From assembly GCF_001995175.1 (NCBI RefSeq), contig NZ_MUKN01000027.1:1-52419 (forward strand): a stretch of DNA of 52,419 bases, in the 5' to 3' direction. The stretch is from Rathayibacter rhapontici (GTDB lineage Bacteria; Actinomycetota; Actinomycetes; Actinomycetales; Microbacteriaceae). Positions 1 through 52,419 of this stretch are shown one piece after another. The number at the start of each line of letters is the position of its first letter. The first letter of the stretch is position 1. Under the pieces are notes generated by a model. It had not been told where the DNA came from and made no database searches. It saw only the letters and a list, made by a program, of their open reading frames with translations. The position numbers and the translations under genes are program-made.

Positions 1-14
1 GCCCCTGCGGGGGC
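1..14. terminator. GC hairpin at window edge
   Basis: A short inverted repeat (GCCCC, 4-nt loop, GGGGC) lies at the very start of the window. It could be the terminator of a gene outside the window, but with no flanking sequence this cannot be judged. Confidence 0.25.
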
Positions 15-151
15 GCCCGCCAGACCCGAGCCGGTCGCCGCGACGAGACCACCCCCTCCGCCCGCGTGCCGCGAGGCCCCCACCAGCAGTAGCGGCGAAC
101 GACCTGGAAACGAGCGTGGGGTGGGATCAGCTCCGTCCGGTCGGTCCATCC

Positions 152-322
152 GACGACGGCCCTCGCGCAGCGAGGCCGACCGGCGATTCGCGTGCCAGCG
201 AATCGACGTGGCCGGACGCAAGACTCTCCGCGGAACCCGACCGCTTCGACCAACCGACCGCGCCACCCCGCGCGAGGAGCGGCGTGGAGGACAGAAGGGG
301 CGGGCCCGATGGGCCCCGTCCG
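152..322. repeat. Tandem ~170 bp element, copy 1
   Basis: This copy starts at GACGACGGCCCTCGCG and ends in a degenerate GGGCCC-GAT-GGGCCC hairpin. It repeats with an offset of 183 bp in copy 2 (335-509). Shared blocks include a CCTCGC/GCGAGG mini-hairpin, the GTGCCA-loop hairpin at 184-205, CCGCTTCGACCA, CCGACCGCGCCAC and GCGCGAGGAGCGGCGTGGA. Most substitutions lie between these blocks. The region 1-520 shows no convincing gene. ORFs running through it are in frame only because the repeat offset is divisible by three. Confidence 0.85.
184..205. repeat. GTGCCA-loop hairpin, copy 1
   Basis: A perfect 8-bp stem CGATTCGC/GCGAATCG encloses the 6-nt loop GTGCCA. The same hairpin is at 367-388, and a version with a compensated base pair is at 36024-36045. 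Confidence 0.8.
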
Positions 323-366
323 GACGATCGATCGGACGACGGCCCTCGCGCCGCGAGGCCGACCGG

Positions 367-388
367 CGATTCGCGTGCCAGCGAATCG
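367..388. repeat. GTGCCA-loop hairpin, copy 2
   Basis: Stem CGATTCGC/GCGAATCG with loop GTGCCA, identical to the hairpin at 184-205. Confidence 0.8.
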
Positions 389-476
389 TCGTGGCCGAAC
401 GCAGGACGCTCTGCGGTACGCAACCGCTTCGACCAGCCGACCGCGCCACGCCGCGCGAGGAGCGGCGTGGACGACA

Positions 477-509
477 AGAAGGGGTGGGCCCGACGGGCCC
501 ACCCCTTCT
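477..509 (-). terminator. tpiA terminator
   Basis: A perfect 15-bp stem (AGAAGGGGTGGGCCC paired with its complement) has a 3-nt loop and begins 12 bp past the tpiA stop. There is no long T-run, as is common in high-GC actinobacteria, so termination rests on the hairpin strength. Confidence 0.75.
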
Positions 510-520
510 ATCGCAGAGAC

Positions 521-1312
521 TCAGACCCCTACGTGGTTGCGGAAGCGCGCGATCGCGGCGAACTCCTCGACCTGGAGGCTCGCGCCTCCGACGAGGGCGC
601 CGTCGACGTCGGGCTCACGCATGAAGCCGGCGATGTTGCCCGACTTCACGGAGCCGCCGTAGAGGATCCGGGTCTTCGCCGCGGTCTCGGCCCCGAGGAT
701 CTCGGAGACGACGCCGCGCAGCGCCTTGCAGACCTGCTGGGCCTGCTCGGGGGTCGCGGCCTGTCCGGAGCCGATGGCCCAGACGGGCTCGTATGCGACG
801 ACCAGGTCGGCGTCTGCGGGGAGGCCGGTGAGGGCCTCCTTCAGCTGCGCGACCGGGACCGCGGACGGGCCGTGATTCTCGAGGTCCTCGGCGGTCTCCC
901 CCACGCAGACGATCGGGGGAACGCCGTGCTTGACGGCCGCGGCCGTCTTCGCAGCGATGTCCGCGTCCGTCTCGCCGTGGAGCGTGCGGCGCTCCGAGTG
1001 GCCGACGATCACGTAGTCGCAGTCGAGCTGCTTGAGGAACTGCCCCGAGATCTCCCCGGTGTAGGCCCCGCTGTCGAACTTCGACAGGTCCTGCGCGCCG
1101 TACTTGAGCGGCAGCTTGTCGGAGTCGACGAGGATCTGCACCGGACGCAGGTCGGTGAACGGCGGGAACACCGCGACCTCGACGCCGTCGAAGTCGTGGT
1201 CCGCGTCCTTGAGGCTCCACGCGAGCTTCTGGACGAAGGCGATGGCCTGGAGGTGGTCCAGGTTCATCTTCCAGTTGCCGGCGATGAGCGGGGTGCGGGT
1301 GTCTACTGCCAT
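521..1312 (-). CDS. tpiA: Triose-phosphate isomerase
   Basis: The 263-residue protein interconverts dihydroxyacetone phosphate and glyceraldehyde 3-phosphate in glycolysis, in the cytosol. The N-terminal GNWKMN loop carries the substrate-binding Asn and Lys. VIVGHSERR carries the catalytic His, and [11 protein letters not shown] the catalytic Glu. YGGSVKSGN near the C-terminus is the phosphate-binding segment. Its length is typical for the family. The ATG start overlaps the end of pgk by 10 bp, so the two are translationally coupled within a gap-pgk-tpiA operon. A strong hairpin follows the stop. The usual downstream neighbour secG is not seen in the 520 bp to the window edge. Confidence 0.97.
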
Positions 1313-2516
1313 CCGAGGACCTCCAGTCCGGGGAGGCGCTTGCCTTCGAGGAATTCGAGGCTCGCTCCGCCTCCCGTCGAGATGTGGCCGAACTGCTCGT
1401 CCTCGAACCCGAGGGCGCGCACTGCGGCTGCCGAATCGCCGCCGCCGACGACGCTGAGTCCGTCGACCTCGGTGAGGGCCTGGGCGACGGCCTTCGTGCC
1501 GGCCGCGAACGGCTCGATCTCGAAGACGCCCATGGGGCCGTTCCAGAACACGGTCTTCGAGGCCGCGACGATCTCGGCGAACCGCTTCGCGGTGTCCGGG
1601 CCGATGTCCAGGCCCAGACCGGAGGCGCCCCAGGGGGTGCCCTCGATCGCGTCGGCCGACGCCGTCTCGTACTCCGCGTCGGCGCCGAACTTCGAGGCGA
1701 CGACCACGTCCGTGGGCAGCACGATCTCGACGCCCAGCTCCTTCGCCTTCGCGAGGTAGCCGAGGACGGTGTCGATCTGGTCGGCCTCCAGCAGGCTGGA
1801 GCCGACCTCGTGGCCCTGGGCCTTGAGGAAGGTGAACAGCATGCCTCCGCCGATGAGGATCGAGTCGACCCGCGGGAGGAGGTGGTCGATGACGCCGAGC
1901 TTGTCCGACACCTTGGAGCCGCCGAGGACGACCGTGTAGGGGCGCTCGGGCTTCTCGGTGAGCCGGTCGAGCACCTCGAGCTCGGCCGCGATGAGCGTGC
2001 CGGCAGCGCTCGGGAGCAGCTGCGCGAGCTCGTAGACGCTGGCCTGCTTGCGGTGCACGACACCGAATCCGTCCGAGACGAAGGCGTCGCCGAAGGCGGC
2101 CAGCTTCTCGGCGAAGGCGCGGCGCTCGGCCTCGTCCTTGCTCGTCTCCCCCGCGTGAAGCGGAGGTTCTCGAGCACGACGACCTCGCCGGCGGCGAGAC
2201 CCTCGACGGCCGAGGCCGCGGAGTCGCCGACGGTGTCCTCGGCGAACGAGACGGGAGCGTCGAGGAGCTCGCCCAGTCGCTCCGCGACCGGCGCGAGGCT
2301 GTACTTCGGGTTCGGCTCCCCGTCGGGGCGCCCGAGGTGGCTCACGACCACGACTCGGGCGCCCTCGGAGACGAGCCGCTGGAGAGTGGGCACCGACGCG
2401 CGCACGCGGCCGTCGTCCGTGATCGTTCCGTCCTTCAGGGGGACGTTCAGATCGCAGCGGACGACGACGCGCTTGCCTGCGAGGGAGCCCAGTGAGTCCA
2501 GGGTGCGGAACGTCAC
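1303..2516 (-). pseudogene. pgk: Phosphoglycerate kinase, one frameshift
   Basis: Phosphoglycerate kinase transfers phosphate from 1,3-bisphosphoglycerate to ADP. The N-terminal half, from the GTG start at 2514-2516, reads [22 protein letters not shown] and VVVLENLRF. The C-terminal half reads [22 protein letters not shown] and [11 protein letters not shown] in another frame. The frames meet near 2156, where the family motif [13 protein letters not shown] is expected. Adding one base (AAC in place of AC) restores it and gives a 404-residue protein of normal length. All other motifs are intact and this is the only visible pgk, so a sequencing or assembly deletion is more likely than a true pseudogene. 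The gap stop is 11 bp upstream and tpiA overlaps the 3' end. Confidence 0.93.
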
Positions 2517-2527
2517 TGCGTCAGGCC

Positions 2528-4259
<1,732 letters not shown>

Positions 4260-4366
4260 TCGCAATCTCCTGTTCGTGATCGTCGATCTCGAGAGGTCGG
4301 CCGGCCTCGATCCGCCTCCTCACGGGGAGGAGAACGGGCGCCGGCGGCGACCTGAGCGACGTCCCC

Positions 4367-4372
4367 AGTCTA
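4367..4372 (-). promoter_or_regulatory. Possible sodA -10 hexamer (TAGACT)
   Basis: TAGACT lies 108 bp upstream of the dismutase start in the whiA-sodA gap. No good -35 is seen, so this is tentative. Confidence 0.3.
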
Positions 4373-4453
4373 GTGAGGAGGGCCCTTCGCGCTCGGAGTC
4401 CCTCCGCCGTTCAACCAGGAGACACTCAGCGTTCGCGCACCCGCCTCAGACGG

Positions 4454-5434
4454 TCACAGGTCCTGGAGCTCCGGGGGGAGGTTCGCGTCGGTGCCCGGGA
4501 TGTCGAGCTCGGAGGCGCGCTTGTCGGCCATCGCCAGGAGGCGTCGGATCCGGCCGGCGACGGCGTCCTTTGTCATCGGCGGGTCGGCGTGGTGCCCCAG
4601 CTCGTCCAGGCTCGCGTCGCGGTGCGACAGACGCAGTCGGCCCGCGTAGCGCAGGTGCTCGGGGATGTCGTCGCCGAGGATCTCCATCGCGCGCTCGACG
4701 CGGGCACACGCGGCGACGGCGGCCTGCGCCGAGCGGCGGAGGTTCGCGTCGTCGAAGTTGACGAGCCGGTTCGCCGTCGCCCGGACCTCGCGGCGCTGGC
4801 GCAGCTCCTCCCAGCTCGCGACCGTCGCGGTGGCTCCCATGAGGGTCAGCATCGCGCTGATGCTCTCGCCGTCGCGCACGACCACGCGGTGCACGCCGCG
4901 GACCTCGCGCGACTTCGCCTGGACGCCGAGGCGACCGGCCGCCCCGACGATCGCCATGGCGGCCTCGTTCCCGGGGCAGACGATCTCGAGCGCGGCGGAG
5001 CGGCCCGGATCGGTCAGCGTGCCCTGCGCGAGGAAGGCGCCGCGCCAGACGGCGGCGAGCTCCTCGCGGGAGCCCGTGGTCAGGCGGTTCGGCAGTCCGC
5101 GCACGGGGCGCCCGCGCTGGTCGAGCAGACCGGTCTGCCGGGCGAGGGTGTCGCCGCCCTCGACCACGCGCACCAGCCAGCTGGTCGTGCGGCGGGAGCC
5201 GCCTGCCGAGACGATGCTGCCCTCGCTGCGGACCCCGTAGAGCTCGGCGAGGTCGCGGCGGACGCGGGTCGCGAGCGGCGCGGAGTCGAGCTCCACCTCC
5301 ACCGCCAGCCGGTTCGAGATGATGTGCAGTCCGCCGGAGAAGCGGAGGACGGTCGCCAGTTCAGCGGCGCGGACGGTGTTCTTGCGCGAGACGATCGCGA
5401 CCAGTTCGCCCTTGACGTCTGCGGTGAGGGCCAC
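4454..5434 (-). CDS. whiA: WhiA-type DNA-binding protein
   Basis: WhiA is a conserved Gram-positive DNA-binding protein. In Streptomyces it works with WhiB to switch sporulating cells to division. This 326-residue protein has the expected layout: an N-terminal LAGLIDADG-like homing-endonuclease fold without nuclease function ([30 protein letters not shown] and [17 protein letters not shown]), and a C-terminal helix-turn-helix ([31 protein letters not shown]). The start is GTG with AAGGAAG about 7 nt upstream. It lies 42 bp after rapZ. yvcK, which separates rapZ and whiA in Mycobacterium and Bacillus, is absent here. Its role in a non-sporulating Microbacteriaceae is inferred to be division-related. 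Confidence 0.95.
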
Positions 5435-5476
5435 GGAGTCTTCCTTACGTCGGGTGCGCGGCGGAGCGCGCGGGGA

Positions 5477-6352
5477 TCATTCTCGGCCGAGGTCGCGGTG
5501 CGCCACGTTGACGGCGACTCCGGGGAGCTCGGCCAGCCGGGCCGCGACGCGGCCGGCGATGGCGACAGAGCGGTGCTTCCCGCCCGTGCATCCGACCGCG
5601 ATGGTCGCGTGACGCTTGTTCTCGCGCTGGTAGCCGTCGAGGACCGGGCGGAGCGCGCGCGAGTAGGAGTCGATGAACTCCTCCGCGCCCTGCTGGGCCA
5701 GCACGTATTCTCTCACCTCTTCGTCCAGGCCCGTGTGCGGTCGGAGCTCGGGGATCCAGTAGGGGTTGGGGAGGAAGCGCGCGTCGGCGACCATGTCGGC
5801 GTCGGTCGGCAGTCCGTACTTGAAGCCGAAGCTCATCACCGTGACCTGCAGACCGGCCCGGCCCGCTTCGGCGAAGCGCTCGGTGATGGAGGTCGCCAGC
5901 TGGTGGATGTTGAGGTCGGAGGTGTCGATGACGATGTCGGCCGACTCCCGCAGCTGCGCCAGCCGCGTCCGCTCGGCCGAGATGCCGTCGAGCAGCGTGC
6001 CCCGGCCCTGCAGCGGGTGCGGACGGCGGACCTGCTCGAAGCGGCGGACGAGCGCCGCGTCCGTCGCCTCGAGGAACACGACCCGGAGGTCGACCCCCGC
6101 CCGCAGCTCCCGGACGATCTCGCCGAGGTCGGCGAAGAAGTCGCGGCCGCGGACGTCGACGACGGCGGCGATCTTGGGCAGGGTGTCGCCCGCGCGCTGG
6201 GCGAGGTCGACGAGCGGCCGGAGCATCTGCGGCGGCAGGTTGTCGACGACGTACCAGCCCAGGTCCTCCAGGGCGTTCGCGGCCGTGGACCGGCCTGCGC
6301 CGGACATCCCCGTGACGATCAGCACGTCCTGCTGCTCGCTCTCCGTGCTCAT
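5477..6352 (-). CDS. rapZ: RapZ/YvcJ-family nucleotide-binding protein
   Basis: The 291-residue protein has an N-terminal P-loop ([20 protein letters not shown]) and a C-terminal domain with [18 protein letters not shown], both diagnostic of the family. In E. coli RapZ controls decay of the GlmZ small RNA; Gram-positive members bind nucleotides and their target is less clear. The Walker A Lys is replaced by Arg (GAGRS), as often seen in actinobacteria. The ATG at 6352 has GGAGA upstream. It lies between uvrC and whiA in the conserved order, and a TAGGCT hexamer 60 bp upstream is a plausible promoter for rapZ-whiA. Confidence 0.95.
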
Positions 6353-6412
6353 GCGGTCTCCGTGCTCGTGTGTGAGGTGTCGGGGGCCCGAAGGACGGGC
6401 ACCCGGGTGTCC

Positions 6413-6418
6413 AGCCTA
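6413..6418 (-). promoter_or_regulatory. Possible rapZ-whiA -10 hexamer (TAGGCT)
   Basis: TAGGCT in the 92 bp uvrC-rapZ gap, 60 bp upstream of the rapZ start. It matches the -10 hexamer found at many other genes of the window. Confidence 0.35.
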
Positions 6419-6444
6419 GGGTGTGCGCCCTGCGAGGCCGCCCC

Positions 6445-8312
6445 TCAGGGGTGGAGGTGGGCGTGGACCGCGGCCGCCAGGGTGGGGCCGATGCCCTTGA
6501 CCTCGGCGATCTCGGCGTCGCTCGCGTCGCGCAGCCTCGCGACCGAGCCGAAGTGCTTCAGCAGGTCGCGGACGCGGGTGCCGCCGAGGCCGGGGACCTC
6601 GCTGAGCTGCGACGAGATGTCGCGCTTGCGGCGCTGCCGCTGGTGCGTGATCGCGAAGCGGTGCGCCTCGTCGCGGATCCTCTGGAAGAGGAAGAGCGCG
6701 TCGCTGTTGCGCGGGAGGATCACGGGGAAGTCGGAGTCGGGCAGCCAGATCTCCTCCAGCCGCTTCGCGATGCCGCACAGCGTGATGCCGGTGACCCCGG
6801 ACTCGTCGAGCGCCCGCTGGGCGGCGGCGACCTGCGGCTGACCGCCGTCGACGATCAGCAGGTTCGGCGGGTAGGCGAACTTGCGCCGCTTCGCCTCGCC
6901 CGTCTCGGGATCGACGGCGGCCGGCTCGACGGGCTCCTTCAGATAGGCGAGGCGGCGGGTCAGCACCTGGTGCAGCGACTCCGTGTCGTCGGTGGAGTCG
7001 GCGATGGAGAAGCGGCGGTACTGGTCCTTCCGGGCCAGTCCGTCCTCGAACACGACCATCGACGCGACGATGTTGGTGCCGCTGAGGTGCGAGACGTCGT
7101 AGCACTCCATCCGCAGCGGCGCCTCCTCCATGCCGAGGGCGTCGCGGATGTCCTCGAGCGCCTGGGTGCGCGCGGTGAAGTCGGCGGAGCGCCGGGTCTT
7201 GTAGAGCATGAGCGAGTGACCGGCGTTCTGAGTCGCCGTCTCGAGCAGCGCTGCCTTGTCGCCGCGCTGGGCGGCGCGGAGCTTCACGTTCGCGCCGCGC
7301 AGTCCGCTCAACCACTCCTCGAGCGCCTCGTGATCCTCGGGGAGCTCGGGCACGACGACCTCGCGCGGAGGGATGTCCCCCGTCTCGTAGGCGGCCTGGA
7401 GCGCGGTGTCGACGAGTTCGGCGGTGCTCATGTCGAGCTCCTTGTCGACCACCCAGCCCCGTTCGCCGCGGATGCGGCGCCGCGGACGCGGAACTGCTGG
7501 ACCGAGGCCGCGAGCTCGTCGTGGACGATCGCGTAGAGATCCACGTCGACGTTGTCCTTCAGCACGACGGCGCTCTTGGCGAGCACGGCGTCGAGGGCGG
7601 CGGCCTGGTCGCGCAGCTTCGCGGCGCGCTCGTACTGGAAGTCGGCCGCGGCCTCGCGCATCTCCTTCTCGAGCTCGCCGATCATCCGCCGGTCGTGGCT
7701 GCCCATGAAGGCGACGAAGCGGTCGACCATCGCGCGGTGCTCGGCGAAGGTGACCCGGTGCGAGCAGGGCCCGCCGCAGCGCCCGATCTGGGAGGCGAAG
7801 CAGGGCTTGCCGCTCTGCATCGCCCGCTTGTAGTTCGAGTCGTTGCAGGTCCTGATCGGGAACGCCTTGATCATCAGATCGATGGTCTCGTGGATCGCCC
7901 AGATCTTGGGGTAGGGCCCGAAGTAGCGGGCACCGCGGATCTTGGCGTTGCGCGTGACCATCACGCGGGGCGCCTCGTCCCCGAGGGTCACCGCCATGTA
8001 GGGGTAGGACTTGTCGTCGCGGAACTTGACGTTGAAGGGCGGATCGAACTCGTTGATCCAGGTGAACTCGAGCTGCAGCGCCTCGACGTCCGTGCCGACG
8101 ACGGTCCACTCGACGCCGGAGGCCGAGGTGACCATCCGCCGGGTGCGCTCGTGGAGCGACGGGAGCGGGGCGAAGTAGTTGCTCAGCCGGGCGCGGAGGT
8201 TCTTCGCCTTGCCCACGTAGAGCACCCGGCCCCGGGCGTCCTTGAAGCGGTAGACGCCTGGGAGGGTCGGGATCTCGCCGGCCTTGGGCCGGTAGTCGAC
8301 GGTCTGCGTCAT
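6445..8312 (-). pseudogene. uvrC: Excinuclease ABC subunit C, one frameshift
   Basis: UvrC makes both incisions in nucleotide excision repair. The first frame holds the GIY-YIG nuclease ([23 protein letters not shown]) and a Cys-rich segment (CNDSNYKRA...[13 protein letters not shown]). It then runs off at 7428. The rest, from [13 protein letters not shown] onward, lies in another frame and carries the UVR/RNase H-like endonuclease domain ([23 protein letters not shown]) and C-terminal helix-hairpin-helix motifs ([22 protein letters not shown]). One missing base near 7478 explains the switch: restoring it gives [12 protein letters not shown] and 622 residues. Sequencing error is more likely than gene loss. 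It is 25 bp downstream of uvrA. Confidence 0.93.
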
Positions 8313-8337
8313 GCCTCGGTGCGTCCGTCCACCCCGG

Positions 8338-11268
<2,931 letters not shown>

Positions 11269-11274
11269 CTCGAA

Positions 11275-11280
11275 AGTGTA
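11275..11280 (-). promoter_or_regulatory. uvrA leaderless -10 (TACACT)
   Basis: TACACT ends 6 nt before the GTG start of uvrA. Transcription would begin at or next to the start codon. Confidence 0.55.
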
Positions 11281-11347
11281 TGCGGAGCCACCGACATCGC
11301 CGGCGGGCGTTCGCTGGGCGCTGATCCTGCCCCTCCGAGCTTGCGGA

Positions 11348-13414
11348 TCAGGTCAGGTGACCGGCCTTCTCCATCTGCCGGAGCTCGCGCTTGAGCTCCG
11401 ACACCTCGTCGCGCAGACGCGCCGCGAGCTCGAACTTGAGCTCGCCCGCCGCCTGCAGCATCTGGCCGTTCAGGTCGCCGATGATCGCCTCGAGGTCGTT
11501 GCCTCCGTTGGCGGCGAGACCCTGACGGCGCAGGTTCGGAGTGGGGCTCTTCTTCTTCGCGTCGCGGCCGGCGAGCAGCTTCGCCGTGTCGGCGCCCTCC
11601 CGGGCGAGGACCTCGGTGATGTCGGCGATCTTCTTCCGCAGCGGGGTCGGGTCGATGCCGTGCTCGAGGTTGTAGGCCACCTGCTTCTCGCGGCGGCGAT
11701 CGGTCTCGTCGATCGCGAGCCGCATCGAGTCGGTGACCTTGTCGGCGTACATGTGCACCTCGCCGGAGACGTTGCGGGCGGCGCGCCCGATCGTCTGGAT
11801 GAGCGAGGTGGAGGAGCGGAGGAAGCCCTCCTTGTCGGCATCGAGGATCGCGACCAGCGACACCTCGGGGAGGTCGAGTCCCTCGCGGAGCAGGTTGATG
11901 CCGACGAGGACGTCGTAGACGCCGGCGCGGAGCTCGGACAGCAGCTCGACCCGGCGCAGGGTGTCGACGTCGGAGTGCAGGTAGCGCACCCGCACGCCCG
12001 CCTCGGTGAGGAAGTCGGTGAGCTCCTCGGCCATCCGCTTGGTCAGGGTCGTGACCAGGATGCGCTCGTCGCGCTCGGTGCGGCGCTTGATCTCCTCGAG
12101 GAGGTCGTCGATCTGGCCCTTGGTCGGCTTGACGACGATCTCGGGGTCGATGAGGCCCGTCGGGCGGATGATCTGCTCGACGATGCCGTCAGCGATGCCC
12201 ATCTCGTAGCGCCCGGGGGTCGCCGAGAGGTAGACCGTCTGACCCACGCGGTCCTTGAACTCCTCCCACTTCAGCGGGCGGTTGTCCATCGCGGAGGGCA
12301 GACGGAAGCCGTGCTCGACGAGCGTGCGCTTGCGCGACGCGTCGCCCTCGTACATCGCCCCGATCTGCGGCACGGTGACGTGCGACTCGTCGATGACGAC
12401 GAGGAAGTCGTCCGGGAAGTAGTCGAGCAGGCAGTGGGGGGCCTCGCCCGACTGGCGGCCGTCGATGTGGCGGGAGTAGTTCTCGATGCCGGAGCAGAAG
12501 CCGATCTGCTGCATCATCTCGAGGTCGAAGGTGGTGCGCATCCGCAGTCGCTGCGCTTCGAGCAGCTTGTTCTGCTTCTCGAGGTCGGACAGGCGCACCT
12601 CGAGCTCCTCCTGGATGGTGTCGATCGCCCGGTGCATGACGTCCTGGCTGGCGACGTAGTGCGAGCCGGGGAACACCGAGACGGAGTCGAGCTTGCGGAC
12701 GATGTCGCCGGTGAGCGGGTGCAGCGTGTAGAGCGCCTCGATCTCGTCGCCGAACATCTCGATGCGGATCGCGAGCTCCTCGTACATGGGGATGATCTCG
12801 ATCGTGTCGCCGCGGACGCGGAATGTGCCGCGCGCGAAGTCGACGTCGTTGCGCGCGTACTGCATCGACACGAACTTGCGGATCAGGCGGTCGCGGTCGA
12901 CGCGCTGCCCCACCTGGAGCGCGACCATCGCCTCGAGGTACTGCTCGGGCTGGCCCAGGCCGTAGATGCAGGAGACCGTCGACACGACGATGACGTCGCG
13001 GCGGCTGAGCAGGGAGTTGGTCGTGGAGTGGCGCAGGCGCTCGACCTCGGCGTTGACCGAGCTGTCCTTCTCGATGAAGGTGTCGGTCTGGGGGACGTAC
13101 GCCTCGGGCTGGTAGTAGTCGTAGTACGAGACGAAGTACTCGACGGCGTTGTTCGGGAAGAGCTCGCGGAACTCGTTCGCCAGCTGTGCGGCCAGCGTCT
13201 TGTTGTGCGCCAGGACGAGGGTGGGCCGCTGCACGGCCTCCACCAGCCAGGCGGTCGTCGCGGACTTGCCGGTGCCGGTGGCGCCGAGGAGGACCACATC
13301 GGTCTCGCCGGCGGTGATGCGGGCGCTCAGATCCGCGATCGCCCGGGGCTGGTCGCCGCTCGGCTTGTATTCGCTGACGACCTCGAACGGGTGCACGGCA
13401 CGGGTTGGCTCCAT
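11348..13414 (-). CDS. uvrB: Excinuclease ABC subunit B
   Basis: UvrB is the damage-verifying helicase-like subunit of nucleotide excision repair, 688 residues. The Walker A motif is [16 protein letters not shown]. The beta-hairpin region ([20 protein letters not shown]), [39 protein letters not shown] and QTIGRAARN follow in order. The C-terminal UVR motif ([21 protein letters not shown]) binds UvrC. The ATG at 13414 is chosen because [10 protein letters not shown] matches the family start and TACGCT lies 7 nt upstream (leaderless). It is followed by uvrA on the same strand after a 79 bp gap, and coaE lies upstream. Confidence 0.98.
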
Positions 13415-13421
13415 GTGTCGA

Positions 13422-13427
13422 AGCGTA
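13422..13427 (-). promoter_or_regulatory. uvrB leaderless -10 (TACGCT)
   Basis: TACGCT ends 7 nt before the uvrB ATG; there is no ribosome-binding site in between. Confidence 0.5.
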
Positions 13428-13500
13428 GCCGCGACCACCGACACGGGGCTCGGCGTGCGCTGGCGGCGAACGGCCCCGCGTCGACCCTTGCCACCCGCCG

Positions 13501-14103
13501 TTAGCGCGCTCGGATGAGCTCCGCCCACAGGTCGTCGGCCCGGGCGAGGGTCTGCTCGAGCGGACCGCTCGAGTCCAGCACGCGGTCGGCCAGAGCCAGC
13601 CGCTCCTCGTCGCTCGCCTGCGCGGTGACGCGGGAGCGCGCCTCGGTCTCGCTGAGGCCCCTGAGGTCGACGAGCCTGGCGATGCGGACGTCCTGCGGGG
13701 CGTGCACCACGACCACCTCGTCGAACTCGGCCGCGCCTCTCCCCTCGGCGAGCAGCGGGACGTCGTAGACGACGACCGCCCCGGGGTCCGACACCTCGGC
13801 CTCGGCGAAGAGCCGCTGCGACCGGGCCGTGACCGCGGGATGCGTGATGGCGTTCAGATCGGCGCGCGCCTCGGCGTCCGAGAAGATCAGTGCTCCGAGC
13901 GCAGCACGGTCGAGGGTGCCGTCCTCGCGGATCATCGACTCCCCGAAGCGCTCGGCGATCGCGGCGAGGGCGGGCTCGCCCGGCTCGACGACCTCACGGG
14001 CGAGACGGTCCGCGTCGACCACGACCGCTCCGTGCTCGGCGAGGCGGCGGGCGACGGTCGACTTCCCCGAGGCGATGCCTCCGGTGAGGGCTACGAGATG
14101 CAC
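13501..14103 (-). CDS. coaE: Dephospho-CoA kinase
   Basis: The 200-residue enzyme phosphorylates dephospho-CoA in the last step of coenzyme A synthesis. It starts [23 protein letters not shown], with the P-loop GGIASGKS, and continues with [13 protein letters not shown], the CoaE substrate segment. DVPLLAEG precedes a lid region. The GTG start is 6 nt after TAGGGT, suggesting leaderless expression. It lies between rpsA and uvrB, the order seen in Mycobacterium and Streptomyces. Actinobacterial CoaE often carries an extra C-terminal UPF0157 domain; that domain is absent here. Confidence 0.95.
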
Positions 14104-14109
14104 GCCGCC

Positions 14110-14115
14110 ACCCTA
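14110..14115 (-). promoter_or_regulatory. coaE leaderless -10 (TAGGGT)
   Basis: TAGGGT ends 6 nt before the GTG start of coaE. Confidence 0.5.
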
Positions 14116-14137
14116 CCCAGCACCCCGGTGAACGCCG

Positions 14138-14167
14138 AACGCCGGCCCCCGAGGGGACCGGCCGTTC
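14138..14167 (-). terminator. rpsA terminator
   Basis: A bulged GC hairpin (GAACG, CCGG and CCCC paired with GGGG, CCGG and CGTTC) begins 15 bp beyond the rpsA stop. Confidence 0.55.
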
Positions 14168-14182
14168 GTGGTGTGCACTCGA

Positions 14183-15637
14183 TCAGTTGTTCGAGGACAG
14201 CTTCTCGCGCAGTGCGGCGAGCGACTCGTCGTCGGCGAGGGTGCCGCCGGTGGTCGACTCGTTGGTGAAGCCGCCGCCGACCGAGACGCCCTCGGAGACG
14301 GTGGCCGCCTCCTCCTGCGACTTGGCGACCTGGGCCTTGTGGGCCTCCCAGCGAGCCTGAGCAGCGGCGTACTCCTGCTCCCAGGCCTCGCGCTGGGACT
14401 CGAAGCCCTCGCGCCACTCGTTGGTCTCCGGGTCGAAGCCCTCGGGGTACTTGTAGTTCCCCTGGTCGTCGTACTCGGTGGCCATGCCGTAGAGCGCCGG
14501 GTCGAACTCGGTGCCCTCGGGGTCGACGTTCTCGTTCGCCTGCTTGAGCGAGAGCGAGATGCGACGGCGGTCGAGGTCGATGTCGATGACCTTGACGAAC
14601 ACCTCTTCACCGACGGACACGACCTGCTCGGCGAGCTCGACGTGCTTGCCCGACAGCTCGGAGATGTGGACGAGGCCCTCGATGCCGTCCGCGACGCGGA
14701 CGAACGCACCGAACGGGACCAGCTTCGTGACCTTGCCCGGGGCGACCTGACCGATCGCGTGGGTGCGGGCGAAGACCTGCCACGGGTCCTCCTGGGTCGC
14801 CTTGAGCGAGAGCGACACGCGCTCGCGGTCGAGGTCGACCTCGAGGATCTCGACGGTGACCTCCTGGCCCACCTCGACGACCTCGGAGGCGTGCTCGATG
14901 TGCTTCCAGGAGAGCTCCGAGACGTGGACGAGACCGTCGACGCCGCCGAGGTCCACGAACGCACCGAAGTTGACGATCGAGGACACGACGCCCTTGCGGA
15001 CCTGACCCTTGTGCAGGTTGTTCAGGAACGTGGTGCGGCTCTCGGACTGGGTCTGCTCGAGGAGCGCACGGCGCGACAGGACCACGTTGTTGCGGTTCTT
15101 GTCGAGCTCGAGGATCTTCGCCTCGATCTCCTGGCCGAGGTACGGCGTGAGGTCGCGGACGCGGCGCAGCTCGATGAGCGAGGCCGGGAGGAAGCCGCGG
15201 AGGCCGATGTCGACGATGAGGCCGCCCTTGACGACCTCGATGACCGAACCGGTGACGACACCGTCGGACTCCTTGATCTTCTCGACGTCGCCCCATGCGC
15301 GCTCGTACTGCGCACGCTTCTTCGAGAGGATCAGGCGACCCTCCTTGTCCTCCTTCTGCAGGACGAGGGCTTCGACGCTGTCGCCCACGTTGACGACCTC
15401 GGAGGGGTCGACGTCGTGCTTGATGGAGAGTTCGCGCGAGGGGATGACGCCCTCGGTCTTGTAGCCGACGTCGAGGAGGACCTCGTCGCGGTCGATCTTC
15501 ACGACGGTGCCTTCGATGAGGTCTCCGTCGTTGAAGAACTTCAGAGTCTTTTCGACCGCGGCAAGAAAGTCTTCAGCAGACCCGATGTCGTTGATCGCGA
15601 CCTGCTTGGCTGCCTTTTCGGTCGTTGCGGTTGTCAT
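14183..15637 (-). CDS. rpsA: 30S ribosomal protein S1
   Basis: S1 helps mRNA bind the 30S subunit. This 484-residue protein has four S1 (OB-fold) domains: about residues 35-105 (GDLIEGTVVKIDRDEVLLDVGYKTEG), 120-190 (GVVTGSVIEVVKGGLIVDIGLRGFLP), 205-275 (GQVRKGVVSSIVNFGAFVDLGGVDGLVHVSE) and 290-360 (APGKVTKLVPFGAFVRVADGIEGLVHISE). An acidic, repeat-poor C-terminal tail follows. Four domains is the normal actinobacterial form. The ATG at 15637 has GGAG 11-14 nt upstream. A leader of about 185 nt with a stable hairpin precedes it, perhaps for autogenous control, as S1 represses its own mRNA in E. coli. Confidence 0.97.
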   Translation of the reverse strand: MTTATTEKAAKQVAINDIGSAEDFLAAVEKTLKFFNDGDLIEGTVVKIDRDEVLLDVGYKTEGVIPSRELSIKHDVDPSEVVNVGDSVEALVLQKEDKEGRLILSKKRAQYERAWGDVEKIKESDGVVTGSVIEVVKGGLIVDIGLRGFLPASLIELRRVRDLTPYLGQEIEAKILELDKNRNNVVLSRRALLEQTQSESRTTFLNNLHKGQVRKGVVSSIVNFGAFVDLGGVDGLVHVSELSWKHIEHASEVVEVGQEVTVEILEVDLDRERVSLSLKATQEDPWQVFARTHAIGQVAPGKVTKLVPFGAFVRVADGIEGLVHISELSGKHVELAEQVVSVGEEVFVKVIDIDLDRRRISLSLKQANENVDPEGTEFDPALYGMATEYDDQGNYKYPEGFDPETNEWREGFESQREAWEQEYAAAQARWEAHKAQVAKSQEEAATVSEGVSVGGGFTNESTTGGTLADDESLAALREKLSSNN

Positions 15638-15743
15638 TAAGGGATGCTCCAGGATGGATGGGTATCGGGCGGAGGGCACCGGCGCGACTGGCGACGCGAC
15701 CGAGTGGTGACCACCGCGGTGTGTGAGGGGATGTGCCGTCGAT

Positions 15744-15764
15744 CGGCGGCGGCTCCGACGCCGC
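15744..15764 (-). promoter_or_regulatory. Hairpin in the rpsA 5' leader
   Basis: A perfect GGCGGCG/CGCCGCC stem with a 7-nt loop lies about 107 nt upstream of the rpsA start, within the predicted leader. Confidence 0.35.
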
Positions 15765-15827
15765 CGGGCCGTGACCCGGGGCTTCTTCGCTCGCCGTGGC
15801 ACGGCGGCGCCACAAACGTGACGGTCA

Positions 15828-15857
15828 AGACTATCGAACCCGGGAGCGCAGTGGCAA
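15828..15857 (-). promoter_or_regulatory. Putative rpsA promoter
   Basis: Read on the minus strand, TTGCCA (-35), an 18-nt spacer and TAGTCT (-10) form a reasonable housekeeping promoter. It gives a ~185 nt leader for rpsA. Confidence 0.45.
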
Positions 15858-15900
15858 TCGCCCGCGGTTCCGCTCGGAGCGATCTCGGAGCGGGTCCGCG

Positions 15901-17568
15901 TCAGGAGGCGAGGCTCGCGCGCAGCGTGTCCAGGCCCACCCCGCCGAGGTCGAGGGCGCGGCGGTGGAAGGCGGCGAGCGAGAAGGACTCCCCCTCGCGG
16001 GCCGCGGCGTCGTCGCGCAGCTGCTCCCAGATCCGCTGGCCCACCTTGTAGGACGGCGCCTGCCCCGGCCAGCCGAGGTAGCGGTTGACCTCGAAGCGGA
16101 TGAAGGCGTCGTCCATGTTCACGTTCCGTCTCATGAAGGCCAGGGCCGAGTCCGCGGTCCAGACCTCGTCCGTCCCCGGCATCCGCTTGCCCAGGTGCAC
16201 GCCGATGTCGAGCACGACGCGCGCGGCGCGCATCCGCTGGCCGTCGAGCATGCCGAGTCGGTCGGCCGGGTCGTCGAGGTAGCCGAAGCCCTCCATGAGC
16301 CGCTCGGCGTAGAGGGCCCAGCCCTCGGCGTGGCCGGAGCTCCCGGCCAGCTGGCGTCGCCAGGTGTTCAGGCTCGCCCGGTTGTACACCGCCTGGCCCA
16401 CCTGCAGGTGGTGCCCGGGGACGCCCTCGTGGTACACCGTGGTGAGCTCGCGCCAGGTCGCGAACTCGGTCACGCCGTCGGGGACCGACCACCACATCCG
16501 GCCCGGGCGGGCGAAGTCGTCGCTGGGACCGGTGTAGTAGATGCCGCCCTCGTGGGTGGGCGCGATCAGGCACTCGAGTGCGAGCAGCTCGTCCGGGATG
16601 TCGAACGCCGTGCCGGCCAGCTCGCGGACGGCGCGGTCGCTGGTCTCCTGCATCCAGCGCTGCAGAGCGTCGACGCCGTGCAGCGTGCGGGAGGGATCGG
16701 CCTCGAGATGGGCGATCGCCTCGGCCACCGAGGCCCCGGGGAGGATCTCGCGCGCGACGGACTCCTGCTCCGCCGTCATGCGGGCGAGCTCCTCGATCCC
16801 CCACTCGTAGGTCTCGTCCAGATCGATGACCGCGCCGAGGAAGCGGCGCGACTGCAGCGCGTAGTGCTCGCGGCCCACCGCGTCCTGCTCGGTCGCGGCG
16901 GGAGCGAGCTCCCCGCGGAGGAAGCGCTCGAGCTCACCGTAGGCGGCGGCCGCGCGCCTCGCGCCCTCCTCGAGCCGACCGGCGAGCGAGGCGGGCAGGG
17001 ATCCCTCGGCGGGTGCGGCGTCGGCGGCGAGCTCGGCGAAGAAGCCGCGGGGCGCCGCGATCTTCGCGGCCTGCTCCGCGACGAGGCCGACCTGGCGTCG
17101 AGCGGGGACCACTCCCCTGCGGATGCCCTCGCGGAGGGTGTCGGCGTACCCGGAGAGCGCGGCGGGCAGGGCGTGGAGCCGCTCGGCGACGTCCTCCCAG
17201 TCGCCGACCGCGGCGGTCGGCATCAGGTCGAACACGTCGCGCAGCTCCTGCGCGGGCGACGCGATGACGTTGAGGTCGCGGAACGGGAGACCCGCCTCGT
17301 GCGCGTCGAGGCTCAGTCGGAGCTCGGCGCCGAGATCGGCGACGGTCACCCGGTCGACGTCGTCGACGGGCTCCGCGGCCTCGAGGTCGGCCAGGGCCGC
17401 AGCGGTCGCGGTGCGCGTGCGCTCGAGCCCGACCGGCGACAGGTCGGCGAGACCGCCGCCGGGCCGGCCGAGCCAGGTCCCGATCGTGGGATCGAGCTCG
17501 ACGAGGGTGTCGACCCAGCGCTCGGCGACCTGGTCGACGGGGGTGGGCTCGCGAGGGGTGACGGTCAT
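15901..17568 (-). CDS. DUF885 family protein, putative metallopeptidase-like
   Basis: This 555-residue protein belongs to the DUF885 family, helical proteins related to M32/M3-type zinc peptidases and usually of unknown substrate. The key motif is LTTVYHEGVPGHHLQVGQAVYN, an HExxxGHH pattern in which HE and the following His could bind zinc. HAEGWALYAERLME, a second conserved family motif, follows about 50 residues later. There is no signal peptide, so a cytosolic location is inferred. The ATG lies 6 nt after TAGGCT (leaderless). It stands between polA and rpsA without an obvious functional link. Confidence 0.9.
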   Translation of the reverse strand: MTVTPREPTPVDQVAERWVDTLVELDPTIGTWLGRPGGGLADLSPVGLERTRTATAAALADLEAAEPVDDVDRVTVADLGAELRLSLDAHEAGLPFRDLNVIASPAQELRDVFDLMPTAAVGDWEDVAERLHALPAALSGYADTLREGIRRGVVPARRQVGLVAEQAAKIAAPRGFFAELAADAAPAEGSLPASLAGRLEEGARRAAAAYGELERFLRGELAPAATEQDAVGREHYALQSRRFLGAVIDLDETYEWGIEELARMTAEQESVAREILPGASVAEAIAHLEADPSRTLHGVDALQRWMQETSDRAVRELAGTAFDIPDELLALECLIAPTHEGGIYYTGPSDDFARPGRMWWSVPDGVTEFATWRELTTVYHEGVPGHHLQVGQAVYNRASLNTWRRQLAGSSGHAEGWALYAERLMEGFGYLDDPADRLGMLDGQRMRAARVVLDIGVHLGKRMPGTDEVWTADSALAFMRRNVNMDDAFIRFEVNRYLGWPGQAPSYKVGQRIWEQLRDDAAAREGESFSLAAFHRRALDLGGVGLDTLRASLAS

Positions 17569-17574
17569 GCTCCG

Positions 17575-17580
17575 AGCCTA
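17575..17580 (-). promoter_or_regulatory. DUF885 gene leaderless -10 (TAGGCT)
   Basis: TAGGCT ends 6 nt before the ATG of the DUF885 gene. Confidence 0.55.
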
Positions 17581-17611
17581 GCCACGACGACGGCGCGACC
17601 GACGGGACGGG

Positions 17612-20281
17612 TCAGTGCGCGGCCGCGTCCCAGTTCGCTCCGTGACCGACCTGGACCTCGAGGGGCACCGAGAGGTCGACGGCGTGCGCCATCCGCGCCC
17701 GCACGACGCTCTCGAGCGCCTCCTCCTCGCCGGGGGCGACGTCGAATATCAACTCGTCGTGCACCTGGAGGAGCATGCGCGAGCCCAGGCCCTGCTCGTC
17801 GATGTCGGACTGCACGCCGATCATCGCGATCTTCATGATGTCGGCGGCGGAGCCCTGGATCGGCGAGTTCAGCGCTGCACGCTCGGCGTTGTCGCGGAGC
17901 ACCCGGTTGGCGCTCTGCAGATCCGGGAAGGGACGGCGTCGGCCGAAGATCGTCTCGGTGTAGCCCGTCTCGCGCGCCTGCTCGACGACGCTGCGCAGGT
18001 AGTCGCGCACCGCGCCGAAGCGGACGAAGTAGTCGGTCATCAGCTGCTTGGCCTCGGCGCTCGAGATCCGGAGCTGCTTCGACAGGCCGAAGGCGCTGAG
18101 TCCGTAGGCGAGCCCGTAGGACATGGCCTTCACCTTGTTGCGCATCGCCGAGGTGACATCGCCCGGCTCGACGCCGAAGATGCGCGAGCCGACGAAGCGG
18201 TGCAGGTCCTCGCCGCTGTGGAACGCCTCGATCAGCCCGGCGTCGCCCGACAGGTGCGCCATGATCCGCATCTCGATCTGCGAGTAGTCGGCGGTGAGCA
18301 GGGTGCTCGCCTCGTCGCTGTGCACGAAGGCGGTCCGGATGCGGCGGCCCACCTCGCTGCGGACGGGGATGTTCTGCAGGTTGGGGTCGTTCGAGGAGAT
18401 GCGGCCGGTGGCCGTCCCCGTCTGGTCGTAGCTGGTGTGGATCCGCCGATCGGGCGTCACCGACTTCTCGAGCGTCTCGATGATCTGCTTGAGCTTGGTC
18501 GCATCGCGGTGCTCGAGCAGGAGTCCGAGGAAGGGGTGCGGGTGCGACTCCTGCAGATCGGCGAGAGCGGAGGCGTCGGTCGTGTACCCCGTCTTGGTCG
18601 CCCGGGTCTTCGGCATCGCGAGCTCCTCGAAGAGGACCTGCTGGAGCTGCTTCGGCGAGCCGAGGTTCATCTCGTGGCCGATCTCGGCGAACGCGCGGCT
18701 AGCGAGGTCGGCGGACGTGGTGGTCAGCTCGCCCCGGAGGCGCGCGAGCACCTCGGGGTCGATCGCCACGCCCGTGAGCTCGACCGTCGCGAGGACCTGC
18801 ACGATGGGCAGCTCGATGTCGACGAGGACCGACAGCATGCCCTCGCCGAGCAGCTCGGTGAGGACGCCGACGAGGCGGAACGCGTACCACGCCTCGGTCG
18901 CCGGGCTCATCGGCTCGACCGTCGGCACGAGCTGGTTCGGATCGCCCTGCGCCATCGTCTCGTCGAGGTACTGCGAGACCTGCGCGGGGAGCGTCGCCGC
19001 GTGGCCGGTGGGCTGCAGGAGCCATGCCGCGATGCGGGTGTCGAAGGCGAGGCCGGCGACCGGGAGACCGGCGGTGCGCAGCGCCTTCACCTGCGGCTTC
19101 GCGTCGGCGAAGTACTTGGGAGCGTCGCTCGCCAGCCACTGCTCGAGGCCGGTGTAGTCGGGACGGTCGGCCGCCCACGGGACGAACGCCGACTCCTTCT
19201 CGACCGACAGGCCGATGCCCTCGAGGCCGTCCGGACCGACCTGCGCCTGGACGGCGACGGGGGTCGTGCCCTTCGCGGAGACGGTGTCGAGCCAGTGCGC
19301 GAGCTCCTCGTCGACCATCGTCCGCACCGCAGGCGCCGCGGTCGTGACGGTGTCGCCGGCGAGCGCGGCGGCCGCTCCCTCGACGCCCTCGTCGGCGGCG
19401 ATCGTGAGGACGCGCTCCTGCAGGGTCTTGAACTCCAGGCGCGAGAAGATCTCGCGGACCGCATCGGGGTCGATGGGCTGCCGGGCGAGGTCGGTCGGGC
19501 CCAGCGGCAGCTCGACGTCGGTGACGAGCCGGTTGAGACGGCGGTTGCGGAGGGCGTTCTCCTTCTGCTCGCGCAGCTTCTCTCCGACGACGCCCTTGAT
19601 CTCGTCGGCGTGGGCGATGATGTCGGCGACCGTGCCGTACTGGTTGACCCACTTGGCCGCGGTCTTCGGGCCCACCTTGTCGACTCCGGGCAGGTTGTCG
19701 CTCGTCTCGCCGACGAGGGCTGCGATCTCGGGGTACTGGTGGGGCTCCACGCCGTACTTCTCGAAGACCTTGTCGCGGTCGTAGCGCGTGAGCTGCGACA
19801 CGCCCTGGGTCGAGGGGTAGAGGAGGGTGACGTCGGGGGTGACGAGCTGGATCGTGTCGCGATCGCCCGAGACGACGAGCACCCGGTAGCCGGCCTCCGC
19901 GCCCTGCTTCGCGAGCGTCGCGAGGATGTCGTCGGCCTCGAAGTCCTCCTTCGAGACGGTTCGGATGTTCATGGCGTGCAGCGCCTGCTCGAGCAGCGGC
20001 ACCTGGCCCTTGAACTCCGGCGGCGTCTCTCCGCGCGTGCCCTTGTACTCGGGGTACTCGCGGGTGCGGAACGAGTACCGGGAGATGTCGAACGCGACTC
20101 CGAGGTGCGTCGGCTTCTCGTTCTTGAGCAGCAGGATCAGCATCGACAGGAAGCCGTGGATGGCGTTCGTGTGCTGGCCGTCTCGGGTCTGGAAACTGTC
20201 GACCGGGAGCGCGTAGAACGCCCGGAACGCCAGGGAATGGCCGTCGACGAGCAGGAGGGTAGGCTGTTCCGGATCTGACAC
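17612..20281 (-). CDS. polA: DNA polymerase I
   Basis: The 889-residue enzyme fills gaps and removes RNA primers. Residues 1-300 are the 5'-3' exonuclease (LLLVDGHSLAFRAFYALP, VSGDRDTIQLV, PGVDKVGPKTAAKWV). The middle domain resembles the 3'-5' exonuclease but lacks the DxE metal ligands: the matching stretch reads PVAVQAQVGPDG. Proofreading is therefore probably absent, as in mycobacterial PolA. The polymerase domain shows DYSQIEMRIMAHLSGD, RNKVKAMSYGLAYGLSAFGLSKQL (O helix) and LLQVHDELIFDV. The GTG start is 6 nt after TAGTCT. A thioesterase gene diverges 91 bp away. Confidence 0.98.
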   Translation of the reverse strand: MSDPEQPTLLLVDGHSLAFRAFYALPVDSFQTRDGQHTNAIHGFLSMLILLLKNEKPTHLGVAFDISRYSFRTREYPEYKGTRGETPPEFKGQVPLLEQALHAMNIRTVSKEDFEADDILATLAKQGAEAGYRVLVVSGDRDTIQLVTPDVTLLYPSTQGVSQLTRYDRDKVFEKYGVEPHQYPEIAALVGETSDNLPGVDKVGPKTAAKWVNQYGTVADIIAHADEIKGVVGEKLREQKENALRNRRLNRLVTDVELPLGPTDLARQPIDPDAVREIFSRLEFKTLQERVLTIAADEGVEGAAAALAGDTVTTAAPAVRTMVDEELAHWLDTVSAKGTTPVAVQAQVGPDGLEGIGLSVEKESAFVPWAADRPDYTGLEQWLASDAPKYFADAKPQVKALRTAGLPVAGLAFDTRIAAWLLQPTGHAATLPAQVSQYLDETMAQGDPNQLVPTVEPMSPATEAWYAFRLVGVLTELLGEGMLSVLVDIELPIVQVLATVELTGVAIDPEVLARLRGELTTTSADLASRAFAEIGHEMNLGSPKQLQQVLFEELAMPKTRATKTGYTTDASALADLQESHPHPFLGLLLEHRDATKLKQIIETLEKSVTPDRRIHTSYDQTGTATGRISSNDPNLQNIPVRSEVGRRIRTAFVHSDEASTLLTADYSQIEMRIMAHLSGDAGLIEAFHSGEDLHRFVGSRIFGVEPGDVTSAMRNKVKAMSYGLAYGLSAFGLSKQLRISSAEAKQLMTDYFVRFGAVRDYLRSVVEQARETGYTETIFGRRRPFPDLQSANRVLRDNAERAALNSPIQGSAADIMKIAMIGVQSDIDEQGLGSRMLLQVHDELIFDVAPGEEEALESVVRARMAHAVDLSVPLEVQVGHGANWDAAAH

Positions 20282-20287
20282 ACGGCA

Positions 20288-20293
20288 AGACTA
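20288..20293 (-). promoter_or_regulatory. polA leaderless -10 (TAGTCT)
   Basis: TAGTCT ends 6 nt before the polA GTG start. Confidence 0.55.
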
Positions 20294-20372
20294 CACAGCG
20301 CCTCCGACACCGGATCGGACGGTTCCGAGCCGCCCGTCGAGCGCCTCGCCCGACGCGACGACGAGGAGATCC

Positions 20373-20810
20373 GTGACCGACTCAGCCCCCCTCGACACCC
20401 CCTGGGTCCGTCCTCCGGCACTCGATCTCGTGGCCGGCATCGGCCGCGGGATGGGCGAGCTCGCCGAGCGGATGGGGATCCTCTGGCACGAGCTCTCGCC
20501 GCAGCACTCGGTGGCCTCGATGCCGGTCGAGGGCAACCGCCAGCCGGTCGGGATCCTGCACGGCGGCGCTCACGTCGTCCTCGCGGAGTCGATGGGCTCG
20601 ATCGCCGCGAACATCCACGCGGGCGAGGGCCGGATCGCGATGGGGATCGAGTTGAACGCGAGCCACAGCCGCTCCGTCCGCTCCGGCTTCGTCATCGCCA
20701 CGTGCGACGCCATCCACCTCGGCGGAACGCTGGCGACCCACGAGATCGTGGTGCGCGACGAGGCCGGACGCCGCCTCTCGACGGTGCGGATCACCAACAT
20801 CCTGAGGTGA
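20373..20810 (+). CDS. Hotdog-fold PaaI-type thioesterase
   Basis: The 145-residue protein has the hotdog thioesterase fold. The active-site stretch GNRQPVGILHGGAHVVLAES carries the HGG turn of the PaaI/4-hydroxybenzoyl-CoA thioesterase group, and GIELNASHSRSVRSGFVIATCDAIHLGGTLATHEI gives the dimer strand. It likely hydrolyses an acyl- or aryl-CoA ester in the cytosol; the substrate is unknown, and menaquinone synthesis (DHNA-CoA) is one option. It starts at GTG with GAGGAG 4 nt upstream. It is divergent from polA, and the next gene on the strand begins 77 bp later with its own promoter. Confidence 0.88.
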   Translation: MTDSAPLDTPWVRPPALDLVAGIGRGMGELAERMGILWHELSPQHSVASMPVEGNRQPVGILHGGAHVVLAESMGSIAANIHAGEGRIAMGIELNASHSRSVRSGFVIATCDAIHLGGTLATHEIVVRDEAGRRLSTVRITNILR

Positions 20811-20875
20811 GACGACGCCGGAGCGACCGGCGGAGGCGTCCACCGCAAGCCCCGATCGCGCCGAGGCGCGGAGCC

Positions 20876-20881
20876 TAGGCT
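20876..20881 (+). promoter_or_regulatory. PNPOx-like gene leaderless -10 (TAGGCT)
   Basis: TAGGCT ends 6 nt before the GTG start at 20888. Confidence 0.55.
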
Positions 20882-20887
20882 CGCAGC

Positions 20888-21558
20888 GTGACCTTCCGCG
20901 ATCTCCTCAAGAGCCTCCCGTCCATGCCCTCCGAGCTCCCGGCGTTCGACGCCGACGCGGCTCCCGAGGAGCCGCTCGAGCTGTTCGGGCGGTGGCTCGA
21001 GGAGGCCGCCGCCGCCGGCCAGCTCCTCCCCCACGGCGCGACCCTCTCGACGGCAGGCGCCGACGGCGCCGTCGGGGCGCGGGTGCTCGTGCTCCGGAAC
21101 GCCGATGAGCAGGGCTGGGCGTTCTCGACCCACGCCACGAGCCCGAAGGGCCGCGCGATGGAGGAGAACCCCCACGCGGCGCTGACCTTCTTCTGGCCGG
21201 TCCAGGGTCGCCAGGTGCGCGTGGAGGGACGCGTCGAGCGGGGCTCCGCCACCGAGTCGGCGGAGGACTTCCGCCGCCGCTCCGAGGCCGGCCGGACCGC
21301 GCTGCTGGTCGGGCGGCAGAGCGAGCCGATGGCCGCCGCCGCCGACTTCGGCCTCGTCACGCTCCAGACGAGCGTGGCCGTGAGCTGCTCCCCCGCGACG
21401 CTCGACCGCGAGTGGGCCGTCTACCGGGTCGTCCCCGAGCGCATCGAGTTCTGGCAGGGGTCCAGCGCACCCGAGCAGGACCACGTCCGCCTCGAGTACC
21501 GCCCGGGAACGACGGAGGCGGGCGCTCCCCGTGGGAGCGCACCCGCCTCTGGCCGTGA
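20888..21558 (+). CDS. Pyridoxamine 5'-phosphate oxidase-like flavoprotein, 3' frameshift
   Basis: This is a flavin split-barrel protein of the pyridoxamine phosphate oxidase family, which uses FMN to make pyridoxal 5'-phosphate. Family motifs include RVLVLRNADEQGWAFSTHATSPKG, NPHAALTFFWPVQGRQVRVEGRVER and RIEFWQGSS. As given, the frame misses its stop and runs on to 21799 through the complement of the next gene. One missing C near 21502 explains this: restoring it yields RLEYRP then GNDGGGRSPWERTRLWP and a TGA at 21556-21558, 223 residues in all, which matches the usual WxRxRLxP end. The coordinates are the inferred ones. The specific substrate is not certain, since the family is broad. Confidence 0.82.
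21517..21548. terminator. Hairpin between convergent genes
   Basis: GGCGGG and CGCTCCC pair with GGGAGCG and CCCGCC around a CGT loop, with a 2-nt bulge. The hairpin overlaps the 3' end of the PNPOx-like gene and precedes the stop of the convergent response-regulator gene by about 30 bp, so it could act for both strands. Confidence 0.45.
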
Positions 21559-21579
21559 TCGGGGACGTCGCCCCGGCGG

Positions 21580-22185
21580 CTACTTCTTCGGGCTCAGCTG
21601 CTCGATGATCGCCTGGGCGACGTCGTGCATGGTGAGCCGGCGGTCCATGGACGCCTTCTGGATCCAGCGGAACGCCTCGGGCTCGGTGAGGCCCATCTTC
21701 TCGTTGAGCAGGCCCTTGGCCCGGTCGACGAGCTTGCGGGTCTCGAAGCGCTCGACCATGTCGGCGACCTCGGCCTCGAGGGTCAGGATCTGGGCGTAGC
21801 GCGAGAGGGCGATCTCGATCGCGGGCAGCAGGTCGTTCGGCGTGAACGGCTTGACCACGTAGGCCAGCGCGCCGGCCTCGCTCGCGCGCTCGACGAGCTC
21901 CTTCTGGCTGAACGCCGTGAGGAGGACGACCGGGGCGATGTGCGCCTTCGAGAGGCGCTCGGCGGCCGAGATGCCGTCGAGCTGGGGCATCTTCACGTCC
22001 ATGATCACCAGGTCGGGCCGGAGCTCGGTGGCGAGGGCCACAGCGGTCTCGCCGTCGCCCGCCTCGCCCACGACCTCGAAGCCGTTGTCGCGGAGGATCT
22101 CCACGATGTCGAGGCGGATGAGCGATTCGTCTTCGGCGACGACGACCCGACGGGGTGCGGTCGGCGCGGTTTCCTGGTCTGTCAC
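21580..22185 (-). CDS. pdtaR: ANTAR-domain response regulator (PdtaR-like)
   Basis: The 201-residue regulator has an N-terminal receiver domain: acidic pocket VVVAEDESLIRLD, phospho-acceptor Asp in PDLVIMDVKMPQLDG, Thr in VVLLTAF and Lys in YVVKPF. A C-terminal ANTAR RNA-binding domain (LVDRAKGLLNEKMGLTEPEAFRWIQKASMD) follows. Members bind paired hairpins in mRNA leaders and prevent termination; in Mycobacterium PdtaR is paired with the kinase PdtaS. No kinase gene lies next to it here. The GTG at 22185 follows TAGGCT by 7 nt. An upstream ATG would run through the tRNA gene and is rejected. Confidence 0.93.
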   Translation of the reverse strand: MTDQETAPTAPRRVVVAEDESLIRLDIVEILRDNGFEVVGEAGDGETAVALATELRPDLVIMDVKMPQLDGISAAERLSKAHIAPVVLLTAFSQKELVERASEAGALAYVVKPFTPNDLLPAIEIALSRYAQILTLEAEVADMVERFETRKLVDRAKGLLNEKMGLTEPEAFRWIQKASMDRRLTMHDVAQAIIEQLSPKK

Positions 22186-22207
22186 GCCGATGAGCCTACG
22201 GTATTCT
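22179..22207 (+). promoter_or_regulatory. Putative tRNA-Leu promoter
   Basis: CTGTCA (-35), 17-nt spacer and TATTCT (-10) lie 17 bp upstream of the tRNA. The -35 overlaps the start codon of the divergent response regulator, so the two promoters are interleaved. Confidence 0.45.
22193..22198 (-). promoter_or_regulatory. Response regulator leaderless -10 (TAGGCT)
   Basis: TAGGCT ends 7 nt before the GTG start at 22185. Confidence 0.5.
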
Positions 22208-22224
22208 CGACGGGCTCGTGATGA

Positions 22225-22307
22225 GCCGGTGTGGCGGAATGGCAGACGCGGGGCACTCAAAATGCTCTGTCCGAGAGGGCTTGTGGGTTCGAGTCCCACC
22301 ACCGGTA
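22225..22307 (+). tRNA. tRNA-Leu (anticodon CAA)
   Basis: A class II tRNA of about 83 nt. The acceptor stem GCCGGTG pairs with CACCGGT (the first pair is G-U). The D-arm includes TGGCGGAATGGCAGAC. The anticodon loop CTCAAAA gives anticodon CAA and reads UUG. A long variable arm and the T-arm GTGGG-TTCGAGT-CCCAC follow. The 3' CCA is not encoded (ACCG follows). UUG is a rare codon in so GC-rich a genome. Confidence 0.95.
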
Positions 22308-22360
22308 CCGATCCTCCGCGGGTGCGGCGCGAGCACACCGCCCCGACCGCACGGGTCCGC

Positions 22361-22366
22361 TAGCGT
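22361..22366 (+). promoter_or_regulatory. GNAT gene leaderless -10 (TAGCGT)
   Basis: TAGCGT ends 6 nt before the ATG at 22373. Confidence 0.5.
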
Positions 22367-22372
22367 CGACGG

Positions 22373-23032
22373 ATGAGCGGATGGACCTCGACCTGGCCCC
22401 TGTTCGACCTCGTGCTGCGCACGCCGCGGCTGGAGCTGCATCCGGTCCGCGACTCCGATCTGCCGGGCCTGGCGCAGGCCGCCGCCGCCGGGATCCACGA
22501 GCCGGGACGATCGCCGTTCCCGGCACCCTGGGCCGAGGCCCCGGCCGAGGAGCTGCCCGGACGGCTCGCCCGCTACCACTGGTCCCTGCGGGCCGCGACG
22601 ACGAGCGAGTCGTGGCGCGTCGCGTTCGCGGTCCTCGAGGACGGCGTCGTGATCGGCTGCCAGGACCTGCTCGCCGACCGCTTCCGCGCGACCCGCTCCG
22701 TCTCCTCCGGATCCTGGCTCACCCGCTCGGCGCAGGGGCGCGGACTCGGCCGCGAGATGCGGGCCGCCGTGCTGATGCTGGCGTTCGACCACCTGGGCGC
22801 CGAGGTGGCCGAGAGCAGTGCTCTGGCCTGGAACGACCCGTCGATCCGCGTCTCCTCCGCGCTCGGCTACCGGCTTAACGGGACGAGCCGCACCGTCGGA
22901 GCGGACGGCGCGGGCGTCGAGGAGACCCGGTTCCGCGTCACTCCGGACACCTTCGCGCGACCGGCCTGGAGCCTCGGCGTCGACGGTGCGGACGACGCGC
23001 GCCACGTCCTGCTCGGCCCCGCAGCGGGCTAG
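22373..23032 (+). CDS. GNAT-family N-acetyltransferase
   Basis: The 219-residue protein has the RimJ/RimL-like GNAT fold. It starts with LRTPRLELHPVRDSDLPGL, then VLEDGVVIGCQDL (strand 3), and the acetyl-CoA pyrophosphate-binding loop SAQGRGLGREMRAAVLMLAFDHLGA. SSALAWNDPSIRVSSALGY is the usual C-terminal segment. It probably acetylates an amino group on a small molecule or protein terminus; the substrate is unknown. Its stop interlocks with that of the convergent monooxygenase gene (shared CTAG, 3-4 bp), leaving no room for a terminator. Confidence 0.9.
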   Translation: MSGWTSTWPLFDLVLRTPRLELHPVRDSDLPGLAQAAAAGIHEPGRSPFPAPWAEAPAEELPGRLARYHWSLRAATTSESWRVAFAVLEDGVVIGCQDLLADRFRATRSVSSGSWLTRSAQGRGLGREMRAAVLMLAFDHLGAEVAESSALAWNDPSIRVSSALGYRLNGTSRTVGADGAGVEETRFRVTPDTFARPAWSLGVDGADDARHVLLGPAAG

Positions 23033-24342
23033 AACCCCGCGAGGCTCCGCCGGAGGCCGCCGCCCGGATGCTCGCGGCGCAGGATCCCCCGGCGCCGCAG
23101 GATCGGCACCAGCTCGTCGAGCATCCGGTGCAGGGTGACGGGATGGAAGTCGCCCGAGAACGCGATGCCGTCGTTGTCGGCGTCCTCGCCCAGCTCCTCC
23201 ACGAAGTCGGCGACCTCCTCCGCCGTGCCGACCAGCCCTCGCCGATCCGCGACGAGCCCGAGCCGCGCCTTCGCCGTGAGCAGCTCCCGCAGGGGGGCGT
23301 CGGGTCCCGCCGAGCCGTACAGCCCGGCGATGCTGCCGCGCGAGACGTGCCCGCCGAAGACGGAGCGGTCGATCGCCCGGTCGAGGTCGAGCGCGGTGAG
23401 ATCGGTCTCGAGATCGCTGGACCAGGCCGCGGCGATCGCGAGGAGCGCGGCCTCGTCCGGGTGCGCAGACGCGGCGACGAGGCGCTCCGCCTCCTCCCGG
23501 CTCGACACGACGATCGGCTTCACGACGAAGAGGACGGTGAGATCGTCGGGGTCGCGGCCGTGCGACGCGGCCGCGGCACGCGCCTTCTCGCGGTAGGCCC
23601 GCACCGTCGCCACGTCGAGCGAGGCGAGGGCGAGCTGCACCTCGGACTGCGCTCCCGCGAAGTCGATGCCGCGCGGCGAGCCTCCGGGGGACACGACGAC
23701 CGGCTCGCCCGTGTCGAAGGGCAGCGCGTTCAGCGGACCGTCGAAGGTGTAGTGCTCGCCGCGGTGGCGGACCGGGCGCAACCGGGTGCCGTCCGCGAAC
23801 ACGCCGGTCGCCGCGTCCTGGATCAGGGCGCCGTCGTCCCAGCTGCGCCAGAGCTCCCGGATCGAGTCGAGCCACTCGTGCGCCCTGTCGTAGGCGCCGT
23901 CGTGCGGCAGCGGCTCGAGTCCGAAGTGCCGGCTGCTGCCGACGTCGGTGACCACGTTGAGCCCGAGCCGGCCCTCGCCGAGGTGCTGCAGCGTCGCGAA
24001 CTGGCGTGCCGCCTGGTACGGGCTCCAGGCCATCGGATTCACGGTGGGCGCGACGCCGAGGTGCCGCGTCGCCTCGAAGAGGTAGGGCGCGAGCAGGAGC
24101 GGGTCGTGCTTGGGCCCGCCGTAGGCGCGGCGGACGCGCAGATCGAGGGTGTCCGCGCTGCCGAGCGAGAGGGCGTCCTCGATGATCACGAGGTCGAAGC
24201 CCGCCTGCTCGAGCTCGCGGGCGCTCTGCCGGTACAGGTCGGGTCCGGTCCAGCGCCGGTCCCAGTCCCAGTCCGGCTGCCCCCACGCCTGCGGGCCGAA
24301 GCCGCGCGAGAGGAACCAGGCGAAGTGCTGCATCCTGCTCAC
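23029..24342 (-). CDS. LLM-class flavin monooxygenase (NtaA/SnaA/DszA type)
   Basis: This 437-residue luciferase-like protein resembles the NtaA/SnaA/DszA/SfnG group, FMNH2-dependent monooxygenases acting on organosulfur or aminocarboxylate compounds. Typical motifs are WDWDRRWTGPDLYRQSARELEQAGFD, VAPTVNPMAWSPYQAARQFATLQHLGEGRLGLNVVTD, PVVVSPGGSPRGIDFAG and GSPADVADF-like LVGTAEEVADFVEEL near the C-terminus. The GTG at 24342 gives a 4-bp GTGA overlap with the upstream PLP-enzyme gene, so the two are translationally coupled. This suggests release of inorganic or methyl sulfur that the partner assimilates. A flavin reductase gene is not nearby. Confidence 0.88.
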   Translation of the reverse strand: MSRMQHFAWFLSRGFGPQAWGQPDWDWDRRWTGPDLYRQSARELEQAGFDLVIIEDALSLGSADTLDLRVRRAYGGPKHDPLLLAPYLFEATRHLGVAPTVNPMAWSPYQAARQFATLQHLGEGRLGLNVVTDVGSSRHFGLEPLPHDGAYDRAHEWLDSIRELWRSWDDGALIQDAATGVFADGTRLRPVRHRGEHYTFDGPLNALPFDTGEPVVVSPGGSPRGIDFAGAQSEVQLALASLDVATVRAYREKARAAAASHGRDPDDLTVLFVVKPIVVSSREEAERLVAASAHPDEAALLAIAAAWSSDLETDLTALDLDRAIDRSVFGGHVSRGSIAGLYGSAGPDAPLRELLTAKARLGLVADRRGLVGTAEEVADFVEELGEDADNDGIAFSGDFHPVTLHRMLDELVPILRRRGILRREHPGGGLRRSLAGF

Positions 24343-25626
24343 GAGGCCGCCGCCAGCACGAGCGGGGAGGCGGAGGCGAGGAGCCCGGCCTCGAGATCGG
24401 CGAGGAGGTCCTCGACGTCCTCGATGCCGATGGAGAGGCGGAGCAGGCCGGGGCCGATCCCGGCGGCCGCGCGCTCCGCCTCCGTCCGGCCCGTGTGCGT
24501 CGTGCTCGCCGGGTGCAGGACCAGCGAGCGGACGTCGCCGAGGTGGGTCATGCGGGTGAACAGGGCGAGGGCGTCCGTGAAGCGGCGCGCCGCCTCCGCT
24601 CCCCCGCGCAGCGTGAACGAGAAGACCGACCCCTGCCCGCGCGGGAGGTAGCGCTGCGCGAGAGCGTGCGAGGGGCTCGAGACCAGCCCGCTGTAGTCCA
24701 CGCTCTCGACCTCGGGACGGGCCTCGAGCCAGCGGGCGACGACGAGCGCGCTGCGCGACTGGTGGCGCACGCGGAGCGAGAGGGTCTCGAGCCCCTGCTC
24801 GAGCAGGAACGCCGTCAGCGGCGAGAGGGTCGGACCCATGCGGCCGGCGACCACGTCCCTGGCGTAGGCGAGGAAGGACCGCTCGGGGGCGGCCGGGCCC
24901 CCCGCGAGGTGGGGGAACGCGTCGGCCCGGGCGCTCCAGTCGAATCGGCCGGCGTCGATGATCGCACCCGCGATCACCGCGCCGTGCCCCGCGAGGAACT
25001 TGCTGGCGGAGTGGACGACGACGTCGGCGCCGTGCTCGATCGGGCGCAGGAGGTACGGCGTCGCGAACGTGTTGTCCACGACGAGGGGCACTCCGGCGCG
25101 GTGCGCGGCGTCGGCCACGAGCCGGAGGTCCACGACGTCGTTCCGCGGGTTGGGGATCGACTCGACGAGGACGACCCTGGTCCGCGGAGTGATCGCGTCC
25201 TCCCAGGCGAGCGGATCGTCGGCGTCCTCGACGAAGGTGGTCGTGATGCCCAGGCGCGCGAGGTTCTCGAGCAGGAGGTTCCTGGTGCCCTCGTACAGGC
25301 TCGCGGCGGCCACGACGTGGTCGCGGCGGAGGCGAGGGCGAGGAGGGCGACCGAGACCGCGGCCTGCCCGCTGCGACGAGGAGCGCCTCCGCGCCGCCCT
25401 CGAGAGCGGCGAGACGGCGCTCGACCGCGTCGGTCGTCGGGTTGCCGACGCGCGTGTAGGTGTAGCCGTCCGCCCCGGCGAACCGGTCGCGCGCCTCGTC
25501 GAACGAGTCGAAGCTGAAGCCGGCGGTGAGGTAGATCGGGGTCCGCCTGGCGTGCAGCGCGTCCTCGGCCGGACCCTCGTGCAGCTGGCGGGTCGAGAAC
25601 CCCCAGTCGTGCGTCCGCTCGCTCAT
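24339..25626 (-). pseudogene. Cys/Met-metabolism PLP enzyme (O-acetylhomoserine sulfhydrylase-like), two frameshifts
   Basis: The protein belongs to the trans-sulfuration PLP family. N-terminal GFSTRQLHEGPAEDALHARRTPIYLTAGFSFDSFDEARDRFAG and YTYTRVGNPTTDAVERRLAALEGG match O-acetylhomoserine sulfhydrylases. VVVHSASKFLAGHGAVIAG holds the PLP Lys. Two single-base losses split it: one near 25372 (LLVAxGQAAVSVALLALASA expected) and one near 25323 (ASAGDHVVAAASLYEGT expected). Restoring both gives 429 residues, the family length. It probably uses sulfide or methanethiol to make homocysteine or methionine. The 4-bp overlap with the monooxygenase gene supports an organosulfur-use operon. Sequencing error is the likeliest cause of the breaks. 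Confidence 0.88.
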
Positions 25627-25701
25627 CCTGCTCCGCCTCCCGTCCCCGCCCCGCGGCGGTGCCCCACGATGGCACGAGGCGGAGTGCGGGGGCGCGGACG
25701 T

Positions 25702-25707
25702 TACCCG
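25702..25707 (-). promoter_or_regulatory. Possible -10 of the sulfur operon (TAACGT)
   Basis: TAACGT lies 75 bp upstream of the PLP-enzyme start, the only TANNNT in that GC-rich gap. Between it and the start, GTGCC-N7-GGCAC (25660-25676) is a weak inverted repeat that could be an operator. Confidence 0.3.
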
Positions 25708-25760
25708 GAGTGACGGCCGCGGCAGGGGGCATCGACGCGGGCCCGGCGGCGGATCGCGTC

Positions 25761-25778
25761 CGGGCGCCGCGGCGCCGG
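25761..25778 (-). terminator. Hairpin after the DUF427 gene
   Basis: GGCGCC-GC-GGCGCC with flanking G/C pairs lies about 30 bp beyond the DUF427 stop. Confidence 0.35.
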
Positions 25779-25807
25779 CGCGGTCGAGGACCGCCGACCG
25801 GACCGGG

Positions 25808-26296
25808 TCACCAGAACATCGTGCCCGGCGCGCCCTTGAAGGGACCGACGACGCGGGACGTGATCCAGCCTCCGTAGAAGTCTCCCGGCTGAGGCTGCAC
25901 CGTCTCCCCGTCGACCGTGCACGAGTCCATCCGCCCCGGGTACACGGCGACGGTGTCCTGCAGCTCCTCGAAGCCGGCCATCGGATCCGGGTACGTCCAG
26001 CCGGCGCTCTCGGCCGTCGCTCCACCGCCGCGCACGCTCACGTACGAGGCCGCCCCCTTGAACTCGCAGACGCTGCGTCCGGGAGCCGGCTCGAGTGCGC
26101 CGTCCGCGAAGGCGGAGCGGGGCAGGTAGTAGACGGGCGGATGGCTGGTCTCGAGGACGCGGAACGACGTGCGGGTCTCGGCGACGACGACTCCGCCGAG
26201 CCGCACGACGACGTGCTCGGAGCTCGGCTCGACCCGCGGCGGCCTCGGGTAGTCCCAGACAAATTCCTGGCCCTCGGCGGGCGGTACGCGCTTCAT
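25808..26296 (-). CDS. DUF427 domain protein
   Basis: The 162-residue protein matches the DUF427 family (small beta-rich proteins of unknown function common in actinobacteria). Recognisable parts are VVVRLGGVVVAETRTSFRVLETSHPPVYYLPRSAFADGALEP, then SVCEFKGAASYVSVRGGG and GWTYPDPMAGFEELQDTVAVYPGRMDSCTVDGE. No signal peptide or membrane segment is seen. The ATG is preceded by TAGCGT, 6 nt and GGAGGG, so it has both a leaderless -10 and a purine-rich stretch. It diverges from the DarT-like gene across a 169 bp gap. Confidence 0.88.
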   Translation of the reverse strand: MKRVPPAEGQEFVWDYPRPPRVEPSSEHVVVRLGGVVVAETRTSFRVLETSHPPVYYLPRSAFADGALEPAPGRSVCEFKGAASYVSVRGGGATAESAGWTYPDPMAGFEELQDTVAVYPGRMDSCTVDGETVQPQPGDFYGGWITSRVVGPFKGAPGTMFW

Positions 26297-26302
26297 CCCT
26301 CC

Positions 26303-26308
26303 ACGCTA
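26303..26308 (-). promoter_or_regulatory. DUF427 gene leaderless -10 (TAGCGT)
   Basis: TAGCGT ends 6 nt before the ATG; the spacer on the minus strand reads GGAGGG. Confidence 0.45.
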
Positions 26309-26465
26309 CGCGCCACCGCTGAGCGGTCCTCCGCCTCCCAGCCGATGCCCGGCGGCTCCGCGTCCCGCGACCGCGGATCACCGCCCCGGCGGCACGACGA
26401 CCCCTCGGTCGCGTAACGTCGTCCTTGCGCCGGACCCCCCGAGACCGCGCGCAGAAGGATCCAGA

Positions 26466-27254
26466 GTGCCCACCGAATGCATCCACGGCCTCGACATCGC
26501 GCTCTGCGACGTCTGCTCCCCCGCCAAGGCTCCCGAGCCCGCGGCCGGGCGCACGCGCACCCCGGCGCGCGTTCCCGGGACCTCCCGCGCGGCCACCGCG
26601 CGAGCGGCGGCGCGAGGAACGGCCCGCGAGAAGCCCCTGCCCAAGGTCGACATCGCCGCTCAGCGCATCTACCACGTCACGCACATCGACAACCTCGCCG
26701 CGATCGTGGCCGCCGGAGCGATCCTGGCCGACGAGCAGCTCCCCGAGCGTCCCGCGATGGACGTCAGCGCCGCGACCACGCGCGAGCACCGCCGTGCCGT
26801 CCAGGTCCGCGACGGAGCGAGCGTCGCCGGCTTCGTCCCCTTCTTCCTCTCTCCCGACGCGGCCCTGTGGGCCGACCTGCGCGGAGAGCGGGTGCTCCCG
26901 CACTGGTCGCCCCGCGCCCACGACACCACGGCGTCGCAGTACGTCGTCCTCGTCGGCTCGCTGGCCTCTGCCCCGGTCCTGAGCGACGGCGACGCGTCGC
27001 ACGTCCTGACCCGCTTCACCGAGGGCGACGCCCTCGTGCGCACCTTCGCGCGCCTGCTCGTCGACGAACCGGCGCTGCGCAGCGCCGAGGCGCTCGTGCC
27101 CGAGCGGTTCCCGCTCGAGGAGATCGCCGTCGTCGGCGTGCCGTCCGTGACGACCCGCAACAAGGTGAAGGCCCTCTTCGAGGGCAGTTCGGCCTCGCCG
27201 CGCGTCGCGGTCTACCCGCCGTGGTTCCACCCGGTCGCCGCCGAGGAGGAGTGA
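26466..27254 (+). CDS. DarT-like (DUF4433) ADP-ribosyltransferase with N-terminal Cys motif
   Basis: This 262-residue protein resembles DarT, which ADP-ribosylates thymidine in single-stranded DNA. Residues 68-77 IYHVTHIDNL match the DarT NAD-binding start. Arg109/110 (EHRRAVQ), VAGFVPFFLSPDAALW (120-135) and the catalytic-Glu motif SAEALVPERFPLEEI (Glu208) follow in the family order. The first 18 residues hold C5-x-H7-x6-C14-x2-C17 (ECIHGLDIALCDVC), a possible small zinc site. A basic low-complexity linker (25-58) separates the two. The GTG start has AGAAGGA 9 nt upstream. No macrodomain antitoxin (DarG) gene is adjacent, so it may be a solo member. Its target is inferred, not shown. Confidence 0.8.
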   Translation: MPTECIHGLDIALCDVCSPAKAPEPAAGRTRTPARVPGTSRAATARAAARGTAREKPLPKVDIAAQRIYHVTHIDNLAAIVAAGAILADEQLPERPAMDVSAATTREHRRAVQVRDGASVAGFVPFFLSPDAALWADLRGERVLPHWSPRAHDTTASQYVVLVGSLASAPVLSDGDASHVLTRFTEGDALVRTFARLLVDEPALRSAEALVPERFPLEEIAVVGVPSVTTRNKVKALFEGSSASPRVAVYPPWFHPVAAEEE

Positions 27255-27261
27255 GCGCGGA

Positions 27262-27786
27262 TCACGTCCCGCTCTGCAGATCGAGGCGCTCCGAGAGGTA
27301 GCGCTCGATCGGCATGAGGCCCTGCTCGCCGAGGCCCGGCGCCCAGCGGACCAGCACCTCCGCGCCCCGCAGGGCGAGCGGCTCCGGATCGGCAGCGAGC
27401 CCGTCGGCGTCCAGCGCGAGCCTCCGCCAGCCGTAGTTGACGATCTCGCCCTCGCGGAACGGCCCGTCGAACGCGGCGCGGCGGATCTCGCGACGCGCCT
27501 CCTGCGACTCCGACTGGTTGTTCGCGTGCAGCGGCGCCACCGCCCGGGTGACCGACCCGACGGCGAAGAGCGAGCCGGTCCTCTCCAGGAGCAGGACGCC
27601 GAGCCGCCAGGCCCTGGTGACCGGAGCCATGACCGGCGCGCGGCGGAAGCCGAGGATCGCCCGGGGCCGGCGCAGCTCGGCGAGGGCCTGATCGGCGACG
27701 CCTCTGCCCTCGAGCTCTGCGACGACCGAGGCGAGCGCCTCCGCGAGTCGCTCGGCGGCATGCGCTGCGTCGGTCGAGTGCGTCAT
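27262..27786 (-). CDS. Conserved protein of unknown function
   Basis: A 174-residue protein that I cannot assign. It has an acidic/Ala-rich helical N-terminus, then RAWRLGVLLLERTGSLFAVGSVTRAVAP, NNQSESQEARREIRRAAFDGPFREGEIVNYGWRRL and VLVRWAPGLGEQGLMPIERYLSERLDL. There are no membrane segments or catalytic motifs known to me. Similar Microbacteriaceae proteins are, to my memory, often labelled 'glutaminase', but I see no glutaminase motif. The ATG at 27786 has GGAGGAGG just upstream, and TAGGCT lies 26 bp upstream as a -10. It converges with the DarT-like gene, 7 bp between stops, and diverges from the adenylate kinase gene. Confidence 0.75.
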   Translation of the reverse strand: MTHSTDAAHAAERLAEALASVVAELEGRGVADQALAELRRPRAILGFRRAPVMAPVTRAWRLGVLLLERTGSLFAVGSVTRAVAPLHANNQSESQEARREIRRAAFDGPFREGEIVNYGWRRLALDADGLAADPEPLALRGAEVLVRWAPGLGEQGLMPIERYLSERLDLQSGT

Positions 27787-27811
27787 GGGCCTCCTCCGGT
27801 CCGGTCCGGCC

Positions 27812-27817
27812 AGCCTA
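27812..27817 (-). promoter_or_regulatory. -10 of the unknown gene (TAGGCT)
   Basis: TAGGCT, 26 bp upstream of the ATG at 27786. It would give a leader of about 18 nt containing the GGAGGAGG ribosome-binding site. Confidence 0.45.
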
Positions 27818-27869
27818 GAACGGGTGGCAGAGCGGATCCGAATCGGCGGGCGGCGCCGACGGGCACGGA

Positions 27870-27875
27870 TACGAT
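27870..27875 (+). promoter_or_regulatory. -10 of the adenylate kinase gene (TACGAT)
   Basis: TACGAT, 30 bp upstream of the ATG at 27905, followed by a GGGAGGA ribosome-binding site. Confidence 0.45.
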
Positions 27876-27904
27876 CGCCTGACGACACCGAGGGAGGACG
27901 AGCG

Positions 27905-28471
27905 ATGCGCGTCATCATGATGGGGCCGCCCGGCGTGGGCAAGGGCACGCAGGCGGCGATCCTGGCCCGGGCACTGGGCGTTCCCGCGATCTCGACCGGC
28001 GAGCTCTTCCGCGCCCACGTGGCCGACGGCACCGACCTCGGACGGCGCCTGCGCACGATCGTCGAGGCGGGCCGCTACGTGCCCGACGAGATCACGAACG
28101 CGCTCGTCGCCGAGCGGCTCGACGAGCCGGACGCGCAGGACGGGTTCATCCTCGACGGGTATCCGCGGACCCTCGCGCAGGTCGCGGAGCTCGACCGGAT
28201 GCTCGGGGAGCGCGACGTGGAGCTGGCACGGGCGGTGCTGCTCGCGGCGGAGACCGAGGTGGTCGTGGACCGCCTGCTCTCGCGGGCCGCGCAGCAGAAG
28301 AGGGCCGACGACGACGCCGAGGTGATCCGTCACCGGATCTCGGTGTACGAGCAGGAGACCGCTCCGCTCGAGGAGGTCTACGCCGAGGCGGGGATCCTCG
28401 TCCGCGTCGACGGCAGCGCCGAGCAGGACGAGGTCGCCCGGCAGGTGGCCGCGGCGTGCCGGCCGGAGTGA
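27905..28471 (+). CDS. Adenylate kinase, short form
   Basis: The 188-residue protein interconverts ATP + AMP and 2 ADP. The P-loop is MMGPPGVGKGTQAAIL. AISTGELFRAHVADGTDLGRRLRTIVEAGRYVPDEITNALVAERL is the AMP-binding part, and FILDGYPRTLAQ the conserved adenylate kinase motif. The LID is short and lacks the zinc Cys residues. Actinobacteria normally carry adk beside secY in the ribosomal protein cluster; this copy has none of those neighbours, so it may be a second adenylate (or related nucleoside monophosphate) kinase. The gene symbol is withheld for that reason. It converges with carD. Confidence 0.87.
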   Translation: MRVIMMGPPGVGKGTQAAILARALGVPAISTGELFRAHVADGTDLGRRLRTIVEAGRYVPDEITNALVAERLDEPDAQDGFILDGYPRTLAQVAELDRMLGERDVELARAVLLAAETEVVVDRLLSRAAQQKRADDDAEVIRHRISVYEQETAPLEEVYAEAGILVRVDGSAEQDEVARQVAAACRPE

Positions 28472-28480
28472 CCGGGCACG
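28455..28480. terminator. Hairpin between adenylate kinase gene and carD
   Basis: CGTGCC(GG) pairs with (CC)GGCACG around the adenylate kinase stop codon. It could serve as a bidirectional terminator for the converging genes. Confidence 0.35.
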
Positions 28481-28493
28481 CCGCGACGGCGGC

Positions 28494-28985
28494 TCAGATC
28501 GCCGAGGCGAGCACCTCGTCGAGCTTGGCCGAGGCCTCCTCGTCGGAGCCCTTGAGCGCGAGCGACAGCTCGGAGACCAGGATCTGACGCGCCTTCAGCA
28601 GCATGCGCTTCTCGCCGGCCGACACTCCGCCGGCCTGCTCGCGACGCCACAGGTCGCGGACGACCTCGCTGACGCGGTACACGCTGCCGCTCGCCATCTT
28701 CTCCTGGTTGGCCTTGAAGCGGCGGGACCAGTTGCTGGCCTCCTCCGCGACGTCGCTGCGCAGGACGTCGTAGACGGCCTGGACTCCGGCGTCGTCGATG
28801 ATCTCGCGCACGCCGACGAGCTCGGCGTTCTCGACGGGCAGGGTGATCGTGAGCTCGCTGGTGTGCACGTTCATGGTCATGAACGTCTTCTCGACGCCCT
28901 TGACCGAGCGCTTCTCGAGCCCGGTGATCGTCACCGCTCCGTGGTGCGGGTAGACCAGGGTCTCGCCGACCTCGAATGTCATCAT
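28494..28985 (-). CDS. carD: CarD-family RNA polymerase-binding regulator
   Basis: CarD binds the RNA polymerase beta subunit and stabilises open promoter complexes, acting genome-wide in actinobacteria. The 163-residue protein is close to mycobacterial CarD: N-terminal RNAP-interaction domain FEVGETLVYPHHGAVTITGLEKRSVKG, then EEASNWSRRFKANQEKMASG with the Trp that wedges the -10 upstream edge, and VVRDLWRREQ...SAGEKRMLLKARQILVSELSLA. The ATG at 28985 overlaps the tetR stop by 4 bp (ATGA), with GAAAGG about 6 nt upstream inside tetR. Coupling to a TetR gene is unusual for this factor. Confidence 0.95.
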   Translation of the reverse strand: MMTFEVGETLVYPHHGAVTITGLEKRSVKGVEKTFMTMNVHTSELTITLPVENAELVGVREIIDDAGVQAVYDVLRSDVAEEASNWSRRFKANQEKMASGSVYRVSEVVRDLWRREQAGGVSAGEKRMLLKARQILVSELSLALKGSDEEASAKLDEVLASAI

Positions 28986-29662
28986 GTCGTGCCTTTCATC
29001 GTGGGGCCTGTGGTGGGAGGAACCGGGGATCCGAGCGGCGCATCGGCCAGCCACGGAGGCAGGAGGGCGACGAGCTGCTCGACGAGCTCCTCATCGGTGC
29101 CGTCGATCGAGCCGGCGAGCCAGGCGCCGACGACGGCGAGGACGCCGCCCGCGGCGAAGGTCGCGGTGAGCTCCGGATCGACGGAGTCGGGCACGCTGAC
29201 GCGGGCCAGCACCTCGCGGTGGAGGCCCAGCACCGTGTCGAGCACGGCGTCGTCCGAGGCGACGCGCGCCGTCGCGCGGGCACGGAGCCGGGCGTGGAAG
29301 GCGTGCCGGTCGACGAGGCGCTCGACGAGGCGGGCGTAGCCGCGCCGCAGGGCGGTGGCCCCGGTGCGGTCCTCGGCGTCCCCCTCGGCGACCTCGGCGA
29401 CGACGAGGTCCTCGCGCAGCAGAGCGGAGGCGACGGCCGCCGCGTCCTCGAAGTGCGCGTAGAACGAGCTGCGGCTGATGCCGGCCTCGCGGACGATGTC
29501 GCTGACGGCGATGCCCTCGGTCCGCTCCCCGCCGTCGTGCATCACGAGGCGCTCGACCGCATCGAACACGCGGCGACGCGTGCGGCGGGCCCGGGGATCG
29601 GCCGACGTGGGGCCGTGAGGTGCACCCGCTCCGTGCAGGGAGGCGACGCGAGCGGAAGTCAT
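28982..29662 (-). CDS. TetR-family transcriptional regulator
   Basis: The 226-residue protein has an N-terminal TetR helix-turn-helix: RRRVFDAVERLVMHDGGERTEGIAVSDIVREAGISRSSFYAHFEDAAAV (about residues 28-76). The C-terminal ligand domain is variable and ends with a proline-rich tail. The ATG at 29662 is 19 bp from a near-perfect 20 bp palindrome that is probably its own operator, so autoregulation is likely. carD starts within its stop codon, so tetR and carD should be co-transcribed. The upstream neighbour on the same strand is the MpaB-like oxygenase gene, 53 bp away. The ligand is unknown. Confidence 0.92.
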   Translation of the reverse strand: MTSARVASLHGAGAPHGPTSADPRARRTRRRVFDAVERLVMHDGGERTEGIAVSDIVREAGISRSSFYAHFEDAAAVASALLREDLVVAEVAEGDAEDRTGATALRRGYARLVERLVDRHAFHARLRARATARVASDDAVLDTVLGLHREVLARVSVPDSVDPELTATFAAGGVLAVVGAWLAGSIDGTDEELVEQLVALLPPWLADAPLGSPVPPTTGPTMKGTT

Positions 29663-29680
29663 CGGACACAGTCTACCACT

Positions 29681-29700
29681 TCCCGGACAGGTGTTCGGGA
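29681..29700. promoter_or_regulatory. Palindromic TetR operator
   Basis: TCCCGGACAGGTGTTCGGGA matches its own complement at all but the G/A-T/C pair and the two central bases. Size, symmetry and place (18 bp before the tetR start) fit a TetR autoregulatory operator. Confidence 0.75.
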
Positions 29701-29715
29701 GTGGTGGCCAAGTGG

Positions 29716-30570
29716 TCAGCCGCGGTGCGCGTCCTCGAGGCGGCCGAGACGCGTCCTCGCCGCGCGCTCGCTGGGCGAGAGACGGCCGAGGTGGAGCTCG
29801 AGGCCCCGCATCAGGAGCCGGTTCGCGGTGATCGCCGGCCACCAGGGACGGCGGAGGCCGAGCAGCCGCCGGACGTCCGGACGGAGGGAGGCGACCGCTC
29901 CGGCGAAGAGCAGCGGGTAGACGACGCCGGCCTCGCCGGGGAGGCGGATGCCGCGGAGGAACCCGACCGCCTCGCGGACCCGCTCGTCCGGCTTCAGCTC
30001 GGCGGCGAAGCCCGCGAGCTGCTGCCGCAGCTCCGCGACGTCCTCGGGCGGGTTCGGCACGCCGAGCAGGCGACCGGACTCGGCCCACTCGCGGACGTAG
30101 GCGTCGGGGCCGCCGGGGATCGGTCGGCCCCAGATCTCGTGGGTGCTGAGGAAGGCGTCGGTGAAGGCGTCGTGCACCCAGAGCAGCAGGCGCGGATCCT
30201 GAGCCGAATAGGGGCGCTGCGCGCCGGCCGCGTCCTCGTAGGTCCCCGTGATCCGCTCGTGCACGCCGGTCACCCAGCGAGCGGCCCCGGTGGCGGCGTC
30301 GCGATCGCCGAAGCTCGTCGTCAGCACCCAGCGGACGGTGTTGTCCAGGCGGCCCATCGGGTCCTCCCGGTAGGTGGAGTGGTCGTGGACCCCGGCCATG
30401 GCGCCCGCGTGCAGCGTCTGCATCAGGAGCGCCCTGACGCCGGCGATCATCGTCGGCATCGCGCCGTTGACCGCCCACACCGCGCTGCCTGGACCGAACA
30501 GCCCCGGACCCTCGCCCTGCTCGAGTGCGACGACCCAGTCGGGGCGGGGACGGGGGCGGCGGCGGCTCAT
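29716..30570 (-). CDS. MpaB-like oxygenase (DUF2236)
   Basis: The 284-residue protein belongs to the MpaB/latex-clearing-type oxygenase family (DUF2236), haem-b-dependent, all-helical enzymes. The family signature is ALLMQTLHAGAMAGVHDHSTYREDPMGRLDNTVRWVLTTSFGD, with candidate haem-ligand and catalytic His and Arg residues. RLLLWVHDAFTDAFLSTHEIWG carries the second conserved His. There is no clear signal peptide. The substrate is unknown; members cleave polyisoprene or act on lipids. The ATG at 30570 lies 6 nt after CACACT, a near match to the leaderless -10 seen elsewhere. tetR follows on the same strand. Confidence 0.88.
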   Translation of the reverse strand: MSRRRPRPRPDWVVALEQGEGPGLFGPGSAVWAVNGAMPTMIAGVRALLMQTLHAGAMAGVHDHSTYREDPMGRLDNTVRWVLTTSFGDRDAATGAARWVTGVHERITGTYEDAAGAQRPYSAQDPRLLLWVHDAFTDAFLSTHEIWGRPIPGGPDAYVREWAESGRLLGVPNPPEDVAELRQQLAGFAAELKPDERVREAVGFLRGIRLPGEAGVVYPLLFAGAVASLRPDVRRLLGLRRPWWPAITANRLLMRGLELHLGRLSPSERAARTRLGRLEDAHRG

Positions 30571-30636
30571 CCGGCCAGTGTGCGCTCGCCCCCTGTGCCG
30601 CGGCTGTCTGTCACCCTTTCGGCCGAACGCACCTCG

Positions 30637-30680
30637 CTACTCGGCCAGTAGCTCGCGGCTACTCGGCCAGCAGCTCGCGC
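30637..30680 (-). repeat. 22 bp tandem duplication at the SNF2 gene end
   Basis: CTACTCGGCCAG(T/C)AGCTCGCG(G/C) occurs twice in direct succession (30637-30658 and 30659-30680). The right copy encodes the last RELLAE and stop; the left copy repeats them out of frame after the stop. Confidence 0.8.
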
Positions 30681-33600
30681 ACGTCGTCGGCCGTCAGCGC
30701 CTGCGCGAACAGCTCGCCGTCGTCCAGGACGGCGGCGCCGAGCCGTGCCTTGCGCTCCTTCAGCCGCACGATCTTCTCCTCGATCGTGTCGAGGGCGACC
30801 AGCCGGTAGACGTTGACCCGGCGCTGCTGCCCGATGCGGTGCGCCCGGTCGACGGCCTGGGCCTCGGCCGCCGGGTTCCACCAGGGGTCCAGGATGAAGA
30901 CGTGGTCCGCCTCCGTGAGGGTGAGGCCCGTCCCGCCCGCCTTCAGGCTGATGAGGAACACCGGCGCGTCGCCCGAGCGGAACGACTCGACGACTCCCGC
31001 CCGGTCGCGCGTCGACCCGTCGAGCTGCACGAACGGCACCCCGCGCGCCCGCAGCCGCTCCGCCGCCCGCTCGAGGTAGGACGTGAAGGTGCTGAACACG
31101 AGCGCGCGCCGGCCCTCGGCCAGCACGTCGTCGAGCTGCTCCACCAGAGCGTCGAGCTTGGCCGAGGGCACGTGCCGGTACGAGGAGTCGACCAGGGAGG
31201 CGTCCAGCGCCAGCATCCGCAGGAGGGTGAGCGAGCGGAAGACGGTGAACCGCTGCCGGTCGAGGTCCTCGACGAGTCCCAGCAGCTTGCGCCGCTCGCG
31301 CTGGAGGTAGCCGTCGTACAGCACGCGGTGGGCCGGCGCGAGCGTCACCTCGATCGTCTGCTCCTGCTTCTCGGGCAGATCGGGCGCGACCGCCTCCTTC
31401 GTCCGGCGCAGGAGGAACGGACGCACGCGTCGGCGCAGGCGCTCGAGCCGGCGGCGGGCCCCCTCCTCCTGCGAGACGGTCCTGCCCTCGGAGAGGTCGG
31501 GCGACGCGATGCCGAGCGGCGCCTCCGCGTGCTGGATCGGCCGGGTGTACTCCTCCTGGAACCGGCGCAGCGGCGGCAGGAGGCCGGGCGCCGTCAGAGC
31601 GAGGATCGCCCAGAGCTCGTCGAGCGAGTTCTCGAGCGGAGTGCCGGTCAGCGCGAGCACGATCGGCGCGCCGAGGGAGCGAGCCGCGCGGTGGGTCTGC
31701 GACGCGGGGTTCTTGACGAACTGGGCCTCGTCGAGGACCAGGGCGGACCAGGTCCGCCCCGCCCACTCCTCGGCGGCCAGGCGCAGGACGGCGTAGCTGG
31801 TCAGCACGAGATCGGCGTCGTCGGGGATGCCCGCGACTCCGGTCCGCGTGCTCGAGACCGTGTGCACCCGCAGCCCGGGGGCGAAGCGCGCCGCCTCGGA
31901 CGCCCAGCCCGGCACCACCGAGGTCGGTGCGACCACGAGGAACGGCGCGCACCGCTCCCCCGATGCGTGCGCCTGCTCGACGGCCTCCAGCATCATCGCG
32001 AGCGCCTGCAGCGTCTTGCCGAGGCCCATGTCGTCGGCGAGGATCCCGCCGAGGCCGTGCCGCCGGCGGTGGGCGAGCCACGAGTACCCCTCCTGCTGAT
32101 AGGGACGGAGCTCGGCGAGCAGGCCCGCCGGAGCGGCGACCTCGCCCGGCACCCCCGCGGCCAGCGCCTGCCGCAGGACCTGCCGCCACGCGTCCGAGGC
32201 GACGCTCTCGTCGGCGAGCTCCTCCAGTTCCTCCCACAGCGCCGTCTGGTGGCGGCCGAGCCGCGGCCCCGTCTCCCACTCGTCGAGCTGATCTGCGCGG
32301 TTTAGCAGCTCGCGCAGACGGTCGAGCCCGGGGTGGGCGAGCGAGAGGTAGGAGTGGTCGACGAGCCGGATGCGGTCGCCCCCGGCCGAGAGCGCGCGGA
32401 ACAGCGGGAGGAACGGCACGCTCACGTCGCCGATCCGCACGACGACGGCGAGGTCGAACCAGTCCGCATCCGCGGTGTCGACGGCGGTCACCGTGAGGGT
32501 GAGGTCGCCGTTCAGGAGGCGGTAGTCGGGCGGGACGCCCTCGCGCTCCACCCGCACCCCGCCGACCTCCTCGAGACGCGGCAGGTGTTCGACGACGAAC
32601 ACCGCGGCGTCCGCTCCGCGCAGGAGCACCCCGGCGGCGAGGTCGGGGACGACCGGGGATCCGGCGTCGGCGAGCACGGTGGTCGCGCGCCGCAGGATCG
32701 CCGCCTCGACGAACCCCGTGCCCCCTCCTCCGTCGATCTCGCTCGATCGATCGGCGCTGCGCCGCCAGCGCCAGCCCACCCGCACCGCGCGGCGGGGCTC
32801 GAAGGACACCGTGCAGACCAGCCTCGGCGGCTCCGGCTCGTCGATCTCGACGCCCGGTCCGCTCGGCCGGACGGCGACCCGCCCGCGCAGGCCGGGGAGG
32901 TGGTCGCGGAGGAACTCGGCGACGTCCTCCTCGGGCACGCTCGTCTCCTCCGGGTGCCGGAGCAGCCGCAGCTCCTCCTCCTCCAGCGCAGCGGCGGCGG
33001 GCGCGAGGAGCAGCGCGGCCGGATCCCCGCCCTCGACGACGTAGACGCCGTGGCGCGCGACAGGGCGCACCTCGTCGAGCGGCCGGTCCTCCTCGCCGAG
33101 CCGGAGGACCGGCCGCAGCTCGAGCGCTCCGGACCGGTCGGTCGCGAGGAGCGCGACGTGCGCCGCGGAGCCGAGGCGGACGGCGCGGCGGTCCGGCGCG
33201 AGGAGGGGGATCCCGAGGGCGGGGGCCTGCTCGAGCAGGCGCCAGAGCAGCGGGCTCTCGTAGTCGTCGAGGTGGATCCAGTCGGGGTCCTGCCCCAGGT
33301 GCACGGTCCGAGTCGCGCGGTGCAGCGCGGCGAACTCCGCGAACCAGCGCTGATGCGCGGGATCGAGCGAGAGGCGGTGGGTCTGGAAGTTCAGCGACTT
33401 CCAGGTGAGCGTCGAGCGGTTCCACGCCCCGCCGCGCCCCGGGACCACGGGCCGGGTGGCGAGCCGGTGGTCGTCGCGGGCGGCGGGGTCGTAGTCCTTC
33501 GGTCCGACGCGCTCGCTCGTCGGCGCCCGCCACGGATCGTCGGCACGTCGCACGAGGCGGCGCAGCTCGAACTGCAGGCCGATCGGGGTGAGCGGGCCGG

Positions 33601-33682
33601 CGACCGCGTCCGGCCGCTCCTCCGAGCCGCTGAGCTCGCCGAGACGGGCGCGCCAAGCGGACGGGAGCGGTTCGGAGGGCAT
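30659..33682 (-). CDS. SNF2-family DEAD/DEAH-box helicase
   Basis: This 1007-residue ATP-dependent DNA translocase is of the bacterial SNF2/HepA type. The N-terminal ~500 residues are a family-typical accessory region. Walker A (ILADDMGLGKTLQA) is near residue 550, VLDEAQFVKNP near 650, followed by LALTGTPLENSLDELWAIL. The second RecA domain shows LVFSTFTSYLERAA, ISLKAGGTGLTLTEADHVFILDPWWNPAAEAQAVDRAHRIGQ near 940 and DTIEEKIVRLKERK. It probably remodels DNA-protein complexes; the exact role is unknown. The ATG at 33682 has GGGAG about 11 nt upstream. It diverges from the epimerase gene by 75 bp. The end of the gene is tandemly duplicated. Confidence 0.93.
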   Translation of the reverse strand: MPSEPLPSAWRARLGELSGSEERPDAVAGPLTPIGLQFELRRLVRRADDPWRAPTSERVGPKDYDPAARDDHRLATRPVVPGRGGAWNRSTLTWKSLNFQTHRLSLDPAHQRWFAEFAALHRATRTVHLGQDPDWIHLDDYESPLLWRLLEQAPALGIPLLAPDRRAVRLGSAAHVALLATDRSGALELRPVLRLGEEDRPLDEVRPVARHGVYVVEGGDPAALLLAPAAAALEEEELRLLRHPEETSVPEEDVAEFLRDHLPGLRGRVAVRPSGPGVEIDEPEPPRLVCTVSFEPRRAVRVGWRWRRSADRSSEIDGGGGTGFVEAAILRRATTVLADAGSPVVPDLAAGVLLRGADAAVFVVEHLPRLEEVGGVRVEREGVPPDYRLLNGDLTLTVTAVDTADADWFDLAVVVRIGDVSVPFLPLFRALSAGGDRIRLVDHSYLSLAHPGLDRLRELLNRADQLDEWETGPRLGRHQTALWEELEELADESVASDAWRQVLRQALAAGVPGEVAAPAGLLAELRPYQQEGYSWLAHRRRHGLGGILADDMGLGKTLQALAMMLEAVEQAHASGERCAPFLVVAPTSVVPGWASEAARFAPGLRVHTVSSTRTGVAGIPDDADLVLTSYAVLRLAAEEWAGRTWSALVLDEAQFVKNPASQTHRAARSLGAPIVLALTGTPLENSLDELWAILALTAPGLLPPLRRFQEEYTRPIQHAEAPLGIASPDLSEGRTVSQEEGARRRLERLRRRVRPFLLRRTKEAVAPDLPEKQEQTIEVTLAPAHRVLYDGYLQRERRKLLGLVEDLDRQRFTVFRSLTLLRMLALDASLVDSSYRHVPSAKLDALVEQLDDVLAEGRRALVFSTFTSYLERAAERLRARGVPFVQLDGSTRDRAGVVESFRSGDAPVFLISLKAGGTGLTLTEADHVFILDPWWNPAAEAQAVDRAHRIGQQRRVNVYRLVALDTIEEKIVRLKERKARLGAAVLDDGELFAQALTADDVRELLAE

Positions 33683-33757
33683 CTCTCCATGCTCCCACGG
33701 CCCTCCGACACGCTCGCCGGTCCCCCGCGGGGCGGCTGCGGCGAGGAGAATCGGCGC

Positions 33758-34639
33758 ATGACCACGAGCGACTCCCCCACCCCCGTCCGCCTCGAGATCG
33801 GGAGCGACGAGCTCCGCGTCTCCGTCACCACGGCCGGAGCCGAGCTCACCTCGCTGCGCGACGCCGCGGGGCTCGAGTACCTCTGGCAGGCGGGCCCCGA
33901 GTGGCGGAGGCACGCCCCCGTCCTGTTCCCGATCATCGGCCGCCTGCCCGACGACACCCTCCACCACGACGGAGTCGCCTACCCGATGGGACAGCACGGC
34001 TTCGCCCGCGACCGGGCGTTCGAGCTCGCGGGCGCCTCGGGCGACGAGGCCGTGCTCCGGCTCCGCAGCGACGCCGCGACCCGCGAGGTCTTCCCGTTCG
34101 ACTGGACCCTCCTCGTCGCCTACTCCGTCACCGGATCGACGCTGCGCATCACGCAGACCGTCGAGAACCGCGGAACCGGGCCGCTGGGCGCGTCGGTGGG
34201 CAACCACCCGGCGTTCGCGCTGCCGCTCCCCGGCGGCGGCGGCGAGCACCGCATCCGCTTCGCCGAGGAGGAGCCCGAGGGCTTCCGTCGCGCGCCGGGC
34301 AACCTGCTCGCCGAGCCGCGCTTCCCCTCGCCGCTCGTGGACGGCGCCCTCGTCGTCGACGACGCCTGGTTCGAGCAGGACGCGGTGATCTTCGACACGC
34401 CGAGGCGACGCGTGATGACCCTCGAGGCCGACGGTGCCCGATCGATCACCGTCGATGCGGGCGACTTCGACGTCGTCGGGATCTGGAAGCCGGTCGGCGC
34501 GCCGTTCGTCTGCATCGAGCCCTGGCGCAGCATCCCCACTCCGGCGGGCTGGAACGGCGACATCGTCGACAAGCCCGGGCAGTTCGTGCTGGCTCCGGGC
34601 GAGCAGAAGACGTTCTCCTACAGCATCGCGCTCAGCTGA
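33758..34639 (+). CDS. Aldose 1-epimerase-family protein
   Basis: The 293-residue protein has the galactose mutarotase-like beta-sandwich fold. Motifs are AELTSLRDAAGLEYLWQAGPEWRRHAPVLFPIIGRL, the catalytic-His stretch YPMGQHGFARDRAFEL, VGNHPAFALPL with a second His, and CIEPWRSIPTP with the catalytic Glu near the C-terminus. It resembles the LacX/YeaD-like group that may act on glucose 6-phosphate or free sugars. The ATG has GAGGAGAA 8 nt upstream. Its 3' end overlaps that of the convergent ppx-like gene by 22 bp, so the two transcripts are antisense at their ends. Confidence 0.9.
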   Translation: MTTSDSPTPVRLEIGSDELRVSVTTAGAELTSLRDAAGLEYLWQAGPEWRRHAPVLFPIIGRLPDDTLHHDGVAYPMGQHGFARDRAFELAGASGDEAVLRLRSDAATREVFPFDWTLLVAYSVTGSTLRITQTVENRGTGPLGASVGNHPAFALPLPGGGGEHRIRFAEEEPEGFRRAPGNLLAEPRFPSPLVDGALVVDDAWFEQDAVIFDTPRRRVMTLEADGARSITVDAGDFDVVGIWKPVGAPFVCIEPWRSIPTPAGWNGDIVDKPGQFVLAPGEQKTFSYSIALS

Positions 34640-35586
34640 AGGTCCTCGCGCTGCAGTTGCGCGTCGAGGAGCTCGAAGCGGCGGATGATCAGCCCCTCGC
34701 GGGTGGCCCAGGGGCAGATCACGAGCTTCTCGACACCGAGCGCGTCCATGGCGGCCTCCGCGACGAGGGCGCCGGCGAGCAGCTGCGGCGCGCGGAGCGC
34801 GGAGACGCCGGGCAGGGCGGAGCGGTCGGCCGCGCTGATCGCCGCCAGCCGCGAGCTCCAGAGCCGCAGGTCGACGAGGTGCAGCTCGCGGCGCACCAGG
34901 GGGCCCGCTGCGCTCGGAGCGGCGCCGGTGATGCGCGCGAGCGAGCGGAACGTCTTCGACGTCCCGGCCACCAGATCGGGGCGCCCGAGCGCGAGGAACG
35001 CCCGAGCGGGGTCGGCGAGCAGATCACGGGCGTGCCGGCGCGCGGCCTTGACGCTCACGGCCGACGGAGGGTCGCCCTGCAGCAGGTCGCGCGTCACCCG
35101 TCCCGCGCCCAGCGGCACCGAGACGGCCAGTTCGGGCACCTCGTCGACGCCCATCGACAGCTCGAACGAGCCGCCGCCGATGTCGAGGTCCAGGATCGAG
35201 CCGGCGCCCCAGCCGAACCAGCGTCGGACGGCCAGGAAGGTGGCCGACGCCTCCGCCTCTCCGCCGAGCTCCTGGAGGTGCACTCCGGTCTCCTCGCGGA
35301 CGCGGGCGAGGACCTCCGCTCCGTTGCCCGCTTCGCGGATCGCCGAGGTCGCGAAGGCCAGGACGTCCTCGGCCCGGTGCTCACGGGCGACGTCGCGCGC
35401 CTCCGCGACGAACGAGATCAGCTCGTGCTGACCCTCCTCGGTGATGTCTCCCGCGGCGTCGAGGTACGCGACCAGTGCGAGGCTGCGCTTGTGCGAGCGG
35501 TACGGGACGGGGCGGGCTCCGGGATGAGCGTCGACGAGGAGCAGGTGGACCGTGTTGGAGCCGATGTCGAGCACGCCGAGTCGCAT
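34618..35586 (-). CDS. Ppx/GppA-family phosphatase
   Basis: The 322-residue protein belongs to the exopolyphosphatase/guanosine pentaphosphatase family of the ASKHA ATPase fold. It starts MRLGVLDIGSNTVHLLLVDA (phosphate 1 loop) and has DVLAFATSAIREAGNG and SILDLDIGGGSFELSMG (phosphate 2 loop). It is short, lacking the extra C-terminal domains of E. coli Ppx, as usual for actinobacterial Ppx1/2-like enzymes. It probably degrades polyphosphate or ppGpp precursors. The ATG lies 6 nt after TAGCGT. It overlaps the convergent epimerase gene. A 586 bp non-coding gap lies upstream. Confidence 0.92.
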   Translation of the reverse strand: MRLGVLDIGSNTVHLLLVDAHPGARPVPYRSHKRSLALVAYLDAAGDITEEGQHELISFVAEARDVAREHRAEDVLAFATSAIREAGNGAEVLARVREETGVHLQELGGEAEASATFLAVRRWFGWGAGSILDLDIGGGSFELSMGVDEVPELAVSVPLGAGRVTRDLLQGDPPSAVSVKAARRHARDLLADPARAFLALGRPDLVAGTSKTFRSLARITGAAPSAAGPLVRRELHLVDLRLWSSRLAAISAADRSALPGVSALRAPQLLAGALVAEAAMDALGVEKLVICPWATREGLIIRRFELLDAQLQREDLQLSAML

Positions 35587-35592
35587 GCGCCC

Positions 35593-35598
35593 ACGCTA
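35593..35598 (-). promoter_or_regulatory. ppx-like gene leaderless -10 (TAGCGT)
   Basis: TAGCGT ends 6 nt before the ATG at 35586. Confidence 0.5.
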
Positions 35599-35910
35599 GC
35601 GCGGCACCGCCCGCGCTCCGGACACGCGGCCACGCCCCGGACACCCGCCTGACGCGCCGGAGGGCCACGGCTGCCGCCGCCGCTCTGCGACCGTTCGGCG
35701 ACCACGGAGTCGTCCGCAACCGAGGTCAGGAGCGTCAACGGGGCCTGTTTCGGCACCGAGAGCCGTTCCCGTCCTCGGTTCCGAACGCCGCGCAGCCGGA
35801 CGCGAGCGAGCAGCGCAGGCCGCGACCTCGAGCCCGTAGCGGATCGTGTGCCGGCACGGCGATCAACAACCCGCACGGTCGCGACAACGAAGGCCCGCGC
35901 ACGGGAGGAC

Positions 35911-35951
35911 GTGGGTCTCGATACGGCGCTGCGCGCCTACTCGACCAGCAG
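35911..35951. repeat. Dispersed palindromic intergenic repeat
   Basis: GTGGGTCTCGATACGGCGC, TGC, GCGCCTACTCGACCAGCA folds into a hairpin with a GGCGC/GCGCC core. It resembles the 'TCTCGATACGC...GCTACTCGACCAGC' repeat that I recall as frequent in Microbacteriaceae intergenic regions. It was seen only once in this window. Confidence 0.6.
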
Positions 35952-36011
35952 AGGGGCGGCGACCTGAGCTCCTGCTCCCGCAGTGCCGCGGACGACCACC
36001 CTCACCCCTCG

Positions 36012-36166
36012 CAGGGTCACCGGCGATCCGCGTGCCAGCGGATCGTCGTACCCGGAACGCGACCCGCTCCTCCCACCGCGACCCTCTGCGGAAGCCGACC
36101 GCGCGACGATCGACGAGGAACGAGGAGAACGTCGAAGGGCCCGGTCGCACAGCGACCGGGCCCTTC
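36012..36166. repeat. Third, diverged copy of the tpiA-flank element
   Basis: Blocks shared with 335-509 appear in the same order: CGGCGATnCGCGTGCCAGCG, ATCGTCGT, CTCTGCGG, CCGACCGCGC and a closing GGGCCC-rich terminator. The hairpin at 36024-36045 has stem CGATCCGC/GCGGATCG: T-A in the tpiA copies is replaced by C-G, with the loop GTGCCA unchanged. Confidence 0.75.
36134..36166 (-). terminator. pyk terminator
   Basis: A perfect 15-bp stem GAAGGGCCCGGTCGC with its complement and a 3-nt loop begins 7 bp past the pyk stop. Confidence 0.75.
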
Positions 36167-36172
36167 AGGAAC

Positions 36173-37618
36173 TCAGTGGTCCCAGTTCTCCACCGGCTCG
36201 ACCGAGCTGGAGGAGCCGACGACGTGCACGCGCATGTCGTTGGTGGTGCCGGCGCGTCCGGGGGGCGAGCCGGAGACGACGACGACCGTCTCGCCGGGCT
36301 TGGCGAGGCCCTTGTTCAGCAGCACGGCGTCGACCTGCGCGAACATCGCGTCGGTGTGGTTCACACGCGGGGTGACGAAGGACTGCACGCCCCAGTTGAG
36401 CGCCATGCGACGACGGACCGCGGGCTCCGGCGTGAAGCCGATGATCGGGATGCCGTGGCGCAGGCGAGTCATGCGGCGCACGGAGTCGCCCGACTCCGTG
36501 AACACGCAGAGGAACTTCGCCTCGACGAACTCGGCGACCTCGGCGGCGGCGAGGGTGACCGAGCCGCCCTGGGTGCGCGGCTTGCTGCCGAGCGGGGGGA
36601 TGCGCTCGAGACCGTGCTCCTCGGTCGACTCGACGATGCGCGCCATGGTCTGGACGGTGACGACCGGCCATGCTCCGACGCTGGTCTCGCCCGAGAGCAT
36701 GACCGCGTCGGCGCCGTCGAGGATCGCGTTCGCGACGTCGGACGCCTCGGCGCGGGTGGGGCGGGGGCTCTCGATCATCGACTCGAGCATCTGCGTCGCG
36801 ACGATGACGGGCTTCGCCCAGCGGCGGGCGAGCTCGACGGCGTGCTTCTGCACGATCGGCACGGCCTCGAGGGGCAGCTCGACGCCCAGGTCGCCGCGGG
36901 CGACCATGATGCCGTCGAAGACGTCGATGATCTCCTGCAGGTTGTCGACCGCCTGCGGCTTCTCGATCTTGGCGATGACGGGGGCCTTGCGACCCTCCTC
37001 CGCCATGATCTCGTGCACGCGGGTGATGTCGCTCGCGTTGCGCACGAAGGACAGCGCGATGATGTCGGCGCCCAGGCGGATCGCCCAGCGCAGGTCGTCC
37101 TCGTCCTTCTGCGACAGCGCGGGGACGTTGACGGCGACACCGGGCAGGTTGATGCCCTTGTTGTTCGAGACGTTGCCGGGGACGACGACCTCGGTGACGA
37201 CGCGCGGGCCCTCGACGGCCGTGACGCGGACCGCGACCTTGCCGTCGTCGATCAGGAGCATGTCGCCCGGGTTCACGTCGTCGGGCAGGCCCTTGAACGT
37301 GGTGCCCGAGAGCTCCTTGGTGCCCACGACGTCCTCGGTCGTGATGGTGAAGACGTCGCCCTCGGCGAGGGCGTACGGGCCGCCCTCGAACTTGCCGAGG
37401 CGGATCTTCGGACCCTGGAGGTCGACCAGGATCGCGACCGCGCGGCCGGCGTCGTCGGCCGCCTTGCGGACGATGCGGTAGATGCCCTCGTGGACGTCGT
37501 AGCTGCCGTGGCTGAGGTTCATGCGGGCCACGTCCACGCCGGCGTCGATGATCGCACGAATGGTCTCGTACGACGACGTTGCCGGGCCGAGGGTGGCGAC
37601 GATTTTCGCTCGTCTCAT
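36173..37618 (-). CDS. pyk: Pyruvate kinase
   Basis: The 481-residue enzyme makes pyruvate and ATP from phosphoenolpyruvate. It begins RRAKIVATLGPATSSYETIRAIIDAGVDVARMNLSHGSYD. VDLQGPKIRLGKFEGG is the substrate and K-site region, and VIAKIEKPQAVDNLQEIIDVFDGIMVARGDLGVELP carries the catalytic Lys and metal ligands. KPVIVATQMLESMIESPRPTRAEASDVANAILDGADAVMLSGETS is the PK signature region. The C-terminal regulatory domain includes FVTPRVNHTDAMF and SGSPPGRAGTTNDMRVHVVG. The ATG is 94 bp from gltD, and a TAGTCT hexamer upstream suggests its own promoter. This gltB-gltD-pyk arrangement resembles other Microbacteriaceae. Confidence 0.97.
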   Translation of the reverse strand: MRRAKIVATLGPATSSYETIRAIIDAGVDVARMNLSHGSYDVHEGIYRIVRKAADDAGRAVAILVDLQGPKIRLGKFEGGPYALAEGDVFTITTEDVVGTKELSGTTFKGLPDDVNPGDMLLIDDGKVAVRVTAVEGPRVVTEVVVPGNVSNNKGINLPGVAVNVPALSQKDEDDLRWAIRLGADIIALSFVRNASDITRVHEIMAEEGRKAPVIAKIEKPQAVDNLQEIIDVFDGIMVARGDLGVELPLEAVPIVQKHAVELARRWAKPVIVATQMLESMIESPRPTRAEASDVANAILDGADAVMLSGETSVGAWPVVTVQTMARIVESTEEHGLERIPPLGSKPRTQGGSVTLAAAEVAEFVEAKFLCVFTESGDSVRRMTRLRHGIPIIGFTPEPAVRRRMALNWGVQSFVTPRVNHTDAMFAQVDAVLLNKGLAKPGETVVVVSGSPPGRAGTTNDMRVHVVGSSSSVEPVENWDH

Positions 37619-37692
37619 TGAGGGGGTGCTCCGTTGTTCTGCGCCCGGAGGCGCGTCGTTAGCGGGGAGGGTGAGCAGGGATTGCCAGCGCG

Positions 37693-37698
37693 AGACTA
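37693..37698 (-). promoter_or_regulatory. Possible pyk -10 (TAGTCT)
   Basis: CGATAGTCT occurs 75 bp upstream of the pyk start, the same nonamer as in the rpsA promoter. No convincing -35 is seen. Confidence 0.35.
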
Positions 37699-37712
37699 TC
37701 GCCTCGGCGGGA

Positions 37713-39170
37713 CTAGAGGGTGAAGCCGCGGTCGTTCGGACCGACGGGCGCGGGGAGCTGCGTGGTGCCCTCGAGGTAGCGGTCGACCTCGGCCGCGACG
37801 GAGCGGCCCTCGGCGATCGCCCACACGATGAGGGACTGGCCGCGGCCCGCGTCTCCGGCGACGAACACTCCGGGGGCGGTCGTCTCGAAGTTGGCGCCGC
37901 GGTCGACGTTGCCGCGGTCCGTGAACGGGACCGAGAGCTGGCCGGCGAGGCGGTCCGACTCCGGGCCGGTGAAGCCCAGGGCCAGCAGGACCAGGTCGGC
38001 CGGGATCTCGCGCTCGGTGCCGCTCTTGGGGACGCGGCGTCCGTCGAGGTACTCGGTCTCGGCCACGCGCACGGCGCGGACCTCGCCGACCTCGTTCGAG
38101 AGGAATTCGACGGTGGAGGCGAGGAACATCCGCTCGCCGCCCTCCTCGTGCGCGCTCGAGACCTCGAACACGGTCGGGTCCATCGGCCAGGGCTGGCTGT
38201 CCGGGCGCTCCGACGGCGGCTGCTTGCCGATCGCGAGGTTCGTGACCGAGGCCGCCTTCTGGCGATGCGCCGTGCCGATGCAGTCGGCTCCGGTGTCGCC
38301 GCCGCCGAGGACCACGACGTGCTTGCCCTCCGCGCTGATCTGCTCGAAGACGGTGTCGCCCGCGAGCACGCGGTTCGACTGCACGAGGTACTCCATGGCG
38401 AAGTGCACGCCCGAGAGGTCGCGGCCCGGGATCGGGAGATCGCGCGGGACGAGGGCGCCGGTCGCGACCACGACGGCGTCGTAGCGCGCGCGGAGGTCGT
38501 CCCAGGTGATGTCCTGACCGATGTCCACGCCCGCGCGGAAGCGGGTGCCCTCGGCCTTCATCTGGTTCAGACGCAGCTCGAGGTGCTTCTTCTCCATCTT
38601 GAAGTCCGGGATGCCGTAGCGCAGGAGTCCGCCGATGCGGTCGTCGCGCTCGTACACCGCGACGGTGTGACCCGCCCGGGTCAGCTGCTGAGCGGCGGCG
38701 AGGCCGGCGGGGCCGGAGCCGACGACCGCGACGGTCTTGCCCGTGAGGCGCTCGGGCGGGTGCGGCTGCACCCAGTCGTTGCCGAAGGCCTGATCGATGA
38801 TCGAGACCTCGATCTGCTTGATCGTGACCGCGGGCTGGTTGATGCCGAGCACGCAGGACGACTCGCACGGGGCCGGGCAGAGCCGGCCCGTGAACTCCGG
38901 GAAGTTGTTCGTCGCGTGCAGGCGCTCGATGGCCTGGCGGCCCTCGCCGCGCCACATCAGGTCGTTCCACTCGGGGATCAGGTTCCCGAGCGGGCAGCCC
39001 TTGTGGCAGAACGGGATGCCGCAGTCCATGCAACGTCCGGCCTGGCGTCGCAGCACGGCGGAGTCGCCCTGCTCGTACACCTCTTTCCAGTCCATCAGCC
39101 GCACGGACACGGGGCGCCGCTTGGGCAGCTCCCGGTCCTGCACCTTCAGGAACCCCTTGGGATCAGCCAC
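37713..39170 (-). CDS. gltD: Glutamate synthase, small subunit
   Basis: The 485-residue flavoprotein passes electrons from NADPH to the large subunit. N-terminal Cys clusters ([26 protein letters not shown] and [24 protein letters not shown]) bind the 4Fe-4S centres. [44 protein letters not shown] is the FAD site and [18 protein letters not shown] the NADPH site; [23 protein letters not shown] closes the FAD fold. It starts at GTG and overlaps the gltB stop by 8 bp, so the subunits are translationally coupled for 1:1 production. Confidence 0.97.
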
Positions 39171-42100
39171 CGGTCACCTCCAGAATCCGTCCCCAGACGA
39201 CGTCGCCGTCGGGGTCGAGCCCCTCTTCGACAGCGGATGCGCGCGTCGCGAGCACCGCGGCGAAGTCGCGGGGCAGTACCTTGACGAAACGCGAGACGGT
39301 TCCGTCGAAATCGTCGAGCATGCCCTGGGCCAGGGTGGACTCGGTCTCGGCGACGTGTCGCTCGAGCAGGTCGCGGAGCATCTCGACGTCGGCGCTGTCG
39401 AGCGCCGAGAGCGTGAGCTCCCCGGAGGCGAGCGCGTCGCGGTTGACGAGCTCGCGCTTCAGGCCGTGCACGTAGGCCGTGCCGCCCGACATGCCGGCGC
39501 CGAGGTTGCGCCCGGTGTCGCCGAGGATCACGGCCAGCCCGCCGGTCATGTACTCGAGAGCGTGGTCGCCCACTCCCTCGACGACCGCGGTCGCTCCGGA
39601 GTTGCGGACCAGGAAGCGCTCGCCGACCATGCCGCGGATGAACATCGTGCCCTGGGTCGCCCCGTAGCCGATGACGTTGCCCGCGATCACGTTGGTCGAC
39701 GCGTCGAAGGTGCTGCGGCGGTCGGGCCGCACCACGATCTGACCGCCCGAGAGCCCCTTGCCGACGTAGTCGTTCGAGTCGCCCTCGAGACGCAGGGTGA
39801 TGCCCGCGGGGAGGAAGGCGCCGAGCGACTGCCCGGCCGAGCCGCGCAGCGACACGACGATGGAGTCGGCCGGCAGCCCGTTCTCGCCGAAGCGGACGGT
39901 GACCTCGTGTCCGAGCATCGTGCCGACGGCGCGCTCGGTGTTCTTGATCTCGCGCTCGATCGCGACGGTGCCGCGGTGGTCGAGGACGTTCGCGGCGAGG
40001 CGGATGAGCTCGTTGTCGAAGTGGTGCTCCAGCTCGTGCTCCTGCGCGCGGCCGTGGCGGCGCGGCTCCTCGGCCGTGAAGACGGGCCCGACCAGGATCG
40101 GCGTGAGGTCGAGACCGCTCGCCTTCCAGTGCTCGATCGCCTGGTTGACGTCGAGCAGCTCGCGGTGGCCGACGATCTCGTCGATGCTGCGGTAGCCGAG
40201 CTGCGAGAGGTACTCGCGCACCTCCTGGGCGATGAACTCGAAGAAGTTGACCACGAACTCGGGCTTGCCGGAGAAGCGCTTGCGCAGCTCCGGGTTCTGC
40301 GTGGCGACGCCGACGGGGCAGGTGTCGAGGTGGCAGACGCGCATCATGATGCAGCCCTCGACGATGAGCGGAGCGGTGGCGAAGCCGAACTCCTCCGCTC
40401 CCAGCAGCGCGCCGATCACGACGTCGCGCCCGGTCTTCATCTGGCCGTCGACCTGCACCACGACGCGGTCGCGCATGCCGTTGAGCATGAGCGTCTGCTG
40501 GGTCTCGGCCAGGCCGAGCTCCCACGGGGTGCCCGCGTGCTTGAGCGAGTTGACCGGGCTCGCACCCGTTCCGCCGTCGTGGCCCGAGACGAGGATGACG
40601 TCGGCCAGGGCCTTCGCCGTTCCCGCCGCGACCGCGCCGATGCCGGACTGGCTGACCAGCTTGGCGTGGATGCGGGCCGAGGGGTTCGCGCGCTTGAGGT
40701 CGAAGATCAGCTGCTTGAGGTCCTCGATCGAGTAGATGTCGTGGTGCGGCGGCGGCGAGATGAGGCCGACGCCCGCGGTCGCGTGACGGGTGCGCGCGAT
40801 CCAGGGGTACACCTTCGTCGGCGGCAGCTGACCGCCCTCGCCGGGCTTGGCGCCCTGGGCGAGCTTGATCTGGATGTCGTCGGCGTGGGTGAGGTACATG
40901 CTCGTGACGCCGAAGCGCCCGGAGGCGACCTGCTTGATCGCGGAGCGGCGCTCGGGGTCGAGCAGTCGCTCCGTGTCCTCGCCGCCCTCGCCGGTGTTCG
41001 ACTTGGCGCCGAGGCGGTTCATCGCGATGGCGAGCGTCTCGTGCGCCTCGGGCGAGATGGAGCCGTAGCTCATCGCCCCCGTCGAGAAGCGCTTGACGAT
41101 CGACTCGACCGGCTCGACCTCGTCGATCGGCACGGGCGTCCGCCCCTCGGTGTCGAGGGTGAACATGCCGCGCAGGGTCATGAGCGAGCTCGCCTGGTCG
41201 TCGACCATCTTCGTGTACTCGCGGAACACGTCGTAGCGGCGGTTGCGCGTGGAGTGCTGCAGCCGGAAGACGGTGTCGGGGTTGAAGAGGTGCGGGGCGC
41301 CGTCGCGGCGCCACTGGTACTCGCCGCCGACCGCGAGGCGCTCGTGGGCGACGACCGCGCCGTCCTCCGGGTACGCGGCGCGGTGGCGCGCGGCGTTCTC
41401 CTCGGCGACGACGTCGATCCCGATGCCGCCGAGCTTCGAGACGGTGCCGGTGAAGTACTGGTCGACGAAGGCCTGGCTGAGGCCGACCGCCTCGAAGGTC
41501 TGCGCTCCCGCGTAGCTCGACACGGTCGAGATGCCCATCTTGGACATGATCTTGAGGACGCCCTTGCCGAGCGCCTTGATGACGTTCTTGACGGCCTTCT
41601 CGGGCGAGATGTCCGAGAGCATGCCGCTGCGGACGAGCTGCTCGCAGGTCTCCATCGCGAGGTACGGGTTGACCGCCGACGCGCCGTAGCCGATCAGGGT
41701 CGCGACGTGGTGCACCTCGCGGACGTCGCCGGCCTCGACGACCAGCCCGACGCGCATCCGGTTCTCGGTGCGGATCAGGTGGTGGTGCACGGCGGCGAGC
41801 ATCAGGAGCGACGGGATCGGAGCGAGGTCCTTCGTGGAGTCGCGGTCCGAGAGCACGAGGAACTGCGCCCCGGCCGCGATCGCCTCGTCGGCCTCGCTGC
41901 ACATCTCGTCGATGCGGTCCTGCATGGCGCGCGGACCGGCGTCGACGCGGTAGAGACCGCGGATCGTCGTCGTGATGTGGCTGAGCGGACGCGGGGCGAT
42001 GTGCTGGATCTTGGCCAGCTCGTCGTTGTCGATCACCGGGAAGTCGAGGACGACCTGGCGGGCGTGCTCGGCTCCGGCCGACAGCAGGTTGCGCTCCGGG

Positions 42101-43758
42101 CCGAGCCCGAGGCGCAGCGACGTGACGACCTCCTCGCGGATGGAGTCGAGCGGCGGGTTGGTGACCTGCGCGAACGCCTGGGTGAAGTAGTCGAAGAGCA
42201 GGCGGGGGCGCTTGGACAGCACGGCGACGGGCGTGTCGGAGCCCATCGCTCCGAGCGGCTCGGCTCCGGCCTTCGCCATCGGCAGCAGGAGGAGGCGGAC
42301 CTCCTCCTCGGTGTAGCCGAACGTGCGCTGACGGCGGTTGACGGACGCCGGCGTGTGCACGATGTGCTCGCGCTCGGGCAGGTCCTTGAGGTTGATGCGG
42401 CCCTTGTCGAGCCACTCCTCGAACGGACCGGACTCGGCGAGCTGCCCCTTGATCTCCTCGTCCTCGACGATGCGGCCCTGCTCCGTGTCGACCAGGAACA
42501 TGCGACCGGGCTGGAGGCGCCCCTTGCGGACGACCTTGGCGGGGTCGATGTCGAGCACGCCGATCTCGCTCGCGAGCACGACGAGGCCGTCGTCGGTGAC
42601 GACGTACCGGCCCGGACGCAGCCCGTTGCGGTCGAGGGTGGCGCCGACGAGCTCGCCGTCGGTGAAGACGATCGCGGCGGGGCCGTCCCACGGCTCCATG
42701 AGCATCGAGTGGTACTCGTAGAACGCACGGCGCTTCTGGTCGATCGCGGCGGCCTGGTTCTCCCACGCCTCCGGCACCATCATCATGATCGCGTGCGGCA
42801 GCGAGCGGCCGGCGAGGTTCAGCAGCTCGACGGTCTCGTCGAACGAGGCGGAGTCGCTGCGCCCGGGCGAGACGATCGGGAACAGCGGCGACAGGTCGCC
42901 CAGCTCCTTGCTCTTCAGCTGCGACTGGCGCGCCCGCATCCAGTTGCGGTTGCCCTGCACGGTGTTGATCTCGCCGTTGTGGGCGATCATGCGGAACGGC
43001 TGAGCGAGCGGCCAGGACGGGAACGTGTTCGTCGAGTACCGCGAGTGCACGAGCGCGAGCTTCGAGGTGAAGCGCTCGTCCTGCAGGTCGGGGTAGAACG
43101 GCTCGAGCTGGAGGGTCGTGACCATGCCCTTGTAGACGAGCGTCCGGCTCGACAGCGACATGAAGTACACCTCGAGCTCGCGCTCGACGCGCTTGCGCAG
43201 GCGGAAGGTCAGCCGGTCCAGGCGCACAGAGGAGAACGGCGTGCCGGTCTCGTCGGTGAGGTCGCTCCGGACGTACAGCTGCTCGATCGCGGGCATCGCG
43301 GCGCGGGCGAGCGTGCCGATCTCGTCGGGCTGCACCGGGACGGAGCGCCAGCCGACGACCGTCAGGTTCTCCTCGCGCGCGATGTCGGCGATGGTCGACT
43401 TCACCCGCTCGCGCTCGAAGACGTCGACCGGGAGGAACGCGTTGCCGACGGCGTACTGCCCGAGCGGGGGCAGCTCGAACGTCGCGACCGCGCGGAGGAA
43501 GTCGTCCGGGATCTGGGTGATGATGCCCGCGCCGTCGCCGGTGCCCGCATCGGAGCCGACCGCGCCGCGGTGCTCGAGGTTGCGCAGGGCGTCGAGGGCG
43601 GCGTCGATGATGTCGTGCCCGGCGGTGCCGCGCATGGTGGCGACCATCGCGAGACCGCAGGCGTCCTTCTCGGCCGCAGGGTCGTACATGCCCTGAGCGG
43701 GCGGAGTGCCGAGGAACGGCACGACGGGGACGCGGGGCGAGGGCTGGGCGGGTGCCAT
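39163..43758 (-). CDS. gltB: Glutamate synthase, large subunit
   Basis: The ~1531-residue protein makes two glutamates from glutamine and 2-oxoglutarate. The N-terminal glutamine amidotransferase follows a short propeptide; the catalytic Cys is in [33 protein letters not shown] is a GATase motif. The central domain and FMN-binding synthase domain follow ([50 protein letters not shown]). The 3Fe-4S cluster is in [20 protein letters not shown]. The C-terminal beta-helix includes [29 protein letters not shown]. The ATG at 43758 is preferred (propeptide length); a GTG six codons upstream is possible. Upstream lies an 8+8 bp inverted repeat. Confidence 0.97.
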
Positions 43759-43861
43759 GTCAGGAACCGTCCTCACGAGAGTTGTGGCGGATGGGGACGT
43801 CGCTGGCCCGCAGGGTGGTGATGGTGGGTCGGCTCCCCGATCGGGAGGGCCGTGTCGTGGG

Positions 43862-43884
43862 GGTCACGCGCCGTGGGCGTGACC
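43862..43884. promoter_or_regulatory. Inverted repeat upstream of gltB
   Basis: GGTCACGC-N7-GCGTGACC is perfect over 8+8 bp, 104 bp upstream of the gltB start, in a gap without any TA dinucleotide in its gltB-proximal part. It is a candidate operator; it does not match GlnR or AmtR sites that I know. Confidence 0.45.
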
Positions 43885-43956
43885 GCACGGACGACACGCG
43901 GCAGCGCTTGTGGCTGAGCCGTGGAGTGCGATCGTGCGGTTGTCGGGCACCGGACG

Positions 43957-43982
43957 GGCGGCCGCGGAGTCCCGCGGTCGCC
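43957..43982 (-). terminator. lgt terminator
   Basis: GGCGGCCGCGG and CCGCGGTCGCC pair over 11 positions with one mismatch and a 4-nt loop, directly after the lgt stop codon. Confidence 0.55.
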
Positions 43983-43983
43983 G

Positions 43984-44955
43984 TCAGGTGCGGGAGACCG
44001 TCCTCGTGTCGGCGTCGTCGCCGGAGGAAGTGCTGGTGGGTGCGTTCGAGTCGGACTCGACGTCCTCGAATTCTACCCCAGCCGCTTCGGGCTTCCACTC
44101 CTTGCCGGGCCGGTACGGGGACGGCTCGTCGCCGGTGTGCTCGCGACCCTGGACGATCACGATCGCCAGGCCGATGACGACGGCGATCAGGGCGGCCCAC
44201 ACGTTGGTGCGGAGCCCCAGGAGCACCTCGCTCGGGTCGATGCGGATCGACTCGAACCAGATGCGGCCGATGCCGTACCAGACGAGGTAGACGCCGAAGA
44301 CGTCGCCCCACTGGAGCCGGAAACGGCGCTCGGCGACCAGGATGACGCCGATGCCGACGACGTTCCAGAGGATCTCGTAGAGGAAGGTGGGGTGGAAGAG
44401 GGTGTCGGCGGGGAGTCCGACGGGGAAGGCCGGGTTCGAGGCCGGGACCTCGAGCCCCCAGGGCAGCGTCGTCGGAAGCCCGTAGAGCTCGACGTTGAAC
44501 CAGTTGCCGAGGCGGCCGAGGGCCTGCGCGGCGAGCATGCCGGGCGCGAGGGCGTCGGCGAAGGTCCAGAAGCGGATCCCGGTCCAGCGGCAGCCGATCC
44601 AGGCGCCGACCGCGCCTCCGATCAGGCCGCCGAAGATGGCGTTGCCGCCCTCCCAGATGTAGAGGGTGCGCAGCGGATCGGCGCCCTCGAAGAAGTAGTC
44701 CCCGGGGTGGGTGAGCACGTGGTAGACGCGCGCTCCGACGATGCCCAGCGGGACCGCCCAGATGATGATGTCGAGCACCACCCACGGCTCGGCGCCGCGG
44801 CGCTTCAGGCGCGCGTTCGTCATGATCGTCGCGACGACGATGCCGGCGAGGATGCACAGCGCGTAGGTGTGGATCGAGAAGGTCCGCTCGAAGAGCGTGA
44901 AGTCGTACTGACTCCACGCCTCGGGCGGGCTCGGGATGCTCAGCGGTACGGACAC
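43984..44955 (-). CDS. lgt: Prolipoprotein diacylglyceryl transferase
   Basis: Lgt attaches diacylglycerol from phosphatidylglycerol to the lipobox Cys of prolipoproteins in the cytoplasmic membrane. This 323-residue protein has about seven hydrophobic segments. AVPLGIVGARVYHVLTHPGDYF, GGNAIFGGLIGGAVGAW and the signature LGRLGNWFNVELYG are diagnostic; HPTFLYEILWNVVG follows. The C-terminal tail (~55 residues) is acidic and Ser/Thr-rich. I chose GTG at 44955 (SVPLSIPSPPEAW) because GAAAGG lies ~10 nt upstream. In the sequence as given, the frame continues without a stop from trpA into lgt (618 codons), which I attribute to a one-base loss in trpA. Confidence 0.95.
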   Translation of the reverse strand: MSVPLSIPSPPEAWSQYDFTLFERTFSIHTYALCILAGIVVATIMTNARLKRRGAEPWVVLDIIIWAVPLGIVGARVYHVLTHPGDYFFEGADPLRTLYIWEGGNAIFGGLIGGAVGAWIGCRWTGIRFWTFADALAPGMLAAQALGRLGNWFNVELYGLPTTLPWGLEVPASNPAFPVGLPADTLFHPTFLYEILWNVVGIGVILVAERRFRLQWGDVFGVYLVWYGIGRIWFESIRIDPSEVLLGLRTNVWAALIAVVIGLAIVIVQGREHTGDEPSPYRPGKEWKPEAAGVEFEDVESDSNAPTSTSSGDDADTRTVSRT

Positions 44956-45040
44956 CGGTACGTCGACCTTTCGAACGGAGGGGCTCCCCGGGCACGGCGA
45001 CGCCGCGCCCCGACGGGCATCCCGATTGTAGTGGGAGGCG

Positions 45041-45840
45041 TCAGGCGCGCGGACGCGTGCCGGCTGCCAGGCGCGTGCGGTCTCGGCCACCGCGTCGACT
45101 CCTCCGGAGGCGAGGGCGCGCACGAGCGCCGACCCGACGATCGCCCCGTCGGCGTAGGCGAGGATCTCGGCGACCTGCTCCCCCGTCGAGATGCCCAGGC
45201 CCACGCAGGCGCTGTCGGAGCCCGCGGCGCGCAGGCGGTCGACGAGCGTGCGCGCGGCCGTGTCGACGTCGGTGCGCGCGCCGGTGATGCCCATGGTGGA
45301 CACCGCGTAGACGAAGCCCCGGCTCGAGGAGACCGCCTGGCGCAGGCGCTCGTCGGTCGAGGACGGTGCAGCGAGGAAGACCCGGTCGAGACCGAGGCGC
45401 TCCGAGACGGCGATCCACTCGGCGCCCTCGTCGGGGATGAGGTCGGGCGTGATGAGGCCCGAGCCGCCGGCCTCGGCGAGGTCGGTCGCGAAGCGCTCGA
45501 CCCCGTACTGCAGCACGGGGTTGTAGTAGGTCATCACGAGCACGGGCACGTCGACCCGGGAGCGGATCTCGCGCACCGCCTCGAAGCCGTGGCGCAGCTT
45601 GAAGCCGCCGGCGATCGCGGTCTGGGTCGCCTCCTGGATCACGGGGCCGTCCATCACCGGGTCGGAGTAGGGCAGGCCCAGCTCGATCGCGTCGACGCCG
45701 TTCTCGGCCATGGCGACCGCGGCGTCGATGCTCGTCGCGAGGTCGGGGAAGCCGACCGGGAGGTAGCCGATCAGCGCGCCCGCCGCCTCGGTGTTGCGGC
45801 GGCGGACGGTCTCGGCGACGCTCGGTCCCGCTCCGCTCAC
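45041..45840 (-). CDS. trpA: Tryptophan synthase, alpha subunit (3' frameshift)
   Basis: TrpA cleaves indole-3-glycerol phosphate to indole. Motifs are [47 protein letters not shown] (with the catalytic Glu and Asp), [16 protein letters not shown] and the phosphate loop [14 protein letters not shown]...[12 protein letters not shown]. The GTG start overlaps the trpB stop by 4 bp. As given, the last codons read [19 protein letters not shown] and run on into lgt. With one base added near 45070 (CC to CCC on the coding strand) they read [14 protein letters not shown] and stop at 45041, a normal 266-residue TrpA end. Coordinates follow that corrected end. Confidence 0.93.
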
Positions 45841-47048
45841 GACTGCACCGCTCCCTGGTCCATCAGGCCGAAGTAGTGCGCGGCCGTCGTCATGTCCTTG
45901 TCGCCGCGGCCCGAGAGGTTGACGAGGATCGTCGCCTCGGGGCCGAGCTCGCGGCCCAGCTCGAGCGTGCCGGCCAGGGCGTGCGCGGACTCGATCGCGG
46001 GGATGATGCCCTCGGTGCGGCTGAGGAGCTTGAGCGCGTCCATCGCGGCGCCGTCGGTGACCGCGCGGTAGTCGGCGCGGCCGATGCTCGCGAGCCAGGC
46101 GTGCTCGGGGCCCACGCCCGGGTAGTCGAGTCCGGCCGAGATCGAGTGCGACTCGACCGTCTGCCCGTCCTCGTCCTGGAGGAGGAAGCTGCGCGCGCCG
46201 TGCAGGACGCCGGGGCGGCCCTTGCTGATGGTCGCCGCGTGGCGCGGGGTGTCGATCCCGTCGCCGCCGGCCTCGAAGCCGACGAGGCGGACCTCGGGGT
46301 CGTCGAGGAAGGCGTGGAAGATGCCCATGGCGTTGGAGCCGCCTCCCACGCAGGCCGTGACGGCCGTGGGCAGGGAGCCGGTCAGCTCGAGGACCTGCTC
46401 GCGCGCCTCCTCGCCGATGATCTTCTGGAAGTCGCGCACGAGCGCGGGGAAGGGGTGCGGGCCTGCGACGGTGCCGAAGATGTAGTTCGTCGTCTCGACG
46501 TTCGTCACCCAGTCGCGCATGGCGTCGTTGATCGCGTCCTTGAGCGTGCGCGAGCCGGTCTTCACCGAGACGACCTCGGCGCCCAGGAGGCGCATCCGCG
46601 CCACGTTCAGCGCCTGGCGCTCGGTGTCGACCTCGCCCATGTAGACGACGCAGTCGAGGCCGAACAGGGCCGCCGCGGTCGCGGTGGCGACGCCGTGCTG
46701 GCCCGCACCGGTCTCGGCGATGACGCGCGTCTTGCCGATGCGCTTGGTGAGCAGCGCCTGGCCGAGCACGTTGTTGATCTTGTGCGAGCCGGTGTGGTTC
46801 AGGTCCTCGCGCTTGAGGATGATGCGCGCACCGCCCGCGTGCGCGGCGAAGCGCGGCACCTCGGTGATGATCGACGGGCGCCCCGTGTAGCTGCGGTGCA
46901 GCTCCGTGAGCTCCGCGTGGAACTCCGGGTCGACCTTGGTGCGCTCGTACTCGGCGCTCAGCTCGTCGAGCGCCTCCACGAGGGATTCGGGGACGTAGCG
47001 ACCGCCGAAGTCGCCGAAGTAGGGGCCGAGTTCGTCTCGGAGGGCCAT
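45837..47048 (-). CDS. trpB: Tryptophan synthase, beta subunit
   Basis: The 403-residue PLP enzyme joins indole and serine to form tryptophan, in complex with TrpA. It starts [85 protein letters not shown] holds the PLP Lys (SHK) and catalytic Glu (ETGAGQHG). [14 protein letters not shown] binds the PLP phosphate, and LSGRGDKDM is near the C-terminus. It starts at ATG 20 bp after trpC and overlaps trpA by 4 bp, so subunit production is coupled. Confidence 0.98.
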
Positions 47049-47068
47049 GGCAGTACCGCCAGTCGGTG

Positions 47069-47842
47069 TCAGTGCGCCAGGAAGCTGGCGAGGGTGGAAA
47101 CGGGGTCGCCGCCGGTGACGAGGGCCTCCCCGACGAGGACGACGTCGGCGCCGGAGCGCCTGTAGTGGGCCACGTCGTCGGCGGAGAGGACCGCCGATTC
47201 GGCGACCTTCACCGCGTCGGCGGGGAAGCGCTCGGAGAGGCGGCCGAAGAGGTCGCGGTCGAGCTGGAAGGTGGACAGGTCTCGGGCGTTCACGCCGATG
47301 AGCCGGGCGCCGAGGTCCGAAGCCCGCTCCAGCTCGTCGGCCGAGTGGGTCTCGACCAGCGGGGTCATTCCGAGGTCGAGGATCAGGGCGTGGAGCTCGC
47401 TCAGGACGCTCTGCTCGAGCGCCGCGACGATGAGGAGCACGAGATCGGCTCCCGCTGCGCGGGCCTCGAGCACCTGGTAGGGCTCGGCGATGAAGTCCTT
47501 GCGCAGGACGGGGATCGACACCTGCGCGCGGACCGACTCGAGATCGGCGAGCGACCCCTTGAAGCGGCGCTCCTCGGTGAGGACGCTGATCGCGCTCGCT
47601 CCGCCCTGCTCGTACTGCGACGCCAGCGCTGCGGGGTCGGGGATCTCGGCGAGGGCGCCGCGGGACGGGCTGGACCGCTTCACCTCGGCGATGATCCGGA
47701 CCCGCTCGGCCGGAGCCAGCGCCGCCAGCGCGTCGATCGCGGGAGCGCGCAGGGCTGCGCGCCGCTCGACCTCGGCGAGGGGGACGGTCTCGCGGCGCGT
47801 CGCCGCGTCGGCCAGGGCGCCGGCGGTCAGATCGGTCAGCAC
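47069..47842 (-). CDS. trpC: Indole-3-glycerol phosphate synthase
   Basis: The 257-residue TIM-barrel enzyme closes the indole ring in tryptophan synthesis. [19 protein letters not shown] carries the catalytic Lys and phosphate-site Ser residues, and [23 protein letters not shown] and [31 protein letters not shown] carry the second Lys and Glu. [15 protein letters not shown] and [12 protein letters not shown] follow in the usual order. The start is GTG, overlapping the upstream HGxxPAAW gene by 7 bp (GTGCTGA). It is 20 bp before trpB. Confidence 0.97.
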
Positions 47843-48075
47843 CTAGGCGCGCGCTTCGGGTTGGCCTTGGAGCCGTTCACTCCGTAGCCGGCCCTGGCCA
47901 TGCCCATGCCCACGAGGAGGCCGACGACCACGAGACCGGCGGAGAGCCACACGACGAGCGGGACGTCGAACCAGAAGGCGATCGTGCCGATGGTGAACCC
48001 GACCAGCATGATGACGACGGCCGTCCATGCGGCCGGCGAGTGGCCGTGGCTGTCTTCGTCGTGCTCGGTGCTCAT
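47836..48075 (-). CDS. HGxxPAAW small membrane protein
   Basis: A 79-residue protein with the HGHSPAAW motif that names the family; it often sits in the trp operon of actinobacteria. Two hydrophobic segments (about 16-36 and 40-60) suggest an integral membrane protein with the His-rich N-terminus ([10 protein letters not shown]) on one side. The C-terminal tail is basic (SKANPKRAP). The function is unknown. A strong AGGAGGAGAA precedes the ATG, and its stop overlaps the start of trpC, so it is co-translated with it. Confidence 0.88.
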
Positions 48076-48109
48076 GGTTCTCCTCCTGGACGGGCATCGG
48101 GACCACAGC

Positions 48110-48115
48110 AGTCTA
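48110..48115 (-). promoter_or_regulatory. Possible internal trp promoter (-10 TAGACT)
   Basis: TAGACT, 35 bp upstream of the HGxxPAAW gene in the 93 bp gap after the Trp membrane protein gene. It could drive the trpC-trpB-trpA-lgt part on its own. No clear -35. Confidence 0.4.
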
Positions 48116-48168
48116 GCGGCTCGCGCCCGAGGCCTCCCGCGCCGCGGAGGCGGGTCGCGGGCTCCCGG

Positions 48169-48792
48169 TCAGCGCCGGGACGTGGGGTCGTCGCCGCGGG
48201 ACAGCTCGTCCCACGAGACGACCGGGTCGATCGCGCCGTCGTCCGTCTCGACGCTCGAGGCGCCGTGCCCGTAGCCGTCGGCGGGCTCGAAGCGCGACAC
48301 GCGCTTCTTCTTCCGCGCGTCCGGCCAGCGGCGCACCGTCGCGAGCACCAGGACGCCCAGCAGGGCGGTCAGCACTCCGGCGACGACCGAGAGGACGGGC
48401 CAGGCGGTCGAGCTCGAGGACTCGACCAGGGCGGCCACCGACCTCTCACCGGCGATCCCCGTCGCCTCCGTCACGACGGCCGAGCCGGCGCGCACCGGGT
48501 CGCCGAGCGCCGTCGCGGACGCCAGCACGACGGAGCCGCCGAGCAGCACCTGCAGGAGGCCGAGCACGACGCGGAAGGCGGGACCGGCGATCGCGAGCGC
48601 GGCCGCCAGCGCGAGGCCCGCGAGCGCGAGGGCCGAGAGCGCGGGAGCGGCGACGGTCCCCGTGACGTCCAGTGCTCCGGAGTCGTCCGCGAGAACCAGC
48701 GCGGCCCACGACTGCGTCGAGGCGGTGAGCTCGATCGCCGCGAGCAGGACGACCCCGAGGATCGCCGAGTACTTGAGCCTGCGCCCGCTCAC
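48169..48792 (-). CDS. Trp-operon-associated membrane protein (TIGR02234-like)
   Basis: The 207-residue protein has four hydrophobic segments (about 8-30, 48-68, 74-100 and 132-155) and a polar C-terminal tail. SATLTASTQ-like IELTASTQSWAALVL after the first segment is typical of the family found next to trp genes (Rv1610 in M. tuberculosis). Its function is unknown; a role in transport of tryptophan or a precursor has been guessed. It starts at GTG only 4 bp after hisI, so it belongs to the his transcript. In Mycobacterium trpE lies directly upstream; here that place is taken by hisI. Confidence 0.85.
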   Translation of the reverse strand: MSGRRLKYSAILGVVLLAAIELTASTQSWAALVLADDSGALDVTGTVAAPALSALALAGLALAAALAIAGPAFRVVLGLLQVLLGGSVVLASATALGDPVRAGSAVVTEATGIAGERSVAALVESSSSTAWPVLSVVAGVLTALLGVLVLATVRRWPDARKKKRVSRFEPADGYGHGASSVETDDGAIDPVVSWDELSRGDDPTSRR

Positions 48793-48796
48793 CGGG

Positions 48797-49159
48797 TCAC
48801 GCCTCCGCGGAGGCGACCGGGTCGAGCGGGTCCACGTCGAAGCAGGAGTGCTCGCCGGTGTGGCAGGCGGCGCCGATCTGCTCGACCTGGACCAGCAGCG
48901 TGTCGGCGTCGCAGTCGAGCGCGGCTCCGCGGACGTACTGGGCGTGCCCGGACGTGTCGCCCTTGCGCCAGTACTCCTGCCGGGAGCGCGACCAGAACGT
49001 GACGCGGCCCTCGGTCAGGGTGCGGCGCAGGGCCTCCCTGTCCATCCACCCCATCATCAGCACCTCGCGGGTGTCGTGCTGCTGGATGATCGCGGGCAGC
49101 AGTCCGGCGGCGTCGAAGGAGGCGCGGTCGAGGACGGCGTCGAGCTCGGTGGTGGTCAT
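48797..49159 (-). CDS. hisI: Phosphoribosyl-AMP cyclohydrolase
   Basis: The 120-residue enzyme opens the adenine ring of phosphoribosyl-AMP, the third step of histidine synthesis. It has [42 protein letters not shown] and the metal-binding [26 protein letters not shown] with the Asp and Cys ligands. It is the cyclohydrolase-only form; the pyrophosphohydrolase is the separate hisE. The ATG overlaps the hisF stop by 4 bp (ATGA). Confidence 0.97.
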
Positions 49160-49920
49160 CGTCGGATCTCCAGCCCTGCGCCGTCGAGGGCGCGCTTCAC
49201 ATCGCCGATGGTCATCTCGCGGTTGTGGAACACCGAGGCCGCCAGCACCGCGTCGGCGCCCGCCTCGATCGCCGGGGCGAAGTGCTCGACGGCGCCGGCG
49301 CCTCCGGAGGCGATGACCGGGACCGAACTGACCTCGCGCATCGCGGCGACGAGCTCGAGGTCGAACCCCTGCTTGGTGCCGTCGGCGTCGATCGAGTTGA
49401 CGAGCAGCTCGCCCGCTCCGCGCTCGACGGCCTCGGCCGCCCAGGCGAGCGCGTCGACCGTGGTCTCGCGGCGACCGCCGTGGGTCGTGACGACGAAGCC
49501 GGACGGCGTGGCGCCGCTCCGCTTGACGTCGAGCGAGAGGACGAGCACCTGCGCGCCGAACACGTCGGCGATCTCGCCGACCAGCGCCGGGCGGGCGAGG
49601 GCGGCGGAGTTGACGCCCACCTTGTCGGCGCCGTGCGCGAGGAGTCGCGAGACGTCGTCGACGGCGCGCACGCCGCCGCCGACCGTCAGCGGGATGAAGA
49701 CCTGCTCGGCCGTCGCGCGGACCACGTCGTAGGTGGTGGAGCGGTCGTCGACCGTCGCGGTCACGTCGAGGAAGGTCAGCTCGTCGGCGCCCTGCTCGAA
49801 GTACAGCCGGGCGAGCTCGACCGGGTCGCCGGCATCGCGGAGGTTCTGGAAGTTGACGCCCTTGACGACGCGCCCGGCGGCGACGTCGAGGCAGGGGATG
49901 ACGCGGACGGCGAGACTCAC
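49156..49920 (-). CDS. hisF: Imidazole glycerol phosphate synthase, cyclase subunit
   Basis: HisF forms imidazole glycerol phosphate and AICAR using ammonia from HisH. This 254-residue TIM barrel starts [33 protein letters not shown] with the catalytic Asp. [21 protein letters not shown] and [33 protein letters not shown] follow, then [18 protein letters not shown] with the second catalytic Asp, and [31 protein letters not shown]. It starts at GTG, 13 bp after hisG. hisH and hisA are not in this window. Confidence 0.97.
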
Positions 49921-49933
49921 GGCTGCCCCCGTC

Positions 49934-50794
49934 CTAGAGGCGCGCGGCGTGGATCGACGTGACCAGGATCGCGCGGGCGCCGAGGTCGTAGAGGCGGTCC
50001 ATGACCTGGTTCATGTCGGCGCGGGGGACCATGACGCGGACGGCGACCCACTCGGCGTCGTGCAGGGGCGACACCGTCGGCGACTCGAATCCGGGAGCGA
50101 TCGCGGTGGCCTGCTCGAGGAGCGCGACGGGGCAGTCGTAGTCGAGCAGCACGTACTCGCGGGCGACCAGGACGCCCTGAAGCCGGCGCAGCAGGACGGG
50201 GATGCCCTCGGGCTCCCCCGCGGCCGAGACGAGGACCGCCGTGGAGTCGAGGATGATCGGGCCGAAGATCTCGAGGCCCGCCTTGCGGAGCGTGGTGCCG
50301 GTCTCGACGACGTCGGCGATCACATCGGCCACTCCGAGCTGGATCGCCGACTCGACGGCTCCGTCGAGGCGGATGAGGGACACCTCGACGCCGTGCTCGC
50401 GGAGGAAGCCGCCGACGAGACCGGGGTAGCTCGTGGCGACGCGCAGTCCGTCGATCTCGGAGAGCTCGGTGTAGCGGCCTGCCGGGCCGGCGAAGCGGAA
50501 GGTCGAGTTCGCGAAGCCCAGGCTCGCGATCTCACGCGCTTCGGAGCCGGAGTCGATGAGCAGGTCGCGGCCCGTCACTCCGACGTCGAGGGCGCCGGAG
50601 CCGACGTAGGTGGCGATGTCGCGCGGACGGAGGTAGAAGAACTCGACGCCGTTGCGCTCGTCGACGACGTGCAGCTCCTTCGGGTCGCGGCGGCCGACGT
50701 AGCCGGCCTCGGCCAGCATCTGACCGGCGGTCTCGGAGAGCGAGCCCTTGTTGGGCACGGCGACGCGCAGGAGCGCGGGCGGGGTGGTGGTCAC
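49934..50794 (-). CDS. hisG: ATP phosphoribosyltransferase
   Basis: HisG catalyses the first, feedback-regulated step of histidine synthesis. The 286-residue protein is the long form with a C-terminal regulatory domain, so it needs no His[26 protein letters not shown] is the N-terminal motif, [27 protein letters not shown] the substrate region, and [21 protein letters not shown] the PRPP-binding loop. The regulatory part includes [43 protein letters not shown] chose GTG at 50794 because AGAGGA lies 9 nt upstream; a longer frame upstream has no support. Confidence 0.96.
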
Positions 50795-50884
50795 GGCAGG
50801 ACGTCCTCTGGAGCTCGAGGGTGATTCGGTGAGCGGCGGTCTCGTCGGCGACGCTGCGGTCGCGGACGCGCCTCGATGTGCGTG

Positions 50885-50917
50885 GGAGCGCACGGCGACG
50901 GAGCGTCGGCGCACTCC
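50885..50917 (-). promoter_or_regulatory. Hairpin between hisE and hisG
   Basis: GGAG, CGC and CGACG pair with CGTCG, GCG and CTCC, with bulges, 17 bp beyond the hisE stop in the 140 bp hisE-hisG gap. It could be a weak terminator or a stability element that sets the hisE/hisG ratio. Confidence 0.35.
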
Positions 50918-50934
50918 GGCGATCGGAGGGAGGC

Positions 50935-51198
50935 TCACAGATGTCGGTAGACGTCGGCCGTCGTCAGGCCCTTCGCCAGCATCAGCACCTGGAGGTGGTA
51001 GAGCAGCTGCGAGATCTCCTCCGCGGTGCGCTCGTCGCCCTCGTACTCGGCGGCCATCCAGACCTCGGCGGCCTCCTCGACGATCTTCTTGCCGATGAAG
51101 TGCACACCGGCGTCGAGCTCGCGGACCGTGCCCGAGCCCTCGGGTCGCGCGGCGGCCTTCTCGCCCAGCTCAGCGAAGAGGTCGTCGAAAGTTTTCAC
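50935..51198 (-). CDS. hisE: Phosphoribosyl-ATP pyrophosphohydrolase
   Basis: HisE removes pyrophosphate from phosphoribosyl-ATP, the second step of histidine synthesis. The 87-residue all-helical protein contains [47 protein letters not shown], with the EExxE metal-binding pattern and Glu/Asp ligands of the MazG-like fold. It starts at GTG, 6 nt after TAGACT, so the his-trp run probably begins here with a leaderless transcript. The gap to hisG is 140 bp. Confidence 0.97.
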
Positions 51199-51204
51199 CG
51201 GGGA

Positions 51205-51210
51205 AGTCTA
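51205..51210 (-). promoter_or_regulatory. hisE leaderless -10 (TAGACT)
   Basis: TAGACT ends 6 nt before the hisE GTG. Confidence 0.55.
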
Positions 51211-51234
51211 TACGCGCGACGCCCCGGGGCAGGA

Positions 51235-51903
51235 TCAGTGGCGGTGCAGGATCGAGGACGCGGTGTCGCGGAGGGCGGCGATCGCCTTCTCGGGGTCGTC
51301 GGCGCCGAAGACGGCCGAGCCGGCGACGAAGGTGTCGGCGCCCGCCTCGGCGGCGATCTCGATGGTGCCCGGCGCGATCCCCCCGTCGACCTGCAGCCAG
51401 ACGTCGAGCCCGGAGTCGCGCACGGAGCGGCGGAGCGCGTGCAGCTTGGGCATCGTCTCCTCCATGAAGGACTGGCCGCCGAAGCCGGGCTCGACCGTCA
51501 TCACGAGCACCTGGTCGAACTCGGGCAGCAGCTCGAAGTACTCCTCGACGGCCGTCCCGGGCTTGAGCGCGATCCCCGCGCGCGCGCCGATGTCGCGGAG
51601 TCGTCGCGCCAGGGCCACGGCGTCGCGCGCCGCCTCGGCGTGGAAGGTGACGGAGTACGCGCCCGTCTCGGCGTACCCGGGCGCCCAGCGGTCCGGGTCG
51701 TCGATCATCAGGTGCACGTCGAGCGGCCGCGGCGAGACCTCCTGGAGGCGCTGCACCATGGGGAGCCCGAACGTGAGGTTCGGGACGAAGTGGTTGTCCA
51801 TCACGTCGACGTGCACGAGGTCGGCCGAGGCGATCCGCTGCAGCTCGGCCTCGAAGTTCACGAAGTCGGCGGAGAGGATGCTGGGGTTGATCCGTGCAGG
51901 CAT
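51235..51903 (-). CDS. rpe: Ribulose-phosphate 3-epimerase
   Basis: The 222-residue TIM-barrel enzyme interconverts ribulose 5-phosphate and xylulose 5-phosphate in the pentose phosphate pathway. It starts INPSILSADFVNFEAELQRIASADLVHVDVMDNHFVPNLTFGLPMVQRL with the catalytic Asp and metal-binding His residues. PLDVHLMIDDPDRWA, VLVMTVEPGFGGQSFMEETMPKLHALR (second Asp region) and VDGGIAPGTIEIAAEAGADTFVAGSAVFGA (catalytic Asp and phosphate site) follow. The ATG lies 6 nt after TAGGCT; the TAG of that hexamer is the stop codon of the upstream methyltransferase gene. Confidence 0.98.
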   Translation of the reverse strand: MPARINPSILSADFVNFEAELQRIASADLVHVDVMDNHFVPNLTFGLPMVQRLQEVSPRPLDVHLMIDDPDRWAPGYAETGAYSVTFHAEAARDAVALARRLRDIGARAGIALKPGTAVEEYFELLPEFDQVLVMTVEPGFGGQSFMEETMPKLHALRRSVRDSGLDVWLQVDGGIAPGTIEIAAEAGADTFVAGSAVFGADDPEKAIAALRDTASSILHRH

Positions 51904-51909
51904 GCCGCC

Positions 51910-51915
51910 AGCCTA
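51910..51915 (-). promoter_or_regulatory. rpe leaderless -10 (TAGGCT), overlapping rsmB stop
   Basis: TAGGCT ends 6 nt before the rpe ATG. Its first three bases are the stop codon of the upstream gene, so a coding constraint and a promoter share the same bases. Confidence 0.55.
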
Positions 51916-52419
51916 GGAGATGGCCCCGGACGGCTCCGCACGGCGCAGCAGCTGGATGAACATCGCATCGGTGCCGTGCCGGTGCGGCCAGAGCTGCACG
52001 TGGCGCGCTCCCTCCGGCAGGTCGAGCTCGTCGACCGTGACGCCCCGGAGGACCTCGGCTGTGTCCATCAGCTCGAGCCCGTCGCCGTAGCGCTCCTGGG
52101 CGAGCGCCAGGACCCGCCGCGTCTCGCCGAGGTGCGGCGAGCAGGTGACGTAGGCGAGCACGCCGCCCGGGGCGAGGGCCTGGAGCGCCGAGTCGAGGAG
52201 CTCCCCCTGGAGGGACGCGAGCGGCTCGACGTCGGCCGCGGTCTTGCGCCAGCGCGCCTCCGGTCGTCGGCGCAGGGCGCCGAGGCCCGTGCAGGGGGCG
52301 TCGAGGAGGATCCGGTCGAACGCGCCGGGCTGCTCGGCGCCGAGATCGCGTCCGTCGCCCGTGCGCACCTCGACGGTCGGGTCGACAGCCGCGAGGGCCT
52401 GGCGGACCAGGCCGGCCCG
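51913..52419 (-). CDS. rsmB: 16S rRNA (cytosine-C5)-methyltransferase RsmB-like, 5' end outside window
   Basis: This is the C-terminal 168 residues of a NOL1/NOP2/Sun-family methyltransferase that transfers a methyl group from S-adenosylmethionine to a cytosine in 16S rRNA. ILLDAPCTGLGALRRRPEARWRK holds the general catalytic Cys of motif IV, and GGVLAYVTCSPHLGETRRVL the nucleophilic Cys of motif VI. WPHRHGTDAMFIQLLRR is the typical end. The frame continues without a stop to the window edge; the SAM-binding and N-terminal NusB-like domain must lie beyond it. rpe follows 9 bp after the stop. Confidence 0.93.
   Translation of the reverse strand, partial: RAGLVRQALAAVDPTVEVRTGDGRDLGAEQPGAFDRILLDAPCTGLGALRRRPEARWRKTAADVEPLASLQGELLDSALQALAPGGVLAYVTCSPHLGETRRVLALAQERYGDGLELMDTAEVLRGVTVDELDLPEGARHVQLWPHRHGTDAMFIQLLRRAEPSGAIS

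What the first reader, a model, noticed from the sequence alone, without database searches (positions are those of the whole stretch)
26466..27254. Orphan DarT-like ADP-ribosyltransferase with an N-terminal Cys/His motif
The core motifs of DarT (IYHVTHIDNL, Arg pair, VPFF, SAEALVPE with Glu208) are present, yet no macrodomain antitoxin gene lies on either side. A toxin able to modify DNA could not be kept unopposed, so it must be weak, tightly controlled, auto-inhibited or neutralised elsewhere. The added C-x-H-x6-C-x2-C motif and basic linker are not part of the classic toxin and may target or restrain it. Its direct neighbours are a convergent unknown gene (27262-27786) and DUF427. This is my best candidate for an undescribed system.
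Basis: partly seen in the sequence, partly recalled or inferred. Interest (0 to 1): 0.7.

Follow-up and report, generated by a model that had tools for sequence, protein, structure and literature searches.

The report
Antitoxin-free DarT-like enzyme of Microbacteriaceae
This gene belongs to a chromosomal branch of a DNA-modifying toxin family that mostly keeps the NAD-using machinery, has a changed target pocket and an added Cys/His tag, and lives without the antidote gene its relatives carry.

Summary

The orphan state is not an assembly loss. The gene is in 14 of 14 other genus members examined and 127 of 249 family genomes. A DarG profile finds nothing beside any of the 127, whereas 14 of 18 other actinobacterial DarTs have a macrodomain within 400 bp. 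At least ten single-contig carriers lack macrodomain, NADAR and ARH families.

Among the 121 of 127 carriers with a full-length copy, the Cys/His motif and catalytic Glu are in 121 and the catalytic Arg in 119. The DarT base-holding His/Asn is gone in 120 (Asp in 112), and the substrate loop is shorter in 119. A CGTAnCGT element precedes the gene in 63 of 125.

Best reading: an antitoxin-independent, vertically inherited ADP-ribosyltransferase whose acceptor differs from DarT's ssDNA thymidine. Activity, acceptor and zinc binding are untested.

The parts
26466..27254 (+). DarT-like ADP-ribosyltransferase gene, 262 aa
26478..26516 (+). codons of C5-x-H7-x6-C14-x2-C17, putative zinc knuckle
   Evidence: 121 of 121 full-length carriers; model confidence there about 69-74; metal binding not tested
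26526..26639 (+). basic, disordered linker, residues 21-58
   Evidence: pLDDT under 50 for residues 24-52; net charge +2 to +10, median +6, in the 54 rows of A2; dN/dS 0.135
26664..27230 (+). ADP-ribosyltransferase domain, residues 67-255
26790..26792 (+). R109 codon, equivalent of Thermus DarT R51
   Evidence: 119 of 121; equivalence from alignments, role read in passages of PMC9967889
26991..26993 (+). D176 codon, at the base-holding position (H119 in DarT2, N104 in DarT1)
   Evidence: Asp in 112 of 121, Asn in 1, His in 0; Asn 12 or His 5 of 17 readable canonical rows; role read in a passage of PMC11543638
27087..27089 (+). E208 codon, catalytic glutamate, equivalent of E160
   Evidence: 121 of 121
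26412..26419 (+). upstream element CGTAACGT, 54 nt before the GTG
   Evidence: exact in 44 of 81 upstream regions of the named loci and window and 40 of 125 carriers, CGTAnCGT in 63 of 125
26453..26459 (+). Shine-Dalgarno-like AGAAGGA
   Evidence: sequence; kept in all 8 Rathayibacter sequences aligned
27262..27786 (-). convergent neighbour, 174 aa; not a conserved partner
25808..26296 (-). divergent neighbour, DUF427 (PF04248)

Best explanation
This is an NAD-dependent ADP-ribosyltransferase of the DarT2 fold, from a branch carried in the chromosomes of about half of Microbacteriaceae genomes, and it works without a cognate antitoxin. Shown: the fold, near-universal catalytic residues, separation from canonical DarTs in a tree, purifying selection in Rathayibacter, absence of DarG nearby, near-absence of NADAR, the universal Cys/His motif, the changed acceptor side, and an upstream element enriched at this gene. 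Inferred: it binds NAD as DarT does and cleaves it with R109 and E208. It passes ADP-ribose to an acceptor other than thymidine in a TNTC-like ssDNA site, because the residue that holds the base and the loop that carries the DNA are different. Where that residue is Asp, as here, it could accept hydrogen bonds from a base amino group such as that of guanine. The Cys/His knuckle and basic linker bring the enzyme to nucleic acid or to a partner. It is tolerated because its acceptor or its expression is restricted, not because an antidote is present.
Against: No activity, toxicity or substrate has been measured. The residue at 176 is not uniform (D 112, Y 3, P 2, E, N, A, V 1 each), which fits loss of the old base contact better than one new fixed specificity. 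Two carriers lack the catalytic Arg (L262 Ile, L264 Val), and one (L270) lacks the His, Thr and Asn NAD contacts. Position 127 is often not aromatic (S 27, A 12), which could mean weak catalysis. The upstream element is missing in about half of carriers. Macrodomains are more frequent in carriers (50 of 127) than in non-carriers (25 of 122), and so is ARH (58 of 127 against 37 of 122); neither is corrected for kinship, so help in trans stays possible. Four of eight named genera with two or more rows are not one clade in the tree, so some transfer is possible.
Confidence: 0.46

Rival explanations
1. A dormant anti-phage effector: a real nucleic-acid DarT held inactive by its knuckle and linker or by tight transcription and released on infection, so that no antitoxin is needed in uninfected cells.
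For: DarTG is a phage-defence system (titles and abstracts). PADLOC's DarT model matches. The catalytic Glu is in 121 of 121 and the Arg in 119 of 121. An upstream element hints at control.
Against: Carried by all genus members examined, about half of the family, at one place per genome, and not found on plasmids or phages. No mobile or defence gene is a shared neighbour in the 22 loci compared; in 12 of 14 relatives inspected with rough gene calls the few neighbours I could recognise by eye are housekeeping-like. Base-holding residue and loop changed.
Confidence: 0.25
2. An ordinary DarT toxin neutralised in trans by a macrodomain, ARH or unknown antitoxin gene elsewhere.
For: This genome has one macrodomain gene. 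50 of 127 carriers have a macrodomain and 58 of 127 an ARH, both more often than non-carriers.
Against: 77 of 127 carriers have no macrodomain match. 38 of 127 have none of macrodomain, NADAR and ARH, at least 10 of them single-contig genomes. In the 16 carriers with both genes on one contig the nearest distance is 29,966 bp. The piece of this genome's macrodomain that I tested is not DarG-like (0.0 bits), the gene is split between frames, and no macrodomain is found in the single-contig genome G002 of the same genus.
Confidence: 0.13
3. A degenerate or non-catalytic descendant, in all or part of the branch, that only binds NAD, ADP-ribose or nucleic acid.
For: Y71 and M78 equivalents are not conserved, the base-holding residue varies, and 2 of 121 carriers lack the catalytic Arg and one the NAD contacts. 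One genus member's copy is broken.
Against: The catalytic Glu is in 121 of 121 and Arg in 119 of 121 full-length carriers. dN/dS 0.17 in Rathayibacter.
Confidence: 0.12
4. A secreted toxin acting on neighbouring cells or hosts, so that self-protection is not needed.
For: A flexible basic region precedes the enzyme domain.
Against: No signal-like hydrophobic stretch is visible: the N-terminus is the Cys/His motif followed by a charged linker (no signal-peptide program was run). No partner gene is shared across genera beside it.
Confidence: 0.04

Closest known systems
DarT2 of DarTG2 (Thermus sp. 2.9, M. tuberculosis; PDB 7omv, 7yk3)
   Same: Fold; H-T-N NAD contacts and catalytic R51 and E160 equivalents in nearly all members.
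   Different: No DarG; base-holding His/Asn replaced (Asp here); shorter substrate loop; Met of the oxocarbenium pocket nearly always absent; N-terminal Cys/His motif and basic linker; carried across a bacterial family's chromosomes.
DarT1 of DarTG1 (E. coli C7; PDB 8baq)
   Different: More distant than DarT2; Asn104 is Asp here; NADAR, the DarT1 antitoxin family, was found in 1 of 249 family genomes.
SCO6735-type stand-alone macrodomain of Streptomyces coelicolor (PMC9411070, passages read)
   Same: The mirror case: a DarG-like hydrolase without a known DarT partner.
   Different: Here the transferase is alone and the hydrolase is missing.

Membership tests
DarT (Pfam PF14487) | Profile match above curated cut-off | tested here: met
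   67.9 bits against 22.5; 54 of 54 rows of A2 match at E 0.01 or better
DarT toxin equivalog (NCBIfam NF048013) | Score over 150 bits | tested here: not met
   66.3 bits
DarT2 | DarT2 fold | tested here: met
DarT2 | Catalytic R51 and E160 | tested here: met
   R109 and E208 in the window protein; 119 and 121 of 121 carriers
DarT2 | Base-holding His119 (Asn in the M. tuberculosis and Thermosipho sequences) | tested here: not met
   Asp in the window protein and 112 of 121; His 0, Asn 1; comparison sequences
DarT2 | Y71 and M78 at the nicotinamide and oxocarbenium sites | tested here: not met
   Here Phe127 and Leu134; in 121 carriers Y 12 at 127 and M 4 at 134
DarTG2 system | DarG macrodomain antitoxin beside it | tested here: not met
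   0 of 127 carriers, 0 of 80 named loci and the window; control 14 of 18
DarTG1 system | NADAR antitoxin | tested here: not met
   1 of 249 family genomes, not this one
DarT2 | ADP-ribosylation of thymidine in ssDNA; toxicity without DarG | not testable with these tools
   needs biochemistry
DarT1 | DarT1 rather than DarT2 fold | tested here: inconclusive
Zinc knuckle | Four conserved ligands | tested here: met
   C5, H7, C14, C17 in 121 of 121
Zinc knuckle | Binds metal | not testable with these tools
   model confidence there about 69-74
Phage-defence system | Protects against phage | not testable with these tools
   no mobile context seen

The most novel reading that the evidence does not exclude
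A third DarT type: a non-toxic, antitoxin-free, chromosomal ADP-ribosyltransferase whose acceptor is neither DarT2's thymidine nor DarT1's ssDNA guanine. It would be set by a rebuilt base site and a short loop, aimed by a Cys/His knuckle also seen on two other small proteins, and expressed from its own conserved element. This would be a standing ADP-ribosylation of nucleic acid or nucleotide in bacteria without a dedicated eraser.
Probability: 0.27. Interest if true: 0.82.

Novelty: new variant of a known kind. Interest (0 to 1): 0.6.

Why it matters
DarT is known as a toxin that could not be cloned by conventional means because of its toxicity (PMC5179494, passages read). A branch spread over a bacterial family without any antidote beside it, with the catalytic Glu and Arg kept and the acceptor side rebuilt, gives a natural test of which residues make DarT toxic and which set its target. 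If it is active, bacteria have a standing, non-toxin use for DarT chemistry.

Tried and rejected
27262-27786 as an antitoxin: rejected (its cluster is beside the gene in 6 of 22 loci, all of the window's GTDB genus). DarG lost by assembly: rejected. Chance resemblance: rejected. SOS control: no LexA-like and one degenerate RecA-NDp-like motif in 81 upstream regions. Upstream element as a general promoter: CGTA[ACG]CGT is not enriched before other ORFs (8 of 59, against 650 of 4860 random positions judged by a slightly different rule). Its TAnnnT core could still be a -10 box. The null is inflated, because random stretches could include true sites. Phage origin: no sequence match; BFVD fold matches superpose poorly. 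'pdb_via' re-ranks Foldseek's list, so unlisted families are not excluded. Literature: nothing on this branch in the listings. Only passages were seen of PMC11281641, PMC9967889, PMC9411070, PMC11543638, PMC12170906 and PMC5179494; PMC9250638 is not held.

A first count that I corrected: in alignments A1 and A2 (23 and 54 rows) Asp176 looked invariant, as did the NAD contacts in A2. A2's loci had been found with sequence patterns over two of those stretches and were the best 80 of 215, so I recounted on all 127 carriers, which were found by profile. Asp fell to 112 of 121.

Rows dropped: A1 used 22 of the 25 matched relatives (one frame-broken and two partial left out). A2 used 53 of 80 loci (near-duplicates and the frame-broken R. 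tanaceti copy L037 left out). One search left 6 of 127 carriers (partial or split: L028, L265-L269) out of residue counts. Canonical rows L162 and L168 are truncated and were left out of loop ranges; rows unreadable at a position were left out there. The codon analysis used 12 of the 15 genus genomes. Single-contig carriers were typed by hand, so 10 is a lower bound. The 127 carriers include two with partial matches only (G032, G135).

Full report
What is there. The ORF at 26466-27254 is real and conserved. It has a GTG start with AGAAGGA upstream and codes for 262 aa. Pfam DarT matches residues 69-254 at E=1.3e-18, PADLOC DarT at 1.6e-20. The NCBIfam DarT equivalog model matches at only 66.3 bits against a cut-off of 150. 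The window is contig 27 of a 136-contig genome. Its nearest named relative is Rathayibacter sp. SD072, 98% identical in this protein.

Spread and descent. All 14 other genus members examined have the gene (in one the frame is broken). 127 of 249 family genomes have a match, in 44 of 85 genera, at one place per genome apart from a few split or partial matches. In 396 genomes drawn from the phylum only three, all of this family, match along the whole length; the other 12 matches are partial. In a tree with 11 canonical actinobacterial DarTs the 54 rows are one side of a branch with 100 SH-aLRT support. Genus labels cluster (21 changes, shuffled mean 42.7), but 4 of the 8 named genera with two or more rows need two changes (quick method). 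That supports mainly vertical descent without excluding some transfer. Sequence searches of plasmids, phages and viral contigs gave nothing.

Neighbours. Among 22 loci compared no neighbour is shared throughout. Blocks are shared between related genera: Frondihabitans with Curtobacterium, and Lacisediminihabitans with Salinibacterium. A SNF2-type helicase gene (window 30659-34249) lies within about 4.5 kb downstream in 7 of 22 loci, in the window's genus and in two Lacisediminihabitans. It is the one loose link that crosses genera away from the nearest kin, and I cannot say whether it means anything.

No antidote. A profile of 14 DarG macrodomains recovers each left-out member at 2.3e-34 or better. 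It finds none in 80 named relatives' loci (0.95 Mb, best E 9.1) or in the window, and none at E under 1 in the fetched surroundings of all 127 carriers, about 1.5-2.5 kb each side where the contig allows. As control, 18 non-family actinobacterial genomes with a Pfam DarT were searched for macrodomains. In 14 of 18 one lies within 400 bp; of the other four, two have an incomplete DarT and two are very divergent. In the family a macrodomain anywhere in the genome occurs in 50 of 127 carriers and 25 of 122 non-carriers. In the 16 carriers with both on one contig the nearest is 29,966 bp away. NADAR occurs in 1 of 249. ARH occurs in 95 of 249, none in this genome or the four other genus members of the sample. 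38 of 127 carriers have none of the three, at least 10 of them single-contig, including G002 of the window's genus. The associations of macrodomain and ARH with the gene (odds ratios 2.5 and 1.9) run against my reading and are not corrected for kinship.

Active site. Residue roles are from passages of PMC9967889, PMC11281641 and PMC11543638. Equivalences are from alignments, not from superposed coordinates. H13, T15, N19, R51 and E160 correspond to H70, T72, N76, R109 and E208. In 121 full-length carriers these are kept in 120, 119, 116, 119 and 121. L262 and L264 lack the Arg; L270 lacks the His, Thr and Asn. The position that holds the target base, His119 in DarT2 and Asn104 in DarT1, is Asp in 112 of 121, Tyr in 3, Pro in 2, Glu, Ala, Val and Asn in one each, and never His. 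Of 17 readable canonical rows it is Asn in 12 and His in 5. The Tyr71 position is F 55, S 27, Y 12, A 12, other 15 of 121. Met at aligned 134 is in 4 of 121 against 13 of 17, next to Trp135 in 121 of 121. The stretch from 184 to the catalytic Glu is 22-28 residues in 119 of 121 (37 and 40 in the others), against 31-41 in 16 complete canonical rows. So the NAD side is mostly kept and the acceptor side is rebuilt. PMC11543638 reports that Ala at the base-holding residue, the Met or the Arg inactivates DarT1. The branch therefore should not do DarT's own reaction in DarT's own way; whether it does another is inference.

N-terminal part. C5, H7, C14 and C17 are in 121 of 121 full-length carriers, more constant than the active site. 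The same signature heads two other small ORFs: one in another Microbacteriaceae genome (L175) and one in a more distant actinobacterium near an integrase-like ORF (L152/L176). Neither has a Pfam match. It looks like a portable module. The linker is basic in all 54 rows of A2. Across 12 Rathayibacter sequences dN/dS is 0.20, 0.135 and 0.17 in knuckle, linker and enzyme (the knuckle value rests on few sites).

Upstream element. CGTAACGT stands about 53-85 nt before the conserved Glu codon in 44 of 81 upstream regions from nine named genera and several unplaced family members. Of its 53 copies in those loci, 44 are at this gene; none of the other nine precedes an RBS and ORF, though only about one would be expected to by chance. 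Over the form CGTA[ACG]CGT 60 of 119 copies are at this gene. Among the unselected carriers, 40 of 125 have it exactly and 63 of 125 as CGTAnCGT, and 63 of 101 copies in 0.65 Mb lie upstream of the gene. It may be a constrained -10 region or an operator, and about half of carriers lack it.

Judgement. It is a new variant of a known kind until its acceptor is known. I found no print description in the searches listed under Tried and rejected.

Noticed in passing
window 26412-26419 and the same place upstream of the gene in relatives: CGTAACGT / CGTAnCGT element concentrated at this gene in about half of carriers; promoter or operator not resolved.
   Followed up: partly
L175 (minus strand) and L152/L176 (minus strand): The same ECxHG-x5-C-x2-C N-terminus on two other small ORFs with different C-terminal parts and no Pfam match, one near an integrase-like ORF.
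   Followed up: partly
window 30659-34249 (-): SNF2-type helicase gene also found downstream of the DarT-like gene in two Lacisediminihabitans.
   Followed up: partly
L002 1501-1853 (contig 64 of the window's genome): The genome's only macrodomain, MacroD-like, is split between two frames; assembly error or pseudogene not resolved.
   Followed up: partly
L037, L016/L030 (Rathayibacter tanaceti): The relative's copy of this gene is broken into two frames near its 3' end.
   Followed up: no
L262, L264 (G170, G108): Carriers without the catalytic Arg and with Pro at the base-holding position; possibly a sub-branch that lost activity.
   Followed up: no
L170, L171: Very divergent DarT-like proteins of other Actinomycetota without a nearby macrodomain (TTNN in place of DGN/DGH); possibly another antitoxin-free branch.
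   Followed up: no
L053, L054 (Lacisediminihabitans changchengi): Two matches with the same score on two scaffolds of one strain: duplication or assembly redundancy.
   Followed up: no
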